Source of the DNA: Maribacter sedimenticola
GTDB lineage: Bacteria; Bacteroidota; Bacteroidia; Flavobacteriales; Flavobacteriaceae
NCBI RefSeq assembly: GCF_900188415.1
Contig: NZ_FZNV01000003.1
Coordinates: 186,001-250,000, forward strand
Direction of reading: 5' to 3'
Length of the DNA stretch: 64,000 bases
This document shows, piece after piece, positions 1 through 64,000 of this stretch. The notes under the pieces were generated by a model. That model had not been told where the DNA came from. It saw only the letters and a list, made by a program, of their open reading frames with translations, and made no database searches. The translations under genes were made by a program, and so were the position numbers. Each line of letters starts with the position of its first letter. Position 1 is the stretch's first letter.

Positions 1-600
1 GCTCAAATGAGCCGTGGAAAGGCAGAAAAAGCTGCAGCCTTTGGCTTGGCAAATATTGCCGCAACCCTCTCTAAAATGGCTATGGACATATGCCTTTACA
101 TGAGTCAGAACTTTAATTTTATTTCTTTTCCGGACGAGTTGACCACAGGCTCAAGTATAATGCCGCACAAAAAAAATCCGGATGTATTTGAATTGATAAG
201 GGGTAAATGCAACAAACTCCAATCCATTCCCAATCAATTGACATTAGTCATCAACAATCTTCCCAGCGGATATCATAGGGACCTACAATTGGTAAAGGAA
301 ATTATTGTACCTGCCATTCAGGATATGAAAGCCTGTATTGAAATACTTACTTTCAGCCTTAAGGAAATACAAGTTAACACTGCTATTCTGGAAGACCCTA
401 AATATGACTATCTATTTAGTGTGGACACCCTTAACGAGCTTGTGCAAAATGGTATGCCGTTTAGGGACGCCTATAAAAAAATGGGTATGGAAATTCAGGA
501 AGGTACATTTTCACCAAAAAGGGATATACATCATACCCATGAAGGAAGTTTAGGTAACTTGTGCCTAAAAGAAATTGCGGAAAAGATGAAAAAGGTCTAG
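1..600 (+). CDS. argH: Argininosuccinate lyase, C-terminal part (5' end outside window)
   Basis: This is the 3' part of a fumarase/argininosuccinate lyase superfamily enzyme; the reading frame is open to the window edge, so the true start lies upstream. The superfamily signature GSSIMPHKKNPD is present about 50 residues in; it forms the flexible loop with the catalytic serine. Argininosuccinate lyase splits argininosuccinate to arginine and fumarate, the last step of arginine synthesis, in the cytoplasm. The region after the signature (short helices, GYHRDLQ motif) fits ArgH better than fumarase or adenylosuccinate lyase. The stop codon overlaps the stop codon of the convergent yihY-like gene. 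Family call is firm; the ArgH assignment rests on the signature variant and downstream helices. Confidence 0.88.
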   Translation, partial: AQMSRGKAEKAAAFGLANIAATLSKMAMDICLYMSQNFNFISFPDELTTGSSIMPHKKNPDVFELIRGKCNKLQSIPNQLTLVINNLPSGYHRDLQLVKEIIVPAIQDMKACIEILTFSLKEIQVNTAILEDPKYDYLFSVDTLNELVQNGMPFRDAYKKMGMEIQEGTFSPKRDIHHTHEGSLGNLCLKEIAEKMKKV

Positions 601-1478
601 TCCCTTTTCACATATTTGTCCGAATATATTTTGGTGAATTGTGCACCAAATGTAACGATCAAGCTAGAGTACGAAACCCAGAGCATGACCAAAATTATGC
701 TTCCGGCGGCTCCATATGTTGACCCAGGCTCTGCCTTTCCAAAATAGAAAGCCAAAGCATATTTTCCAATTAAAAATGAAAAAGTGGTCAATGCGGCCCC
801 TACTTTAACCGCCTTCCAACGTACATGGGTACTGGGCAAATACTTGAACATTGCGCCAAACAACAAGTAGATAAATGTGAGTGACAATAGAATATCCAAA
901 ACAAAACCTAAAGCTAACATGCCTTCTGGCAACAATCTGGACAAATGAGCTGAAAAAGCGGATAAAAATGAAGTAAGTACAAAACTAATAAGCAATAAAA
1001 AACCAAATATAAGTATGAAACCAAATCCTTTTAACCGCATGAAAAGTGTAGAAAGTACTTCATTGGTATATTTTGGTTTTGCATTCCAAATATCGTTCAA
1101 CGCATTTTGTAATTGATAAAATACTCCGGTCGCACCATAAATGAGAACCCCAACCCCTAAAATCGTGGCAATTACGGAGGTATTTTCGCTACCTCTATCT
1201 GCAATCATTTCTTGGATAGATTGTGCGGTTTCCGGCCCCATAGCAGATGAAATCTCGGCGAATAATTCTCCTCGCACAATTTCTTTTCCCCATATACCTC
1301 CTACCAGTTCCAAAATCAATATTAAAAGACCTGGTAATGAAAGTATAGCGTAATAAGCAATTACGGCACTTATTTGAAATGGTTCTTTAGCCATCCATGC
1401 CTTAAAGGTATCTACCATTAACCTTGGTAGATGTCTAAAATTAAATGTAGGTGTATTTAAATCTTGGGTATTAGACAT
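597..1478 (-). CDS. YihY/BrkB family inner-membrane protein
   Basis: A 293-residue polytopic membrane protein of the YihY/virulence factor BrkB family. The N-terminal cytoplasmic stretch (about 35 residues) is followed by the family-typical first membrane segment (AVIAYYAILSLPGLLIL), a loop, and about five further hydrophobic segments. The conserved GVLIYGATGVFYQLQNALN region lies in the middle. Members were once called ribonuclease BN, which is now considered an error; the molecular function is unknown, with transport or envelope roles suggested. The ATG at 1476-1478 is well placed. Its stop codon overlaps that of argH in a tail-to-tail arrangement, leaving no room for a terminator between them. 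Confidence 0.9.
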   Translation of the reverse strand: MSNTQDLNTPTFNFRHLPRLMVDTFKAWMAKEPFQISAVIAYYAILSLPGLLILILELVGGIWGKEIVRGELFAEISSAMGPETAQSIQEMIADRGSENTSVIATILGVGVLIYGATGVFYQLQNALNDIWNAKPKYTNEVLSTLFMRLKGFGFILIFGFLLLISFVLTSFLSAFSAHLSRLLPEGMLALGFVLDILLSLTFIYLLFGAMFKYLPSTHVRWKAVKVGAALTTFSFLIGKYALAFYFGKAEPGSTYGAAGSIILVMLWVSYSSLIVTFGAQFTKIYSDKYVKRD

Positions 1479-1670
1479 TAAAATTATTTTAGCTGACCCT
1501 AAAATATACCATGTTCAAAACCCATACTGATTCTATTGCGTAAAATACTATCCCTTAAGCAATAACGAACCTCATACAATATCCTGATTTTGACCAAGTT
1601 CAACAGTATTGTTAAGGTTCACACTTATTATTTGCCCTTACACAACAAATAATTTTAACACTTAGCGTTC

Positions 1671-1691
1671 ATTATCATATTTGATGATAAT
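1671..1691. promoter_or_regulatory. Perfect 8-bp inverted repeat upstream of the BspA-repeat gene
   Basis: ATTATCAT and ATGATAAT flank a 5-bp spacer (ATTTG), ending 21 bp before the ATG at 1713. The symmetry and spacing resemble a dimeric regulator site, but the sequence is AT-rich and such dyads can arise by chance. The rest of 1479-1712 shows a second 8-bp dyad (ATTATTTG/CAAATAAT around 1629-1654) without a T-run and no convincing full promoter. Confidence 0.3.
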
Positions 1692-1712
1692 ACATCGTAC
1701 AAAACCAACAAC

Positions 1713-4700
1713 ATGCCTAACTTAACGAAAGTTATATCCCTCATACTTTTATTCATAAGCATAAACCTATCCTCCCAAGAATTTACGACCATTTGGACTA
1801 CCACCAATAGTAGTTCGGGCTCTTCGGGGAACAGTGAAGTCAGCATTCCTACCAACCCTGCATATACCACATATAATTATAATGTAGATTGGGGAGATGG
1901 TACTTCAGATGCCAATGTAACCGGCAATATATTACACACGTATGCCACCTCTGGAACCTATACCATAAAAATCAGCGGTAGTTTTCCCGCTATATATTTT
2001 AATGATACCGGAGATAGAAATAAAATCATAGAAATTTTAGATTGGGGAAACATTCAATGGCAAAGTATGGAAAACGCCTTTTTTGGATGTGAAAACCTAA
2101 ATTTTGATGCTATAGCCGCTCCCGACCTATCCCAAGTAAGCAGTTTAAAAAATATGTTTAGGGAATGTTATTCATTTAACGGAATTGTTAATTCTTGGGA
2201 TGTGAGCAACGTAACGGATATATCAGGAATGTTTGCAAGTTGCTCCGTATTTAATAGGCCATTGGACAACTGGACGACGAACTTGGTTACCGATATGTCT
2301 GAAACATTTAAAAACTGTTCATCGTTCAACGAACCATTGGACAATTGGAATACATCTGCAGTTTCCTCCATGAAAGATATGTTCTATTCCTGTGTGAACT
2401 TTAACCAAAACATCAGTAACTGGAACGTTAGTCAAGTTACGGACATGGCCGGTATGTTCGTTGCCTGTAGAAAATTCAATCAACCTTTGGGCAATTGGGA
2501 CGTAAGCCAAGTTACAGATATGAACTTAATGTTCTTCAGGACCAACGACTTTAACCAGGACCTTAGCTCATGGCAGGTAGGCAATGTTACAGATATGACC
2601 CGTATGTTTCACGAATCTGCCATTAGTTATCCTATGAACGACTGGGATGTTGCCAAGGTAACCTCTATGCAGCAAATGTTTGCCGATACCCCAAATTTTA
2701 ATCAACCTTTGAGCAATTGGGATGTAAGCAATGTTACCAACATGGCCCAAATGTTCCGTAATGCAAGACTTTTTGACCAACCGTTGAATGATTGGGACGT
2801 ATCTGCAGTAACGACCATGCAATCTATGTTTGCAGGAACTTCATCCCCTACCTCTACGTCATTTAACCAGCCTTTGAACAATTGGGACGTTAACAACGTA
2901 ACGGATATGAGCTCTATGTTCTACAATAGCACTACGTTCAACCAAAATATCAATAACTGGAACGTTTCATCAGTGACCAATATGTCACAAATGTTCCGCA
3001 ATGCAGATGCCTTTAACCAACCCTTGAACAATTGGGACGTTAGCAATGTAAGCAACATGCAATACATGTTTCAACAAAATGATGGTTTTGACCAACCCTT
3101 GAACGATTGGACAACGAGCAGCCTTACCAATATTTCATTTATTTTTTCCGGTAATTCTATATATAACCACCCTCTCAACAACTGGGACGTAAGTAAGGTA
3201 ACCAACATGGGAAGCGCATTTAACAATGCCTCCGCGTTTAATCAAAACCTTGGGGTTTGGGATATAAGTTCCGTTACCAATTTGGGTAATATGCTATCTA
3301 ACAGTGGTATCTCCCAAGAAAATTACGATGCCATCCTTACCGCTTGGTCCAACCAAACGGTACGTACAGGATTAACCTTAGGCGCAACCAATCTACAATA
3401 TTGTGATGCCTTACCACAACGGCAGAGTTTGATCGATGTTGATGGATGGAACATTTTAGGAGATGCCGTAAACTGCTCTTACGTACTTTGTACGGATATT
3501 ACCATGCCACATGCCAGTGATACCGCTACTCCTGCAAATAGTGATATACGTTGGGACCCTGCCCCAAATGCAGATGGTTATAGGGTTACCATAGAAGTTG
3601 AAAGAGGTGGCACAAGAAGTTATGTAAGTATTAACGGCAACCCTGCAAACAATTATGATATTGGAAATGTAGTGGGCGTAAGTTTCACCAATGAGTTTTT
3701 GGCTGGGGATACGGTATTTGTAACCGTAGTTCCGTATAACAGCGAAGGCCCTGCCACAGGATGCCAGGAGATTAGTTTTACCGTTGTTGAAAGTTGGGTC
3801 AATAATCCCAATGCGTTTAAATTCACGATTGATACCAGAAATTTAGATACCCAGTCTACGGCCACCAATCAATATAGATTACAATTGTTAAGCAGCTTGG
3901 ATTATGATTTTAATATAGATTGGGGAGATGGACAATACAACAATAATGTAAGTAGTGATATTACCCATACCTATTTGGCCCCAGGTATATATACCATATC
4001 TATTATAGGAGATTTCCCATCATTTTACCATGCCTCCTCCAACAGGGACAACCTTAAATTAATTTCAATGGACCAATGGGGATCGCAGGTATGGGAAAGT
4101 ATGAGACAAACATTTTACTTCTGTGAGAATATGGAGTATAATGCTACGGATATCCCTAATTTGTCTATGGTGACAGACATGCGAAGTATGTTCAGAAGAG
4201 CAACTTTATTCAATACCAACATCAATAATTGGGATGTAAGCAATGTTTCGGACATGAGCGCTATGTTTTACCAAGCATACATTTACAACCAGCCCATGGA
4301 TACCTGGAATGTAAGTAATGTTACCAGAATGGACAATATGTTTGATACCGCTAATGAATTCAATCAAAATATCAATGGTTGGGATGTATCAAACGTTACC
4401 AGTATGTATAACATGTTCTCCAATACGGACAATTATAACCAACCATTGAACAATTGGAATGTATCATCCGTAACCTCTATGCGCCAAATGTTCCAAAGAG
4501 CAGATGTCTTTAACCAACCTTTGGATAATTGGGATGTTACATCGGTAACCAATATGCATGAAATGTTCTATGATGCAGAACTATTTAATCAAAATATTGA
4601 TAATTGGGATGTAGGCAATGTTACCCTTACCAGTGGTATGTTCTATAGTGCTAAAGCATTTAACCAACCTTTAAACTCATGGGATGTTTCTAAAGTAACC

Positions 4701-7700
4701 AATATGTCATCTATGTTTTATGGTGCCAGTGTATTTGACCAACCGCTTAACAATTGGACCGTAGACAATGTTACCAATATGTCCTCAATGTTCAGCTCTG
4801 CAACTTCCTTTAATCAAAATATTGAAAGCTGGAACGTAACCAATGTTATCAGCATGTCCTATATGTTCAATTACGCCACCTCATACAACCAAGCACTAAA
4901 TAATTGGGACGTAAATTCAGTAGTGAATATGAGTGGCATGTTCAGGGGTACCCAAAGTTTTAACCAACCCTTAAACAATTGGGATGTAAGTGCAGTGGCC
5001 AATATGAGCGCTATGTTTGAAGATGCTATTATTTTTAACCAACCTCTTGACAACTGGAACGTAAGTTCCGTAACATTAATGGAGTCCATGTTTGAAGATG
5101 CCGAGGCATATAATCAACCTATGAACAATTGGAATGTTTTTGTAGTTACCAATTTTGAATCAATGTTCCAAAATGCTGCAGTGTTCAACCAACCCTTAAA
5201 TAATTGGAATACCGAAAAAGCCAAAAATATGGCCTCTATGTTTTATGGGGCAAATGCTTTCGACCAAGATATTGATTCCTGGAACGTAACCTATGTAACC
5301 ACCATGGCAAATATGTTTAGGGAAGCATATGCGTTCAACAGGTCCTTGAACAGTTGGAACGTGGCATCTGTAAATACAATGAGCAGCATGTTCCAAAACG
5401 CAACAAGTTTTAATGAAAATATAGCGGGTTGGAACGTTCGTGGGGTCACTACCATGCAAAATATGTTCAATGGAGCTAGCTCTTTTAACCAAAATCTCAA
5501 TAATTGGCGTGTTTCCGGTGTGGGTAATATGGATTATATGTTTAGGGACGCTACCGCTTATAATCAAGCTATGGATTTATGGAATTTAGGTGATGTAAGT
5601 ATGCGCTCCGCTTTTTATAATGCAACTACTTTTAACCAATATCTGGGAGATTGGGATATTAGTGGAGTCAATAACATGAACGATATGTTGGACAATACGG
5701 CACTAACTAGGGAAAATTACGACAATACCTTAATTGCTTGGTCTGATCAAACCCTTACCAATGGAATTATGTTAGGTGCACAAGGATTACCCTATTGTGA
5801 TGCCCAAGAAGAAAGATTGTCCATCATGACCAACTTTGGTTGGACATTTGATTTGGATGTTCGCGATTGCCCTATACCCGAGTGTACATTACTGGCGTCC
5901 CCATTAAATGGCGATACAGATGTGCCGGTAAATACGAACATTACATGGGAACCCACTTTGTTTGCCCAAGGATATCGATTAACCGTCGGCACCTCTGCAG
6001 GAGGTAATGATATCGTGGACAATGAAACCATTATCAACGAAACATCCTATGAATTTGCAACCAATTTCAATACAGGGGATATCATATTTGTAACTTTAAT
6101 TCCTTTTAACGATGAAGGGGAAGCCGTTGGTCCGTGTACAGAAGAAAGCTTTACCATATCCAATGATCCCGCAACTATACCGGAATGTACTTCCATGACA
6201 GCTCCCTTAAATGGAGCCAATGACATTTCCGTAGGCACAGATTTAAGTTGGAACCCCATTTCCAATGCAGATGGCTACCTATTGAATGTGGGTACATCGT
6301 CCGGAGCTACTGATATCTTGAACGGATTGGATGTGGGCAATACCATACATTACGAATTTACCACAGATCTACCGGAGGACAGTGATATTTATGTTACTAT
6401 TACCCCATATAATGATGAGGGCAACGCCACTTGTACAGAAGAAGTTTTCCATACAGAAATAATTCCCGTACCTCCTACCTGTACCAATCTAACACTGCCC
6501 CTTAATGGTGCCGTTGATGTTGCTAAAGACACTCATTTGACTTGGAACGCCATAAATAATGCTACAGGATATTTGGTCAAAGTTGGTACCACTGCCGGAG
6601 GAAATGAAGTTGTGAACAATATAGATGTAGGCAATGTTACTACCTATGATATTCCTGTAGACCTGCAGGAAGGAAGATTACATTATGTAACGATTACACC
6701 GTATAATTTGGAAGGTGATGCCGCTAACTGTACGGAAGAGACTTTTACTACGGGAGATTCCAGTATTCCCCCTTCATGTACCATGTTGACCTCACCTAGC
6801 AACAATGCTACCGGTGTTGATCCAAGCACCAATCTAACCTGGGTAGAACAGACCTCGGCTACAGGATATTTACTGACCGTAGGAACTTCATCGGGTGGTT
6901 CGGATATTTTTTCCGGAGACGTAGGTAACGTCATTACCTATGATCTAGCAACAGACTTGCCAGAGAATACTACAATTTTTGTTACTATAACTCCTTATAA
7001 CGACAACGGCAATCCAACATGTAGCGAAGAACGTTTTACTACCAACGGTCCTCCCCAGTGCACAAGCCTATCAAGCCCTGCAAATTTAGCGGTCAATGTA
7101 CCCGTAGATACAGGTATTGAATGGAATGCTACTGCCGGTGCAGTTGGTTATAAGTTAACGGTAAACGCTAGTATTACTACAGCAAACAATGTTATGGGGC
7201 TAGACATATCTTCAGGAACTACCTATAACTTTCCCAATAACTTTGAACAAGGGGAAACGGTTACCGTGACCATTGTTCCTTACAATAGTTTTGGTGATGC
7301 GGTAGGCCCTTGTACCCCAGAAAGCTTTACCATTGTTCCACCACCTAGACCAAATTGTACAACGTTAACAGAACCTCTTTCCAATGCGGTAGATGTTAAC
7401 ACGGACACCAACATAGAATGGGCACCCGTATTAGGTGCCGAAGGTTACAAATTAACAGTAACGGCCAGTAACAGTACGGCAAATAATTTAACGGATACCA
7501 ATGTTACCACAGGTAATTCCTATAATTTCCTCAATGATTTTGAACAAGGGGAAACCGTAACGGTAACCGTAATACCTTATAATACTTCAGGTGATGCCAT
7601 AGGGTGTAATTCAGAATCTTTTACCATTAAACCTGTACCTAGTTGTACAACCTTAAGCGCACCACTAAATGAAGCTACAAATGTAGATTTGGACACTTCT

Positions 7701-9368
7701 ATTTCATGGAATGCAGTGAGCGATGCAATCGGATATTTTGTATCAGTAACCGCAAGTGCCAGTACTGCAAATAATATAACCGAACTTAAAACTACGGATA
7801 CCTCGTATACTTTTAATTCCAGTTTTGACCAAGGTGAAACGGTATCCGTACATATTGTTCCTTATAATGAATCAGGAAACGCCATTGGCTGTACTACGGA
7901 ACGTTTTACCATAGAGTCCGTACCGGTATGTACCAACTTAATATCACCTGTAAATGGTGCAATTGACCTACCTGTTGACCCAACCTTGGAATGGATGCCC
8001 ATTGATACAGCTGTGGGGTATAGACTTTCAGTAACGGCGAGCAGTAGCACAGTAAACAATGTTATAGATCTTGACATAACTTCTGGCAACACCTATACGG
8101 TCCCTAACGAATTTGAACAAGGGGAAACGGTTACCGTATCCATTACACCCTACAACGATGCCGGTGAAGCTATAAACTGCCCAGCAGAAAGCTTCACGAT
8201 AAAACCAATTCCTAACTGTACCAATCTAAATTCTCCGGAAAATGGCCAAGTGTTGGCACAGGTAAATGAAATATCCTGGAATTCGGACCCTTATGCAAAC
8301 GGTTATAGGCTAACAGTAACGGCAGATTCTAGCACGATCAACAATGTTGACAATTTGGACATTACAGATACGTCGTACACATTTCCTCAGAATTTTAATG
8401 AGGGAGAAACCGTTACGGTTACCATAGTTCCTTACAATGAGCTTGGAAATGCAGCGGGATGCTCTCCCGAAAGTTTTACCATACGCCCTTTACCTGTATG
8501 TACCGATTTAATTGCACCATTGCAAGATGGAATAAATATCCCCGTTACTACAGATATAGAATGGAACAATGTGCTTGATGCCGATGGCTATAGAATATCC
8601 GTAGGTACAACACCAAACGGTACGGATATTGTTGAAAACGAAGATGTTGCATCTTTGACGAGCTACACGTTCGCAGAAAATCTTCCATCGGAAACAATGA
8701 TCTATGTAAGTATAATTCCATACAATACATCGGGAGATGCTCAAAATTGCTCGTATGATAGCTTTGAAACCGGCAGGATAGCTCCGGATTGTGCCACAAT
8801 AGTATCCCCTGCAAATGGGGAACGTGATGTTCCGTTGGAAAGTGTTATAACATGGAATGAAGTAGAAAAAACAGATGGTTATCGTATATCTATTGGTACT
8901 TCACCACAAAATAATGACTTGGCGGACAATTTGGATATGGGTACGGAAACAAGCTATACCCACCCTGAAGAATTCCCTTTTGGAACTGAAATCCATGTAA
9001 CCATAACGGCCTATAATACTGTTGGAGACGCAATGGATTGTGATCAATTTACTTTTACCACTTTAGTACCGGAAGATGATACAAAATACGGATTCTCACC
9101 AAATGGAGATGGTATAAATGACTATTGGCATATTGAACATATAGAATATTATCCGCAAAATGTTGTCACCATTTATAACCGTTGGGGCGATATGGTTTTT
9201 CAAATTGAAAATTATGATAATGCATCCCACATTTTCTCGGGTACCGCCAATATGAAAACCAAAATGGGAGCGGATATACTTCCATCTGGTACTTACTTCT
9301 TCAATATACAAATAGAGGGTGAAACTATTTTAAACAAAACTCAAGGTTTCCTTGTATTAAAGCGATAG
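1713..9368 (+). CDS. Giant secreted BspA-repeat / Ig-like protein with T9SS type B sorting domain
   Basis: A 2551-residue exported protein. Order: signal peptide (about 1-22, ending SSQ); PKD-like motif WGDGTSDANV (about 57-90); BspA/DUF285 array 1 of about 15-16 units of 25 residues (pattern W[DN]VSxVTxMxxMFxxAxxFNQPLNN); an array-capping segment with ENYDAIL and YCDA; one fibronectin/Ig-like domain (about 590-700); then the same module again: PKD-like WGDGQYNNNV (about 730), array 2 of about 21 units, the cap ENYDNTL...YCDA, followed by 11 Ig-like domains of about 90 residues (about 1390-2450), each opening with a CxxL-type motif and carrying a second Cys near its end. The last ~95 residues (FSPNGDGINDYW start) are a gliding-motility-type C-terminal domain that directs type IX secretion (type B). 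Likely a cell-surface adhesin or released protein; ligand unknown. A porP/sprF-like gene follows 4 bp downstream. Confidence 0.93.
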   Translation: MPNLTKVISLILLFISINLSSQEFTTIWTTTNSSSGSSGNSEVSIPTNPAYTTYNYNVDWGDGTSDANVTGNILHTYATSGTYTIKISGSFPAIYFNDTGDRNKIIEILDWGNIQWQSMENAFFGCENLNFDAIAAPDLSQVSSLKNMFRECYSFNGIVNSWDVSNVTDISGMFASCSVFNRPLDNWTTNLVTDMSETFKNCSSFNEPLDNWNTSAVSSMKDMFYSCVNFNQNISNWNVSQVTDMAGMFVACRKFNQPLGNWDVSQVTDMNLMFFRTNDFNQDLSSWQVGNVTDMTRMFHESAISYPMNDWDVAKVTSMQQMFADTPNFNQPLSNWDVSNVTNMAQMFRNARLFDQPLNDWDVSAVTTMQSMFAGTSSPTSTSFNQPLNNWDVNNVTDMSSMFYNSTTFNQNINNWNVSSVTNMSQMFRNADAFNQPLNNWDVSNVSNMQYMFQQNDGFDQPLNDWTTSSLTNISFIFSGNSIYNHPLNNWDVSKVTNMGSAFNNASAFNQNLGVWDISSVTNLGNMLSNSGISQENYDAILTAWSNQTVRTGLTLGATNLQYCDALPQRQSLIDVDGWNILGDAVNCSYVLCTDITMPHASDTATPANSDIRWDPAPNADGYRVTIEVERGGTRSYVSINGNPANNYDIGNVVGVSFTNEFLAGDTVFVTVVPYNSEGPATGCQEISFTVVESWVNNPNAFKFTIDTRNLDTQSTATNQYRLQLLSSLDYDFNIDWGDGQYNNNVSSDITHTYLAPGIYTISIIGDFPSFYHASSNRDNLKLISMDQWGSQVWESMRQTFYFCENMEYNATDIPNLSMVTDMRSMFRRATLFNTNINNWDVSNVSDMSAMFYQAYIYNQPMDTWNVSNVTRMDNMFDTANEFNQNINGWDVSNVTSMYNMFSNTDNYNQPLNNWNVSSVTSMRQMFQRADVFNQPLDNWDVTSVTNMHEMFYDAELFNQNIDNWDVGNVTLTSGMFYSAKAFNQPLNSWDVSKVTNMSSMFYGASVFDQPLNNWTVDNVTNMSSMFSSATSFNQNIESWNVTNVISMSYMFNYATSYNQALNNWDVNSVVNMSGMFRGTQSFNQPLNNWDVSAVANMSAMFEDAIIFNQPLDNWNVSSVTLMESMFEDAEAYNQPMNNWNVFVVTNFESMFQNAAVFNQPLNNWNTEKAKNMASMFYGANAFDQDIDSWNVTYVTTMANMFREAYAFNRSLNSWNVASVNTMSSMFQNATSFNENIAGWNVRGVTTMQNMFNGASSFNQNLNNWRVSGVGNMDYMFRDATAYNQAMDLWNLGDVSMRSAFYNATTFNQYLGDWDISGVNNMNDMLDNTALTRENYDNTLIAWSDQTLTNGIMLGAQGLPYCDAQEERLSIMTNFGWTFDLDVRDCPIPECTLLASPLNGDTDVPVNTNITWEPTLFAQGYRLTVGTSAGGNDIVDNETIINETSYEFATNFNTGDIIFVTLIPFNDEGEAVGPCTEESFTISNDPATIPECTSMTAPLNGANDISVGTDLSWNPISNADGYLLNVGTSSGATDILNGLDVGNTIHYEFTTDLPEDSDIYVTITPYNDEGNATCTEEVFHTEIIPVPPTCTNLTLPLNGAVDVAKDTHLTWNAINNATGYLVKVGTTAGGNEVVNNIDVGNVTTYDIPVDLQEGRLHYVTITPYNLEGDAANCTEETFTTGDSSIPPSCTMLTSPSNNATGVDPSTNLTWVEQTSATGYLLTVGTSSGGSDIFSGDVGNVITYDLATDLPENTTIFVTITPYNDNGNPTCSEERFTTNGPPQCTSLSSPANLAVNVPVDTGIEWNATAGAVGYKLTVNASITTANNVMGLDISSGTTYNFPNNFEQGETVTVTIVPYNSFGDAVGPCTPESFTIVPPPRPNCTTLTEPLSNAVDVNTDTNIEWAPVLGAEGYKLTVTASNSTANNLTDTNVTTGNSYNFLNDFEQGETVTVTVIPYNTSGDAIGCNSESFTIKPVPSCTTLSAPLNEATNVDLDTSISWNAVSDAIGYFVSVTASASTANNITELKTTDTSYTFNSSFDQGETVSVHIVPYNESGNAIGCTTERFTIESVPVCTNLISPVNGAIDLPVDPTLEWMPIDTAVGYRLSVTASSSTVNNVIDLDITSGNTYTVPNEFEQGETVTVSITPYNDAGEAINCPAESFTIKPIPNCTNLNSPENGQVLAQVNEISWNSDPYANGYRLTVTADSSTINNVDNLDITDTSYTFPQNFNEGETVTVTIVPYNELGNAAGCSPESFTIRPLPVCTDLIAPLQDGINIPVTTDIEWNNVLDADGYRISVGTTPNGTDIVENEDVASLTSYTFAENLPSETMIYVSIIPYNTSGDAQNCSYDSFETGRIAPDCATIVSPANGERDVPLESVITWNEVEKTDGYRISIGTSPQNNDLADNLDMGTETSYTHPEEFPFGTEIHVTITAYNTVGDAMDCDQFTFTTLVPEDDTKYGFSPNGDGINDYWHIEHIEYYPQNVVTIYNRWGDMVFQIENYDNASHIFSGTANMKTKMGADILPSGTYFFNIQIEGETILNKTQGFLVLKR

Positions 9369-9372
9369 TCAC

Positions 9373-10299
9373 ATGAAACATTTATATAAAAACATCGCTT
9401 TTGCGGCACTACTTTTCATATTTGCCATACATAGCATTTTAGCGCAGCAGTCACCTAGTTTTTCTGAATACAATTATAATCCGTATTTGGTAAATTCTGC
9501 TTTTGCCGGATTGGCCCCAAGCGCGGAAATAGGGATAAGCAATACAGGTTTTTTTAATCAAATAGAAGGAAGTCCCACAAGTTTTGCACTTAGTTTTCAT
9601 AGTCCGTTCAACAGAGGCAAGATAGGACTTGGTGCCGGACTCATAAGGGATGAGATCGGAGTAACCACGTCAACGAGTGCTTTTGCAACCTATTCCTATA
9701 AGATTTTCTTTGATACGAAAAAGAATAGGCCCTATTGGCAAATATATACGCCTAACTCACTATCTTTTTCCATCTCTCCTGGTGTACAACAATACCAGGA
9801 TAATCTATTGGAATTGGGCATAATGAACGATCCTAATTTTGCTATGAACATTAATGCGACCATACCTACGGTGGGCCTTGGTTTTCTTTTAAATCTAGCG
9901 GACGTTTATGTTGGCTTGTCCACACCCAATGTAATTGGTGATTTATTGGTTTCTGATGATAATGTGGAAATCAACGTCCCTTATTATGGATATTTGGGAT
10001 ACCGGTTTTTCTCCAATAAATTTGAGGAACTGATGGTCAAGCCCAACTTACTTTTAAAGTATGAAAAAGGTTCTCCATTTCAAGTGGATATGAATGTAGC
10101 CGTAAGTTTTAAAAATAAATTTGAACTTGGCACAGGGTATAGGACAAACTCCTCAATAAATTTATTGGCAGGAATTTATCTGTTTAAAAATATAAGGGCC
10201 ATTTACAGTTACAATATTGCCACGAACAATTCTCCTCTGGGCAATTCCCACGGAATAATTGCTACTTATAGATTTGGCGAAGGGTTCCCTACAGATTAA
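9373..10299 (+). CDS. PorP/SprF family type IX secretion membrane protein
   Basis: A 308-residue outer-membrane beta-barrel-type protein with a signal peptide (cleavage near AQQSPSFSEY). The opening QQSPSFSEYNYNPYLVNSAFAGL and the repeated GLGFLLN, GYRFF and LGTGYR strands are typical of PorP/SprF. In Flavobacterium johnsoniae, SprF is needed for export of the adhesin SprB, whose gene lies directly upstream; type B sorting-domain proteins generally depend on such partners. Here the gene begins 4 bp after the giant BspA-repeat gene, so it is very probably the dedicated partner for that protein and co-transcribed with it. It converges on the pseudouridine synthase gene with a 16-bp gap. Confidence 0.92.
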   Translation: MKHLYKNIAFAALLFIFAIHSILAQQSPSFSEYNYNPYLVNSAFAGLAPSAEIGISNTGFFNQIEGSPTSFALSFHSPFNRGKIGLGAGLIRDEIGVTTSTSAFATYSYKIFFDTKKNRPYWQIYTPNSLSFSISPGVQQYQDNLLELGIMNDPNFAMNINATIPTVGLGFLLNLADVYVGLSTPNVIGDLLVSDDNVEINVPYYGYLGYRFFSNKFEELMVKPNLLLKYEKGSPFQVDMNVAVSFKNKFELGTGYRTNSSINLLAGIYLFKNIRAIYSYNIATNNSPLGNSHGIIATYRFGEGFPTD

Positions 10300-10315
10300 T
10301 TAAGAAAACTTAGGG

Positions 10316-11158
10316 TTATTTGATCATTTTTAGATTAATGATTTCTTGTTGGGTCAAATACCTCCAATGTCCTCTAGGTAAATCCTTTTTGGTCAACCCG
10401 CCATAAACGACCCGATCCAATCTTTGAATATTGTAACCCAAGGTTTCAAACAGGCGCTTTACAATTTTATTCCTAGAACTATAGATTTCAATACCTACCT
10501 CTCTCTTGGGTGCATCTGCGATATAACTAATGTCCTGCACACGTACGGGTTTTTCATCGACTACAACACCTTCCTGTATCTTCTTTAAATCTGCGCTACG
10601 TAGTTCAACATCCAGCACTACATGATAAATTTTGCGCATTCCGTTTATTGGACTTTTCAAAATTTTGGTCATACTACCATCATTGGTAAACAGCAATAAG
10701 CCGGTATCTTCCTTTTCCAATTTATCTACCGGTAATAATTTTGATTTCGAAGCACTTGAAATTAATCCAGAAACATGCCTTTTGCCCTTTTCATCCCTAA
10801 TTGTAGTAACAAAGTCCTTTGGTTTGTTTAGCAGCACATATTCCTTTTTTACAGGGTTCAGTAATTGACCATCAAACTTTACCTCATCTGTCAGTTTTAC
10901 TTTATAGCCCATTTCGGTAATTGGCTTACCATTGACCGTTACATTACCTGCAGCAATGTAAATGTCCGCGTCTCTACGTGAACAAACACCAGAGTTGGCC
11001 ACATATTTATTTAGACGTATAGAATTTGGATCGGAGGGCTTGTTTGGTGTAACATTCTTTTTAATTGGCGCATTGCCACGTGCGTAGCTTTTTTTCTTGA
11101 AATTACCACCCTGTCTACCTGAAGCCTTTTTTCCCCTACTTGAATCATCCCTACTCAT
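10316..11158 (-). CDS. rRNA pseudouridine synthase (RluB/RsuA family)
   Basis: A 280-residue RsuA/RluB-type pseudouridine synthase. A basic N-terminal tail (rich in Lys, Arg, Gly) precedes an S4 RNA-binding domain (RLNKYVANSGVCSRRDAD) and the catalytic domain; the usual catalytic GRLD motif is here represented by LLPVDKLEKEDTGLLLFTNDG, so the Asp is in the expected place although the preceding Arg is Lys. It modifies uridine in ribosomal RNA (RluB acts on 23S, RsuA on 16S); which target applies is not decidable here. The start was set at the ATG at 11156-11158: a longer TTG-initiated frame (to 11188) would begin inside the -7 promoter box. Confidence 0.88.
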   Translation of the reverse strand: MSRDDSSRGKKASGRQGGNFKKKSYARGNAPIKKNVTPNKPSDPNSIRLNKYVANSGVCSRRDADIYIAAGNVTVNGKPITEMGYKVKLTDEVKFDGQLLNPVKKEYVLLNKPKDFVTTIRDEKGKRHVSGLISSASKSKLLPVDKLEKEDTGLLLFTNDGSMTKILKSPINGMRKIYHVVLDVELRSADLKKIQEGVVVDEKPVRVQDISYIADAPKREVGIEIYSSRNKIVKRLFETLGYNIQRLDRVVYGGLTKKDLPRGHWRYLTQQEIINLKMIK

Positions 11159-11176
11159 AACTGTACCAATTTTATG

Positions 11177-11206
11177 CAAAGGTAGCAAATTGCACTACCG
11201 TTCAAA
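11177..11206 (-). promoter_or_regulatory. Bacteroidota-type promoter of the pseudouridine synthase gene
   Basis: On the minus strand TTTG (11206-11203) and TACCTTTG (11184-11177) are separated by 18 bp, a close match to the Bacteroidota consensus TTTG / TAnnTTTG with its usual spacing. Transcription would begin near 11170, giving a leader of roughly a dozen bases before the ATG at 11158. This settles the start choice for the gene. Confidence 0.65.
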
Positions 11207-11233
11207 TTTTTATCTTCAACATAATCCTAGGAA

Positions 11234-12139
11234 CTACAAAATTCTATTGAGTACCAAGTCAATATCTATTAACAATATACTAAAGACCCCCGCTACAATG
11301 ATAAGTTTTAGAATATTATGCAACCATACATAATCTTTCTTGTTCTTTGATTTCAACAACAAAAAAATGAACAAAAGAAGTAATCCTATACACCCTATAA
11401 AGTAAAAGTTCATATAACCAATATCAAACTTGAATATCAATAATAATGATGGCAATAGGGTAAATAAAATTAAACATGTAATGATCGTTTTAGAAATGTT
11501 AGCCCCATAAATTATGGGTATAGTACTATAATTTTGCGCAACATCACCAGAAATATTTTCTAGATCTTTTACCATTTCACGTGCCAAAATCAGTAAAAAA
11601 AGAAATATGGCATGGACAAAAATTACATTCTCAAAATTTTTATAATATACAAATACCACAAAGAACGGTGTTATGGCCAACGTAGCGGAAATAAAATTTC
11701 CCAATAGGGGAACTCTCTTAAGTTTATGGGAGTATAACCAGATTCCAAAAATATAGGATGAAAAAAAGAATACGGCCCTGAACGAAACATAACTTGCCGC
11801 AATAACCGCCAAAAAGTTCAATACGAAATAAGTAGTCAATTTAAAGCGTTGGCTCACCAAACGATCCAACATACTTTTTCTTGGTTTGTTGATGAGGTCT
11901 TTTTCTGCGTCATAAAAATTATTAATGATATAACCTGCCGCAATGACCATGGCAGATGCCATGACGATAACCAATAAATTTACATCAAAAACCACTTGTC
12001 TTAAAGGTAAATCTGGCGCCAAAATATAAATAGAGGCTAGATATTGCGCCAAGGCAATCACCAAAATATTATAGCCCCTTACTACCGAAAAAAGACTCAG
12101 TACCTTTAAAAGTAAGAGTTTGTTTTTTCTATTGAGCAT
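11234..12139 (-). CDS. UbiA-family prenyltransferase (geranylgeranylglycerol-phosphate geranylgeranyltransferase-like)
   Basis: A 301-residue integral membrane prenyltransferase with about eight or nine hydrophobic segments. The first Asp-rich motif (NNFYDAEKDLINKP, about residues 73-86) is the UbiA NxxxDxxxD prenyl-diphosphate/Mg site; the second appears as the REMVKDLENISGD segment (about 187-199). Flavobacterial homologues of this length are usually named geranylgeranylglycerol-phosphate geranylgeranyltransferase, but the acceptor substrate has to my knowledge not been settled. It lies 11 bp downstream of mevalonate kinase in the same direction, so isoprenoid precursor supply and use are probably co-transcribed. 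Confidence 0.85.
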   Translation of the reverse strand: MLNRKNKLLLLKVLSLFSVVRGYNILVIALAQYLASIYILAPDLPLRQVVFDVNLLVIVMASAMVIAAGYIINNFYDAEKDLINKPRKSMLDRLVSQRFKLTTYFVLNFLAVIAASYVSFRAVFFFSSYIFGIWLYSHKLKRVPLLGNFISATLAITPFFVVFVYYKNFENVIFVHAIFLFLLILAREMVKDLENISGDVAQNYSTIPIIYGANISKTIITCLILFTLLPSLLLIFKFDIGYMNFYFIGCIGLLLLFIFLLLKSKNKKDYVWLHNILKLIIVAGVFSILLIDIDLVLNRIL

Positions 12140-12150
12140 TTTGGTACGTC

Positions 12151-13089
12151 CTAAAAATTATAAACGACCTCTAGTTTGTAGTCCTTAAGTGCAGTTTGTG
12201 CTTTTTCAAAATCTTCCGTAAAGCCTAAAATATATCCTCCACCTCCAGATCCGCATAATTTTAGATAATATTCATTGGTCTCTATCCCTTTTTTCCACAG
12301 TTCATGAAATTTTACTGGAATCATAGGTTTAAAGTTATCCAAAACAACATGGGACAATTGTTTTAAATTACCGAACAATGACTTAATGTTGCCACTCACA
12401 AAATCCTCTACACAGGCATCTGTATGCTTAATAAATTGATTTTTGAGCATATTACGGAAACCATCATTCTTCATTTGCTCCATGAATATCTGTACCATAG
12501 GTGCAGTATCACCAACAGTACCGCTATCCAGTAAAAATACGGCACCCTTACCTTCACTGTTTTGGGAAGGTATACTGGTAGATTCTATATTATCCTTGGA
12601 ATTTATAAGTATAGGTAAACTTAAATAACTATTCAATGGGTCTAGTCCAGATGATTTTCCATGGAAAAACGACTCCATAGCCCCAAAAATAGATTTAAGT
12701 TTTAAAAGCTTTTCCCTGGTAAGATTTTCCAGCACCGTAATCTTATCCTTGGCATATTTATCATAGATTGCGGCTACCAAAGCACCGCTACTACCTACCC
12801 CATACCCTTGTGGTATAGAACTATCAAAATACATTCCGGATGAAATGTCGTTTTTAAGCAGTTGCAAATCAAATGTCACAAAATCATCATCATTTTCTGA
12901 AAGTTCTTCCAAATAATCTGCAAAGGCAGCTAAACTTTTATTTGATTTCTCTGCTTCTGGTGATAGAACGGAATCAGATTTTAAAGCGCCATTATAAAAA
13001 TTATAAGGTATAGATAATCCTTTGGAGTCTTTAATGATTCCATACTCCCCAAAAAGAAGAATTTTTGAATAAAATAATGGTCCTTTCAT
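12151..13089 (-). CDS. Mevalonate kinase-like GHMP kinase
   Basis: A 312-residue GHMP-superfamily kinase. Motif 1 is KILLFGEYGIIKDSKGL near the N-terminus, the ATP-binding motif 2 is PQGYGVGSSGALVAA (about 115-130), and motif 3 is LCGSGGGGYILGF near the C-terminus. With the neighbouring decarboxylase gene this points to phosphorylation of mevalonate, giving isopentenyl diphosphate through the mevalonate route used by Flavobacteriia. A separate phosphomevalonate kinase is not in this window. The ATG at 13087-13089 is preceded by ATATTTGCC about 20 bp upstream, which resembles a -7 box. Confidence 0.85.
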   Translation of the reverse strand: MKGPLFYSKILLFGEYGIIKDSKGLSIPYNFYNGALKSDSVLSPEAEKSNKSLAAFADYLEELSENDDDFVTFDLQLLKNDISSGMYFDSSIPQGYGVGSSGALVAAIYDKYAKDKITVLENLTREKLLKLKSIFGAMESFFHGKSSGLDPLNSYLSLPILINSKDNIESTSIPSQNSEGKGAVFLLDSGTVGDTAPMVQIFMEQMKNDGFRNMLKNQFIKHTDACVEDFVSGNIKSLFGNLKQLSHVVLDNFKPMIPVKFHELWKKGIETNEYYLKLCGSGGGGYILGFTEDFEKAQTALKDYKLEVVYNF

Positions 13090-13149
13090 ATGTAAAGTCT
13101 TGGCAAATATCTAAAAAACTAACCAAATATGATCAAAGATTCAGTTAAA

Positions 13150-13178
13150 GTTTAACCTTTTACCTAAAAAGGTTAAAC
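13150..13178 (-). terminator. Hairpin between the decarboxylase and kinase genes
   Basis: GTTTAACCTTTT and AAAAGGTTAAAC form a perfect 12-bp stem with a 5-base loop (ACCTA) in the 140-bp space between the decarboxylase stop and the kinase start. The run downstream on the minus strand (CTTTAACTGAATCTTT) is only weakly T-rich, so it could be a weak terminator, an RNA processing or stability element, or a protein-binding dyad. Confidence 0.45.
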
Positions 13179-13229
13179 AAAATATATATGATATATTATA
13201 CATAACGTCTGTACAACCTTAAACGTATA

Positions 13230-14312
13230 TTACTTTTTTTTTGCTCCTTGACCTATTTGGTCGCAAATATACTGTCCGTTTTGACAAAAAGGAACTAATT
13301 TCTCCTTAATGAAAGAAAACACCTTATCTTTTTCATTTTCAGGGTATAATACATGCACATTAGCTCCTGCATCCAATGTAAAACAAACATGTGTCTTGGA
13401 GGTTTCCCTAAATTCCCAAATTGCATTAATAATAGAAAGTGTATTGGGTTTCATTAATATAAAATACGGGTTACTGGTCATCATCATGGCATGTAGGGTA
13501 AGCGCCTCACTTTCTACAATGTTTATAAATTCCTTTATATTACCACTTTCCAACACTCCTATAATTTTTCCTAAATTATCATCTGCCTGCTTAAATCTAT
13601 TTGCAGCAAAAGGATGGCCGTGCATTAAATCATGACCCACTGTACTGCTAACCTGTTTTTCACCTTTATCAACCAATAATATGGTATCGTGAAAATTATT
13701 AAAAATGGGGTGTACGTCATAGGGAAAAGGAATTCCATAAAGATCGGAACTACTTTCTATAAAATTACTTTTACCCCATTGCACCAAAGGTCCGTTTATG
13801 CTTCTACATGCACTACCAGAACCCAATCTGGATAAAAAAGATGCTTTTCTGTCAAAATAATCATCTGTCATATTTTTAGTAAAACTTCGTTCCATCTCCA
13901 TGAGGCACAAGGCCAGGGCAGACATTCCACTTGCAGAGGACGCAATACCGCTACTATGCGGAAAAGTGTTGCTGGTATGTATTGAAAGCCTATACTCCAA
14001 CAAAAAGGGCATATAGGTAATTATCCGCTTAAAAAAGGTAGTTATCTTCGGCTTAAATTCCTCTTTGGGCAACCCTTCAAAATAAAGATCGAAAGAAAAA
14101 TCCGAAGCCTTTTTCCCTAACTTTACATATTCAATTTTTGTTGTGGTAGAGCAAGCATTGAGCGTAAAACTGATTGATGGATTTGCCGGAATTTGATTTT
14201 CCAGCTTGCCCCAATATTTGATCAAGGCAATATTGCTAGGTGAAGTATACTGAACAATACCATGATCTTTATCTAAATTTAACGTATCGGGAATAAAATC
14301 TGTTTCAATCAT
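13230..14312 (-). CDS. mvaD: Diphosphomevalonate decarboxylase
   Basis: A 360-residue GHMP-fold enzyme that decarboxylates mevalonate 5-diphosphate to isopentenyl diphosphate. The family-specific SNIALIKYWGK motif is near the N-terminus, the glycine/serine phosphate loop HSSGIASSASGMSALAL is in the middle, and GSGSACRS follows, matching bacterial and eukaryotic MvaD. The start was placed at the ATG at 14310-14312: the longer TTG-initiated frame (14354) would begin upstream of a good -7 box (14330-14337). It is separated from the kinase gene by 140 bp containing a hairpin, so it may be a separate transcript or only partly coupled. Confidence 0.92.
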   Translation of the reverse strand: MIETDFIPDTLNLDKDHGIVQYTSPSNIALIKYWGKLENQIPANPSISFTLNACSTTTKIEYVKLGKKASDFSFDLYFEGLPKEEFKPKITTFFKRIITYMPFLLEYRLSIHTSNTFPHSSGIASSASGMSALALCLMEMERSFTKNMTDDYFDRKASFLSRLGSGSACRSINGPLVQWGKSNFIESSSDLYGIPFPYDVHPIFNNFHDTILLVDKGEKQVSSTVGHDLMHGHPFAANRFKQADDNLGKIIGVLESGNIKEFINIVESEALTLHAMMMTSNPYFILMKPNTLSIINAIWEFRETSKTHVCFTLDAGANVHVLYPENEKDKVFSFIKEKLVPFCQNGQYICDQIGQGAKKK

Positions 14313-14329
14313 TGAATATTCTCTTTGCG

Positions 14330-14337
14330 CAAAGATA
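14330..14337 (-). promoter_or_regulatory. Probable -7 box for the mvaD gene
   Basis: TATCTTTG on the minus strand exactly matches TAnnTTTG and lies 17 bp before the mvaD ATG. A TTG that could serve as -33 is only about 14 bp further upstream, shorter than usual, so only the -7 element is claimed. Confidence 0.45.
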
Positions 14338-14393
14338 GTTTTTAGGACCGTCAATTAAAATAAATCCTTATTTTAGAGCTAAACACCTACAGA

Positions 14394-14867
14394 TTGAAAA
14401 GCAAACTTACCTATGTAACCATTGGCATATTAGTATGCTTAACCATTGGCTTTCTTGCTAGTGTAGCCACCCAAAGTTCTGTAAATACGTGGTACACTAC
14501 ATTGAACAAACCCGCATTGAACCCTCCAAACTGGGTATTTGCCCCTGTATGGACCGTTCTTTATATATTTATGGGTATTTCAGCTGGTTGGGTTTGGGCC
14601 AAAGGATTTTACCACAAATGGGTGAAAACCGGCCTCTATCATTTTGGCTTTCAATTGTTATTAAATGCCTTATGGAGCATTATCTTCTTTGGTCTAAGAC
14701 AACCATTTTTAGGTCTTTTGATCATCATAACCCTTTTAATAGTATTACTATTGACTATTAAATGGTTTAAATTGGTAAGTAAACTTGCCGCTATATTGTT
14801 GGTACCTTATGTGCTATGGGTTTGTTTTGCCACCTATTTAAATTATAGTATTTGGATATTAAATTAG
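14394..14867 (+). CDS. tspO: TspO/MBR family membrane protein
   Basis: A 157-residue five-helix membrane protein of the TspO/peripheral benzodiazepine receptor family. The motif NTWYTTLNKPALNPPNWVF between helices 1 and 2 and the Trp-rich VFAPVWTVLYIFMGISAGWVW helix are diagnostic. TspO proteins bind tetrapyrroles and may degrade protoporphyrin or sense stress; the bacterial role varies. Translation appears to start at TTG (14394): there is no ATG between the upstream in-frame stop (14361-14363) and the first transmembrane helix. It is transcribed divergently from mvaD and converges on the DUF1697 gene. Confidence 0.92.
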   Translation: MKSKLTYVTIGILVCLTIGFLASVATQSSVNTWYTTLNKPALNPPNWVFAPVWTVLYIFMGISAGWVWAKGFYHKWVKTGLYHFGFQLLLNALWSIIFFGLRQPFLGLLIIITLLIVLLLTIKWFKLVSKLAAILLVPYVLWVCFATYLNYSIWILN

Positions 14868-14885
14868 ATTGACTGCACCCACTAC

Positions 14886-15431
14886 CTATTGTTCTTTGGC
14901 CATTGCCAATAATTTATGCATAGTCCTATAATTTCTTGTGGTCGCCGTAATGTTCAACCGTTTCTCAATTAAATTGTTGTTCAATTTTGCCTTTCCATAA
15001 CCTTGGTTACACTTAAGATAGATACAGTTTTCCTCTACTTGAAATGTTTCATTTTGAAAAGATTCTAATTTGAGCTCATTTACCCTCTCAATAGCGGGTT
15101 TTTGAAATGGCAAAACAAAATATACCCTATTCCCCAAAATCTCCTTTTCATCTACATATGGATTTTGCTGTAGTATTTCCGTTACTTCGTTTACCGTTTT
15201 TACTAAAACAGGCACATCAAAACCAAATTTGTCGGCAATGGCCTTTGCTAACTGAATATTTAAAAAATTAATATTGGTTTCTTGACATTTAAAGACCATA
15301 TTACCGCTTTGAATATATGTCCTTACATCCTGGAATTCCAAACCTGAACATAACTCCCTTAATGATTGCATAGCCACTTTCTTTGTGCCACTTACATTAA
15401 TGCCCCTTAAAAAAGCTAAATAAGTATTCAT
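14886..15431 (-). CDS. DUF1697 family protein
   Basis: A 181-residue cytoplasmic protein of the DUF1697 family. The opening YLAFLRGINVSGTKKVAM and the YIQSGNMVF motif are the conserved core, and the C-terminal TTRNYRTMHKLLAM is also typical. Function is unknown. It starts 2 bp after the stop of the BaiN-like flavoprotein, so it is probably the last gene of the minus-strand transcript that begins with the LacI-type regulator. Confidence 0.88.
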   Translation of the reverse strand: MNTYLAFLRGINVSGTKKVAMQSLRELCSGLEFQDVRTYIQSGNMVFKCQETNINFLNIQLAKAIADKFGFDVPVLVKTVNEVTEILQQNPYVDEKEILGNRVYFVLPFQKPAIERVNELKLESFQNETFQVEENCIYLKCNQGYGKAKLNNNLIEKRLNITATTRNYRTMHKLLAMAKEQ

Positions 15432-15433
15432 TC

Positions 15434-16708
15434 CTATTTTTTATGTCCCATATTGTCCACTACCCCTTTTGCGGCCAGATAACCCCCGGTCCAAGCATTT
15501 TGAAAATTAAATCCACCCGTAATGGCATCCACATTAATGATTTCTCCAGCAAAAAATAAATTAGGTAATAGCTTACTTTGAAAATTTTTAAAATTGACCT
15601 CTTTTAAATCCAAACCACCTGCGGTCACAAATTCTTCCTTGAAAGTACTTTTACCATTAACCTGGTATACCCCTTTTGTCAATTGCTCGGCAAGGGCCAT
15701 CAATTGTTGTTTAGAAACTTCTGGCCAAGTAATCTCATCTGCAATATGCGCAGCTCTCACTAAATTCACCCATAACCGTTTGGGTATCTCCAATACTTTG
15801 GTCCTTAAAACAGTTTTCTTCTCTACTTGTTTTACTTGCATAAACAATTCCAAAAGTCCATTTTGATGATATTCCGGAACCCAATTTACCTGTATCTTGA
15901 ATTGATATCCATATTGCTCAAGAACCCTGGCTCCCCATGCGGACAATTTTAAAATAGCGGGGCCACTCATCCCCCAATGGGTAATCAGCAAAGGACCATC
16001 CGTAGAAAGTAACGTATTCAATTTATTCTTGGCTACAATTTTCCCCTGTTTTCTTTTGGGCAAAACCTCTACCTCAGCATAGGTAGAAACACCTGGTATA
16101 TTGGCAATCCGTTCATCCTTTATATTGAAAGTAAACAGGGACGGCACCGGTGGTATTATGGTATGCCCTAAATCTTTGATCAGCTTCCAAATTTTAGGGT
16201 TGCTACCCGTAGCCAATACCAGCTGCTTGGCTTTCAAATTTCCGCTAGTTACCAATACATTCCAATATGCACCTTCATCACTTTCTTCTTGTACCAGCCC
16301 AGTAACCGAGCATAGTGTCTTGACTTCAATCCCCAAGCGTTCAGCTTCGGAAAGAAAACAATTTATTATGGTTTGGGAACTATCTGACTGCGGAAACATT
16401 CTACCATCATCCTCAATCTTTAAGGCCACCCCTCGTGATTCAAAAAAACCTACGGTATCACCACTGGCATATTGATGAAACGGACCTAACAATTCTTTTT
16501 CCCCTCTGGGATAATTCTTACTTAGCTCGCTAGGGTTAAACTCCGCATGGGTTACATTACACCTGCCCCCACCGGATATCCGCACTTTGGTCAACACTTC
16601 CTTGCCTCGTTCCAAAATTGCTATTTTCGCTGCTGGCAAGGCCTCTGCAATATGAATGGCCGTGTAAAAACCGGCCGCGCCTCCCCCTACGATCAGTACA
16701 TCGTACAT
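15434..16708 (-). CDS. BaiN/HI0933-family flavoprotein (NAD(P)/FAD-dependent oxidoreductase)
   Basis: A 424-residue flavoprotein of the HI0933/BaiN family. The N-terminal FAD-binding GGGAAGFYTAIH motif, the family-specific SGGGRCNVTH motif (about 46-55) and the C-terminal GGFNFQNAWTGGYLAA motif are all present. Family members are cytoplasmic FAD proteins; BaiN in gut bacteria was proposed as a steroid reductase, but most homologues have no defined substrate. The ATG shares one base with the stop codon of the upstream GDPD gene (TAATG), so the two are translationally coupled. Confidence 0.9.
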   Translation of the reverse strand: MYDVLIVGGGAAGFYTAIHIAEALPAAKIAILERGKEVLTKVRISGGGRCNVTHAEFNPSELSKNYPRGEKELLGPFHQYASGDTVGFFESRGVALKIEDDGRMFPQSDSSQTIINCFLSEAERLGIEVKTLCSVTGLVQEESDEGAYWNVLVTSGNLKAKQLVLATGSNPKIWKLIKDLGHTIIPPVPSLFTFNIKDERIANIPGVSTYAEVEVLPKRKQGKIVAKNKLNTLLSTDGPLLITHWGMSGPAILKLSAWGARVLEQYGYQFKIQVNWVPEYHQNGLLELFMQVKQVEKKTVLRTKVLEIPKRLWVNLVRAAHIADEITWPEVSKQQLMALAEQLTKGVYQVNGKSTFKEEFVTAGGLDLKEVNFKNFQSKLLPNLFFAGEIINVDAITGGFNFQNAWTGGYLAAKGVVDNMGHKK

Positions 16709-17454
16709 TAGCGAACCCGTTCAGGAAAATTGGTGATAATACCATCAACACCAATTTTTTTCATAGCAGTAATATCTTCAGGTTCGTTTACGGTCCAGGT
16801 ATAGATCTTTAGTCCCGCATCATGAATTTTATTGGCCATTTCTTGATCTAGTTTTTCAAAAAAGGGATTTATGGCCACTGCATTCAATTCTTTTGCAACC
16901 TCTATGGCATCCTCTGGATTATCCTCTGTAAGAACAGCAATGTCTATTGTTGGATTGTGTTTTCTCATTTCCCTTAATTCATCCCAATTAAAACTTGAAA
17001 TCAAAAAATTATCCGGTGACCAGTTTCGTTGTTCAATATAAAAATTAGTAATGAAGTTAACCTTATCCGCCGTGCCGGCCCCTTTTAATTCTATGTTCAA
17101 CGCAACTTTGTTATCTATAAGTTTTAATACATCTTGCAGTGTAGGAATCTTATGCCCACCATCCACGATCAATTGATGAAGCTGTATAATGTTATATTCC
17201 TCAATATTACCAGGGCCATTGGTCAATCTATCTACCGTATCATCATGAAAAACTACAATTTCTCCACTTTTTATCTTAAAGACGTCTATTTCTATCATAT
17301 CTACCCCAAGATCCAATGCTTTTTGTATGGATGGCAGTGTGTTTTCAGTTTCATGCCCCATGGCTCCTCTATGCCCTATGACCAGCGGTTCTTTCATATT
17401 ACAGGATATTAATGATGTGCAAATCAACAAAAAGATTAAAATCTTATTTAACAT
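16708..17454 (-). CDS. Glycerophosphodiester phosphodiesterase lipoprotein
   Basis: A 248-residue GDPD-family enzyme with an SPII signal (LLICTSLISC, lipid-modified Cys at about residue 18), so anchored to a membrane facing the periplasm. The catalytic HRGAMGHETENT (His and Glu), EIDV metal ligands and FHDDTVDR motif are intact. It would hydrolyse glycerophosphodiesters from phospholipid turnover to glycerol-3-phosphate and an alcohol. It lies 6 bp after the amylase gene and overlaps the next gene by 1 bp, so it is likely co-transcribed with the sugar genes although its chemistry is not obviously linked to them. Confidence 0.9.
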   Translation of the reverse strand: MLNKILIFLLICTSLISCNMKEPLVIGHRGAMGHETENTLPSIQKALDLGVDMIEIDVFKIKSGEIVVFHDDTVDRLTNGPGNIEEYNIIQLHQLIVDGGHKIPTLQDVLKLIDNKVALNIELKGAGTADKVNFITNFYIEQRNWSPDNFLISSFNWDELREMRKHNPTIDIAVLTEDNPEDAIEVAKELNAVAINPFFEKLDQEMANKIHDAGLKIYTWTVNEPEDITAMKKIGVDGIITNFPERVR

Positions 17455-17460
17455 AACGTC

Positions 17461-19233
17461 TTATTTTAATTCAAAAATAAAGGATTCCAACGGATTTAAA
17501 TTGACAGCTATATGACCCTCGCCGCTTCTAATCTCCAATTGATGCTTACTTCCATATAAGGTATCTATCAAATCATAGGATTCTCCCGTCAACTGCCACT
17601 GATTTACAACATCTACGGGAAGTTTTAAATCAAAGGTAAAATGTTCGTGAACATCAAAATTAACGACCACAATAAGTTTTTGATTGGAAGACCAGCGCAC
17701 ATAGGAAAGAACTCTATGGTTATAATTTTCAGTAAGTTCCTTATTATAAAAATGAATTTCACGGTAATGCCCCATTAAGGCATCACTCTGTATGGTGAAG
17801 TTTAACAACCTCTTATAAAAATCGCGCAAATCCGCTTCATTTTTATTGAGCTGTCCACCGTCAAATTTTTTATCGTTTACCCACCTTTGATGGTGCGGAA
17901 CACCAATATAATCAAAAATAGATGTTCGTGACGGACTACCAAAACCAGCATGTTCGGCCGCAGGTTCCCCAACTTCCTGTCCAAAATAGATCATTGTTGG
18001 CGATGTCCCTATTGTTGCAGATACGACCATTGCAGGTTTCCCAATTTCGGCATTGCCTACGAATTCCGGACTTGCTATTCGTTGTTCATCGTGATTTTCC
18101 AAAAAATGAAGCATATGGTGTTCTATATCCTGAAGGCCGTTTTGAACCACCGGCAGGTGATCGGACCACCCGTAACCTTTCATAATATGCTTTAAGCCAT
18201 CATAAAAGTCCACCTTGTCATACAAATAATCCATTTTACCCTTATGGATGTATGTCCTGTACAAATCCGGATTATAGACTTCTGCCATTAAAAATGCATC
18301 TGGATTTTTCATTTTTATGGATGAATTCATAAAACTCCAAAATTCAACAGGTACCATTTCTGCCATATCATACCTAAAACCATCTACACCCATTTGTAAC
18401 CAGTACAGTGCTATATCCCTAAATTTTCTCCATGAACTGGGTACGGTTTTCTTTTTCCAGTAATTAAAATGCTCTTTATAATCCTTTTCCCCATAATCAT
18501 TGGGCAACATATCAAAATCCAAAGCTCCATCTGGACTTACCCCGTAATTTATACGTACAGTTTCATACCAATCGTTCATGTCCGGTTGTGGACTTCTTGA
18601 TCCGTTACCTGTCCATTTTGCGGGTACCTCAACCAAAGTGGCATTAGGTATGTTTAGGGTATCGCCGCCCAAAGGCCTATACCCATCTCTCCATACGGGA
18701 TGTTGAAAGGTTGAACCCGGTATATAATAGAAATTGTTATCCTTTTGGTATTGAACAGATGTATCGTCACCAAAACCAAAATCGGTTACACCATTTGGGT
18801 TCGTTATACCTTCATACCTTCTTGCAACATGATTGGGCACAATATCAATAATCACCTTCATGCCCGCATTATGGGTACGCTCAATCAAAGACTTGAACTC
18901 TTTTAACCTATTGGATGGGTCAATTGCCAAATCTGGGTTAACATTATAATAATCCTTTACTGCATATGGTGAACCAGCTCTCCCCTTTACCACATTGGGA
19001 TCATCATTAGAAATACCAAATTCGGTATAATCATTAATTACTGCGTGATGTGGAACCCCAGTATACCAAATATGTGTTACACCCAAATTTTTAATCTCTT
19101 TCAATGCCTTTTTGGTAAAATCCGCAAATTTACCAACGCCATTTTCCTCAATGGTACCCCAAGGCTTATTAGCGGTTTCAGTGTTTCCAAAAAGTCTTGT
19201 AAAAACATGGTAAATAACGATTTTCCTATTCAT
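17461..19233 (-). CDS. Cytoplasmic GH13 alpha-amylase family enzyme
   Basis: A 590-residue glycoside hydrolase family 13 enzyme without a signal peptide. The conserved regions are intact: region I VIIDIVPNH; region II GFRYDMAEM with nucleophile Asp289; region III MAEVYNP with acid/base Glu318; region IV FLENHDEQ with Asp382. It probably splits malto-oligosaccharides inside the cell, feeding the GH65 phosphorylase 50 bp upstream. The ATG at 19231-19233 is preferred over the GTG two codons earlier. The subfamily (alpha-amylase versus other GH13 activities such as glucanotransferase) cannot be fixed by eye. Confidence 0.9.
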   Translation of the reverse strand: MNRKIVIYHVFTRLFGNTETANKPWGTIEENGVGKFADFTKKALKEIKNLGVTHIWYTGVPHHAVINDYTEFGISNDDPNVVKGRAGSPYAVKDYYNVNPDLAIDPSNRLKEFKSLIERTHNAGMKVIIDIVPNHVARRYEGITNPNGVTDFGFGDDTSVQYQKDNNFYYIPGSTFQHPVWRDGYRPLGGDTLNIPNATLVEVPAKWTGNGSRSPQPDMNDWYETVRINYGVSPDGALDFDMLPNDYGEKDYKEHFNYWKKKTVPSSWRKFRDIALYWLQMGVDGFRYDMAEMVPVEFWSFMNSSIKMKNPDAFLMAEVYNPDLYRTYIHKGKMDYLYDKVDFYDGLKHIMKGYGWSDHLPVVQNGLQDIEHHMLHFLENHDEQRIASPEFVGNAEIGKPAMVVSATIGTSPTMIYFGQEVGEPAAEHAGFGSPSRTSIFDYIGVPHHQRWVNDKKFDGGQLNKNEADLRDFYKRLLNFTIQSDALMGHYREIHFYNKELTENYNHRVLSYVRWSSNQKLIVVVNFDVHEHFTFDLKLPVDVVNQWQLTGESYDLIDTLYGSKHQLEIRSGEGHIAVNLNPLESFIFELK

Positions 19234-19289
19234 TGACACAATATCATATTTCTTGTCCTTTCTAATTATAAAGTATAGACCTACCGTTT

Positions 19290-21593
19290 TTAAACAGTAA
19301 TAATCTCATCTGGATAAAGCACCACCTTTTCACCATTGACCCTTATTGAAACTTCCTTAGAACCTGACAATTGAAAGGTTACGGCCTTGGCACTAACATG
19401 AACCTTAATAATCCTGTTTCTAAAGTTCACCTTAAAGGAATATGCATTCCATTGTTCCGGTATTTGTGGCTGAAAGGATAATTTATCATTGATTATCCGC
19501 ATACCGCCAAAACCTTCAACAATGCTCATCCAGGTACCTGCCATTGATGTTATATGTAACCCTTCCTCGACTTCCTTATTATAATCGTCCAAATCTAACC
19601 TAGAAGTTCTCAAGTAAAAATTATAAGCCTGTTCCATTCTACCCAACTTTGCAGCTTGTATACTATGCACGCAAGGAGACAAGGAAGATTCATGTACGGT
19701 AAACGGCTCATAAAAATCAAAATGCTTTTGTAATTGTTCCAAGGAGAAATCTTCTTCAAAAAAATAAAATCCCTGTAGGACATCTGCCTGTTTAATATAG
19801 GGCGACCTTAAAATTCTGTCCCAGCTCCATTTCTGGTTTATGGGCCTATCGGTTTTAGGCAAATCGTTCACTTTTACCAGATGTTTGTCCAAAAAACCAT
19901 CTTGCTGTAAGAACACTCCATATTTTTTATCGTATGGAAAGTACATGTTGTCAGCTACCTTTTTCCAAGATTCGCATTCCCTATCCGTGAGTTTGGTCTT
20001 TCCAATAATACGATGGTAATCATCCGGATATCCATTCTTTACTTTATCCAATTGTTCCAACGTATAATCAATACACCATTTGGCCAAGTAATTTGTATAC
20101 CAATTGTTGTTCACATTATTCTCGTATTCATTAGGGCCGGTAACACCCAGCATGACATACTTATTTTTATCCTCGGAAAAATTGACCCGCTGATGCCAGA
20201 ACCTTGCTATACCTATCAAGACCTCCAGACCCATTTCCGGAATGTAGCTATAATCACCGGTATACCTGTAATAATTGTATATAGCAAAGGCTATTGCCCC
20301 ATTTCTATGGATTTCCTCAAAGGTTATTTCCCACTCATTATGGCATTCTTCACCATTCATGGTCACCATAGGATAAAGAGCCGCACCATTGCTAAACCCT
20401 AATTTTGTAGCATTCTCTATTGCCTTCTCTAAATGGTTATATCTATATTTCAACAGTTTTTTGGCTACCTTATCATCTTTTGTAGCCATGTAAAACGGAA
20501 TGCAATATGCTTCTGTATCCCAGTAAGTACTACCTCCATATTTTTCTCCCGTAAACCCTTTTGGACCAATATTCAATCTAGAATCTGTTCCTAAATAGGT
20601 TTGGTTAAGTTGAAAAATATTGAAACGAATACCCTGCTGCGCCTTAACATCTCCTTCTATGACGATATCGCTCATTTCCCAAATAGATGCCCATGCTTTT
20701 TTCTGTAGCTCCAACAAACCTTCAAATCCCAAAGAGGTGGCTTTATCAAGAACTGTATTGGCAGCGGTCACAAGCTCGTTTGCCTTATGATTTCTGGAGA
20801 CGGTATACCCGCCAAATTTTGTTATTGTAATGGTTGTGCCCGCAAGTACCTTTTGCTTAAACTCCAAGGAGGCATAGGTTTCGTTGCGCTTAGCGACCTC
20901 TCCGGTGATCTGCTTACCGTCATATTGCAAAGTAGCCTGCATAAATGTACAGGTCTGAAAATTAGTTTTCATGGTATGCGCCTCTATAAAGGCCCTGTCA
21001 CCTATAATGGAAGTGTTGGTGGTATTCCAAAATTTATCGTCCCAGTTACTATCCTCATTGGTTATACCACTATCCAAATAAGGTTCAAAAACAACTTCCG
21101 CATTGGCCTTTAGAACCTTTATTGAATATGAAATTGCACCTACTTCATCTATATCCAAACTTAAGAAGCGCCTTACCGTTACTTCAATCTCAATATTATT
21201 TGAAGTAACCGCTTCAAAGCTTCTGGTATAACAACCCTCTTTCATGTTCAGCTCCCTTCTAAAAGCCGAAATCTTTTTACAGGTAGACAGATCTAGCTCC
21301 TGTTCATTAATGTAGACCCTGATTCCTATCCAATTTGGTGCATTGAGCACTTTTGCAAAATATTCCGGATATCCGTTTTTCCACCAGCCTACACGTGTTT
21401 TATCAGGATAATACACCCCGGCGATATAACTACCTTGGAATGTAGCACCGGAATAGCTTTCCTCAAAATTGGCCCTTTGACCCATTGCCCCATTTCCTAT
21501 ACTGAAAATGCTTTCTGAAGATTTGACATTTTCCTTATCAAAACCCTCTTCAACAATGCACCATTTATCTGCCTTTATATAATTCTGATTCAT
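19290..21593 (-). CDS. GH65 disaccharide phosphorylase (probably maltose phosphorylase)
   Basis: A 767-residue glycoside hydrolase family 65 protein without a signal peptide. The N-terminal beta-sandwich is followed by the (alpha/alpha)6 barrel carrying the catalytic acid in GPNEYE (Glu489), close in position to the acid of Lactobacillus brevis maltose phosphorylase as I recall it. The phosphate-binding region HESSLSPCVHS and the C-terminal sheet domain are present. GH65 phosphorylases act on maltose, trehalose, kojibiose or nigerose and release beta-glucose 1-phosphate. The adjacent beta-phosphoglucomutase and amylase genes favour maltose. It lies 55 bp from each of these neighbours or less, in one transcript. 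Confidence 0.92.
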   Translation of the reverse strand: MNQNYIKADKWCIVEEGFDKENVKSSESIFSIGNGAMGQRANFEESYSGATFQGSYIAGVYYPDKTRVGWWKNGYPEYFAKVLNAPNWIGIRVYINEQELDLSTCKKISAFRRELNMKEGCYTRSFEAVTSNNIEIEVTVRRFLSLDIDEVGAISYSIKVLKANAEVVFEPYLDSGITNEDSNWDDKFWNTTNTSIIGDRAFIEAHTMKTNFQTCTFMQATLQYDGKQITGEVAKRNETYASLEFKQKVLAGTTITITKFGGYTVSRNHKANELVTAANTVLDKATSLGFEGLLELQKKAWASIWEMSDIVIEGDVKAQQGIRFNIFQLNQTYLGTDSRLNIGPKGFTGEKYGGSTYWDTEAYCIPFYMATKDDKVAKKLLKYRYNHLEKAIENATKLGFSNGAALYPMVTMNGEECHNEWEITFEEIHRNGAIAFAIYNYYRYTGDYSYIPEMGLEVLIGIARFWHQRVNFSEDKNKYVMLGVTGPNEYENNVNNNWYTNYLAKWCIDYTLEQLDKVKNGYPDDYHRIIGKTKLTDRECESWKKVADNMYFPYDKKYGVFLQQDGFLDKHLVKVNDLPKTDRPINQKWSWDRILRSPYIKQADVLQGFYFFEEDFSLEQLQKHFDFYEPFTVHESSLSPCVHSIQAAKLGRMEQAYNFYLRTSRLDLDDYNKEVEEGLHITSMAGTWMSIVEGFGGMRIINDKLSFQPQIPEQWNAYSFKVNFRNRIIKVHVSAKAVTFQLSGSKEVSIRVNGEKVVLYPDEIITV

Positions 21594-21648
21594 ACATTTA
21601 AATTGATTAGTCCGTAAAATTAAGTGAACTTTATACAGATATCCCTAT

Positions 21649-22317
21649 CTACTTTGCAAGATTTTTTTGCACCAGAGATGCAATGAAATCCGTACCCATC
21701 TCCGTGAAATCCTTAAAATTATAGTGTGCTTCGCTGAGCACATTTTCCTCTCCTATACCTATACTGGTCATATTGGCACGATTTGCCGCTTCAATACCCG
21801 CAACCGCATCCTCAAAAACTACACAGCCTAATGGATCAACCTGTAAACTACGCGCCGCAATTAAAAATACTTCTGGATCAGGCTTGGCCTTCGTTACCTG
21901 GTTCCCGTCCACAATACTGTCAAAATACGACAAAAGGCCTACCTTCTTTAATATGGGCCTGGCATTTTTACTTGCAGAGCCCAATGCAATTGGAATGTTC
22001 TTATCCTTTAAATAATCTAATACGCGCGGTACATCCGGTAGAATTTCACTGGAGTCCATGTTTTCAATATAAGCTAGATAATCAAGGTTCTTTTCAACCA
22101 TCCAAGTATCAAACTGTTCTTGGGTTGCTTTGATTTGACCAATATCCAGCAATATTTCCAAACATCTTTTTCTACTTACTCCCTTAAAAAGTTCATTTTG
22201 CTCAACCGTAAATTCAAATCCCAGTTCATTGGCCAATTTCTTCCAAGCCAAATAATGATACTTGGCGGTGTCTACGATAACTCCGTCCAAATCAAAAATA
22301 AATCCTACTTTTTTCAT
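21649..22317 (-). CDS. pgmB: Beta-phosphoglucomutase
   Basis: A 222-residue HAD-superfamily enzyme converting beta-glucose 1-phosphate to glucose 6-phosphate. The nucleophile motif FDLDGVIVDT has Asp9 and Asp11, followed by the cap-domain HYLAWKKLA segment; motif II is LGSASKNA, and the C-terminal FEDAVAGIEAA provides the Mg ligands. Pairing with a GH65 phosphorylase is the standard arrangement for maltose or trehalose phosphorolysis. It begins 13 bp after the LacI-type regulator gene, so it is co-transcribed with it. Confidence 0.94.
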   Translation of the reverse strand: MKKVGFIFDLDGVIVDTAKYHYLAWKKLANELGFEFTVEQNELFKGVSRKRCLEILLDIGQIKATQEQFDTWMVEKNLDYLAYIENMDSSEILPDVPRVLDYLKDKNIPIALGSASKNARPILKKVGLLSYFDSIVDGNQVTKAKPDPEVFLIAARSLQVDPLGCVVFEDAVAGIEAANRANMTSIGIGEENVLSEAHYNFKDFTEMGTDFIASLVQKNLAK

Positions 22318-22330
22318 AACTGCAAAAGTA

Positions 22331-23350
22331 TCAATTGATGGTGGATCCGCGTTTAATTAATGTAGCATTTATGATTTCGGTCTTAAACGGCCCCTCTTCT
22401 TCCGTAGATTCCATTCTACTTATCAGCATTTGGGCCGCCCTTTCTCCCATGATGTCCCCATGTTGGGCCACGGTGCTCAGGCTAGGATGGGAATATCTGG
22501 ACAGCATGCCGTTTGTGAAACCTATTATTGAAATATCATCCGGAACCTCAAATCCCAGCTCCTTGATAATATTCATACATTGCACGGCAAAAATTTCGTT
22601 TACGCACAAAACAGCATCTATTTTACGCGTTTTGAAAAAATCCCTGATCAAGCTGTCGTTCTTCATATTGTAAGGTAGGGTCAGTATCAAATTATCGTCA
22701 ACCTCAATATTGTTCTTGGACAAAGCCGATAAATATCCGTCCCTTCTATATTCACTTACATTAAAATAGTTCTCGGTGGTTACCAGGGCTATTTTACTAG
22801 CACCACTATTAATAAAGTGTTGTGTTGCCTCAAATGCAATTTCCTTGTCGTTCAATATAACTTTATCACAATCGATCTCTGATGTTACCCGATCAAAAAG
22901 CACCACAGGTATACCTTGATCTATAAGCTCCCGCAAATGAGTGAAATCATTTTTAAGCTGGGTCTCCGCACTTAACGAGAGAATAAACCCATCTATACTG
23001 CCGTTGGCAAGCATTTCCATATTGATTACCTCCTTATCAAACGACTCGTCGGATATACATACTATGACATTATATCCTTTTTGATTGGCATATTTTTCAA
23101 TACCCCTAAATACCGTTGTAAAAAAATGGTGAACAATATCCGGTATGACGACACCTATATTCTTGGTTCTTTTATTTTTTAGGCTAAGGGCAATATTATT
23201 GGGCCGATAATTATAAAATTTGGCGAATGCCTTGATTTTATCCTTGGTATCCTTACTGATTTCAGGACTATTTTTCAATGCCTTGGACACGGTAGAAATA
23301 GAAACATCAAGTTCCTTGGCAATATCCTTAAGTGTAATTTTTGGCTTCAA
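22331..23350 (-). CDS. LacI-family transcriptional regulator of the sugar locus
   Basis: A 339-residue regulator: N-terminal helix-turn-helix and hinge (ITLKDIAKELDVSISTVSKAL, then RPNNIALSLKNKRT) followed by a periplasmic-binding-protein-like sugar domain (GVVIPDIVHHFF, then VVLFDR and GFTNGMLS). It starts with TTG at 23348-23350; the frame closes upstream at 23366-23368 with no ATG in between, and the family N-terminus MKxKITLKDIA fits exactly at this TTG. It is the first gene of the phosphorylase transcript and divergent from susC, so it most likely controls both through the operator at 23572-23587, responding to a sugar or sugar phosphate. Confidence 0.93.
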   Translation of the reverse strand: MKPKITLKDIAKELDVSISTVSKALKNSPEISKDTKDKIKAFAKFYNYRPNNIALSLKNKRTKNIGVVIPDIVHHFFTTVFRGIEKYANQKGYNVIVCISDESFDKEVINMEMLANGSIDGFILSLSAETQLKNDFTHLRELIDQGIPVVLFDRVTSEIDCDKVILNDKEIAFEATQHFINSGASKIALVTTENYFNVSEYRRDGYLSALSKNNIEVDDNLILTLPYNMKNDSLIRDFFKTRKIDAVLCVNEIFAVQCMNIIKELGFEVPDDISIIGFTNGMLSRYSHPSLSTVAQHGDIMGERAAQMLISRMESTEEEGPFKTEIINATLIKRGSTIN

Positions 23351-23681
23351 AACAGGTATTTTAAATTAAATAATTTTTAAGATAAGAACTTAAAGCCTTT
23401 CTAAAAATTAAAAGGGCATTTTTGGTCAAAAATTGGCATTTTCAATAAAATAAGTATTTTTATATCATAAATTATTATCCTATATTCTCAAATACCATTT
23501 ATCTAAATTATCAATTGTATAAATTAAAGGGGTTTGAACCATTAACCTCATAATTATTTAAAGTTATCAACACGAAACCGTTTTCGTAGTATTTTATCTT
23601 AGCCTACATATATACCGAAGTCTACATTTTACATATTTTTAACACTTGAAATTATATTAACTCAACTTAAATTAACAATTT
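23351..23681. promoter_or_regulatory. Divergent control region between the lacI-type gene and susC
   Basis: This 331-bp AT-rich gap holds the divergent promoters. A LacI-type operator lies at 23572-23587. A possible susC promoter is TTTG at 23533-23536 with TATTTAAA about 18 bp downstream (23555-23562), which would put the operator just after the transcription start; the -7 match is imperfect. No small gene or RNA is evident. Confidence 0.5.
23572..23587. promoter_or_regulatory. LacI-family operator
   Basis: ACGAAACCGTTTTCGT is a 16-bp near-palindrome around a central CG; 7 of 8 positions match between half-sites. A central CG with flanking AAA/TTT is typical of LacI-family operators, and a LacI-family gene is the divergent neighbour. 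It lies 95 bp upstream of the susC ATG. Confidence 0.72.
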
Positions 23682-26600
23682 ATGAAGATTACATTAGTTA
23701 AAAGCTTGTTGGTACTAAGTACATTTTTGTGCTTTAGTTTAACGCAAGCTCAAGAAGTATCTGGTACCGTATCGGACGCCAGTGGACCTTTACCCGGAGC
23801 TAGTGTTCTTGAAAAAGGCACTACAAACGGTACACAGACCGATTTTGATGGTAACTATACCTTAACTGTTGAAGATGGAGCAGTACTTATTGTTAGTTAT
23901 ATCGGATACAAAACACAGGAAGTTGCCGTAAATGGTAGAAGCACTATAAACTTTTCTCTTGAAGAAGATGCCGAAGCTCTTGAAGAAGTTGTTATCATTG
24001 GTTATGGTACAACGACGGTTAAAGATGCAACAGGCTCGGTAACCGCGGTTACTGCAGAGGACTTTAACGGAGGTAACATTTCTTCTCCAGAACAATTGAT
24101 CCAAGGTAAGACTGCAGGTGTCAATATTCAGGAAACCAGTGGTGAACCAGGAGCAGGTATTCAAATCAACATTAGAGGTTCTAACTCGGTTCGTGCCAAT
24201 AACAACCCATTGTTTGTTGTTGACGGTGTTCCATTAGGTGGTGGAGACACTTCTCCACAAGGTGAAACCGGTTTTGGTCAAAGTGCCGTTAAAAACCCGT
24301 TGAACTTTATCAACCCTAACGATATTGAAAGCATTAGTATATTAAAAGATGCTTCCGCAACCGCTATCTACGGTTCTCGTGGTGCAAACGGTGTTGTTAT
24401 CATTACAACAAAAAGTGGTAAAGGTAGCAGCCAAGGTGTTTTTGACTTCTCAAGTTCTTTGAGTATAGCTACAGCAGCGAATACTTTTGATTTATTGGAT
24501 GCCTCTGAGTTCCTTTCTGGGGTTACTTCTGTTGGTGGAGATGCCAGCGCCGTAAATTTTGGGTCCAATACAGATTGGCAACAAGTAGTATTACGTTCTA
24601 CTGCTTCTCAAAACCAAAACTTATCCTATTCCAAAAATTATGGAAACGGAAATGTTAGAGCTACTTTTGGCTATGGAAAGCAATTTGGTATCGTTGAAAA
24701 TTCCGATCTTGAAAGAATTACAGGTAGAATTAATTTGAACCATAGATTTTTGGATGATAAATTGGTACTTGGACTTCAGACATCCATCGCTAGAATAAAC
24801 GATTCCCAAGCGCCTATTAGTGCACAGGCAGGTGCAGCCGGTGATGTATTAGGTGGTGCTTACGCCGCCAATCCAACATGGCCAGCCAGTTCTAGTTTTA
24901 ATGCAGGCGGACTTAACGTTAACCCACAAAATGCTTTGGACGAAACCCAAAACATTACAAATACAAACAGATATTTATTGAATGGTTCTGTTCAGTATAA
25001 CTTTACCTCAGAAATTTCCGCAAAATTAAATGCGGGTCTTGATATTGCAGAAGCATCTAATACTTCTGTAATCTCTAGGGATATCAATAATATTAACGGT
25101 GTATCTGGGGTAGGTCGTGGAAACTATGGTGTTTTGGAAAGAAACAACAAAACGATAGAAGCTACGGTCAACTATAACAAGGAGTTTGAAAATTCTAACC
25201 TTGAGGCCTTAGTAGGTTTTGGATACCAAGATTTCAGAACGTTTGGTTTTAATGGAGGTGGTAGAGGATATACTACTGGCGACCTAAACCAAATGGGTGC
25301 TGACCTAAGAAGTGCTGTATCAGATTTACAGAATGCAGTAACAGGCTCATATCAACAAGCTTACTATGCACCCAATACAGGTGGTGTATTGGTGAACAGA
25401 CTTCTTCCAACTGTTGCTCCTCAGGAAGCATTGGGCAGAAGCCTAAACAGTGCCGTAACTTCAGTATTTACAAATGCTTTTGACAATACTGACGAGTTAC
25501 AGTCATTCTTTGCCAGGGTTAACTATACCTTAAATAACAAATATTTATTTACAGGTACAATGAGAGCGGATGGTTCTTCAAGATTTGGACCTGAAAACCA
25601 ATACGGATACTTCCCTTCAGGTGCATTTGCATGGAAAATGAACGAAGAAGATTTCGTAGGAGAAAATGTATCTACCCTTAAATTACGTTTAAGTGCGGGT
25701 ATTACTGGTAACCAAGATGGTTTAGGTTATGGTAACTTTGTGGCAAGACAGCGTTTTTCTGATTTAGTTATACAGCAAAACCTTGAAATTAACAACAACG
25801 GTACTGAAATTGTTGCTACTGATAGACCTGACCTTAAATGGGAATCTTCTTTCAACTTAAATGCAGGTATCGATTTTGGTTTTAACAACGATCGCTTTAG
25901 CGGTAGTCTTGATGTCTATAGAACAGAAACGACAGATGTATTGTTACAAACACCTCCTGCAGCTCCTGCAGTTGACCCGTTCCAATTCCAAAATGTAGAT
26001 GCCAGCATTATCAACCAAGGTGTTGAACTTGCTTTGGCTTATGATTTTATTCAATCTGATGATGCTACATTCTCCGCTGATTTCAATATTGCATACAACA
26101 ACAACGAAGTACAGAATTTTGCCGGTTTAATAGATACTGGTGAAGTTAACGGTCCCGGTTTAAGTGGTGCCTTTGCACAACGATTTGCTTCTGGCCAATC
26201 CTTATATTCTTACTACCTACCAATATTTACAGGTTTTGATAGTGGCGGTTCACCAACTTATCAAGATGTTGATGGTAATGGTGAAGGTGATCCGTTCCAA
26301 GACAAAACTTTTGTAGGTGAAGATGCTTTACCGGATATTACAACAGGTCTAAGCTTAAATTTAAAAGTAAAGAATTTTGATGCGTCCGTATTCTTCCAAG
26401 GACAGTTTGGTTTTTCTGTTTATAACAACACGGAGAACGCTTACTTTACTGCCGGTGCACTTTCTAACTCTAGAAACGTTACACAAAATGTATTGACTAG
26501 CGGTGAAAATCCTGGAGCTTCTGCAGATGCATCTACAAGATTCTTGGAAAAAGGAGATTTCGTACGTTTCCAAAACGCTAGCATTGGATACAATGTTCCA

Positions 26601-26804
26601 TTATCTGGAGAAGGCGCCTTAAACTCTTTACGACTTTCAATTACTGGTCAAAACCTATTCTTAATAACTGATTACAGTGGTTTAGATCCAGAGGTTACTG
26701 CCAATACTGGTGATTTAGGTTCTGGTGTACCATCAAGAGGTATAGATTACGGTTCATACCCAAGACCTAGAACGATCACTTTTGGTATTAACGCATCATT
26801 TTAA
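23682..26804 (+). CDS. susC: SusC/RagA-type TonB-dependent outer-membrane transporter
   Basis: A 1040-residue TonB-dependent transporter. Order: signal peptide (cleavage near LTQAQEVSG); carboxypeptidase-regulatory-like domain (about 24-105, VSGTVSDASGPLPGASV); the EEVVIIGYGTT TonB-contact stretch; plug domain (about 115-235, with NIRGSNSVRANNNPLFVVDGV); and a beta-barrel ending RTITFGINASF with the aromatic C-terminal residue needed for assembly. It imports oligosaccharides with the SusD lipoprotein encoded 10 bp downstream. The flanking phosphorylase, amylase and LacI-type genes suggest malto-oligosaccharides. No SusE/SusF-like gene follows. Confidence 0.95.
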   Translation: MKITLVKSLLVLSTFLCFSLTQAQEVSGTVSDASGPLPGASVLEKGTTNGTQTDFDGNYTLTVEDGAVLIVSYIGYKTQEVAVNGRSTINFSLEEDAEALEEVVIIGYGTTTVKDATGSVTAVTAEDFNGGNISSPEQLIQGKTAGVNIQETSGEPGAGIQINIRGSNSVRANNNPLFVVDGVPLGGGDTSPQGETGFGQSAVKNPLNFINPNDIESISILKDASATAIYGSRGANGVVIITTKSGKGSSQGVFDFSSSLSIATAANTFDLLDASEFLSGVTSVGGDASAVNFGSNTDWQQVVLRSTASQNQNLSYSKNYGNGNVRATFGYGKQFGIVENSDLERITGRINLNHRFLDDKLVLGLQTSIARINDSQAPISAQAGAAGDVLGGAYAANPTWPASSSFNAGGLNVNPQNALDETQNITNTNRYLLNGSVQYNFTSEISAKLNAGLDIAEASNTSVISRDINNINGVSGVGRGNYGVLERNNKTIEATVNYNKEFENSNLEALVGFGYQDFRTFGFNGGGRGYTTGDLNQMGADLRSAVSDLQNAVTGSYQQAYYAPNTGGVLVNRLLPTVAPQEALGRSLNSAVTSVFTNAFDNTDELQSFFARVNYTLNNKYLFTGTMRADGSSRFGPENQYGYFPSGAFAWKMNEEDFVGENVSTLKLRLSAGITGNQDGLGYGNFVARQRFSDLVIQQNLEINNNGTEIVATDRPDLKWESSFNLNAGIDFGFNNDRFSGSLDVYRTETTDVLLQTPPAAPAVDPFQFQNVDASIINQGVELALAYDFIQSDDATFSADFNIAYNNNEVQNFAGLIDTGEVNGPGLSGAFAQRFASGQSLYSYYLPIFTGFDSGGSPTYQDVDGNGEGDPFQDKTFVGEDALPDITTGLSLNLKVKNFDASVFFQGQFGFSVYNNTENAYFTAGALSNSRNVTQNVLTSGENPGASADASTRFLEKGDFVRFQNASIGYNVPLSGEGALNSLRLSITGQNLFLITDYSGLDPEVTANTGDLGSGVPSRGIDYGSYPRPRTITFGINASF

Positions 26805-26823
26805 TTAAAAAAAATTGTATATC

Positions 26824-28437
26824 ATGAAAAATAATCATTTTAAAATCTTAACACTTTCTATTCTATCGTTGGTAGGGGTTTCCTCTTGTACCGACCTAGA
26901 AATAGAAGAAACAGATTCAATTATATCTGATGGGTTTCAAGGCTTGGCCGACCCTTCATCTACCGTAACCAATTTATACGGTTCTCTTGCCGGACAATAT
27001 GCAGGGCAGGACAATTACTTCGCCTTACAGGAAGTAACTTCAGATGAACATTTAATTCCTACCCGTGGTGGTGACTGGGGTGATAATGGTTTATGGAGAG
27101 TTTTGCATACCCATGACTGGAACGGACAACATGCATTTATCACAAATGTATTTCAGTTGTGGAACGGTAATCAATTGCAAGCCTCTCAGGTTTTAGACTC
27201 AAGAAGTAACCCTTCCGCAACAAACATAGGGGATGCAAGCTTTATAAGGGCATATAGTATGTGGGTTATTTTGGACAATTATGGACAAGTACCTTTTAGG
27301 GATACTTCATTACCTTCCACTTCAGTTCCTGAAGTATTGACAGGGCAAGCTGCAGTAGATTTTATCCTAGCGGATATTGAGACTGCCATTGCCAATGCTC
27401 CTGCAACACAAGCAGCTAGTGGTGAAGCTAACTTAAGAGCCAGTAAAGCAGCGGCTAGATATTTAAAAGCTAAGGTTCTTTTAAATAAGCATATCTATGT
27501 TGGTGGTGAACCAAATGGTGCAGATATGGCCGAAGTTATTTCTTTGGTTGATGCCATTACCGCAGATGGTTATGCATTGCAAGAAGGTTATTTTGATTTA
27601 TTCTTACCAGATGCAGATACTGAAACTATTTGGGCTTTAGAAGCCAATACCATTAACAAAGTGGTAATGGGACTTCACTATAACAACACCAGTATTCAAG
27701 GTGGTGGTTGGAACGGGTTTAGTACCCTTGCTGAATTCTATGATCTTTTTGAAGGTGATGCCGAATTCAACGAACTGGATGCTAACCAAGAACCTGCAAA
27801 CGGACAGGAAGAGCGTAGAGGTGGTGTACCAACAATTGGTGTTCCTTTTGACAACCAACCTTATGCATCAGAATTGGATGGATATGTAAATGGTTCCAAC
27901 GTTGGATATGGTTTCCTAATCAACCAACAATATGCTTTGGATGGTACTCCTTTAAAAGACAGGCAAGGTGCCCCTTTAACTTTCAAAAGAGAATTTAAAG
28001 ATGGTACAGGTGCTGTAAATTTCATTAACAATGATGAAACTACAGGTATCAGAATCCAAAAGTATGCCGCTAGAAATGGCGAAGCTTCTATAAGTCATCA
28101 AATTGTATTTAGATATGCAGATGCCCATTTGATGAAAGCTGAAGCTATATTTAGAAGTGGTGGTGACCCAACTTCTATGATCAACGACCTTAGAACAATT
28201 CGTAATACGGAGGAGTTACTAGGTACAGTTACCGCACAGGATATCTTAGATGAGAGAGGAAGAGAATTGTATCAAGAGGCTTGGAGACGAAATGATTTAA
28301 TTCGTTTTGGTCAGTTTGGTAGAGATTGGTTGTTCAAAGCACCTGGAACAGTTGATAACGATGATTACAACGTTTTCCCTATTCCACCTGCACAATTATT
28401 GGCAAATCCAAACTTGGTACAGAACCCAGGTTATTAA
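26824..28437 (+). CDS. susD: SusD/RagB-type glycan-binding lipoprotein
   Basis: A 537-residue SusD-family surface lipoprotein: SPII signal with lipobox VGVSSC, then the alpha-helical TPR-like fold (FIRAYSMWVILDNYGQVPF, KAAARYLKAKVLL, HLMKAEAIFRSGG) and the C-terminal ERGRELYQEAWRRNDLIRFGQF motif shared by SusD proteins. It forms the lid of the SusC pore and captures glycans. The ATG at 26824 is preferred to the TTG at 26815. The stop codon is followed by a strong intrinsic terminator (28461-28492), so the plus-strand transcript is just susC-susD. Confidence 0.95.
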   Translation: MKNNHFKILTLSILSLVGVSSCTDLEIEETDSIISDGFQGLADPSSTVTNLYGSLAGQYAGQDNYFALQEVTSDEHLIPTRGGDWGDNGLWRVLHTHDWNGQHAFITNVFQLWNGNQLQASQVLDSRSNPSATNIGDASFIRAYSMWVILDNYGQVPFRDTSLPSTSVPEVLTGQAAVDFILADIETAIANAPATQAASGEANLRASKAAARYLKAKVLLNKHIYVGGEPNGADMAEVISLVDAITADGYALQEGYFDLFLPDADTETIWALEANTINKVVMGLHYNNTSIQGGGWNGFSTLAEFYDLFEGDAEFNELDANQEPANGQEERRGGVPTIGVPFDNQPYASELDGYVNGSNVGYGFLINQQYALDGTPLKDRQGAPLTFKREFKDGTGAVNFINNDETTGIRIQKYAARNGEASISHQIVFRYADAHLMKAEAIFRSGGDPTSMINDLRTIRNTEELLGTVTAQDILDERGRELYQEAWRRNDLIRFGQFGRDWLFKAPGTVDNDDYNVFPIPPAQLLANPNLVQNPGY

Positions 28438-28460
28438 TAAGTTAAGTTAAGTGTAAGTAA

Positions 28461-28492
28461 AAAGGACCTCCATTTTTGGAGGTCTTTTTTTT
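28461..28492 (+). terminator. Intrinsic terminator of susCD
   Basis: GACCTCC (28465-28471) pairs with GGAGGTC (28478-28484) around an ATTTTT loop; outer A-T pairs extend the stem, and eight Ts follow directly. It lies 24 bp after the susD stop. Confidence 0.9.
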
Positions 28493-28769
28493 GCACTTAT
28501 GTCATTGGGTTTAAGGATAAACCACTTTTATTACATGTCAGCTGTTATTCTAAATCCAATTACCAATCTTCAATTATAGAAAGGATTTGTCATTCCTTAC
28601 AGCCAAATCTATTCAGAAATTCCTGATATCTAATAGTACTTAATTTACACAATACATGTATTTAATTACATTCTGCCCTACCAGGTACATCTACAAACCA
28701 TTTAAACAAAAAATAAACCTGCAATGCCAATATGGTATCCATTTAATACAAATACCATGTTACCCATGC

Positions 28770-28815
28770 ATAAAAAATCACCTTAAGCAACTTTTAAAAG
28801 TTACCTAAGGTGATT
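28770..28815 (-). terminator. Intrinsic terminator of the symporter gene
   Basis: Two adjacent 20-base arms (28776-28795 and 28796-28815) are reverse complements at 18 of 20 positions, so the RNA folds to a long stem with a minimal loop. Read on the minus strand, the hairpin is followed by TTTTTT, and it begins 36 bp after the symporter stop codon. Confidence 0.82.
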
Positions 28816-28851
28816 AATACAAATTAATTTTACAATGAATATAAATAGATA

Positions 28852-30504
28852 TTATTTGGCAAAGTATATATAGATACCCACTACAATACAGCAGATTGCA
28901 ATACCAACTTGATTTACATATTTGTAGGGTGTAATGGATACTTGATTAGTATACTCTAATACAAAAGGCTCCTTCCTAGGCCTTAATGCTCCTATAATAA
29001 GCATGATTACTATGTTGGTGATAAACAGAATCGCCATTATATGCAAATAATGGGGATATGCTTCAGCCTCAATTAGCTTTAGTGCACCGGCATCCGTAAT
29101 TCCATTTGCATTGGCCTGCGCCAAGGCATCATCAACAAATTTATTTTTAAGCCAAAACTGGCTAATGATATATAATGCGGAACCAGAAAGTATTCCAATT
29201 TTTGCAGCCAATGCGGGAACTCTCTTTGTTAAATAGCCTACAACTATTATAGTGAAAATTGGGATACTATAGATTCCGTTTATTTCTTGCAAATAATTGA
29301 ACAAACTACCTGCATTGGCAATTAGCGGAGCTATGAACATTGCCGCGAGCGCCAAACATATTCCAAATATCTTACCATATTTAACTACAGTAGTTTCAGA
29401 AGCATCCTTATTGATATGTTGTTTATAGATATCGATACCAAAAAGGGTTACGGAACTATTTAACACACTATTAAATGAACTCAATATTGCACCAAAAAGT
29501 ACCGCGGCAAAAAAACCAACCAAAGGTTTGGGCAATACGGCCCTAACAAGTTCTGGATAGGCCAGGTCACTTGAATCTAAATTACCGTCAAAATAATGAT
29601 AGGCGATCATTCCCGGCAAAACCAAAATTAATGGCCCCAATATCTTTAAGAACGATGCCAGTAATAAGCCCTTTTGCCCTTCTGCAAGGTTCTTGGCGCC
29701 TAAGGCTCTTTGTATAATTTGTTGGTTGGTACCCCAATAAAACAATTGCACTAACATCATTCCGGTAAATATGGTGCTAAAAGGTACTTCTTGACCTGTA
29801 TTACCGGTAGAATCAAATCGTTCTGGGTTTGTGCTCATTAGCGTATCCAAACCACCAAACACACTACCGTCACCAATAGCCATCAATCCAAAAATGGGTA
29901 TTAAAAGCCCCCCCACCAATAGCCCTATGGCGTTAATGGAGTCAGAAACTGCAACCGCCTTTAAACCCCCAAACACCGCATAAACGGAACCGATGATACC
30001 TATTCCCCATATACATATTACCAATGCCGTACTATCCGTTACGTTCAACAATTGCGGTACATTGAACATACCGCTAATGGCCACTGACCCTGAATATAAA
30101 ATTACCGGAAGCAAAACCACTACATAACCGGTAAGGAAAAGACCAGAGGTCAATGTTTTTGTAGCAACATCAAACCGTTTGGCCAAAAATTGAGGCACTG
30201 TGGTCAAACCGCCTTTTAAATATCTGGGCAATAAGAATATAGCGGCAACTACTATGGCAATGGCAGCCAAGGTTTCCCATGCCATTACGGACAATCCGTC
30301 CGTATAGGCACTACCGTTAAGTCCAACAATTTGTTCCGTAGAAAGATTGGTCAGCAACAATGATCCTGCAATTACCCCAGCCGTTAAACTTCTGCCTCCT
30401 AAAAAATAGCCGTCAGAGGATTGTTCATCTGTACTTCTTGTTGCAAAATATGATACTATGGCCACCAATAAAGTAAAGCCTCAAAAAGATAAAATCCCTA
30501 TCAT
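28852..30504 (-). pseudogene. SGLT-type sodium/solute symporter with in-frame TGA at codon 8
   Basis: A sodium:solute symporter (SSS/SLC5 family) of about 550 codons with roughly 13-14 hydrophobic segments. Landmarks are DGYFLGGRSL, TNLSTEQIVGLNG (helix 1-2 region), WGTNQQIIQRALGAKN and a central sodium-site helix region AILSSFNSVLNSSVTLF, close to bacterial SGLT-like sugar transporters. The natural ATG at 30502-30504 (encoding MIGILSF) is followed by TGA at 30481-30483 and then continues in the same frame with GFTLLVAIVSYFATR, the rest of the first helix. Either the gene is inactivated or expressed by reinitiation at a TTG (30466-30468), or the TGA is a sequencing error. All later sequence is open, suggesting a recent change or error. 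It could import sugar for the nearby locus; substrate not proven. Confidence 0.8.
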
Positions 30505-30898
30505 TTGGTATGTTGTTTGTTATTAAGTCAATGCTAAATATATTGGATTATTTTCATTACTTCTAAAATAGGACCATGAAAAACATTTTTATCACAATTA
30601 AACGCCTAATCTATAACGATTTCGACAAATATTAACATACAGTTTTTTCAATAAAACGCAACAAATAGTAGGTATTTGGCTATCTTGCAATTTAATTTTC
30701 CGTATAATGAATATGGAGTTTGAAACCGATTTTAATAGTTTTACAACATCATATTTAACGAGATGAAATTAGAGTTGACCATCTGCAAAAAAAAGGCATC
30801 TTGCAACGCTGATTATTTACTTATAAAGTTCATTTAACAATATGACATTTTCCTTGTCCATACCCCAATACAAATTGATATTTCAAACATACTTTAAA
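30505..30898. other. Divergent promoter region between the symporter and UnbV operon
   Basis: This AT-rich stretch of just under 400 bp must hold promoters for the minus-strand symporter and the plus-strand lipoprotein operon. A plus-strand element GGCTATCTTGCAA (about 30678-30690) resembles the -7 consensus but lacks one T, and no good -33 is paired with it. I see no gene, RNA or repeat here. The in-frame ATG at 30842 was rejected as the operon start. Confidence 0.4.
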
Positions 30899-33800
30899 AT
30901 GGGTCCGCAGTCGTTTAAACTCCTCTGCTTAAGCTTGCTCACACTTTTATGTATTTCTTGCGACCCAAAAGAACAAAAAGATGCTATCGATACCAATGCT
31001 CCAGAATCTACTTTATTTACCCTTTTAGACCCAAAAGAATCAGGTATTGAATTTGTAAACAAAGTGGAAAACTCCAAAGAATTCAACATATTCAAGTACA
31101 GGAACTTTTACAATGGCGGAGGCGTTGCAATAGGTGATATTAATAATGACGGATTATCAGATGTTTTTCTTACCGGAAACATGGAACCCAACAAATTGTA
31201 TTTGAACAAAGGCGGGTTAAAATTTGAGGATATATCGGAAAAAGCAGGAATTCAAGGTAGCAAACCATGGTCTACCGGGGTAGTAATGGCAGACATTAAT
31301 AATGACGGCTTACTAGATATATATGTAAGTAATGCGGGCAATATGGAAGGCAACAACCATGATAACGACCTCTACATAAATAATGGGGACGGTACATTTA
31401 CAGAAAAAGCGCATGAATATAATTTGGCAGAAACAGGCTTTTCCACCCATGCCTCTTTTTTTGATTATGACAAGGATGGTGATCTTGATGCCTATATCCT
31501 GAACAACAGTAATATTCCCGTAAGTAGTTTAGGTTATGCCGAACAACGAGATGTAAGGGCTCAGGATTGGGAAGGCGTTCCTAAAATTTTTAGGGGTGTT
31601 GGCGATATGCTTCTGAGAAACGACAACGGAAAATTTGTTGATGTTAGTGAACAAGCGGGTATTTATGGCAGTCTTATTGGATTTGGACTGGGAGTAATGG
31701 TTACCGACATTAACAATGATCTATACCCGGACATTTACATTTCCAATGATTTTTATGAACGGGACTATTTATATATCAACAACCAAGATGGAACATTTAG
31801 TGAGGAAATTCAGGAATGGACAAACCATTTAAGTCTGTCGGCAATGGGTATTGATATGGCAGATATAAATAACGATGGGCTGACAGATATTTTTATTACA
31901 GATATGCTTCCGGAACCGGACCAACGTGTAAAATCTGTAATGGAGTTTGAAGGATATAATGTCTTTAAGCTCAAACAAAGTAAAGATTTCCATCAGCAGT
32001 ATATTCAAAATACCTTGCAACTAAATAACGGAAACGGCTCTTTTTCTGAAATTGCCTATTACAGCGGTATTGAAGCAACTGATTGGAGTTGGGCCGGTTT
32101 ATTGTTCGACATGGATAATGACGGGTTAAAGGATATATATATTACCAATGGTATTAACCATGACTTGACAGATTTGGATTTTGTAGATTTCTTTGCCAAT
32201 GAAATCATTCAAAAAATGGCATTGACCGGAAAGAAGGAATCCATTGATTCCATTATCCAGAAAATGCCGGTTACACCACTTCCTAATTATGCCTACCGTA
32301 ACAATGGCGATTTAACCTTCAGTAAATACAACAAGGAATGGGGTTTTGAAATTCCAAGTCGTTCCAATGGTACCGCCTATGGAGACCTGGACAATGACGG
32401 TGATTTAGATCTGATCGTCAATAATGTTAATATGGAAACCTTTGTATATAGAAACAATGCAGAATCTAAAACCGACAACAATTATATTAAATTGAATTTT
32501 AAAGGTGCGGATGGCAATAAATTTGGTATAGGAACAATTGCACGTTTATATTACCCAGATAATATAATTGACCAAACATTAATGCCCTCAAGAGGATTTC
32601 AATCTTCTGTAGAATACGCTATGACCATAGGTTTGGGCACTACCTCAACATTAGACTCCATTAGAATTATTTGGCCAAACGATGCAACAGAAAAATTGGT
32701 GAACGTAAAAGCCAACCAGACCCTTACATTCGTTCAAGACAATGCAAAGGAAATATTTAAAGTCGCAAAAAAACCCAAGGCAACCTTGTTGAGCGAAATA
32801 CAAAATAGTACGCTTTTACAGCATGAAGAAAACAATTATGTTGATTTTGACAATGAAGGATTAATATCAAGATCTTTATCTGAAGAAGGACCTGGAATGG
32901 CCATTGGCGATGTGGACAATGATGGCAATGAAGATATATTTATTGGTGGTGGCAAAAACCAATCTGGCGCATTGTACTTGCATAAAGGTAACGGAAAGCT
33001 ATCCAAGCCCATTTTAAACCATTTTAAAGATGAGGCTTCTTACGAGGACACTTCTGCCGCTTTTCTTGATGCAGATGCAGATGGCGATTTGGATTTACTT
33101 GTAGGGTCTGGCGGCAATGAACTGAGAATGCAGGCCACATATGGCATACGCCTATATCTTAATGATGGTAAAGGTAACTTTACCTTAAGCACGGAAAAAT
33201 TACCCTCTACCAATAAAAATGTTGCTGTCATTGCCCCTTCGGATTTTGACGATGACGGGGACATGGACATTTTTGTTGGTTCAAGAAGTGTAGTAGGTAC
33301 CTATGGTATAGATCCGGACCATTTGTTATTATTGAATAATGGCGATGGCACTTTCACGGATGTAACGGAACGCAGGGCATATGACCTAAAGGATGCCGGC
33401 ATGATCACCGATGCCAAATGGCTGGATATGGACGGTGACGGCAAAAAAGATTTGGTCACTGTCTCTGATTGGGGCAGTCCAAAAATTTATAAAAATTCCG
33501 GCAGAAGATTAAGCAACTTTAAAAGTTCGTTAGATAGTTTAAGTGGATGGTGGGGCGCTGTTGAAGGATACGACCTTGACAATGATGGTGACCAAGATTT
33601 GATCTTAGGGAACATGGGCAGCAATCTACATTATAAACCTACCACCGGGCAACCTATGAGAATGTGGGTCAATGATTTTGACAATGACGGTACCATTGAA
33701 CAGATTACTACACAACACTATGATAATGGAGATTATCCGTTACATCAAAAAAAGGAATTGACCTCACAGATTCTAGCCCTAAAAAAGAAAAACATCAAAG

Positions 33801-34258
33801 CTTCTGAATATGCGAACAAAACCATTCATCAGCTTTTTGATAAGGATATACTTGATAATACTATTATAAAAGAAGCACGTATCTCAGAATCCATTATAGC
33901 GATCAATAATGGTAACGGTAATTTCACAATACAAATTTTACCTCCCCAAGTACAGTTTTCCTGTATTTGTGGAATTCAATGCCTGGATGTGGATAAGGAT
34001 GGTAATCTAGACTTGGTCATGGCGGGCAACAACTTTGAATTTAAACCTCAATACTCTAGATTAGATGCCAATTATGGCAATGTCCTTTTAGGGGACGGAG
34101 CACTTAACTTTACATGGCAAAATTACTTGGACAGTGGATTTTTTATTCGAGACGAGGTCAAACAATTGAAAATAGTTAAGGACAATAAGGGCAATGAATT
34201 CATAATAGCGGCCATTAACAATGAACTGCCCAAACTGTACAGCTTAAATGAAAAATAG
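30899..34258 (+). CDS. FG-GAP/VCBS-repeat lipoprotein with ASPIC/UnbV domain (copy A)
   Basis: A 1119-residue SPII lipoprotein (lipobox LLCISC; ATG at 30899 chosen because the signal starts there, while the earlier ATG at 30842 would place 19 polar residues before it). It carries many calcium-binding FG-GAP/VCBS-type repeats: DINNDGLSD, DYDKDGDLD, DMDNDGLKD, DLDNDGDLD, DVDNDGNED, DFDDDGDMD, DLDNDGDQD. An ASPIC/UnbV segment lies in the middle (about 530-620; FGIGTIARLY...SRGFQSS...IRIIWP). Two beta-propellers either side of UnbV is the likely layout. Surface or periplasmic location is expected; a ligand is unknown, though such proteins often accompany SusCD pairs. Its stop overlaps the next ATG by 11 bp (34248-34258). 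Confidence 0.9.
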   Translation: MGPQSFKLLCLSLLTLLCISCDPKEQKDAIDTNAPESTLFTLLDPKESGIEFVNKVENSKEFNIFKYRNFYNGGGVAIGDINNDGLSDVFLTGNMEPNKLYLNKGGLKFEDISEKAGIQGSKPWSTGVVMADINNDGLLDIYVSNAGNMEGNNHDNDLYINNGDGTFTEKAHEYNLAETGFSTHASFFDYDKDGDLDAYILNNSNIPVSSLGYAEQRDVRAQDWEGVPKIFRGVGDMLLRNDNGKFVDVSEQAGIYGSLIGFGLGVMVTDINNDLYPDIYISNDFYERDYLYINNQDGTFSEEIQEWTNHLSLSAMGIDMADINNDGLTDIFITDMLPEPDQRVKSVMEFEGYNVFKLKQSKDFHQQYIQNTLQLNNGNGSFSEIAYYSGIEATDWSWAGLLFDMDNDGLKDIYITNGINHDLTDLDFVDFFANEIIQKMALTGKKESIDSIIQKMPVTPLPNYAYRNNGDLTFSKYNKEWGFEIPSRSNGTAYGDLDNDGDLDLIVNNVNMETFVYRNNAESKTDNNYIKLNFKGADGNKFGIGTIARLYYPDNIIDQTLMPSRGFQSSVEYAMTIGLGTTSTLDSIRIIWPNDATEKLVNVKANQTLTFVQDNAKEIFKVAKKPKATLLSEIQNSTLLQHEENNYVDFDNEGLISRSLSEEGPGMAIGDVDNDGNEDIFIGGGKNQSGALYLHKGNGKLSKPILNHFKDEASYEDTSAAFLDADADGDLDLLVGSGGNELRMQATYGIRLYLNDGKGNFTLSTEKLPSTNKNVAVIAPSDFDDDGDMDIFVGSRSVVGTYGIDPDHLLLLNNGDGTFTDVTERRAYDLKDAGMITDAKWLDMDGDGKKDLVTVSDWGSPKIYKNSGRRLSNFKSSLDSLSGWWGAVEGYDLDNDGDQDLILGNMGSNLHYKPTTGQPMRMWVNDFDNDGTIEQITTQHYDNGDYPLHQKKELTSQILALKKKNIKASEYANKTIHQLFDKDILDNTIIKEARISESIIAINNGNGNFTIQILPPQVQFSCICGIQCLDVDKDGNLDLVMAGNNFEFKPQYSRLDANYGNVLLGDGALNFTWQNYLDSGFFIRDEVKQLKIVKDNKGNEFIIAAINNELPKLYSLNEK

Positions 34259-37200
34259 ATTATCAATACTTTTCTTGCTCTTGGTCATTGCAAGCTGCAC
34301 CAACAAAGGTGGCGAAGTCTTTACCAAACGTTCACCTAAAGATTCTGGTATTACGTTTGAAAACACGCTTACAGATTCAAAAGACCTGAGCATACTGGAT
34401 TATCTTTATTATTACAATGGCGGCGGTGTGGCCATTGGGGACATCAACAATGACAGCCTGCCCGATATCTTTTTATCCGGCAATCAGGTCAAGAACAAGC
34501 TGTACCTTAATAAAGGTAATTTAGAATTTGAGGATATCTCCAAGAATGCCGGAGTTGAAGGCAACAGTTCATGGAATACAGGTGCCGTAATGGGAGATAT
34601 CAACGGAGACGGTTTGTTGGATATTTATGTATGTGCCGTGGTTGGCCTTAACGGGTTTAATGGTTACAATGAACTATATATCAACCAAGGCAACAACACA
34701 TTTATGGAGAGCGCTGCCCAATATGGGTTGGACTTTGAATCCTATAGCTCATCGGCCGCTTTTTTAGATTATGACCTTGATGGCGATTTGGATATCTACC
34801 TTTTGAACCATGCCGTGCATTCACAAGATTCTTATGGCACAGCTTCCTTACGAACAAAGCGTACCTACGAAACCGGTGATAAGCTATTGCGCAATGACAA
34901 TGGCAAGTTTACGGATGTTAGTGAAGAGGCAGGTATTTACGGTGGCATCAATGGATATGGATTGGGTATTGCGGTTTCTGATTTTAATCAAGATGGCTAC
35001 CCGGACCTTTATATAGGAAATGATTTTCATGAAGATGATTATTATTACCTTAATAATGGCGATGGCACTTTTAAGGAAAGCTTAAGGGAGTATTTTGGAC
35101 ATACCACTAGGTTTTCTATGGGAAGTGATGTAGCGGACATTAACCATGACGGGCTTCCTGATCTTATTTCATTAGATATGTTAGCGGGCGATGAGAAAGT
35201 CCTAAAATCATCAGATGGGGATGATGATATTCAAATCCATAAATTAAAGACCGGAAAATTTGGGTACTATAACCAATACACAAGAAACATGCTGTTCATC
35301 AACCAACCAAATGGTACATTCTTGGAAACCGCATTGTTGAGCGGTGTTGCAGCTACGGATTGGAGCTGGAGCGCGTTGTTTGGAGATTATGACCAAGATG
35401 GTGAGCAAGATCTGTACATTAGTAACGGTATCCCAAAAAGGCCCAATAATCTGGACTATATCAATTACATTTCCAACGAAAACATTAAACAAAAAATCAA
35501 TAATACCAACCTTGTTGATCAAAAGGCATTGACACTAATGCCTTCTGGCTATGTGGGAAATATGGTGTTCAAAGGAGCAGCAAACCTTAAATTTATTGAT
35601 GAATCACAAAATTGGCTAGAAAAAGATTCCATTATTTCCGGTGCCACGGCCTATGGGGACTTGGATAACGACGGGGACCTTGACCTTGTGACGAACAATC
35701 TCAACCATCCTTCATTAATTTTGGAAAACACTACCAATGCACAGCGTAATTGGCTCAAAATTAAGTTGTCATATCAAAAAGGTAACAATTTTGGCATAGG
35801 GACAAAAATATATGCATATACCAATGGTGTGCAGCAATTTAAAGAGCTTTATACTGTAAGGGGGTTTCAAGCATCATCAGAACCCGTGATACATTTTGGT
35901 TTCAATACGGTAGAAAAAATAGATTCCATTAAAATTGTATGGCCAAACAAAAAATATCAGACACTCAAGAATATTCCTGTCAACCAAACATTATATATTC
36001 AGCCAGAAAATACCAAAACTGTTCCGGTTAAGGCTAAAAACGGTGCATCCTTGCTCTTTAAAAAAACAACCAATAATCTAGGGATTGATTATGTACATAT
36101 AGAAGACTCATATAGTGACTATTTACGTCAGAAACTGATTCCATATCAGATTTCTGATAGAGGCCCTGCCGTTAGCATTGGAGATCTGAATGGTGATGGA
36201 AAGGATGATATATTTTTTGGCGGGGCTAAATACGTTGCATCAAAAATATACATTCAAGGAGATACGTTATTTCAACAAAAGCAGTTTCCAAAAGTTAAAA
36301 ATGATAGTATCAAGGAAGATATTTCTTCCTTGATTGCCGATTTCAATGCGGATGGCAACAATGACCTCATGGTAGGTACCGGTGGAGCGGATTTCTTTGG
36401 ACAAATGAAACCATTGACAAATTCTTACTACACCAATAGCGGACAAACTATGGTGGAAGCAGAATTACCCCAACTTTATGAAAACACGGCAGTTCTGTTA
36501 AAATTAGATTTTGACCATGATAATGATATAGATGTGTGGGTAGGAAACCAGTCCATTACCGCAGATTATGGAAACAAACCCAACAGTTATTTATTGGAGA
36601 ACACTAATGGGTCATTTTCAATTTCCAACCAAAACGTCTTTAAGAATTTAGGACTTGTTACAGATGCCCTTATTGCCGATTTCAATAATGACGGTTGGGA
36701 AGACATCATTGTTATAGGTGAATGGATGTCCCCTAAATTTTTTCAGAACAATAATGGCATTTTTACCGAGGTCAATGTATTGGACAATGACAAAATAAAC
36801 GGATTATGGCAAGCAATTACAAGTTTTGATATCGATGCGGACGGAGATTTAGATTTTCTTTTAGGGAATTGGGGCACAAACACCAAATTTTCGGCTACGC
36901 AAGAGCACCCAATGCGTATGTATTATGGAGATTTGGACCTAAACGGGTCTACAGAAACAGTCATCAGCACATATAAAAGTGGCAAAAATTATCCCATTGA
37001 CGGACTTAAGGAATTGTCCAGCCAATTGGTATTCTTACGTAAAAAATTCACCAATTATAATTCATTTGCCGGAAAATCAATAGAAGAAGTTTTGGGCAAA
37101 GAAGCCATTAAAAATACCGAGATTTTGGAAGTTCATACATTAAACTCCGGATTTTTAAGAAATGACAACGGTAAATTCTCGTTTATTCCTTTTAATTTTG

Positions 37201-37499
37201 AATTACAAACAGCTCCGATCATGGACTTTTTGGAATATGATTTTGATGGTGATACCAAGACCGAAGTTTTGGTCGCCGGAAATTATTTTGGGGTTAAACC
37301 CTACCATGGGCGTTTTGACTCGTTTCCCGGTGCAATGATTTCCCAAGGCCCAGCGGTATCGCTAACAAGTGGTCTAGGCCTTGATCTTACGGGAAAATCA
37401 ATTAGGAACATGCAAACTATCACATTTAAAGGACATACGTACCTACTGCTAACATTCAACAATGAAGCGGCACAGGTATATCAAATACTTAAACAATAG
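34248..37499 (+). CDS. FG-GAP/VCBS-repeat lipoprotein with ASPIC/UnbV domain (copy B)
   Basis: A 1083-residue paralogue of the preceding protein with the same layout: lipobox VIASC, repeats DINNDSLPD, DINGDGLLD, DYDLDGDLD, DYDQDGEQD, DLDNDGDLD, DLNGDGKDD, DIDADGDLD, and the central UnbV segment (FGIGTKIYAY...RGFQASS...IKIVWP). The two copies are clearly related along their length but well diverged, so the duplication is old. The ATG lies inside the last codons of copy A (ATGAAAAATAG), giving translational coupling. The function is unknown; binding or presentation of a polymer at the cell surface is an inference from repeat type and lipidation. Confidence 0.9.
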   Translation: MKNRLSILFLLLVIASCTNKGGEVFTKRSPKDSGITFENTLTDSKDLSILDYLYYYNGGGVAIGDINNDSLPDIFLSGNQVKNKLYLNKGNLEFEDISKNAGVEGNSSWNTGAVMGDINGDGLLDIYVCAVVGLNGFNGYNELYINQGNNTFMESAAQYGLDFESYSSSAAFLDYDLDGDLDIYLLNHAVHSQDSYGTASLRTKRTYETGDKLLRNDNGKFTDVSEEAGIYGGINGYGLGIAVSDFNQDGYPDLYIGNDFHEDDYYYLNNGDGTFKESLREYFGHTTRFSMGSDVADINHDGLPDLISLDMLAGDEKVLKSSDGDDDIQIHKLKTGKFGYYNQYTRNMLFINQPNGTFLETALLSGVAATDWSWSALFGDYDQDGEQDLYISNGIPKRPNNLDYINYISNENIKQKINNTNLVDQKALTLMPSGYVGNMVFKGAANLKFIDESQNWLEKDSIISGATAYGDLDNDGDLDLVTNNLNHPSLILENTTNAQRNWLKIKLSYQKGNNFGIGTKIYAYTNGVQQFKELYTVRGFQASSEPVIHFGFNTVEKIDSIKIVWPNKKYQTLKNIPVNQTLYIQPENTKTVPVKAKNGASLLFKKTTNNLGIDYVHIEDSYSDYLRQKLIPYQISDRGPAVSIGDLNGDGKDDIFFGGAKYVASKIYIQGDTLFQQKQFPKVKNDSIKEDISSLIADFNADGNNDLMVGTGGADFFGQMKPLTNSYYTNSGQTMVEAELPQLYENTAVLLKLDFDHDNDIDVWVGNQSITADYGNKPNSYLLENTNGSFSISNQNVFKNLGLVTDALIADFNNDGWEDIIVIGEWMSPKFFQNNNGIFTEVNVLDNDKINGLWQAITSFDIDADGDLDFLLGNWGTNTKFSATQEHPMRMYYGDLDLNGSTETVISTYKSGKNYPIDGLKELSSQLVFLRKKFTNYNSFAGKSIEEVLGKEAIKNTEILEVHTLNSGFLRNDNGKFSFIPFNFELQTAPIMDFLEYDFDGDTKTEVLVAGNYFGVKPYHGRFDSFPGAMISQGPAVSLTSGLGLDLTGKSIRNMQTITFKGHTYLLLTFNNEAAQVYQILKQ

Positions 37500-37502
37500 A
37501 AC

Positions 37503-38849
37503 ATGAAAAAGTATCTTGCTTTACTATGTTTTGGTCTTCTCTTTTTAAATTGTAAAAAGAAGGAAGAGCCAATACAAATTACCCCGGAAGAACTACACAA
37601 TTCTATAGATTTAGTGGTGGATATCATGATTCATGATATTTTTTCTCCCCCGGTCGCAAGTAGAATTTTTGCCTACCCAAATATTGCAGCATATGAAATT
37701 ATTGCCCAGGTAAACCCTGAATACAATTCATTGGCAGGACAGGTAACAGATTTAAAACCAATACCTGAAATAGACACTGTACAAGGCATAAATCCTCAAC
37801 TTGCAGCATTGATCGCCCATATGAACATAAGTAGGCAATTAATATTTTCAGAAGATAAATTTGATATTCTTCAGGATAGTTTGTTTACCCAATGGAAAAA
37901 TCAAAATGAGACAGAATTTGAGGTTTCCAAGGCCTATGGACTAAAGGTCGCCGAGCATATCAAGGACTGGATGGGAAAAGATCAATATAGCCAAACCCGT
38001 ACCATGCCAAAATTTACCGTTAATACAGACGAAGCGGCAAGGTGGCAACCTACCCCACCGGCCTATATGGATGGTATTGAACCCCATTGGAACAAAATAC
38101 GTCCTTTTGTATTGGATTCCGCAGCCCAGTTCAAACCCATTCCGCCACCGGAATTTTCATTGGATAAAGACTCCCATTTTTATAAAGAGCTAAAGGAAGT
38201 ATATGATATAAGTAATGAAATCACCAAAAATGGTGATGAGTCCGAAGAAGTGGCCATAGCCAAATTTTGGGACTGTAACCCTTATGTCTCCGTTACCAGG
38301 GGGCATTTAATGTTCGCTACCAAAAAAATTACACCCGGTGCACATTGGATAGGAATAACCAAAATTGCCTGTAGAACTACAGAATCTAATTTTGATGATA
38401 CGGTATATGCCTATACCAAAACCTCCTTGGCCATTGCAGATGGATTCATAAGTTGTTGGGATGAAAAATACAGAAGTAATCTGATAAGACCGGAAACCTT
38501 GATCAACCAGCACATTGATGAAAACTGGAAACCCATTTTACAGACCCCTCCGTTTCCTGAATACACCAGCGGGCATAGTGTGGTTTCTGGTGCGGCCGCT
38601 ACTGCCCTAACCAGTATTTTTGGAGAGGATTTTTCTTTTGAGGACGATACTGAAATACCTTATGGACTTCCGGTCCGTTCATTCAATTCCTTTAATGAAG
38701 CTGCAGATGAAGCGGCCATTAGTAGAATGTATGGAGGTATTCACTACCGTGCCGCCGTAGAGGTTGGCGTAGGACAAGGAAGAAAGATCGGTGCATTATT
38801 GAACTCAAAAATTAAAATGAAAAACACAAATTCAATAGCCCAGAACTAA
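37503..38849 (+). CDS. Vanadium-dependent haloperoxidase / PAP2-family lipoprotein
   Basis: A 448-residue member of the vanadium haloperoxidase/PAP2 superfamily with an SPII-like signal (LLFLNC). Active-site elements in order: Lys in AIAKFWDCNP (about 255), the SGHS motif with Ser356 and His358, and SRMYGGIHYRAA with the Arg...His pair near the C-terminus. These bind vanadate in haloperoxidases or phosphate in acid phosphatases; sequence alone does not separate the two. Periplasmic or surface location follows from the lipobox. It starts 3 bp after UnbV copy B and ends 2 bp before the next gene, so it belongs to the same operon. Confidence 0.88.
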   Translation: MKKYLALLCFGLLFLNCKKKEEPIQITPEELHNSIDLVVDIMIHDIFSPPVASRIFAYPNIAAYEIIAQVNPEYNSLAGQVTDLKPIPEIDTVQGINPQLAALIAHMNISRQLIFSEDKFDILQDSLFTQWKNQNETEFEVSKAYGLKVAEHIKDWMGKDQYSQTRTMPKFTVNTDEAARWQPTPPAYMDGIEPHWNKIRPFVLDSAAQFKPIPPPEFSLDKDSHFYKELKEVYDISNEITKNGDESEEVAIAKFWDCNPYVSVTRGHLMFATKKITPGAHWIGITKIACRTTESNFDDTVYAYTKTSLAIADGFISCWDEKYRSNLIRPETLINQHIDENWKPILQTPPFPEYTSGHSVVSGAAATALTSIFGEDFSFEDDTEIPYGLPVRSFNSFNEAADEAAISRMYGGIHYRAAVEVGVGQGRKIGALLNSKIKMKNTNSIAQN

Positions 38850-38851
38850 AC

Positions 38852-39751
38852 ATGAAAAAAGGTATTACCATTGCAACTACCATTATTGTCATTGGCTTAC
38901 TTTGGTACTTTTTTATAAAACCACAAGATTACCAAGTAAGGGTATTGGCAAAATCATTTCCAGGAACCATCAACCAATCATTGAAGGCATGGAACAACAC
39001 TTTGCCAAACGCTACCATTCAGCAACTAAACGACCTAAATCATCTTGAGCAAAAAATAACTTTTGGAGATTCTACCAATATCTATATCTGGGAAATTACA
39101 TCAATAACGGATTCAACCTCCAAATTAAAGGTTGATATTAAAGATGTGGACCATAGTTTTTTCAATAAACTTTATGTTCCGTTCACCGATACCGATTTTG
39201 AAAAAAGATCACGTAAAACGGTAACCGAATTTATGGAGAGCCTAAACCAACATTTAAAGGAAATAAAAATTACATTTGAAGGTATAGAAGAATTGCCGTC
39301 TACCTATTGCGCTTGTGTTGAACACACCACCATACAAAGCAATAAGGCATTTGCCATGATGAAAAGTTATCCGTTTTTAAACTCCGTCATTATCAATAAT
39401 GAAATACAAATGAACGGTATTCCATTCATAGAAACCACTGAATGGAATATGCAAACGGACAGTATTTCGTTCAATTTTTGTTATCCAATTATCCGAACAG
39501 ATTCCTTACCTACGATAAAGGATGTTGTTTTTAAGGAATTCATAGGCAAAAAATCATTGAAAGCTACATATAACGGTAACTATATGACCTCTGACAGGGC
39601 TTGGTATTCTTTGTTGGATTATGCCAAAGCAGAAAATATTTCCGTAGAACAAACCCCAATAGAATATTTTTTCAACAACCCTAATATGGGCGGAGATGCG
39701 TTGCGATGGAAGGCCGAAATATTCTTGCCCATAAAAGATACCGATGAATAA
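38852..39751 (+). CDS. Membrane-anchored SRPBCC/GyrI-like effector-binding protein
   Basis: A 299-residue protein with one N-terminal transmembrane segment (residues 4-22, ITIATTIIVIGLLWYFF). Residues about 25-120 (YQVRVLAKSFPGTINQSLKAWN onwards) look like an SRPBCC ligand-binding fold, and about 125-295 resembles the GyrI/AraC-type effector-binding domain found in transcription activators, here with no DNA-binding part. Such domains bind small hydrophobic or cationic molecules. The membrane anchor would place the domains in the periplasm. The call comes from pattern recognition of a divergent family. The last 8 bp overlap the next gene. Confidence 0.6.
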   Translation: MKKGITIATTIIVIGLLWYFFIKPQDYQVRVLAKSFPGTINQSLKAWNNTLPNATIQQLNDLNHLEQKITFGDSTNIYIWEITSITDSTSKLKVDIKDVDHSFFNKLYVPFTDTDFEKRSRKTVTEFMESLNQHLKEIKITFEGIEELPSTYCACVEHTTIQSNKAFAMMKSYPFLNSVIINNEIQMNGIPFIETTEWNMQTDSISFNFCYPIIRTDSLPTIKDVVFKEFIGKKSLKATYNGNYMTSDRAWYSLLDYAKAENISVEQTPIEYFFNNPNMGGDALRWKAEIFLPIKDTDE

Positions 39752-40601
39752 ATTTCTTCCTTTTTTAATCATAGCGGCATCTGTACTAATTTCATGTACC
39801 AATTATGGTCAACTGAAAGTGGTTACGGACCTACCCACTAGCCTAGAAGAAATTTCTGGAATGGTCACCTATAATGATTCTACAATTTGGGCCATTGAGG
39901 ATAACGGCAATAAAGATGAAATCTATCAAGTGGACCAAAAAGGTGAAATTCTAAAAAGCCTGAAGGTTAAAAATGGGGACAATACGGATTGGGAAGACCT
40001 GACCAAGGACAAAGACGGCAATCTTTATATTGCCGACATTGGGAATAACGCCAATACAAGAAAAAATCTAGTTATCTATAAAGTTCCCAACCCCTCCCAG
40101 GAACCAGGAGAAAAAATAGATGCCGAACAAATTGCATTTTACTATCCCGAACAAAAAAAATTCCCCCCAAATAGAAATGCCCTATTTTATGATGCAGAAG
40201 CTATATTCCACAAGAACAACAAATTATTTATTGTAACGAAAAATAGATCTAACCCATTTACAGGTGAGGCATTCATTTATACCGTACCAGATAGCAAAGG
40301 ATCTTACGAAGCATCGCTAATTGGGACTTTTACCCCTTGTAAAGATTGGAAATTATGCCAGATTACCGCAATAGATATCTCTCCAAACGGGGAAAAAATT
40401 GTAGCTCTCAGCTATGGTAAACTATTTGTTTTTACAAATTTTACCTGGGATGATTTTTCCAAGGGAAAAATGGAAGAAATAGATTTGGGTGCAAGAACCC
40501 AATTAGAATCCATTTGTTTTATAGATAATAAAACCATTTTACTTGCTGATGAAAGAAGCCATGGTACGGGTGGCAATCTGTACACCTACACACTTCCTTA
40601 A
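39744..40601 (+). CDS. Lipoprotein with predicted beta-propeller (SdiA-regulated-like)
   Basis: A 285-residue lipoprotein (lipobox SVLISC). The segments EISGMVTYNDSTIWAIEDNGN, TDWEDLTKDKDGNLYIADIGNN and ITAIDISPNGEKIVALSYG have the rhythm of beta-propeller blades seen in SdiA-regulated and esterase-like phytase proteins. No catalytic residues can be assigned. The start overlaps the previous gene by 8 bp, and the gene ends 4 bp from the convergent metallophosphoesterase fusion, so it closes the UnbV operon. Confidence 0.6.
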   Translation: MNKFLPFLIIAASVLISCTNYGQLKVVTDLPTSLEEISGMVTYNDSTIWAIEDNGNKDEIYQVDQKGEILKSLKVKNGDNTDWEDLTKDKDGNLYIADIGNNANTRKNLVIYKVPNPSQEPGEKIDAEQIAFYYPEQKKFPPNRNALFYDAEAIFHKNNKLFIVTKNRSNPFTGEAFIYTVPDSKGSYEASLIGTFTPCKDWKLCQITAIDISPNGEKIVALSYGKLFVFTNFTWDDFSKGKMEEIDLGARTQLESICFIDNKTILLADERSHGTGGNLYTYTLP

Positions 40602-40604
40602 ACC

Positions 40605-43600
40605 TTAAAATCCAAATCCCAGACCAAAACTAAACCTTGCCCCATCATCACTTGCAAACAATGCCGTATTAATAGAAATAACGTCTGAGGCATTCAAGAA
40701 AAAACCACCTCCATAAGAAGTATGCCAACGCTTGGAACTTATTTCCGGATACCACACCCTACCATAATCAAACCCACCAAAAATACCCATGGCCATTGGC
40801 AAAAGAGAAGTACGTTTCTTTTTTAAGCTAAAGCGTATATCCGTATTTTGGTAAAAACTGGTTTTCCCGGTGAACCGCTGGTTTCTAAAACCACGAAGTC
40901 CGTCCGTACCCCCAATACTTGCCGCTTGATAAAATTCATAACCGTTACCTACATTAAAATGTGCCTTCCATTTGGTGGCCAACACCAATCTTCCATTTGG
41001 CACCAGCCTATAATCGAAGCCTAATGAAGGAATAATATACCCAAAATCTCCACCACCATTGGAAATATTGTCCTTAAACCCAACATTTAAACTGGTAGAC
41101 ATGCCCATGGTAGGAAAAGCTTCATTGTCCTTATTTTCATAGGAATAACCTGCATGAACCCCTAAAAAATCACTGTTTGTTTCTTCTCCATTTTGTTGAT
41201 AGAACGTATTTATAAACCTATCCGCCGTTTCTTCTACACTGATATTTTGATAGGAAACCCCAAATTTAACTTTTGCCCCCAATTGCCCGCGCCACACCAA
41301 GGATGGGGAAAATTCTATTTGTCTTAATTTGACCCTATTGTAATCCAAATCATCATCAAGGTTTACGGTGTTGTTACCGAAACCAAAAAAGTTGACGGCA
41401 AAATTAGGACTGGTAAATCTTGCATGTAATTCAGCGTTCCAATTCTCTAGAATATGTGCAAATTCTCCCTGATACTTAAAATCAAAACCACTTGTAGCAA
41501 AATAATAAGATGCTGCAAATGTATGTTGTTGAGTAAATGGATTTTGTCTAAAACCATTATAAGTATATGTATTTAAAAATCCGATACGCACCCCATCATC
41601 CGGATTAAAACCTATGGTAGGTATAATTTGGTTAAAGCTATTTCTAACATTTAAAGGCTGGTAAGTATTTAACTCATAATCATCTGAGCGCTTTACTTTT
41701 GCCCCGGACGTTTCTTCAAATGTATTTTTCTTGCTCTTAAAATCATAGAGTGCCACATTTCTACCATTGCCAACTTTATATATATCATTATTTTGACCAC
41801 CAATGACCCTAACTTTTATTCCCTTAAAATTTGAAGGATTCTCAATCTCAAAAATATCATCGTCATCTAAACCATATACCCAAATTTCTTTGGTATCCGC
41901 TTTTGTAAATATTTTATGATAAAAAAGTTTTTCCTTTTTATCATCTATATTCCTATACACCTTTACTTCCGTTTGCCTTTCGTTTAGCCTATGAATTTCA
42001 AACCAATCGTCTTTATCAGTACCTGCAACCACTGCATACTTATTAAGGACACCATAATATTCTTGGGCCGTTTCCCGTATATGACTCAGCCGTGCCAACA
42101 AAACTTTCTTTATTTCATCTATGGTTTCATCCCTAACCTCTTCAGGAAAAGCGGTAAAGGCGTTATCTATTACTTCCGGAGTTAAATTTTTTTGCAAATA
42201 ATCCGCTTGCGCCAACCATTGGTCTTTGTCCGTTTCGCCCAATAAAGCCAAGTCCAATACATAGGTTTTTGGAGATGAATTAAAGCCTTTGACACTTCTT
42301 ATCTCTTCCGTAAAACCTTCCATTAAACGTAACCCCGGTATAATACGGGTAGCAATGTTCATTAAGGCACCATCGCCCATTTTGGAAAACACCTGATCAC
42401 GGTCTCTGGGTACAGGTCTATAGATTATTTTATCTCTCTCCTTGTCCTTAAATTCTGCCCACCTCCATTGGTCTACATGTCTATCCCAGTCTCCCAAAGC
42501 CATATCAAACAATCTTGCCCGTAGGTATAAATCTTTGTCCACCTCATATTTTTCATCATCCCGTAAATCTTCCAACATACTATCTGTACTCTTAAGCTCA
42601 TTGGAATATCCAAAACTTGCCAAATTTCCATGGCCATCACCGGCATGTTCCTCTATCATATAAAGTTCGTCACCAAAAGTATCGTTGTATTCCTTTAGAG
42701 CAGGTTGTTTGGGAACATAATACAATACGGGATTGGTATGGTAAAGTCCCACAGCATCAGAAAGTGCCGCAATGGTAAAAGGTCCATAAGGATGCGACCC
42801 TGTGTAAAAATCTTGTAATAGCTCTTGGGTATAGGTTTCCTTTAAGTCTTCCAATACATACTGGTCTTGAAATGCCATGGACTGCAGATAAAGTTCAGCA
42901 CTTTTTTTCAATGCCCTCATTACATATTCCCTACCGTCCTTTCGTTGTAACCGCAATGATTTGGATTGATGACCGCCCCCTTTCTTCACGGGTATAAGAC
43001 CCCCCATTAACGTATCCAAATTAACGGTTGGTGCTGTAATTTTGGTGCCATAATACTTGCGGTAACGTTCTCCCCATATAGTCCTAAAAAATTTACTCTT
43101 ATCAATATCCTCTTGCGTATATACCGAAGCTTTTACGGTTTTAGGAAATGAAACCGTATACTCACCCGTATACTCTACTTGAGTAGGTGGCAATACGGTA
43201 TTGGTAAACAAAAACTCTTCATTGCCATTAGCCCTAACACCATAGAACCTAACCCTTGAAGAACCGTCTTTGTATACTTCTAGTGTGGCATAGCCCATTT
43301 TTCCGGTATTGAACTGCGACCCGTTCAATAATCTAGTGGTACCTTCCTTGGCCCCAGATCCGCTTACAATTTGCGGTGTATTGTTTTCAACAATGTATTG
43401 TAAAGTATGTTCGTGACCGGAAGCGAATATTACACGATCGGAAAATTGGGCCAAAGTAGTTACCCTTTTCATCAATTCATTGTATCGCTTGTTGTTCAGA
43501 TCCTCAACAGATGCACCGGAAGTATTTCTAAGTACATTAATAAATGTTCCCAATACGGGTACCGGCACAGGAAGTTCTTTGGGATAAAATTGTTTACGTA

Positions 43601-44321
43601 ATGAAAATTGACCACCATGGGGACCATAGCTTGTAGTAGGGTGATGCATGGCAATAATCGTAGTTCTATCCCTATAATCCTTTATGGCGTCCTCCAATTC
43701 CAGAAAAAATTTCTCCCTGCTTTTTATATCGCATTTATCGTTCATATCCGGGCGCTTGTCCCAATTCGTCAAGTACCACTCCGTATCTATCGTAATAATA
43801 GCAACATCATCCGATACCTCTATGACATCCAAGGGACATCCATTTTCCGGTAAAAACGGGTCTTTTTCTTTCTTTTTCAATGCATCCTTGATATAGTTCT
43901 CTTCCCGCTCCAGACCTATTAAACCTTCTGTGTACCAATCATGATTTCCTGGTATGAACAATGGTCTACCCTTAAAATTATCAAGGGTCTTCAACTGGGC
44001 ATCAAGATCATTTTTGGCATTAAAATATGCGGCTGTAGAATCCTTGGGGTCTGGCAAACCAGCAGGATATATATTGTCTCCCAAAAAAATAGCAGTACTG
44101 TTCTTATCCGCTTTGTCCAGTCTTTTCTTGAAAATTTTCAAGGCAGCGTTCATGTCTCCCATTGGGGACAGGCCCGCATCACCTATAAGATAAAACGTAT
44201 GGACCACTTCTTTGTCCTCTTGAACGTCCAACGCATATTTTTCATCTACATATTTAGTATCAATGGTGGCGCAACTGGCAATTACGGATACTATTAATAG
44301 GTAAGCATAATATTTTCTCAT
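40605..44321 (-). CDS. Metallophosphoesterase / kinase-like / beta-barrel surface fusion
   Basis: A 1238-residue lipoprotein-type protein (lipobox VIASC). Part 1 (about 40-370) is a complete calcineurin-like metallophosphoesterase: GDAG, GDNIYPAG, GNHDWYTEG, MHHP, GHEH. Part 2 (about 430-740) is not a known simple domain to me; it has VMRALKK (about 470), GDWDRHVDQ (about 610) and PRDRDQ (about 637), an order reminiscent of the Lys, catalytic Asp-Arg-His and metal Asp of HipA/FAM20/CotH-type kinases. Part 3 (about 870-1238) has alternating beta strands ending FSFGLGFGF, like a BamA/surface-antigen barrel, with GTDGLRGF as the hallmark. Flavobacterial homologues are usually called metallophosphoesterase. 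It is divergent from the HD-PycTM gene with a 57-bp gap. Confidence 0.82.
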   Translation of the reverse strand: MRKYYAYLLIVSVIASCATIDTKYVDEKYALDVQEDKEVVHTFYLIGDAGLSPMGDMNAALKIFKKRLDKADKNSTAIFLGDNIYPAGLPDPKDSTAAYFNAKNDLDAQLKTLDNFKGRPLFIPGNHDWYTEGLIGLEREENYIKDALKKKEKDPFLPENGCPLDVIEVSDDVAIITIDTEWYLTNWDKRPDMNDKCDIKSREKFFLELEDAIKDYRDRTTIIAMHHPTTSYGPHGGQFSLRKQFYPKELPVPVPVLGTFINVLRNTSGASVEDLNNKRYNELMKRVTTLAQFSDRVIFASGHEHTLQYIVENNTPQIVSGSGAKEGTTRLLNGSQFNTGKMGYATLEVYKDGSSRVRFYGVRANGNEEFLFTNTVLPPTQVEYTGEYTVSFPKTVKASVYTQEDIDKSKFFRTIWGERYRKYYGTKITAPTVNLDTLMGGLIPVKKGGGHQSKSLRLQRKDGREYVMRALKKSAELYLQSMAFQDQYVLEDLKETYTQELLQDFYTGSHPYGPFTIAALSDAVGLYHTNPVLYYVPKQPALKEYNDTFGDELYMIEEHAGDGHGNLASFGYSNELKSTDSMLEDLRDDEKYEVDKDLYLRARLFDMALGDWDRHVDQWRWAEFKDKERDKIIYRPVPRDRDQVFSKMGDGALMNIATRIIPGLRLMEGFTEEIRSVKGFNSSPKTYVLDLALLGETDKDQWLAQADYLQKNLTPEVIDNAFTAFPEEVRDETIDEIKKVLLARLSHIRETAQEYYGVLNKYAVVAGTDKDDWFEIHRLNERQTEVKVYRNIDDKKEKLFYHKIFTKADTKEIWVYGLDDDDIFEIENPSNFKGIKVRVIGGQNNDIYKVGNGRNVALYDFKSKKNTFEETSGAKVKRSDDYELNTYQPLNVRNSFNQIIPTIGFNPDDGVRIGFLNTYTYNGFRQNPFTQQHTFAASYYFATSGFDFKYQGEFAHILENWNAELHARFTSPNFAVNFFGFGNNTVNLDDDLDYNRVKLRQIEFSPSLVWRGQLGAKVKFGVSYQNISVEETADRFINTFYQQNGEETNSDFLGVHAGYSYENKDNEAFPTMGMSTSLNVGFKDNISNGGGDFGYIIPSLGFDYRLVPNGRLVLATKWKAHFNVGNGYEFYQAASIGGTDGLRGFRNQRFTGKTSFYQNTDIRFSLKKKRTSLLPMAMGIFGGFDYGRVWYPEISSKRWHTSYGGGFFLNASDVISINTALFASDDGARFSFGLGFGF

Positions 44322-44378
44322 AGTAATGTAACCCTCTTTAAATTTTTGTAATTTGGGTATTTCTAACCAAAATTTCCT

Positions 44379-45596
44379 ATGTCGAATATCTTAGCCAAGG
44401 CACAAGATTTTGTGACCGATCTACTTACTAACAAGTTGGATAAGAATTTTCTATATCATAACCTCAGGCACACTCAACGTGTCGTTAAAAGTACTAAAGA
44501 ATTATTGGACGCATGTTCTCTATCCGATCAAGAAAGGGAATTATTACTACTTGTTGCCTGGCTGCATGATACAGGATACACCAAAGGGATAAAAGATCAT
44601 GAGGAGAACAGCTGTGCCATAGCCGAGACTTTCCTAACAAAGGAAGGTTATGAACCCAATAAAATAGAACAGATAAAAACGTGTATACTGGCCACAAAAT
44701 GGAATGCAAAGCCATCTAATTTAATGGAGGAAATCATAAGGGATGCGGATTCCTCACATTTTGCCCAAAGTAGTTATATTGAAACATCGGAATTACTACG
44801 TGAGGAGCTAAAATTACTGGGGGTTAAAAATTTTAGCCAAAAAGAATGGTTGCAAGGCAACATTCAAGTATTTAGAACAGACCACCAATATTACACGGAC
44901 TATGCCAAGGAACATTGGTCAGAAAAAAAGGACAAGAATTTAAGAAAGCTGATCAAGGATAAAAAATCCGAGAAAAAAATTGCAAAAAAAGAACGGCTCA
45001 AAGCCAAATTTAAGGGCGAAAGTCCAGATCGGGGCATACAGACCTTATATAGGGTTACACTTAAAAATCATATTACCCTAAGTGATATTGCGGATACCAA
45101 GGCCAATATTCTTCTTTCTGTGAATGCCATCATTATATCGTTGGCATTATCCAATTTAATTCCAAAATTGGACAACCCGTCCAACGATTATCTCATTTAC
45201 CCAACCGTAATCTTTGTTCTCTTTGCTATAGTATCAATGATATTAGCGGTTTTGGCAACTAGACCCAATGTAACCAGTGGTTCTTTTACCAAAGAAGATG
45301 TGGCCAACAAAAATGTGAATTTATTGTTTTTTGGTAATTTTCATAAAATGAAATTAGGTGAATACGAGTGGGCCATACAAGAAATGCTAAAGGATAAGGA
45401 TTACATATATTCTTCCTTGACCAAAGACCTTTATTTTTTAGGAATAGTGCTCAATAGAAAATACACCTTGTTGCGTTGGACCTACACTATATTTATGATA
45501 GGCATGATCCTCTCCGTTATTGCATTTGCAATCTCGTTCAAGTTCTATGGCCCGGACAGAAAACTAGAATTATTGAGCCAAGTACTATTCCTTTAA
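44379..45596 (+). CDS. HD-domain phosphohydrolase fused to Pycsar-type transmembrane effector domain
   Basis: A 405-residue fusion. Residues 1-200 form an HD phosphohydrolase domain with metal ligands His31 (HNLRH), His63-Asp64 (WLHDTGY), His74 and Asp124 (RDADSSH). A charged linker (about 185-215, rich in Lys) follows. Residues about 225-400 match the PycTM/DUF5706 effector of Pycsar anti-phage systems: SDIADTKANILLSVNAIIISLAL with first membrane helix, second helix YPTVIFVLFAIVSMILAVLA, and a C-terminal helix IFMIGMILSVIAFAISF. In Pycsar, cyclic UMP or CMP triggers membrane disruption by such domains. No pyrimidine cyclase gene is nearby. Its end overlaps the convergent GAF gene by 12 bp. 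Confidence 0.85.
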   Translation: MSNILAKAQDFVTDLLTNKLDKNFLYHNLRHTQRVVKSTKELLDACSLSDQERELLLLVAWLHDTGYTKGIKDHEENSCAIAETFLTKEGYEPNKIEQIKTCILATKWNAKPSNLMEEIIRDADSSHFAQSSYIETSELLREELKLLGVKNFSQKEWLQGNIQVFRTDHQYYTDYAKEHWSEKKDKNLRKLIKDKKSEKKIAKKERLKAKFKGESPDRGIQTLYRVTLKNHITLSDIADTKANILLSVNAIIISLALSNLIPKLDNPSNDYLIYPTVIFVLFAIVSMILAVLATRPNVTSGSFTKEDVANKNVNLLFFGNFHKMKLGEYEWAIQEMLKDKDYIYSSLTKDLYFLGIVLNRKYTLLRWTYTIFMIGMILSVIAFAISFKFYGPDRKLELLSQVLFL

Positions 45597-47957
45597 GGTA
45601 TCGATCAAATCGTTGTAAGTATAGGTTTTATCCGGAGCTTTCTCCGTTTTGTATAGGATTTCCGCACGTATGGCCTTAAGACCCGATACGCCCTGCAACC
45701 CCTCTAACTCAACAATCTCTATTTTGTTGGTAAAATAACCTTTAGATTTTAAGAACTTAATATATCTTAAATACTCCAGTTCATCTTTTTTCTGTGAATA
45801 CACGATTGAAAGCATGCCTTTCTTGGTTAATCTTTCCTCGGTTCCCTTAATATATGATTTGTCTATCCTTTTCTTGATTACCTCATAACGGGCGTTATAG
45901 GTTCCATCAACATCAAATTGTTTTTCATCCATTCTAAATCGAATGGATAATGAGGTATTGTACACCAGTATTAATGAGGTGGCGTCTAACGGAACGGGCA
46001 ACTCAGGTTTTAGGGCATAGTGCACATTTTCCATTTCACACATTACCTGTAATTGCCAAAGTCGAAGATTATTAAGATATAGCTGGTTATATTCCAAATC
46101 TTCTGATATAGATTCACCAATGTACATATTATGTTCTACTCCATCCGTCTTAAAGCGCTCATAATAATGTGGATACATGTTTTGTGCACTTTCTTGCTTC
46201 TTATCAATAACGGCAGATAATTTTTTATTGATCAGGGTTACACTTTCATCATAGTTTTTTCTATGATCGTAATATGAACCCGTACCCATATCAATCTTTG
46301 CCTCATAGGCAAGAATATGTTTTTCAATGGTACTATCGGATTTTTTTAAATGCTCAAAAACCGGTGTGATTTCATCGTGTACAAAATCAAATATGGCCTG
46401 CTCACTATTGGTGTACAACATTTCCTTTATACTTTCAAGGTGATTGTTCACCCTGAATATCAATTCTTCATAAATGGGCAGGTGCCACTTATCCATAGCC
46501 AAAGTAAGAACATTGGCTATTTCAGAAAGCTGTATCATTAAATCTCGCTGAATGGCAAGGTTTCTGGCCTTGGAAGAATCCTTAATATCAATTTGACCAA
46601 AAAGCGGATACACATCCTTAAAGATAATTTCCCTGAACGCAGTTGGTCTTCCTTCCAACTCATCTCCCATAAACCTTTTGGCCTCTTCCTGAAATTTCCA
46701 ATATACAGAGGAATGCACAGAGGTACACTCATTCTGTATAATTGCATCTATCCTATTATTTTCCTCATTTTTGGCGCGTACCACGGCAGAAACGATAAAG
46801 GGCATTACATCGTCCAGCTTTTGCGCATTTACACCATTCAACACTCCTTTTCGTTCAGAAACTACTTCTAGAACGCCCAATAATTTTCCTTCAAAGGCAA
46901 TGGGAGCAAAAATTGCACTCTTTATTTGCTGCTCCTTTAATGCAGCATAAGGCTCCACACCCTCATTTGTCTCCACAAAACGGTCAATATCGGTTATGAT
47001 GAAATAAGCATTGTCATTGATCAACTTGTCATACGACTCCATGCACAAAGCGGTCTTGCAGCTTAAATGATCTTGACCATGTAAAAGAAAGCTATTGAAG
47101 CTCATGCCTATAATCTCCTCAAACCTATCGCTCTTGGCATCATATGAGGCAAAACCCACCTTTATATTGGGCAGTTTAAAGAAGGATTTGAAGGTCTCCT
47201 GCAATTCCTCCATGAAATTTACGGGACGTAAATTATTCTTGGAAATCAATTTTGATTTTATATCGGATATGGCCTGCTCTGCCGTAACGTCAAACAAGTT
47301 TGCTATAACAAAACCCTTGCTAATAAAACTTTCTGGCGGAATCTTCTCCATCCACAATGCTACGTCATATGGGTTTTCCAATAATTCATCTACATCGTCC
47401 TGGGTAATGTCTTTTGCTTTTTCAGTAGCAATAATCTCTATAAAATCTGCATTGTATAAAATTCTGTAGTGGCGCATAACCCCCTGCGCATCTGGTATAT
47501 CATAAAAATAAGGTCTGCTGAAATCAAATTCAAATCCATAGTGGAAATTCAAGATCACAACACAGCTCATGATATAGTCCATACCTTCGCCAAGACTTCT
47601 CATTTCTGGCTGATATTCCTTACCAGCTTCACTGATTATCTTTTGAAAGCGTTTTGTTGACTTAATGATAACATCCCTGTACGGCAACGTGGCAACCTTA
47701 ATTTCGTTGGTACTCAATGCCTCGGTAAAGGTATCCTGTAAAATTCTATCGATAACCTCCTTGTATTTTTCCAATAGAGCAAAATCCGTAAATCCGTCAC
47801 GCAGTTCCGGATATTGGCTTTGGGCATCCAAAATGCGTTTGGCCGTTGCGGCCAAAAAAGGGTCATCTCCGGTCAATTGTTCCTCATACTTCCGCAGAAG
47901 TTTGTCAAAACTGACCAGATGCTTTAAAGGCATAACACTATTGTACGGATGGTTCAT
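45585..47957 (-). CDS. GAF-domain protein of unknown function
   Basis: A 790-residue soluble protein with no signal peptide or membrane helices. Residues about 250-400 form a GAF domain, with the typical AIFAPIAFEGKLLGVLEVVSER strand-loop-strand signature. The N-terminal 250 and C-terminal 390 residues are mainly helical and charged and I do not recognise them; no kinase, cyclase or helix-turn-helix motif is visible. GAF domains bind cyclic nucleotides, haem or other small ligands, so a sensing role is likely. The first ATG (47957) is used; a second at 47933 is also possible. The 3' end overlaps the HD-PycTM gene tail-to-tail. Confidence 0.7.
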   Translation of the reverse strand: MNHPYNSVMPLKHLVSFDKLLRKYEEQLTGDDPFLAATAKRILDAQSQYPELRDGFTDFALLEKYKEVIDRILQDTFTEALSTNEIKVATLPYRDVIIKSTKRFQKIISEAGKEYQPEMRSLGEGMDYIMSCVVILNFHYGFEFDFSRPYFYDIPDAQGVMRHYRILYNADFIEIIATEKAKDITQDDVDELLENPYDVALWMEKIPPESFISKGFVIANLFDVTAEQAISDIKSKLISKNNLRPVNFMEELQETFKSFFKLPNIKVGFASYDAKSDRFEEIIGMSFNSFLLHGQDHLSCKTALCMESYDKLINDNAYFIITDIDRFVETNEGVEPYAALKEQQIKSAIFAPIAFEGKLLGVLEVVSERKGVLNGVNAQKLDDVMPFIVSAVVRAKNEENNRIDAIIQNECTSVHSSVYWKFQEEAKRFMGDELEGRPTAFREIIFKDVYPLFGQIDIKDSSKARNLAIQRDLMIQLSEIANVLTLAMDKWHLPIYEELIFRVNNHLESIKEMLYTNSEQAIFDFVHDEITPVFEHLKKSDSTIEKHILAYEAKIDMGTGSYYDHRKNYDESVTLINKKLSAVIDKKQESAQNMYPHYYERFKTDGVEHNMYIGESISEDLEYNQLYLNNLRLWQLQVMCEMENVHYALKPELPVPLDATSLILVYNTSLSIRFRMDEKQFDVDGTYNARYEVIKKRIDKSYIKGTEERLTKKGMLSIVYSQKKDELEYLRYIKFLKSKGYFTNKIEIVELEGLQGVSGLKAIRAEILYKTEKAPDKTYTYNDLIDTLKE

Positions 47958-48067
47958 GTAATTCTTAGTCTACATTTATGCTGTAAAGTTACAAAACACC
48001 ACAAGTTTTTTAGGAACTACTCCCATATGGTTGGCGGGATTTTCGGATATTTAACGAAAAATAGACC

Positions 48068-48964
48068 ATGTCATCGGAAACCAGACTTAATAAAGCCCTT
48101 AAAAATGCCAAAGTCCTTTCCTTTGACGATACTTCCAAATTCATTCTGTTTAGTGACTGTCATAGAGGTGACAATAGTTTTGCCGATGATTTTGCCAATA
48201 ATAGAAACATTTACTATCACGCCCTAAAATTCTATTATTCAGAAGGATTTCAATATTGCGAGCTTGGTGATGGTGATGAACTATGGGAAAACATTCACTT
48301 TGAATCTATTTTTGAAGCACATAAAAATGTATTTAAATTATTAAAACAGTTTCATCTAGAACATAGATTACACATGATCTGGGGCAATCATGATATGGTC
48401 TACAAGGATGAAGCTTATGTTAAAAAACACCTTTCAAGTTATTTTGAGCCTATTGACGATAAGGACAAATCGCTCTTTGAGGGCATAAAATACCATGAAG
48501 CCATTATATTAAGGCATAAGGAAACCCAACAAGAAATTTTTCTTACCCATGGCCACCAAGCAGATTGGTGGAACTATACTTTTTGGAGATGGGGCCGATT
48601 TTTAGTCAGGGTCCTTTGGAAACCTTTACAGGTATGGGGCATTGCCGATCCTACCTCTCCAGCAAAGAACTACACGGAACTTATAAAAGTAGAACGGCGT
48701 ATAAAAAAATGGATTTTAAAGCATAACCTTTTGGTTACGGTCATAGGGCATACCCACAGGCCCCGTTTTCCAGAACCTGGTGATATCCCCCTTTTTAACG
48801 ATGGTAGTTGTGTGCACCCTAGGAGTATAACAGGAATTGAGATAGAAAACGGAAAGATCTCATTGATCAAATGGCAGATCAACACTACCGATGATGGTAC
48901 TTTACGTGTTGTACGTATTTTACTTGAAGGTCCCCAAAAACTAGAGGACTATAGAGAAAAGTAA
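48068..48964 (+). CDS. Calcineurin-like metallophosphoesterase
   Basis: A 298-residue cytoplasmic metallophosphoesterase with the full motif set: SDCHRGD, LGDGDELWEN, WGNHDMV, LTHGHQADWW and IGHTHRPRF. The arrangement is closest to the UDP-2,3-diacylglucosamine hydrolase/Ser-Thr phosphatase-like branch, but a tryptophan-rich segment after GHQ (WWNYTFWRWGRFL) is unusual for LpxH, and the substrate cannot be named. It is divergent from the GAF gene (110-bp gap) and ends 4 bp before the AraC-type regulator gene, so those two may be co-transcribed. Confidence 0.87.
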   Translation: MSSETRLNKALKNAKVLSFDDTSKFILFSDCHRGDNSFADDFANNRNIYYHALKFYYSEGFQYCELGDGDELWENIHFESIFEAHKNVFKLLKQFHLEHRLHMIWGNHDMVYKDEAYVKKHLSSYFEPIDDKDKSLFEGIKYHEAIILRHKETQQEIFLTHGHQADWWNYTFWRWGRFLVRVLWKPLQVWGIADPTSPAKNYTELIKVERRIKKWILKHNLLVTVIGHTHRPRFPEPGDIPLFNDGSCVHPRSITGIEIENGKISLIKWQINTTDDGTLRVVRILLEGPQKLEDYREK

Positions 48965-48968
48965 TGTA

Positions 48969-50144
48969 ATGGTTACAATAAACGAACTTATAGACCAAAT
49001 TCCTGTTAGGCATAATCTAACATCGGGCATTATGTTGTTGGGGGTGGTACAAAACATCTTTATAAGTCTTATAATGTTGTTAAAAAGTAAGGGAAACCCG
49101 CCCTTAAAATATTTGGCCCTAGCAATTTTGTTCGGTGCCATAATATTTTTAGATGTATATGTCTGTTACACCGGGCTAATGAAGCATGTACTTTTTTTAA
49201 ACGATTCTACGGAACCTTTGGTCCTTTTATTGGGACCCATGATTTATTTTTCCATTTATGGTTTCTTAAAGCGGAGGCACATATCACTAAAACAAGGTTG
49301 GTGGCATTTTGTGCTTCCAGTGGGCTATTTTATGTCTCAAATTCCTTTTTACCTTGCACCACTATCAGTCAAACTTAATGCTTATCTAGGCGCATATTTT
49401 AATGATTTTCCCACTGCTAACGTAACAGAAAACTTTAATTACAGCTATCATTTTTTCAAGGATATTTTTGATTGGCTTATTCTGATAAGTCTTTTAACCT
49501 ATACCATCCTATCAATGATCTTGGTTAGGGAAGAACATGCTAGAATTACTCAAAATGCGTCTACCGGCAACTATGCCAAATATATATTTACAAGAAACTC
49601 CGCGCTTATACTGTGTTTCTTTTTCTTACTTGTCTTTTGCGTATTTTATGTATATGATGATGATAAGGGTGATCAATATATTGCAATTTTCGAAACCGTA
49701 GTGGCATTTGCAACCACCTATATTATAGTTTCGGAATCACGCTTTTTTGATAAATCTTGGGTAGCGGACAAATATGAAACTTTAGGAAAACCTACCAAAC
49801 AAATTTCATTTAAGGAAATAGAAACATTTGTTGATACAGAAGAGTATGTGCTATCCATAAATGCAAGTTTAAATGATCTGGCCGGACGCTTACAGATGCA
49901 CCCCAACCAAATTTCAAAGGCAATTAATCTAGGGTTTGGCTCAAACTTTAATTCCTACATCAATTCTAAACGAATAGCCCTTGCAAAACAAAGACTTATA
50001 GATGCGCAATATAACCATCTCACTATTGAAGCTATAGGAGCATCTGTTGGTTTTAAATCCAAATCTGCCTTTTACAATGCTTTTAAGAAAGAAATAGGGT
50101 CTTCCCCTTCAAAATTTCAAAAAACAATTTATCCAAAATTGTAA
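48969..50144 (+). CDS. Membrane-bound AraC-family regulator
   Basis: A 391-residue protein with about seven N-terminal hydrophobic segments (residues about 20-245) and a C-terminal AraC-type DNA-binding domain (about 285-388) with two helix-turn-helix units: LNDLAGRLQMHPNQISKAIN and IGASVGFKSKSAFYNAFKKEIG, ending in the typical SPSKFQ. The architecture, common in Flavobacteriia, couples a membrane sensor to transcription; the signal is unknown. Likely target genes are neighbours such as the acyltransferase 75 bp downstream, but nothing in the sequence proves this. Confidence 0.9.
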   Translation: MVTINELIDQIPVRHNLTSGIMLLGVVQNIFISLIMLLKSKGNPPLKYLALAILFGAIIFLDVYVCYTGLMKHVLFLNDSTEPLVLLLGPMIYFSIYGFLKRRHISLKQGWWHFVLPVGYFMSQIPFYLAPLSVKLNAYLGAYFNDFPTANVTENFNYSYHFFKDIFDWLILISLLTYTILSMILVREEHARITQNASTGNYAKYIFTRNSALILCFFFLLVFCVFYVYDDDKGDQYIAIFETVVAFATTYIIVSESRFFDKSWVADKYETLGKPTKQISFKEIETFVDTEEYVLSINASLNDLAGRLQMHPNQISKAINLGFGSNFNSYINSKRIALAKQRLIDAQYNHLTIEAIGASVGFKSKSAFYNAFKKEIGSSPSKFQKTIYPKL

Positions 50145-50219
50145 TTGTGGAGAGATTGGCGGTCCATTAGAACCACAAAGACATCTAGAATCTTCAAATT
50201 TGACCAAAACTTAACGGTC

Positions 50220-51341
50220 ATGGATAAAAGGTTTAGAAGATACGATTTGGATTGGTTGCGTGTATTTGTCTTTTCGCTATTAATATTCTATCACGTGGGA
50301 ATGTTCTTTGTTCCTTGGGGGTGGCATTTAAAAAACAATATCATTTATGAATGGCTAACCTGGCCTATGCTATTTTTAAACCAATGGAGATTGCCCATTC
50401 TATTCCTTATTTCTGGCATGGGAACCTACTACGCTTTTTCTAAACGCACCCTGTTGGAATTTAACAAAGAACGTTTTCTACGATTAGGTGTGCCCCTGCT
50501 CTTTGGTATGTTGGTCATTGTACCCCCTCAAATTTATTTTGAACGTTTGGCGGAAAATCAATTTCACGGATCCTACCTGAAATATCTTGGTACTATTGCA
50601 TATAAGGGTGTTTACCCAGAAGGTAACATTAGCTGGCACCATTTATGGTTTTTGCCCTACCTATTAATATTTTCCATTCTTCTATCCCCCGTTTTCATTT
50701 TTTTAAAACATAGAAAAAATAAACTGATCAGTTGGACCAAGGGAATACTTCATAAACCACTGGGACTTTACATTTTTATAATACCATTGTATTTGCTAGA
50801 AGCATTTATGGAACCTTTTTTTGATATTACCCATGACCTCCTTAATGACTGGTTTAATTTCACTTCTTCCATGACCTTGTTTTTCTTTGGCTTTGTCCTG
50901 GTTGCCAATGAAGAGGTTTTCTGGATAGCTCTATCAAAAATCAGACAAAAAGCACTGAGATTTGGTATTTTAGGATTTATAGGTCTACTCTTAATCTGGC
51001 AATTGGAAGATGGTTACGTGGTACATTTTACCGAAGCATTTTTAAAAGTCTTTAATTTTTGGTCATGGATTCTTGTACTATTGGGTTATGCAGCAACCTA
51101 TAAGAACAAACCAAGCAAATACCTAAGTTATGCCAATAGAGGAGTGTACCCATTTTACATCCTGCACCAAACAGTCATAATTGCATTGGCCTATTATGTA
51201 AAGGATTTAAACTGGGGGCTGCTTACCAAGTCTTTTGTTCTTATCATAGGTACATTCCTAATTTGCTGGTTTATCTATCATTTTATAATCTTAAAAATAA
51301 AAATTTTACATCCCCTATTTGGATTGAAAAAAATGGTTTAA
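50220..51341 (+). CDS. Acyltransferase-3 family membrane protein
   Basis: A 373-residue integral membrane protein of the acyltransferase 3/OafA family: RRYDLDWLRVFVFSLLIFYHVGMFF opens the first helix with the family's conserved Arg-x-x-Asp-x-Leu-Arg pattern and the helix-borne His, followed by about ten hydrophobic segments and the conserved HHLWFLPYLL motif (about 142). These enzymes O-acylate sugars, glycolipids or other membrane-near substrates; the acceptor here is unknown. The ATG at 50220 begins directly before the conserved motif; the upstream TTG at 50145 would add 25 residues without support. Confidence 0.87.
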   Translation: MDKRFRRYDLDWLRVFVFSLLIFYHVGMFFVPWGWHLKNNIIYEWLTWPMLFLNQWRLPILFLISGMGTYYAFSKRTLLEFNKERFLRLGVPLLFGMLVIVPPQIYFERLAENQFHGSYLKYLGTIAYKGVYPEGNISWHHLWFLPYLLIFSILLSPVFIFLKHRKNKLISWTKGILHKPLGLYIFIIPLYLLEAFMEPFFDITHDLLNDWFNFTSSMTLFFFGFVLVANEEVFWIALSKIRQKALRFGILGFIGLLLIWQLEDGYVVHFTEAFLKVFNFWSWILVLLGYAATYKNKPSKYLSYANRGVYPFYILHQTVIIALAYYVKDLNWGLLTKSFVLIIGTFLICWFIYHFIILKIKILHPLFGLKKMV

Positions 51342-51395
51342 CATCTCATTGATCATAAAAAACTAGTTTAAAAATCCACCCTAAAACTTCAACAA

Positions 51396-51412
51396 TTATG
51401 TGACTTACATAA
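51396..51412. promoter_or_regulatory. Inverted repeat upstream of aqpZ
   Basis: TTATGT and ACATAA flank a 5-bp centre (GACTT), giving a 17-bp dyad whose outline recalls a dimeric CRP/FNR-type site. It lies 44 bp before the aqpZ start. The match to any known consensus is loose. Confidence 0.28.
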
Positions 51413-51456
51413 GGTTTTGGTTTCTAAATATATAGAATCAATTAAACCTTATTAAA

Positions 51457-52146
51457 ATGAAAAAATTTATTGCAGAATTTATCGGGACGCTATGGTTGGT
51501 CTTAGGTGGTTGCGGTAGTGCCGTCCTTGCAGCAGGATTTCCAGAAATGGGTATTGGCTTTGTTGGGGTATCCTTGGCCTTTGGACTCACCGTGGTTACC
51601 ATGGCGTACGGCATAGGCCATATTTCCGGATGTCATTTAAATCCGGCCGTATCCATTGGTCTCTGGGTAGGGGGGCGTTTTGACGGTAAAGATCTATTTC
51701 CTTATATCATTGCCCAATGTATGGGGGCTATTGCGGGTGCTGCCATACTATTTCTTATTGCATCGGGTAAATCAGATTTTGTATTGGGCAATTTTGCCGC
51801 CAACGGTTATGGAGAGCATTCCCCGGGAGGATACAGTATGACTTCTGCATTCTTCATTGAAGCGGCTATGACCTTTATTTTTCTTTTTGTGATTTTAGGT
51901 TCTACATATACAAAGGCCCCAAGAGGATTTGCCGGCTTGGCCATTGGCCTTTGCCTTACGCTTATACACCTTATTAGTATACCGGTCACCAATACTTCTG
52001 TAAACCCTGCCCGTAGTACCAGTCAAGCACTTTTTGTCAACGATTGGGCACTAGGACAACTATGGTTGTTCTGGTTGGCCCCAATTATCGGTGCTATTCT
52101 AGCAGGAATTGTATATAAAATTATCTCCCCTGAAACTACGGATTAA
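51457..52146 (+). CDS. aqpZ: Aquaporin Z
   Basis: A 229-residue water channel with six membrane helices and two NPA half-helices: HLNPAVSIG (Asn62) and SVNPARSTS (Asn183). The helix-5 segment [19 protein letters not shown] carries the His and Arg of the narrow aromatic/Arg filter and is nearly identical to the corresponding E. coli AqpZ stretch as I recall it, which argues for water rather than glycerol transport. It has its own terminator (52164-52208) and a 115-bp upstream gap, so it is probably a single-gene unit. Confidence 0.95.
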
Positions 52147-52163
52147 ATTATTCTCACATTAAG

Positions 52164-52208
52164 AAAGCACATCATATTTATATAAAATATGATGCGCTTT
52201 TATTTTAT
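52164..52208 (+). terminator. Intrinsic terminator of aqpZ
   Basis: Arms 52164-52179 and 52185-52200 are complementary at 15 of 16 positions around an ATATA loop and are followed by TATTTTAT. It begins 18 bp after the aqpZ stop and separates it from the GntP operon. Confidence 0.85.
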
Positions 52209-52247
52209 GGTATATTTAAAGTATCAACCAATCAACTCAACTTTAAC

Positions 52248-53564
52248 ATGCCATTATTCATTGTAATTTTAGGAATACTTCTACTCTTTGTACTTATTGC
52301 CCGTTTTAAATTAAATGCTTTTATCACCTTTATCATCGTATCCCTGTTCGTTGGTATCGCAGAAGGTATGGACCCCTTAAGTGTTGTGGACTCCATTCAG
52401 AAAGGTATAGGCAATATATTAGGTTTTCTCGTCATTATTTTAGGTTTGGGAGCCATGTTGGGCAAATTGGTGGCAGATAGTGGTGCCGCCCAACGTATAA
52501 CTACAAAACTGGTAGAAAAATTCGGTAAAAAGAATATTCAATGGGCCGTTGTCCTAACGGGTTTTATAGTAGGTATTCCCATGTTCTATTCCGTAGGGTT
52601 CGTGATTTTAGTGCCCTTGGTATTTACCATTGCCGCAGCTACCGGGCTACCCTTATTATATGTTGGACTTCCAATGTTGGCCTCCCTCTCGGTAACCCAT
52701 GGATATCTACCGCCACACCCAGCCCCTACTGCATTGGCATCTATGTTCAATGCCGATATTGGTAAGACATTATTATACGGTATTTTAGTGGCCATCCCAG
52801 CAATTATCGTGGCAGGCCCCTTATTTTCAAGAACTTTAAAGAATATAAATGCTACCCCTTTAAAGGAATTTATAAATCCTGTAATTTTAAAGGAAGATGA
52901 AATGCCCAGTATGGCCAATAGTATCATCAGTGCACTTTTACCCGTAATTCTTATAGCAATTGCCGCTCTTGCCCAGCTCTTTATGCCTACAGATTTCTTT
53001 CTAACAAAAATTTTAGTGTTTATGGGTAATCCTGCCATAGCCATGTTGATTTCGGTATTGGTGGCTATTTATACTTTGGGATTGGGCCGAGGCAAAAGTA
53101 TGGCGGAAGTTATGGGTTCGGTAAGCAGTGCCATTACAGGAATTACCATGGTACTTCTAATCATTGCGGGATCCGGAGCTTTAAAACAGGTATTGATCGA
53201 TAGTGGAGTTAGCGAATATATTGGTGGTATATTGGAACAATCTTCAATATCTCCTTTAATTTTAGCTTGGCTGATCGCTACGGTCATCCGTGTGTGCGTA
53301 GGTTCCGCAACCGTAGCCGGTTTAACGGCAGCAGGTATTGTACTGCCATTGGTGCAAGGCACCGGAGTTAGTCCAGAATTAATGGTGCTAGCCATTGGTT
53401 CCGGAAGTTTAATGTTATCCCACGTAAACGATAGCGGCTTTTGGCTCTTTAAAGAATACTTCAACTTGTCCGTAAACGATACCCTTAAAAGTTGGACCGT
53501 TATGGAAACAACAGTAGGGGTTATGGGGTTGATCGGTGTTCTGGTAATAAATATGTTCATTTAA
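52248..53564 (+). CDS. GntP-family transporter (gluconate or D-amino acid permease)
   Basis: A 438-residue polytopic membrane protein of the GntP family, with about 12 hydrophobic segments. Typical segments are LGLGAMLGKLVADSGAA, GIPMFYSVGFVILVPL, HGYLPPHPAPTALA and SHVNDSGFWLFKEYF. Family members carry gluconate, other sugar acids or, in DsdX, D-serine. The three following genes deal with amino acids and dipeptides, which favours a D-amino-acid substrate over gluconate; no gluconate kinase or dehydratase gene is nearby. It is the first gene of a four-gene operon. Confidence 0.88.
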   Translation: MPLFIVILGILLLFVLIARFKLNAFITFIIVSLFVGIAEGMDPLSVVDSIQKGIGNILGFLVIILGLGAMLGKLVADSGAAQRITTKLVEKFGKKNIQWAVVLTGFIVGIPMFYSVGFVILVPLVFTIAAATGLPLLYVGLPMLASLSVTHGYLPPHPAPTALASMFNADIGKTLLYGILVAIPAIIVAGPLFSRTLKNINATPLKEFINPVILKEDEMPSMANSIISALLPVILIAIAALAQLFMPTDFFLTKILVFMGNPAIAMLISVLVAIYTLGLGRGKSMAEVMGSVSSAITGITMVLLIIAGSGALKQVLIDSGVSEYIGGILEQSSISPLILAWLIATVIRVCVGSATVAGLTAAGIVLPLVQGTGVSPELMVLAIGSGSLMLSHVNDSGFWLFKEYFNLSVNDTLKSWTVMETTVGVMGLIGVLVINMFI

Positions 53565-53574
53565 AAAAATTAAT

Positions 53575-54042
53575 ATGCAAAAGAAACCTTCTGAAAGAAT
53601 TAAGGAATTAGGGTTGGTACTTCCACCCGCACCGCCACCTGCAGGATTGTACAAACCGGTTCTTGTCGTGGACCATTTTCTTTATATATCCGGACAAGGA
53701 CCCATGCAGAATGACGGTTCTTTGATTATTGGCAGAGCAGGCGATGATATGACCATGGAAGAGGCAAAATTAGCCGCAAGGCAAGTGGCCTTGACCATGC
53801 TATCTACTATACAGACCCATTTTGGCGATATCGATAAAATTAAACGTATTGTAAAGACCTTGGGAATGGTAAATTCCACTCCAGATTTTGGGCAGCAACC
53901 TTTGGTCATTAATGGTTTCAGCGAACTTATGGCAGCTATTTTTGGTCCCGATAACGGTGTTGGTGTTCGTAGTGCAGTTGGTATGATACTACCTGGCGGA
54001 ATACCTGTTGAAATTGAGGCTCATTTTGAATTACATCATTAA
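53575..54042 (+). CDS. RidA (YjgF/UK114) family protein
   Basis: A 155-residue RidA-family protein, about 25 residues longer than canonical RidA because of a proline-rich N-terminal extension (LPPAPPPAGLYKP). The GVRSAVG segment contains the Arg that contacts the carboxylate of imine substrates in RidA, followed by GGIPVEIEAHFEL. RidA proteins hydrolyse reactive 2-aminoacrylate and similar enamines made by PLP-dependent dehydratases. It sits 10 bp after the transporter and 5 bp before the PLP-enzyme gene, which strongly suggests it clears that enzyme's intermediate. Confidence 0.88.
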   Translation: MQKKPSERIKELGLVLPPAPPPAGLYKPVLVVDHFLYISGQGPMQNDGSLIIGRAGDDMTMEEAKLAARQVALTMLSTIQTHFGDIDKIKRIVKTLGMVNSTPDFGQQPLVINGFSELMAAIFGPDNGVGVRSAVGMILPGGIPVEIEAHFELHH

Positions 54043-54047
54043 ATCTC

Positions 54048-55160
54048 ATGAAAGACGACCACTGGTATTCCTTACACTATCCTGAGGAGGTTATTTCGCC
54101 CTCACTACTTGTCTATCCAGATAGAATACAGCAAAATATCAATACCATGATTTCTATGGTAGGTGATGTAAATAGATTAAGGCCCCATGTAAAAACCTAC
54201 AAAAATGCCAACATCATTGGTATGCAAATGTTATCTGGAATCCACAAATTTAAATGTGCCACGATTCCCGAAGCAGAATTGCTTGGAGATTGCAACGCCA
54301 AAGATGTCCTATTGGCCATGCAACCTATTGGCCCAAATACTAAACGCTTTGTTGAACTCATAAAAAAATATGGCACTACCAAATTCTCTACCCTCGTAGA
54401 CAACGCCAAAACTGTAAATCTGCTAGGTGATCTAGCTAAAGCGAATAATATTAAAATTTCGCTGTGGATAGATATCAATAACGGTATGAACCGAACAGGT
54501 ATAGCTCCTGACCAAAAAGCATTGGCCCTATATAGAGCATTAAATGAACATGAGCATTTAATTGCCGAAGGTTTACATGTGTACGATGGTCATTTACGAA
54601 ATACGAATCCCACTATACGCCAAGCAGATTGCAATACCGCTTTTGAACCAGTATTAAAATTAAAAGCCGCTATTGAGCAACTACGGATACCAAGTCCAAA
54701 AATAGTGGCTGGTGGTTCACCAACATTTCCATTTCACTGTAAACGGAAAGATGTGGAGGCCAGCCCAGGTACCACATTACTTTGGGATTCCGGCTATGGA
54801 ACTCTTTTTCCAGAGATGAATTTTTTACCTGCGGCAGTTTTAATAACACGAATACTCAGCAAACCCACTACTGGTATTCTTTGTTTTGATCTAGGTCATA
54901 AATCAATAGCACCAGAAATGCCTTTTCCCCGAATAGAATTTTTAGACCTTGAACACAGTAAGCAAATTAGTCAGTCAGAAGAGCATTTGGTAGTTGAATA
55001 TGACGACCTTACCATACCTGAGATAGGTGATGTGCACTACGCAGTTCCTAAACATATTTGTCCTACCGTAGCTAAATACGATACCCTTACCGTCGTTAAA
55101 GATAATGAGGTTATCGATCATTGGCCGGTAACTGCAAGAACCCAAAAATCTACTATTTAA
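54048..55160 (+). CDS. Fold-III PLP enzyme, D-serine dehydratase / D-threonine aldolase family
   Basis: A 370-residue alanine-racemase-fold PLP enzyme. RPHVKTYK near the N-terminus contains the PLP lysine (Lys49); WIDINNGMNRTG, VYDGHLR and GGSPTFPFH line the active site. Near the C-terminus the metal site reads PKHICPT, with His336 and Cys338. In chicken D-serine dehydratase the zinc ligands are His and Cys two residues apart, whereas D-threonine aldolase has His and Asp, so a dehydratase (D-serine, D-threonine or hydroxyaspartate) is favoured over the aldolase label usually given. RidA upstream and a dipeptidase downstream agree with this. Confidence 0.85.
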   Translation: MKDDHWYSLHYPEEVISPSLLVYPDRIQQNINTMISMVGDVNRLRPHVKTYKNANIIGMQMLSGIHKFKCATIPEAELLGDCNAKDVLLAMQPIGPNTKRFVELIKKYGTTKFSTLVDNAKTVNLLGDLAKANNIKISLWIDINNGMNRTGIAPDQKALALYRALNEHEHLIAEGLHVYDGHLRNTNPTIRQADCNTAFEPVLKLKAAIEQLRIPSPKIVAGGSPTFPFHCKRKDVEASPGTTLLWDSGYGTLFPEMNFLPAAVLITRILSKPTTGILCFDLGHKSIAPEMPFPRIEFLDLEHSKQISQSEEHLVVEYDDLTIPEIGDVHYAVPKHICPTVAKYDTLTVVKDNEVIDHWPVTARTQKSTI

Positions 55161-55162
55161 AC

Positions 55163-56227
55163 ATGTTTATATTCGATGCCCATTTAGACCTATCCATGAA
55201 TGCCATGGAGTGGAACCGCGACCTTACTTGGTCTGTTGAAGATATTAGAAATGGTGAGCAAGGTATGACCGACAAACCGGATAGAGGTAACAATACAGTA
55301 TCGTTAGATGCTATGCGAAAAGGTAATATAGGACTCTGTATGGCAACGCAAATTGCCCGTTATGTCCATAAGGACAATACACTACCGGGGTGGAAATCAC
55401 CCCAACAGGCCTGGGCACAGACACAAGGGCAACTGGCATGGTACAAAAGCATGGAAGATGCTAAAGAAATGGTTCAAATCACCAACAAAATTCAACTTGA
55501 TGCGCACCTGGAACTTTGGAAAACCGATAATGAAAAGAAACCTATTGGCTATATATTAAGTTTAGAAGGTGCAGATTCTATTATCGACATCTCATACTTA
55601 AAACGTTCATATGATCAAGGGTTACGCGCCATTGGCCCCGCACATTATGGCCCCGGCACATATGCCCATGGTACCAACTCATCTGGTGGTATCGGTACCA
55701 AAGGAAGAGCGCTATTAAAGGAAATTCAACGTTTAGGAATAATTTTAGACGTAACCCATCTATGCGATATCAGTTTTTGGGAAACTATGGTGAACTATGA
55801 GGGTCCTCTTTGGGCCAGCCACAATAATTGCAGGGCCTTGGTTAACCACCATAGGCAATTTACAGATGAACAGATTAAGGAAATTATATCACGTAAAGGT
55901 GTTATTGGTGTTGTACTTGATGCTTGGATGATGGCTCCAAATTGGGAAAGAGGGGTTTCTACACCGCAATCTGCAGGGGTAAGTCTACAGCAAATGCTCG
56001 ATAATATCGATCACATTTGTCAACTAGCCGGTAATGCCAATCATGTAGGCATTGGTTCTGACCTAGATGGCGGATTTGGAAAAGAACAAGGTCCTGCCGA
56101 TGTAGATACCATTGCAGATTTGCAAAAATGTGTTCATTTATTAGAAAACAGAGGGTATGCACCTCAAGACATTGAGAAAATAATGAGCGGAAATTTCATT
56201 TCATTCTTAAGGGAAAACTTAAAATAA
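55163..56227 (+). CDS. M19 membrane dipeptidase-family peptidase
   Basis: A 354-residue zinc-dependent dipeptidase of family M19 (renal dipeptidase type). Metal ligands are FDAHLDL (His, Asp), SLEGAD (bridging Glu), DVTHL and SHNNCRAL (His residues); GSDLDGG carries the catalytic-site Asp. Several bacterial M19 enzymes prefer dipeptides with a C-terminal D-amino acid. No signal peptide is seen, so it is cytoplasmic. The ATG at 55163, 2 bp after the previous stop, is chosen; earlier in-frame starts would overlap the upstream gene by 40 bp. It would release D-amino acids for the upstream enzyme. Confidence 0.9.
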   Translation: MFIFDAHLDLSMNAMEWNRDLTWSVEDIRNGEQGMTDKPDRGNNTVSLDAMRKGNIGLCMATQIARYVHKDNTLPGWKSPQQAWAQTQGQLAWYKSMEDAKEMVQITNKIQLDAHLELWKTDNEKKPIGYILSLEGADSIIDISYLKRSYDQGLRAIGPAHYGPGTYAHGTNSSGGIGTKGRALLKEIQRLGIILDVTHLCDISFWETMVNYEGPLWASHNNCRALVNHHRQFTDEQIKEIISRKGVIGVVLDAWMMAPNWERGVSTPQSAGVSLQQMLDNIDHICQLAGNANHVGIGSDLDGGFGKEQGPADVDTIADLQKCVHLLENRGYAPQDIEKIMSGNFISFLRENLK

Positions 56228-56231
56228 TGTA

Positions 56232-56315
56232 TTGAAAATATTATACGCATATTTAGTCTCACTCATATTATTACTCGGGCTTTCGGAGCAAAAACAAGAA
56301 AAAGACAGCGACTAA
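56232..56315 (+). other. Possible 27-residue hydrophobic peptide or gene remnant
   Basis: A TTG-initiated frame encodes a basic start, a hydrophobic stretch (ILYAYLVSLILLLGL) and a charged tail (SEQKQEKDSD). It looks like a truncated signal sequence and may be a small membrane peptide or the relic of a lost gene. The rest of the 56228-56430 gap shows nothing else. Confidence 0.2.
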
Positions 56316-56430
56316 CACTGCTAACAGCTACATTTCAACGAATTATATGACAATGAATTAATTTTTAACGAAGCCTTAAGTGCCCATGGCAGGGTATTTG
56401 TTATCTTTATTTCATCATATTGAGTAATAA

Positions 56431-57084
56431 ATGAGAAATTCTTTTTTTCTTTTAATAATTATGGTTTGTTGTGCATTAACCAAGGTTTCCGCACAGTCCG
56501 AATTTCCTACTCCAAAACCCTTAAAAATTGAGGCGGCAAAACCTATTGAGCCGCAAGGCAAGACAAGTACGGGCAATGCTTTAAATATGCCTTCTCTGAT
56601 CAAGGAACAGCCCAATATTGATATGAAATCCAGAAATCCGGTAAAAATGTTGCCCGATGAAGAATTGGTACAGGCAGGCACGGGCATGAAGATTGATCCA
56701 AGGGTTGGTCCTGGAGAGCGCCTAAATGGATCTGGACAATTTTTTGCAGACCAGTATTTAGGAGATATTAAAAGTAACGGAAAATATATTGGCATTGTTT
56801 GTAGAGATCATGAATATGTAGACGGTGACCGTGTTAAGATTTATATGAACGATATGGTCATTGAGCAAAATCTATTACTGACCGGAGCTTTTAAAGGAAT
56901 TAATGTAGACCTACAAGATGGCTTTAACCGTTTGGACTTTGAAGCTTTGAACCACGGTTCCTCTGCACCTAACACCGCACAGGTAGATGTTTACAATGAT
57001 AAAGGAGAGCTGATCTACTCTAACAAATGGTTATTATCCGCAGGTTCCAAGGCTACTTTGATCGTTACCAAAGAATCAATGTAG
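56431..57084 (+). CDS. Secreted protein of unknown function
   Basis: A 217-residue protein with a clear signal peptide (RNSFFLLIIMVCCALTKVSAQ). The first half of the mature protein is proline- and lysine-rich and probably disordered (EFPTPKPLKIEAAKPIEPQ). The second half (about 110-215) is predicted beta-rich, with GDIKSNGKYIGIVCRDHEYVDGD and a strand pattern (VNVDLQDGFNRLDFEALNHG) reminiscent of a small beta-sandwich. I do not recognise a named family; similar proteins appear in flavobacterial genomes as conserved hypotheticals. It converges on the acylase gene with a 22-bp gap. Confidence 0.8.
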   Translation: MRNSFFLLIIMVCCALTKVSAQSEFPTPKPLKIEAAKPIEPQGKTSTGNALNMPSLIKEQPNIDMKSRNPVKMLPDEELVQAGTGMKIDPRVGPGERLNGSGQFFADQYLGDIKSNGKYIGIVCRDHEYVDGDRVKIYMNDMVIEQNLLLTGAFKGINVDLQDGFNRLDFEALNHGSSAPNTAQVDVYNDKGELIYSNKWLLSAGSKATLIVTKESM

Positions 57085-57106
57085 TCCTAATTTTTACTTA
57101 GTTCTT

Positions 57107-59281
57107 TTACTTACCAGGAACATACGTGCGTTTTGCATTTTTTAGAACATCATTACGATAATAAAGTACTTCTTTCCAATTTACATTCCTGTAACTATCA
57201 ATCTGATCGTTAAAATGTGGCGAACCGGGATTACCACTTTGTCCGCCTGCCAGAATACTTTTAGCCTTAACCGTATCCCCAAATTCAACAACTGCGGCAA
57301 AACTGTTGCCCCTTGTACCATATAATTTTTTAGCACCATCCGTTGTATACCGAGCGCCATAAGCGGCCAATGCCCCCCACCTACCGGATGCAAAGCCTAT
57401 AGGAATGCTTGGTTGTGCATCATCAAAATGTTGTACGATATCTCCTGTAGTTCGCTGATATCTATTTACCGCTCCCCACGGCATTTTCCACGTACCAAAA
57501 TCCGCCGTTAGTTCATCAATCACCTCTTCAAATATCTTTAATGCTTCTTCTGTATGTGTGCCAAAATAAATCATACGTTCCATGTCACTCAACCCTTCCG
57601 GATGCGCTGCCCTACTGCCCATTGCCGTTCCATAAAAGTGGGCCAAGGTAATAGCTACTTGATCTTCTCCAGTAGTGTAATCCCAATCTTCTAAAATTTT
57701 TATTGGTTCCCTTAATTTTGGGTTTTTATCGTCATGCGAATTATAAGCCTTTACCAATCCAGGAATGAGCGCCTTAAAGGCTGGTAAAAATGGATCATGT
57801 GCCAATTGAATTAAACTATCTATGGTATATCCTTTACGATCTTTCAATAAGTCAATAGCATGTACTCCCCTAAAATTCTCTTGATCCCTGGACATATAAT
57901 AGGGGTAATCTTCTTTGCTAGGACTAAATTCCAACGCTGCAGTATACGGAGTGGAATTACAATTCTGGATCCAACCATTTTCAGGATTTTTTATTAGAAT
58001 ATTTTCATCTACCGTATGCAATCCTTGCCAATCTGTCTTAGGGTCACTACCATCTACAGGTTGGGAATAGTTGAACTGAACGTCTCTTTTTGGAACAAAA
58101 TTTCCATGAAAATATGCAATGTTGCCTTCCGCATCTGCATAAACCGTATTGTTGCTTGAGTTGGTTCGGATATCCATCATGGTCCTAAAACCCTTGTATC
58201 CACTTTGTTTTGTACGGATAAACGATTGTTCCAAAGCTTTTACAGGTTCCCACATCATGGCAGATGCCGTCCATTGCCCATCGGCAACATGGGTTATGGG
58301 TCCGTGGTGCGTTCTGTATGCAGGAAATTTTTTCTCTTTCAATACTTCTCCATCCAAATACTTCAAAAGTATTTCAGACGATGCTACAGGACGTAATTCT
58401 TCTCCGTATTGATACATCAATTCGTCATCGTTTTTTATAATCGTTTCCTTGAATTCATCCATAACATCAGTATAGGTTGATGTATGCATCCATCCGGTTT
58501 TTTCGTTAAATCCTTGGTAAACGAAAAACTGGCCCCAAGTTACTGCACCATAGGCGTTTAATCCCTCTTCAGAAACTACATGAACTTCTCCCCTAAAATA
58601 AAACGAGGTATGCGGATTGATCAATAATAAAGGATTACCGGACCGTGTCAGCTTACCCGAAATTGCAATTCCGTTAGAACCTTGAGGCTCCTCCACTTCC
58701 TTCTCTTTATTTAATTGCAACATTTCCATCTTGGGCAGCTCCATATCACTCTCATAAAAAGCGGCGATCTTCCTAGTAGAAATGCGCTCAATATCCCCAC
58801 CAATAGAGCCTTCACTAAAATACATGGGCATCCATGGTTCAAAATGCGTCAGCAATTTCGGTTTTACTTCTGGGTGCGTATAGAGATAGTAATTTATTCC
58901 GTCTGCAAAAGCATCACATAATTCTTTTAACCAAGTAGGACTCTTTTCATAATTCGCTTTAGCTTCTTCTTCGGTCATAAAGAGTTTTGCGCGCAAATCG
59001 CTGTACAAGGCTTCTTCGCCATCTACTTCTGCCAATCTACCCGTTGCCCATATGTAGTTTTGCTCTACACGGTTAAAATCATCCTCGCACTGTGCATACA
59101 ACAATCCAAAAACGGCATCTGCATCTGTCTTACCATAAATATGTGGCACACCATAACCATCCCTTATAATCTCAACATTTGCCGCTTGTGCCTCCCACTT
59201 ATCCACTTTGGGGTTACCGGCTTTCTCCGTATTACAAGATAAAAATAGGATGAAGACCAACACATAAACTATTTTATTCAT
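57107..59281 (-). CDS. Penicillin-acylase-family (Ntn hydrolase) lipoprotein
   Basis: A 724-residue precursor of the penicillin G acylase / acylhomoserine lactone acylase family, with a lipobox (VFILFLSC). The alpha-chain region (GVPHIYGKTDADAVFGLLYAQCEDDF) is followed by the autoprocessing site PQGSNGIAISG, where Ser202 would become the N-terminal nucleophile of the beta chain. Later motifs such as YADAEGNIAYFHGNFVPKR and NNTVYAD fit the family. Substrates range from beta-lactams to N-acyl homoserine lactones and acyl-peptides; none can be chosen here. The ATG at 59279-59281 is preferred to the GTG two codons earlier. It lies 46 bp downstream of the TPM-domain gene. Confidence 0.9.
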   Translation of the reverse strand: MNKIVYVLVFILFLSCNTEKAGNPKVDKWEAQAANVEIIRDGYGVPHIYGKTDADAVFGLLYAQCEDDFNRVEQNYIWATGRLAEVDGEEALYSDLRAKLFMTEEEAKANYEKSPTWLKELCDAFADGINYYLYTHPEVKPKLLTHFEPWMPMYFSEGSIGGDIERISTRKIAAFYESDMELPKMEMLQLNKEKEVEEPQGSNGIAISGKLTRSGNPLLLINPHTSFYFRGEVHVVSEEGLNAYGAVTWGQFFVYQGFNEKTGWMHTSTYTDVMDEFKETIIKNDDELMYQYGEELRPVASSEILLKYLDGEVLKEKKFPAYRTHHGPITHVADGQWTASAMMWEPVKALEQSFIRTKQSGYKGFRTMMDIRTNSSNNTVYADAEGNIAYFHGNFVPKRDVQFNYSQPVDGSDPKTDWQGLHTVDENILIKNPENGWIQNCNSTPYTAALEFSPSKEDYPYYMSRDQENFRGVHAIDLLKDRKGYTIDSLIQLAHDPFLPAFKALIPGLVKAYNSHDDKNPKLREPIKILEDWDYTTGEDQVAITLAHFYGTAMGSRAAHPEGLSDMERMIYFGTHTEEALKIFEEVIDELTADFGTWKMPWGAVNRYQRTTGDIVQHFDDAQPSIPIGFASGRWGALAAYGARYTTDGAKKLYGTRGNSFAAVVEFGDTVKAKSILAGGQSGNPGSPHFNDQIDSYRNVNWKEVLYYRNDVLKNAKRTYVPGK

Positions 59282-59327
59282 AACCACTATACTTTTATAT
59301 CATTAAGGCTTATAAATGTACTTTATT

Positions 59328-60374
59328 TTACCAGCTGCCACTTGCACCACCACCGCCAGAACTGCCGCCCCCGCCAGAAAATGAACTAGAACTACCACCA
59401 GAAGAACGACTGCCCGAACCAAATGAATGGCTTCCTGATGAGGAGAATGTTTTTCTATAATAAGTCTTGTCATTTTTTAACCATGAAATACTTAGTTTGT
59501 CCTTGCCCGTTATTTTTAGTTTTATAAATGCAATGATAGCCGCTATACCAAAAAAGGGTAACAACAGCCATAATAAAAGCTTTGGTTCATCAAAAATTTG
59601 CATGACCATATCTTGGTCAGACGTATAAATACTATATGCAATGAACAAAGGAATTACCATGAACACCATACCAAACAAAGTTGATATAGAGCCTCCTAAT
59701 AACATAAAAATACCGGGCAGTACACCTAACTTACCAATGAACACCCCTCTAAACACCTCTATTACGTTTTGATAACTCCTAAAGAAGAAAAAACCACCTA
59801 CACCCATGAATATGGAAAGAAAAACACCAAGGAAGATGTTCATGTAAAGTTTTTCCTTGTCATGTTCATCAGCTATTTCTTGTTTAAATTCTTCTAATGC
59901 TTCGGGGTCATTAAGAAATTCAATAAGCTGATTCGTCGCATGATCAATACCATTAAAATATGCCTCTTCCTTAAAATTAGGAATCATGGTATTTCTTATG
60001 ATTCTTGAGGCAACGGCATCGGTAATATAAGGCTCTAACCCATAACCTACCTCTATTCTTACTTCTCGGTCCAATTCTGAAAATAGAATCAGTAGTCCGT
60101 TATCTTTTCCTTCTTGACCAATTCCGTTTTGGTTGAACAGCCCATTGGCATAAGTCTCAATGGTTTCATAACCTAGTTGCTCTATAGTTACAATGACCAA
60201 TTGATTGGTAGTAGCGGTTTCAAAATCTACCAAACGCTGATTTAAATCCATTTCTTGCTCTGGCGTAAAAATGTAGGCACTATCGGTTACAAAATCACGC
60301 AGCTCATAATAGTGTTCTTGAGCATTGGCACACAAACCAATTAGAAGAAAAAAGAAGATCGTTTTTTTAAACAT
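59328..60374 (-). CDS. TPM-domain membrane protein with Gly/Ser-rich tail
   Basis: A 348-residue protein: signal peptide (LLIGLCANAQ), TPM domain (about 25-165; YELRDFVTDSAYIFTPEQE, NGLLILFSELDREVRIEVGYGLE), then three or four hydrophobic segments (about 175-275), and a C-terminal tail rich in Ser and Gly (ending GGGASGSW). TPM domains occur in the photosystem II repair phosphatase TLP18.3 and in YgcG-type proteins; phosphatase activity in this branch is unproven. A minus-strand TATATTTG (60402-60395) fits a -7 box 21 bp upstream of the ATG. Confidence 0.88.
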   Translation of the reverse strand: MFKKTIFFFLLIGLCANAQEHYYELRDFVTDSAYIFTPEQEMDLNQRLVDFETATTNQLVIVTIEQLGYETIETYANGLFNQNGIGQEGKDNGLLILFSELDREVRIEVGYGLEPYITDAVASRIIRNTMIPNFKEEAYFNGIDHATNQLIEFLNDPEALEEFKQEIADEHDKEKLYMNIFLGVFLSIFMGVGGFFFFRSYQNVIEVFRGVFIGKLGVLPGIFMLLGGSISTLFGMVFMVIPLFIAYSIYTSDQDMVMQIFDEPKLLLWLLLPFFGIAAIIAFIKLKITGKDKLSISWLKNDKTYYRKTFSSSGSHSFGSGSRSSGGSSSSFSGGGGSSGGGGASGSW

Positions 60375-60534
60375 TGAGCGGTAGTCTAGTTACTCAAATA
60401 TAAAAACCTTTATCGATACCTTACAGCAATATCAAAATCTATTCTAGATTCGGTTAAACTTTAGAATTGAAGTAACTTGCGATTCATTACCGGTAGGTCT
60501 TGACCGGACATTAAAAACCAAACAAATTACCCCA

Positions 60535-62274
60535 ATGGCAGAGAAAAAAGTAAGTATACTAACCGCATTTAAAACTATTATTTGGCCCAGAAGAAAACTT
60601 GTGTTATTGGGTTTATTATTGATCGTTATCAGTAAAGCGGCCAGTTTTGTGGCTCCGGTATCCTTGCGTTATTTTCTGGATGATATTGTTCCCAATAAAG
60701 ATTATGATCTGTTAAAAGTTTTGGTGGCCGTGGTTATCCTATCCTTTTTGGTTCAGGCGGTCATGTCCTTTTTATTGACCAAAGTTCTTAGTATACAGGC
60801 CCAATATATGATTTCCGAACTACGAGCACAGGTTCAAAAACAAGTTCTTTCCTTACCCATACGTTTTTTTGACAATACAAAATCAGGTGCGTTAGTATCC
60901 AGGATAATGAGCGATGTGGAAGGTGTACGTAATTTGATCGGTACCGGACTCGTACAATTGGTAGGAGGTACCATTACGGCGGTGGTTTCACTCATTTTAT
61001 TATTGAGAATTAGCCCAACCATGACCTTGCTTACCTTTATACCTCTTATTCTTTTTGCCCTTATAGCGCTAAAAGCATTTAAAATTATACGACCTGTTTT
61101 TAGGGAACGTGGAAAAATTAATGCGGAAGTAAAGGGTAGGTTGACCGAAACCCTTGGAGGTATACGTGTCATTAAAGGTTTTAATGCTGAAGAACAAGAG
61201 AGTAAGGTTTTTGAGGAAGGTGTTGACCGTTTGTATCAAAATGTGAAGAAAAGTTTGACCGCGACCGCAATTATGACCAGTTCATCCACATTTTTACTAG
61301 GCCTTGCTACTACGGGCATAATGATGGGGTTTGGAGGGTATAAGATGATGCAAGGAGAATTGACCACCGGCGAGTATTTTGAATTTACATTTTTACTTGC
61401 GCTCATGGTGGCCCCTATTGTTCAAATGAGCAATATTGGGAGTCAATTGACCGAAGCCTTGGCCGGATTGGACCGTACCGAAGAATTGATGAACAAAGTA
61501 TCTGAATCTGATGAAAAGAACCGTACGATCAACCTGAGCAATATAAAAGGAGACATGGTTTTCAATGATGTGTCCTTTGCATACGAGGAGGACAAGGAGG
61601 TTTTGCACAACATAAGTTTTGAAGCGAAATCTGGTGACGTCATTGCCTTGGTGGGTAGTTCAGGGTCAGGAAAATCTACTATTGCTGGCTTGGCCGCAAG
61701 TTTTTTAAATCCAGACTCAGGAGAGATTACCATTGATGGGGTCGATATGGCCAAAGTGGACCTGACAAGTTTTAGAAAATACTTGGGAGTGGTTCTGCAG
61801 GATGATTTTTTATTTGAAGGAAGTATTAAGGAAAACATTCTTTTTCCAAGACCCGATGCTTCTGAGCAAGAATTACAGGATGCAATCAAAGCGGCTTATG
61901 TTAATGAATTTACAGATCGCTTTGAGGATGGTTTGGATACCGTAATAGGAGAGCGTGGTGTAAAGCTATCTGGTGGGCAACGGCAACGCATAGCCATTGC
62001 AAGGGCCGTACTGGCCAACCCAAGAATCTTGATTTTGGACGAGGCAACCTCAAATCTGGATACCGAAAGTGAATCATTAATACAAAAAAGTTTGGCCGAA
62101 CTTACCAAGGGAAGAACAACCTTTGTCATAGCCCACCGCTTGAGCACCATTAGAAAGGCCAATCAAATTTTGGTCATTGAAAACGGACGTATTGCAGAAC
62201 AGGGCACCCATGAAGAACTGATTGCCAAAGAAGGCAGATACCATAACTTGTTCACCTATCAGGCAAGGATATAA
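60535..62274 (+). CDS. ABC-type exporter (fused membrane and ATPase domains)
   Basis: A 579-residue half-transporter of the multidrug/lipid exporter class. Six membrane helices (about 20-300) precede the nucleotide-binding domain: Walker A GSSGSGKST (about 374-382), Q-loop LQDDFLFEG, signature LSGGQRQR (about 478), Walker B ILILDEATS (about 499) and H-loop IAHRLST (about 533). All ATPase motifs are intact, so it likely functions as a homodimer. MsbA-like lipid flipping or drug export are possible; substrate unknown. It is divergent from the TPM gene, 160 bp apart. Confidence 0.93.
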   Translation: MAEKKVSILTAFKTIIWPRRKLVLLGLLLIVISKAASFVAPVSLRYFLDDIVPNKDYDLLKVLVAVVILSFLVQAVMSFLLTKVLSIQAQYMISELRAQVQKQVLSLPIRFFDNTKSGALVSRIMSDVEGVRNLIGTGLVQLVGGTITAVVSLILLLRISPTMTLLTFIPLILFALIALKAFKIIRPVFRERGKINAEVKGRLTETLGGIRVIKGFNAEEQESKVFEEGVDRLYQNVKKSLTATAIMTSSSTFLLGLATTGIMMGFGGYKMMQGELTTGEYFEFTFLLALMVAPIVQMSNIGSQLTEALAGLDRTEELMNKVSESDEKNRTINLSNIKGDMVFNDVSFAYEEDKEVLHNISFEAKSGDVIALVGSSGSGKSTIAGLAASFLNPDSGEITIDGVDMAKVDLTSFRKYLGVVLQDDFLFEGSIKENILFPRPDASEQELQDAIKAAYVNEFTDRFEDGLDTVIGERGVKLSGGQRQRIAIARAVLANPRILILDEATSNLDTESESLIQKSLAELTKGRTTFVIAHRLSTIRKANQILVIENGRIAEQGTHEELIAKEGRYHNLFTYQARI

Positions 62275-62276
62275 GA

Positions 62277-62317
62277 TTGTTGTTGTTGGTTGTTGGTTGT
62301 TGGTTGTTGGTTGTTGG
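62277..62317. repeat. Heptanucleotide tandem repeat (TTGTTGG)
   Basis: Five perfect copies of TTGTTGG (62283-62317) are preceded by a degenerate TTGTTG stretch. It begins 2 bp after the ABC exporter stop codon and lies outside any gene. Such arrays can change copy number by slippage. Confidence 0.9.
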
Positions 62318-62331
62318 AAAATAAAAATATG

Positions 62332-62408
62332 TCAATTCGAGTGAATTGTCCAAGTATAAAAAATTTGTATCGAGAACACTCATTTATATCTCAGATATTC
62401 TCGATACA
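62332..62408. repeat. REP-like inverted-repeat element
   Basis: A perfect 11-bp inverted repeat, TGTATCGAGAA (62366-62376) and TTCTCGATACA (62398-62408), with a 21-bp loop, is preceded by a smaller dyad CAATTC-GAGT-GAATTG (62332-62347). The TCGAG/ATCGAGAA words resemble dispersed intergenic repeats I recall from flavobacterial genomes, which carry GTCATTTCGAG...TCTCGATAC-like arms. It may also fold in RNA downstream of the exporter gene. Confidence 0.55.
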
Positions 62409-62499
62409 CTTTTATATGTATGCTTTACTTTAAACTACAATCACGCGAAATGACTATAGTTCTGAAAAACCATTGTATTGTTTAGCTGATAAGAAACAG

Positions 62500-62832
62500 T
62501 TATACATCCTCTGGAGCTAGCTCTACTTTGAGTCCGTCCATTACTTCAGAAATATGCAATTGACAACCTAAACGCGAATTTTCCTTAACATTAAAAGCTT
62601 CGGACAACATAGCTTCTTCGTCATCGCTCATTTCCGGCAATTCGTGGTCAGATTCCACATAACACTGGCAAGACGCGCACATGGCCATACCTCCACAAAT
62701 ACCTATGGTTCCTTCTGGCGCCAGTTCATACGAACGTACCACTTCCATAAGGTTCATATTCATATCCGTAGGAGCATCTATTTCATGAGTTACTCCGTCG
62801 CGGTCTATTATTGTAATTTTTATATCGGTCAT
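62500..62832 (-). CDS. 2Fe-2S ferredoxin (adrenodoxin type)
   Basis: A 110-residue ferredoxin with the adrenodoxin/Isc-type cluster pattern: Cys46, Cys52, Cys55 and Cys90 as ligands (C-x5-C-x2-C ... C), with an additional Cys57. It is a soluble one-electron carrier for iron-sulfur assembly or oxygenase/reductase partners. The reductase-like flavoprotein encoded upstream on the same strand is its natural partner candidate. The intervening 261 bp (62833-63093) holds no gene; only a weak AGTGAA/TTCACT dyad is visible there. Confidence 0.93.
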   Translation of the reverse strand: MTDIKITIIDRDGVTHEIDAPTDMNMNLMEVVRSYELAPEGTIGICGGMAMCASCQCYVESDHELPEMSDDEEAMLSEAFNVKENSRLGCQLHISEVMDGLKVELAPEDV

Positions 62833-63093
62833 TAAAAGGATTTAGTAGTTAGGCTTTAGTGAACTAGTTTAGTTTATTCACTGAATTAGCACGTAAAATA
62901 TTCTAGAAATTTTATTTGACTTTTCAATTAACTCAACTGTTTTTCTTATAAATAATTGACGCTTCAAGTTTAAAGATTTTTTAGTAACTAAAACTCCTAA
63001 ATCTTGTGATTTTTACCACACCATTAAATCTTCCAAAATCTGATTTGTCATCTTAACCAATTCACTATTTCACCAACACACCAATTCACAACT

Positions 63094-64000
63094 TTACTCA
63101 ATCTTCTTCACCACCGCTTTAGGCGCTTCTTTTTTAGTTCCGTCAAAACCGCTTACGCCGCCTACCGTGGTATATTTCATAACGTACTTTTTATCTGGGT
63201 GAATTTTCTGGAAAGCACTTTGGCACATTAGTGTAGCCTCATGAAAACCGCAAAGAATGAGTTTTAATTTTCCAGGATATGTATTTACATCACCAATGGC
63301 ATAAATACCGGGAATATTGGTCTGATAATCAAATGTATCTACCTTAATTGCATTCTTTTCTATTTCTAGTCCCCAATCGCCAATAGGTCCCAGTTTTGGG
63401 GATAGTCCAAACAAGGGTATAAAATGATCAACCTCCAAAAACATTTCTTCCTTTGCTTCGGAAATTTTTCTGACCAGTACGGATTCTAACTTATTTTCCC
63501 CATTTAAACCTATGATTTCCGCTGGTGTAATTAAATTTAATTTTCCTTGGTTTTTTAGTTCCTGAACTTTTTCAACAGAATCCAGTGCTCCCCTAAATTC
63601 ATTTCTTCTATGTATCAAGGTTACCTCAGAGGCTATATCTGCCAAAAAAATACTCCAGTCCAGTGCAGAATCGCCACCCCCGGCAATGACCACCCTTTTA
63701 TTACGGTACACTTCAGGGTCCTTGATCATGTAAGCAACACCGTTGTCCTCATATTTGGACAGGTTATCCAACAGGGGTTTTCTAGGCTCAAAACTGCCCA
63801 ACCCACCGGCGATTGCCACAATAGGGGCATGGTGTTCCGTTCCCTTATTTGTGGTGACCACAAAAGTACCGTCGTCTAATTTCTTAATGGTTTCCGCTCT
63901 TTCACCCAATGTAAATCCGGGCTGAAAGGATTTTATCTGTTCCATTAAGTTATTTACTAAATCCCCGGCCAAGATCTCTGGAAATCCGGGAATATCATAT
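63094..64000 (-). CDS. Ferredoxin-NADP reductase-like flavoprotein (truncated by window edge)
   Basis: The C-terminal ~300 residues of a thioredoxin-reductase-like NAD(P)/FAD oxidoreductase; the frame is open to position 64000, so the N-terminal FAD motif lies outside. The visible start YDIPGFPEILAGDLV, the NAD(P)-binding GGGDSALDW motif with IHRRNEFR, and the C-terminal GIYAIGDVNTYPG FAD motif match the ferredoxin-NADP reductase type 2 (YumC-like) group. The redox-active CxxC of true thioredoxin reductase is absent: GGGDSAL is preceded by no Cys pair in the visible part. It probably feeds electrons to the adjacent 2Fe-2S ferredoxin. Confidence 0.88.
   Translation of the reverse strand, partial: YDIPGFPEILAGDLVNNLMEQIKSFQPGFTLGERAETIKKLDDGTFVVTTNKGTEHHAPIVAIAGGLGSFEPRKPLLDNLSKYEDNGVAYMIKDPEVYRNKRVVIAGGGDSALDWSIFLADIASEVTLIHRRNEFRGALDSVEKVQELKNQGKLNLITPAEIIGLNGENKLESVLVRKISEAKEEMFLEVDHFIPLFGLSPKLGPIGDWGLEIEKNAIKVDTFDYQTNIPGIYAIGDVNTYPGKLKLILCGFHEATLMCQSAFQKIHPDKKYVMKYTTVGGVSGFDGTKKEAPKAVVKKIE

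Follow-up and report, generated by a model that had tools for sequence, protein, structure and literature searches.

The closest described system is the ong cluster of Pseudoalteromonas prydzensis ACAM 620, in which a fold-type III PLP enzyme converts D-glucosaminate (GlcN1A) to 2-keto-3-deoxygluconate (KDG) and ammonia, and which further encodes a RidA protein that is essential, together with a deacetylase, KdgK and a GH20 enzyme (PMC9537276). This GlcNAc1A pathway begins with an AA10 LPMO; its fold-III enzyme OngC deaminates D-glucosaminate and also D-Ser and D-Thr, and the role of OngD was given as unknown (PMC9537276). A further known enzyme likewise forms a 2-keto-3-deoxy acid by deaminating an amino-sugar acid, but the acid on which it acts is phosphorylated. 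This enzyme has a different fold and goes with PTS uptake.

It was found that four adjacent genes in the window (the whole stretch of 64,000 nucleotides of Maribacter sedimenticola DNA that was analysed) share with ong the pairing of a fold-III PLP enzyme with a RidA-family protein. With a probability of about 0.62, this cassette imports an N-acylated 2-amino-2-deoxy-aldonic acid and carries out the first stage of its degradation, GlcNAc1A or GlcN1A being the likeliest substrates. No literature combining these gene families was found, and a search mainly by title, with most subscription journals outside its scope, yielded no Bacteroidota version of the GlcNAc1A pathway.

Layout of the cassette and its permease

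The original prediction of four packed genes was borne out by the ORF coordinates and the Pfam families. All four ORFs lie on the + strand, with intergenic gaps of 10, 5 and 2 bp:

52164..52200, + strand: terminator-like palindrome, its 16-base arms differing at one position and enclosing a 5-base loop, recognised by eye
52248..53564, + strand: GntP-family permease (PF02447, 549 bits; TIGR00791), predicted amino-sugar-acid importer
53575..54042, + strand: Rid protein, Rid1-like, with catalytic Arg132 (Pfam matches, alignment)
54048..55160, + strand: fold-type III PLP enzyme (PF01168 and PF14031), predicted D-glucosaminate (GlcN1A) dehydratase/ammonia-lyase
55163..56227, + strand: Peptidase_M19 amidohydrolase (PF01244, 172 bits), predicted N-deacylase feeding the PLP enzyme

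The start of the M19 gene was set at the ATG at 55163, replacing the TTG at 55121 given by the ORF caller. The palindrome separates an aquaporin gene from the cassette; it was not among the sites which the sequence scan listed. The promoter scan was uninformative (16 sites versus 16.9 expected).

In total, 181 loci were mapped, and 158 were kept after removal of 8 with no usable PLP ORF, 5 duplicates and 10 weak ones (<200 bits). All four families occurred within 7 genes in 90 of these 158 non-duplicate clade loci, and the order permease, Rid, PLP enzyme, M19 was directly consecutive in 58, which argues that the grouping is not due to chance. Since the named loci (n = 80) are the best 80 of 585 confirmed candidates and one genus (g127) was deliberately oversampled, the locus proportions are not population frequencies. 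In 135 of the 158 loci each flank extended for 5 kb or more, and neighbouring genes were named by phmmer against one or two examples per family, with Pfam applied to selected examples. Relatives were also seen in MAGs labelled Verrucomicrobia and others.

The permease had been assigned to the GntP family and linked to the D-serine carrier DsdX. The family assignment holds, and the protein passed the gluconate:H+ symporter model TIGR00791 (571.8 bits, cut-off 292.75). The link to DsdX was dropped: the score against the DsdX NCBIfam equivalog was 293.4 bits, well under the cut-off of 618, and gluconate models match instead. The equivalog gluconate models were not reached either (e.g. NF011560, 579 versus 744 bits).

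The PLP enzyme and the Rid protein

In the D-threonine aldolase AxDTA the metal ligands are His347 and Asp349 and the catalytic base is His193, while His-x-Cys is the metal site of fold-III D-amino acid dehydratases, among which the chicken enzyme is without the aldolase His193 (PMC4401734). The titles of structures 3wqg and 4pb3 mention C353A metal-free and H351A. The PLP enzyme of the window carries His336-x-Cys338, exactly where a dehydratase-like site had been proposed, and HxC is invariant in 158/158 clade loci. Asn185 occupies the column of the aldolase base His193; across the clade this residue is mostly Asp, Asn or Gly, the His being replaced in 152/158 loci and present in only 6. The enzyme therefore has the metal site of fold-III D-amino acid dehydratases and neither the His-x-Asp site nor the base of D-threonine aldolases.

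The closest solved sequence and fold overall was nevertheless an aldolase, 4v15 (169 bits, Z 41.1), above the dehydratase 3anu (111 bits, Z 38.2; 3anv, Z 38.7), which would be expected if the enzyme really were an aldolase of D-threonine or beta-hydroxyaspartate whose metal ligand is unusual, producing glycine and an aldehyde. Such an activity is regarded as highly improbable, and the aldolase reading was rejected on the metal ligand and the base residue. By alignment, 4v15, 7dib and 6qkb (D-threonine aldolase/BhcC) share the fold and the closest overall score, but they possess HxD and His193. Furthermore, the PLP enzyme fell far short of the BhcC NCBIfam equivalog model (99.8 bits, cut-off 690), and a linkage to kdgK/eda and Rid would serve nothing in an aldolase route. 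The solved fold-III D-serine and D-threo-3-hydroxyaspartate dehydratases 3anu and 3wqc share the fold and the His-x-Cys site with the PLP enzyme, but are only 19–21% identical to it in structural alignment. These features argue for an enzyme that is dehydratase-like rather than aldolase-like. The earlier remark that an aldolase annotation would mislead was fair, because NCBI calls the homologs 'D-TA family PLP-dependent enzyme'.

In the tree, 130 clade rows lay on one side of a branch with 100% SH-aLRT support, and 8 HxC DSD-like rows (Bacteroidota) and 6 HxD rows on the other. In this tree, which was made without the solved dehydratases 3anu and 3wqc, the clade did not group with D-serine dehydratase-like sequences. 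Haloarchaeal fold-III matches, located beside a D-aminoacylase and an SSS gene or near a RidA protein, fell outside the clade. A fold-III match in Vibrio campbellii (H85) was discarded as OngC, having HxD and neighbouring open frames unlike the ong cluster.

The second gene had been called RidA. It does encode a Rid-family protein (PF14588, 42 bits; PF01042, 29 bits), but its nearest characterised solved relatives are PA0814 and ACIAD3089, members of the Rid1 subfamily (PMC5619798), not archetypal RidA. Deaminase-competent Rid proteins (RidA, Rid1–3) are marked by an Arg equivalent to RidA Arg105 (PMC4433059, PMC5619798). In the window's protein this residue is Arg132, which aligns with that of PA0814 and was kept in 22/22 orthologs examined. 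We infer that the protein is deaminase-competent and would act on the enamine/imine product of the PLP enzyme.

Neighbouring genes and the predicted substrate

No kdgK, eda, GH20 or SusCD adjoins the window's own cassette, and the two kdgK-eda pairs of its genome lie elsewhere. In relatives, KDG kinase and/or KDPG aldolase were found inside the cassette in five separate arrangements. Within genus g127, the row GntP-Rid-KdgK-Eda-PLP-M19 is found in 22 of 31 loci, with SusC-SusD upstream in 21 of these 22, and M19 is adjoined in 31/31 by genes for a hexosaminidase (GH20) and a regulator (DeoR). In an Aquimarina locus (L080), M19 is followed by KdgK, Eda and GH18, and the other three orders are KdgK...Eda-PLP-M19 (L107), PLP-KdgK-M19 (L115) and M19-Eda (L070). 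On the PLP tree, the character 'KdgK or Eda no more than 3 genes away' required a minimum of 7 changes. Neither gene was convincingly near in 123 of the 127 loci outside g127, which speaks against the amino-sugar-acid reading, as does their absence beside the window's own cassette. KdgK was present in 25/158 related loci, leaving out a match in L168 that was dropped as weak (22 bits). The top NCBIfam models for the kinases were a KDPG-aldolase/sugar-kinase fusion and then bifunctional KDG/KDGal kinase, all scores falling under the equivalog cut-offs; for the cassette aldolases, KDPG/KHG aldolase models ranked first. In the family sample, Eda was encoded in 28/30 cassette genomes versus 55/119 others (Fisher p ~1e-6, ignoring genome size and kinship). 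Variants L166, L178 and L179 have PLP and M19 genes beside a class-III aminotransferase and 3HCDH-type dehydrogenases, which suggests a different substrate for these cassettes.

The formation of KDG by the cassette pathway is well supported by this context, and a D-beta-hydroxy-amino acid that yields KDG points to D-glucosaminate. We infer the following route, including its substrate, the deacylation by M19, the part played by Rid and the reaction order. GntP would transport the sugar acid through the inner membrane, and the M19 hydrolase would remove its N-acyl group. The fold-III PLP enzyme would then dehydrate the beta-hydroxy D-amino acid to an enamine, which may tautomerise to an imine, and the Rid protein would hydrolyse the imine to KDG and ammonia. 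KdgK would then phosphorylate KDG and Eda would cleave it; their genes lie within the cassette in some relatives and elsewhere in the window's genome.

The original prediction had described a path from a dipeptide through a D-amino acid and an enamine to a keto acid. Its dehydratase/Rid chemistry is retained in the route above; a D-Ser or D-Thr dipeptide as main substrate is not. In that scheme M19 would cleave L-X-D-Ser/D-Thr, the PLP enzyme would dehydrate D-Ser/D-Thr, Rid would release pyruvate or 2-oxobutyrate, and GntP would be a DsdX-like carrier. The chemistry is self-consistent and agrees with the intact M19 residues, the dehydratase-type metal site and the activity of OngC on D-Ser and D-Thr. 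We consider it unlikely, however, since the permease lies far below the DsdX cut-off, pyruvate and 2-oxobutyrate would need no KdgK/Eda, and the kdgK, eda, GH20, GH18 and SusCD genes of sister cassettes would be left unexplained, whereas an amino-sugar acid fits them. As OngC acts on D-Ser and D-Thr too, positive assays with these amino acids could leave the physiological role unshown.

The amino-sugar acid might also be a different one. D-galactosaminate from GalNAc polymers would give 2-keto-3-deoxygalactonate, or the N-acyl group might be other than acetyl, including an aminoacyl group that M19, as a true dipeptidase, would cut from an aminoacyl-glucosaminate. GH20 enzymes generally accept GlcNAc as well as GalNAc ends, the bifunctional KDG/KDGal models follow the fusion model among the kinase matches, and M19 is a dipeptidase family. 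But no galactosaminate-specific gene was seen and the sole characterised parallel found concerns glucosaminate, so that these substrates, too, appear improbable beside GlcNAc1A or GlcN1A.

The M19 hydrolase and comparison with ong

The proposed M19 assignment was confirmed by the PF01244 match and the intact catalytic residues. H7, D9, E135, H199, H220, R224 and D300 were invariant in 25 sequences, and those from E135 onward align to 3id7; these are metal and catalytic residues of M19. The window's protein is 53–86% identical to its orthologs (n = 24), and its predicted structure was of middling confidence (pLDDT 80.2). The M19 dipeptidases 3neh, 3fdg, 3id7 and 1itq have the metal and catalytic positions in common with it, but the M19 proteins linked to the cassette form a group of their own. 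Because the usual dipeptidase residues are retained, the substrate might also be a peptide.

In ong, the D-aminoacylase-type OngB stands where the cassette has M19. An Aquimarina relative of OngB, which scored 172–220 bits with solved D-aminoacylases and OngB, was used as reference for the Amidohydro_3 matches of five cassette genomes (n = 29; G000 9, G348 3, G387 7, G427 4, G317 6), and none exceeded 35 bits. None of the 9 Amidohydro_3 matches of the window's genome was OngB-like. M19 is thus the candidate deacylase in these five genomes. The Aquimarina genome (G442) encodes its D-aminoacylase/OngB-like enzyme away from the cassette, in addition to M19. Against this role, M19 was absent within 7 genes in 44/158 loci; a D-aminoacylase beside these cassettes was considered and dropped, as Pfam analysis of 59 of the 73 neighbours of 400–620 aa in the 44 loci revealed no amidohydrolase among the 25 of 64 families listed. 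M19 may be the deacetylase of the cassette. More tentatively, somewhat short of an even chance, the Bacteroidota M19 'membrane dipeptidase' clade might be a GlcNAc1A deacetylase replacing OngB, in a GntP/M19 route independent of the organisms' own AA10 LPMOs. Speaking against an ong-type pathway, AA10 was absent from all 30 cassette genomes of the family sample including that of the window, and present in 3 of the 149 sampled genomes, whereas ong uses an AA10 LPMO.

Relatives of the cassette also resemble ong in having KdgK, a GH20 hexosaminidase and TonB-dependent uptake. By contrast, the inner-membrane carrier is SSS in ong and GntP here, L119 and L126 being the only two of the 158 loci with an SSS gene next to the PLP gene; KdgK belongs to the ong cluster and not to the window's cassette; Eda lies inside some relatives' cassettes, unlike ong; and the regulator is DeoR in g127 but the RpiR-like OngR in ong. 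These parallels suggest that the GntP/M19 cassette could be a variant of the published ong-type GlcNAc1A pathway, with GntP replacing SSS and M19 replacing OngB.

If this is true, the Bacteroidota proteins that bear the labels 'D-TA family PLP-dependent enzyme', 'gluconate:H+ symporter' and 'membrane dipeptidase' would constitute a route for oxidized amino sugars, extending to the relatives in the Verrucomicrobia-labelled and other MAGs. The M19 family would gain a carbohydrate-processing role, and a purpose would be suggested for a dedicated Rid protein such as OngD. The cassette would then mark organisms that possibly use oxidized chitin-type sugars without an AA10 LPMO of their own.

Cassette layout and accessory proteins

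The four packed genes of the original prediction, with gaps of 10, 5 and 2 bp, were confirmed by open reading frames and family matches in the window's genome (4.27 Mb, 20 contigs). Among the matches listed, the nearest named relatives at the PLP gene were Maribacter spongiicola, M. arcticus and M. stanieri (78–79% identity).

Cassette and flanking features in the window
52248-56227, + strand: four-gene cassette, in the order GntP permease, Rid protein, fold-III PLP enzyme, M19 hydrolase
Directly 5' of the cassette: aquaporin gene (PF00230)
52164-52200, between the aquaporin gene and the cassette: palindrome, spotted by eye
56431-57084, + strand: 217-aa protein with no Pfam match; cluster shared by 19 named loci (of the best 80 among 585 candidates)
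57107-59287, − strand: penicillin-amidase family enzyme (405.7 bits), another amide hydrolase near the cassette; cluster in 11 of the same best 80 of 585

The permease scored far above the cut-off for the gluconate:H+ symporter subfamily; it reached no equivalog model and scored well below DsdX, so the suggested DsdX-like D-serine carrier was given up. The best solved match of the Rid protein was the uncharacterised 3d01, followed by PA0814 and ACIAD3089, which PMC5619798 places in subfamily Rid1. Its Arg132, kept in 22 of the 22 orthologs printed, is the counterpart of RidA Arg105, a mark of deaminase activity according to PMC4433059 and PMC5619798. The terms dipeptidase, threonine aldolase, D-serine and GntP do not appear in the main text of PMC4433059.

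The best solved matches of the M19 protein (3neh, 3lu2, 3ly0/3fdg and 3id7) were of the M19/renal-dipeptidase type, and the usual M19 residues were invariant across 25 aligned sequences, that of the window and 24 with 53–86% identity to it. For comparison, the PLP alignment, drawn partly from different loci, spanned 39–78% over 31 other sequences. Such strong M19 conservation would fit a specific shared role and says nothing about the substrate.

Catalytic site of the PLP enzyme

The PLP enzyme comprised the Pfam domains Ala_racemase_N and D-ser_dehydrat. By overall score, D-threonine aldolases and BhcC came first among solved proteins, and D-serine and D-threo-3-hydroxyaspartate dehydratases next; the BhcC equivalog cut-off was not reached (99.8 vs 690 bits). 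Structure comparison with an AlphaFold2 model (mean pLDDT 93.7) gave the same ranking (Z of 41.1 for 4v15 vs 38.7 for 3anv). Nevertheless, both catalytic marks differed from those of these top matches. According to PMC4401734, His347 and Asp349 of AxDTA are metal ligands and His193 is a potential base, whereas chicken D-serine dehydratase holds the metal by His and Cys and lacks an AxDTA-type base. The PLP enzyme was like the latter in both respects: its metal site, His336-x-Cys338, was invariant (158 of 158 clade loci), and Asn185 occupied the His193 column, where His was found at only 6 of the 158. Outside the clade, all six HxD sequences carried His in this column, and eight DSD-like sequences carried HxC. 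In a quick tree that left out the solved enzymes, the clade (130 rows) formed one side of a branch with 100% SH-aLRT, separate from the HxD and DSD-like HxC groups. Because the HxC site and the missing base point away from an aldolase despite the overall scores, the chemistry is likely of the dehydratase type, in a clade of its own.

Two PLP proteins from haloarchaeal plasmids had HxC sites, yet were placed outside the clade. The gene of one adjoined D-aminoacylase and SSS symporter genes (L134:7950-10739), and that of the other lay near a RidA protein gene (L251:7812-12118).

Gene neighbourhoods of the PLP clade

Neighbours were scored up to seven genes from the PLP gene at 158 non-duplicate loci. 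Rid was found at 118, M19 at 114 (absent at 44), GntP at 103 and all four families at 90; excluding g127, a deliberately oversampled genus that is probably Flavobacterium, the counts were 87, 83, 72 and 59 of 127. The order GntP-Rid-KdgK-Eda-PLP-M19 was observed at 22 of the 31 g127 loci, with SusC-SusD upstream in 21 of those 22; KdgK-Eda was absent at nine of the 31. All 31 had an opposite-strand DeoR-family regulator and a GH20 gene past M19.

Neighbouring genes at individual loci
L194 (g127): PfkB, KDPG/KHG aldolase, DeoRC, Glyco_hydro_20, SusD-like and TonB_dep_Rec (Pfam)
L080 (Aquimarina megaterium): PfkB kinase, KDPG aldolase and GH18 downstream of M19; SMP-30/gluconolactonase gene upstream
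L107: PfkB kinase and Eda 5' of PLP; IlvD/Edd-type dehydratase downstream
L115: kinase between PLP and M19
L070: Eda 3' of M19
L084, L159: NagB-type gene nearby, confirmed by Pfam for L084
L096, L125 (Chitinophaga): GH20 in the neighbourhood

Three cassette kinases scanned against NCBIfam matched a KDPG-aldolase/sugar-kinase fusion model best and KDG/KDGal kinase models next, all below cut-off; the cassette aldolases matched KDPG/KHG aldolase models. The TIGR01182 cut-off (156.05) was passed by the aldolases of L080 (180.2) and L107 (162.2), and that of L194 fell narrowly under it (150). The kinase/aldolase label required at least seven changes on the PLP tree, and was therefore repeatedly gained or lost. 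The window's own cassette lacked kdgK, eda and GH20, like most loci outside g127 (123 of 127 without kdgK/eda).

Eda was present in 28 of the 30 family-sample genomes with a clade PLP gene vs 55 of the 119 others (149 sampled; Fisher p about 1e-6, with three weak PLP matches uncounted and genome size and kinship uncontrolled). The window's genome contained two kdgK-eda pairs, one adjoining a glucuronate isomerase gene; therefore, 2-keto-3-deoxygluconate (KDG) made by the cassette could be used there.

Other arrangements were also observed. In two MAGs labelled Verrucomicrobia (L119:6533-10359 and L126:6533-10234), a gene for a 92-aa protein came after Rid-PLP, and next to it one for an SSS symporter, which belongs to the carrier family used in the ong pathway discussed below; there was no M19 up to seven genes from PLP. 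At L098, L110, L117 (all Mucilaginibacter), L177, L181 and L182, Rid-PLP-M19 was followed, after one extra gene in L177, by an 865–867 aa protein resembling the MGH1-like/GH63 hydrolase of L182, which suggests a different glycan source.

Predicted substrate and comparison with the ong cluster

The substrate would be a D-alpha-amino acid with a beta-hydroxyl, as worked on by the PLP enzyme family; the product would be KDG, passed to KdgK and Eda; and the neighbourhood includes enzymes that cleave hexosaminides. D-glucosaminate, which is 2R with the threo C2–C3 arrangement of D-threonine, fits all three. The pathway originally proposed was partly supported: PLP dehydration with a Rid step was retained (HxC site, missing His193 base, Rid Arg132). 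Its dipeptide or D-serine substrate was demoted, since kdgK, eda and GH20/GH18 in relatives' cassettes favour an amino-sugar acid, the preferred prediction.

This was reminiscent of the ong cluster of Pseudoalteromonas prydzensis for N-acetyl-D-glucosaminate (GlcNAc1A), a putative function-for-function counterpart of the cassette and of the extended forms that relatives carry, with OngC, its fold-III PLP enzyme, likened by description rather than sequence. OngC turns D-glucosaminate into KDG and ammonia and also deaminates D-Ser and D-Thr (PMC9537276). According to PMC9537276 and PMC12017989, OngA is a GH20 enzyme, OngIT an SSS carrier, and OngB deacetylates GlcNAc1A; the RidA-family OngD is essential in vivo with a role unknown, and KdgK comes next. 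The cassette has GntP in place of OngIT and M19 in place of OngB.

An Aquimarina protein (176 bits with solved PpOngB, 172–220 with D-aminoacylases) was used as query for OngB-type enzymes. All 29 Amidohydro_3 proteins of five cassette genomes (nine in G000, the window's genome; G348, 3; G387, 7; G427, 4; G317, 6) scored at most 35 bits. Aquimarina itself retains this OngB-like protein elsewhere in the genome besides M19, which counts against simple replacement of OngB. M19 as a deacetylase, predicted by analogy, is the boldest testable claim of the pathway.

Several results count against the preferred prediction, among them the lack of kdgK, eda and GH20 in the window's cassette and the 44 loci that have no M19. 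AA10 LPMO was found in three of the 149 family genomes, but none of these three is among the 30 cassette genomes; a GlcNAc1A substrate would therefore be of external origin, from other organisms' LPMOs or sugar oxidases. At L166:9006-13997, L178:3247-10232 and L179:3300-10738, the PLP and M19 families occurred with a class-III aminotransferase and 3HCDH-type dehydrogenases. The L166 aminotransferase matched a guanitoxin-type transaminase model best in NCBIfam, under cut-off; a short RidA was found in L166 (Pfam) and L179 (by eye), and a Ceramidase_alk-family protein in L178 and L179. Given these variant loci, the clade may not be confined to a single substrate.
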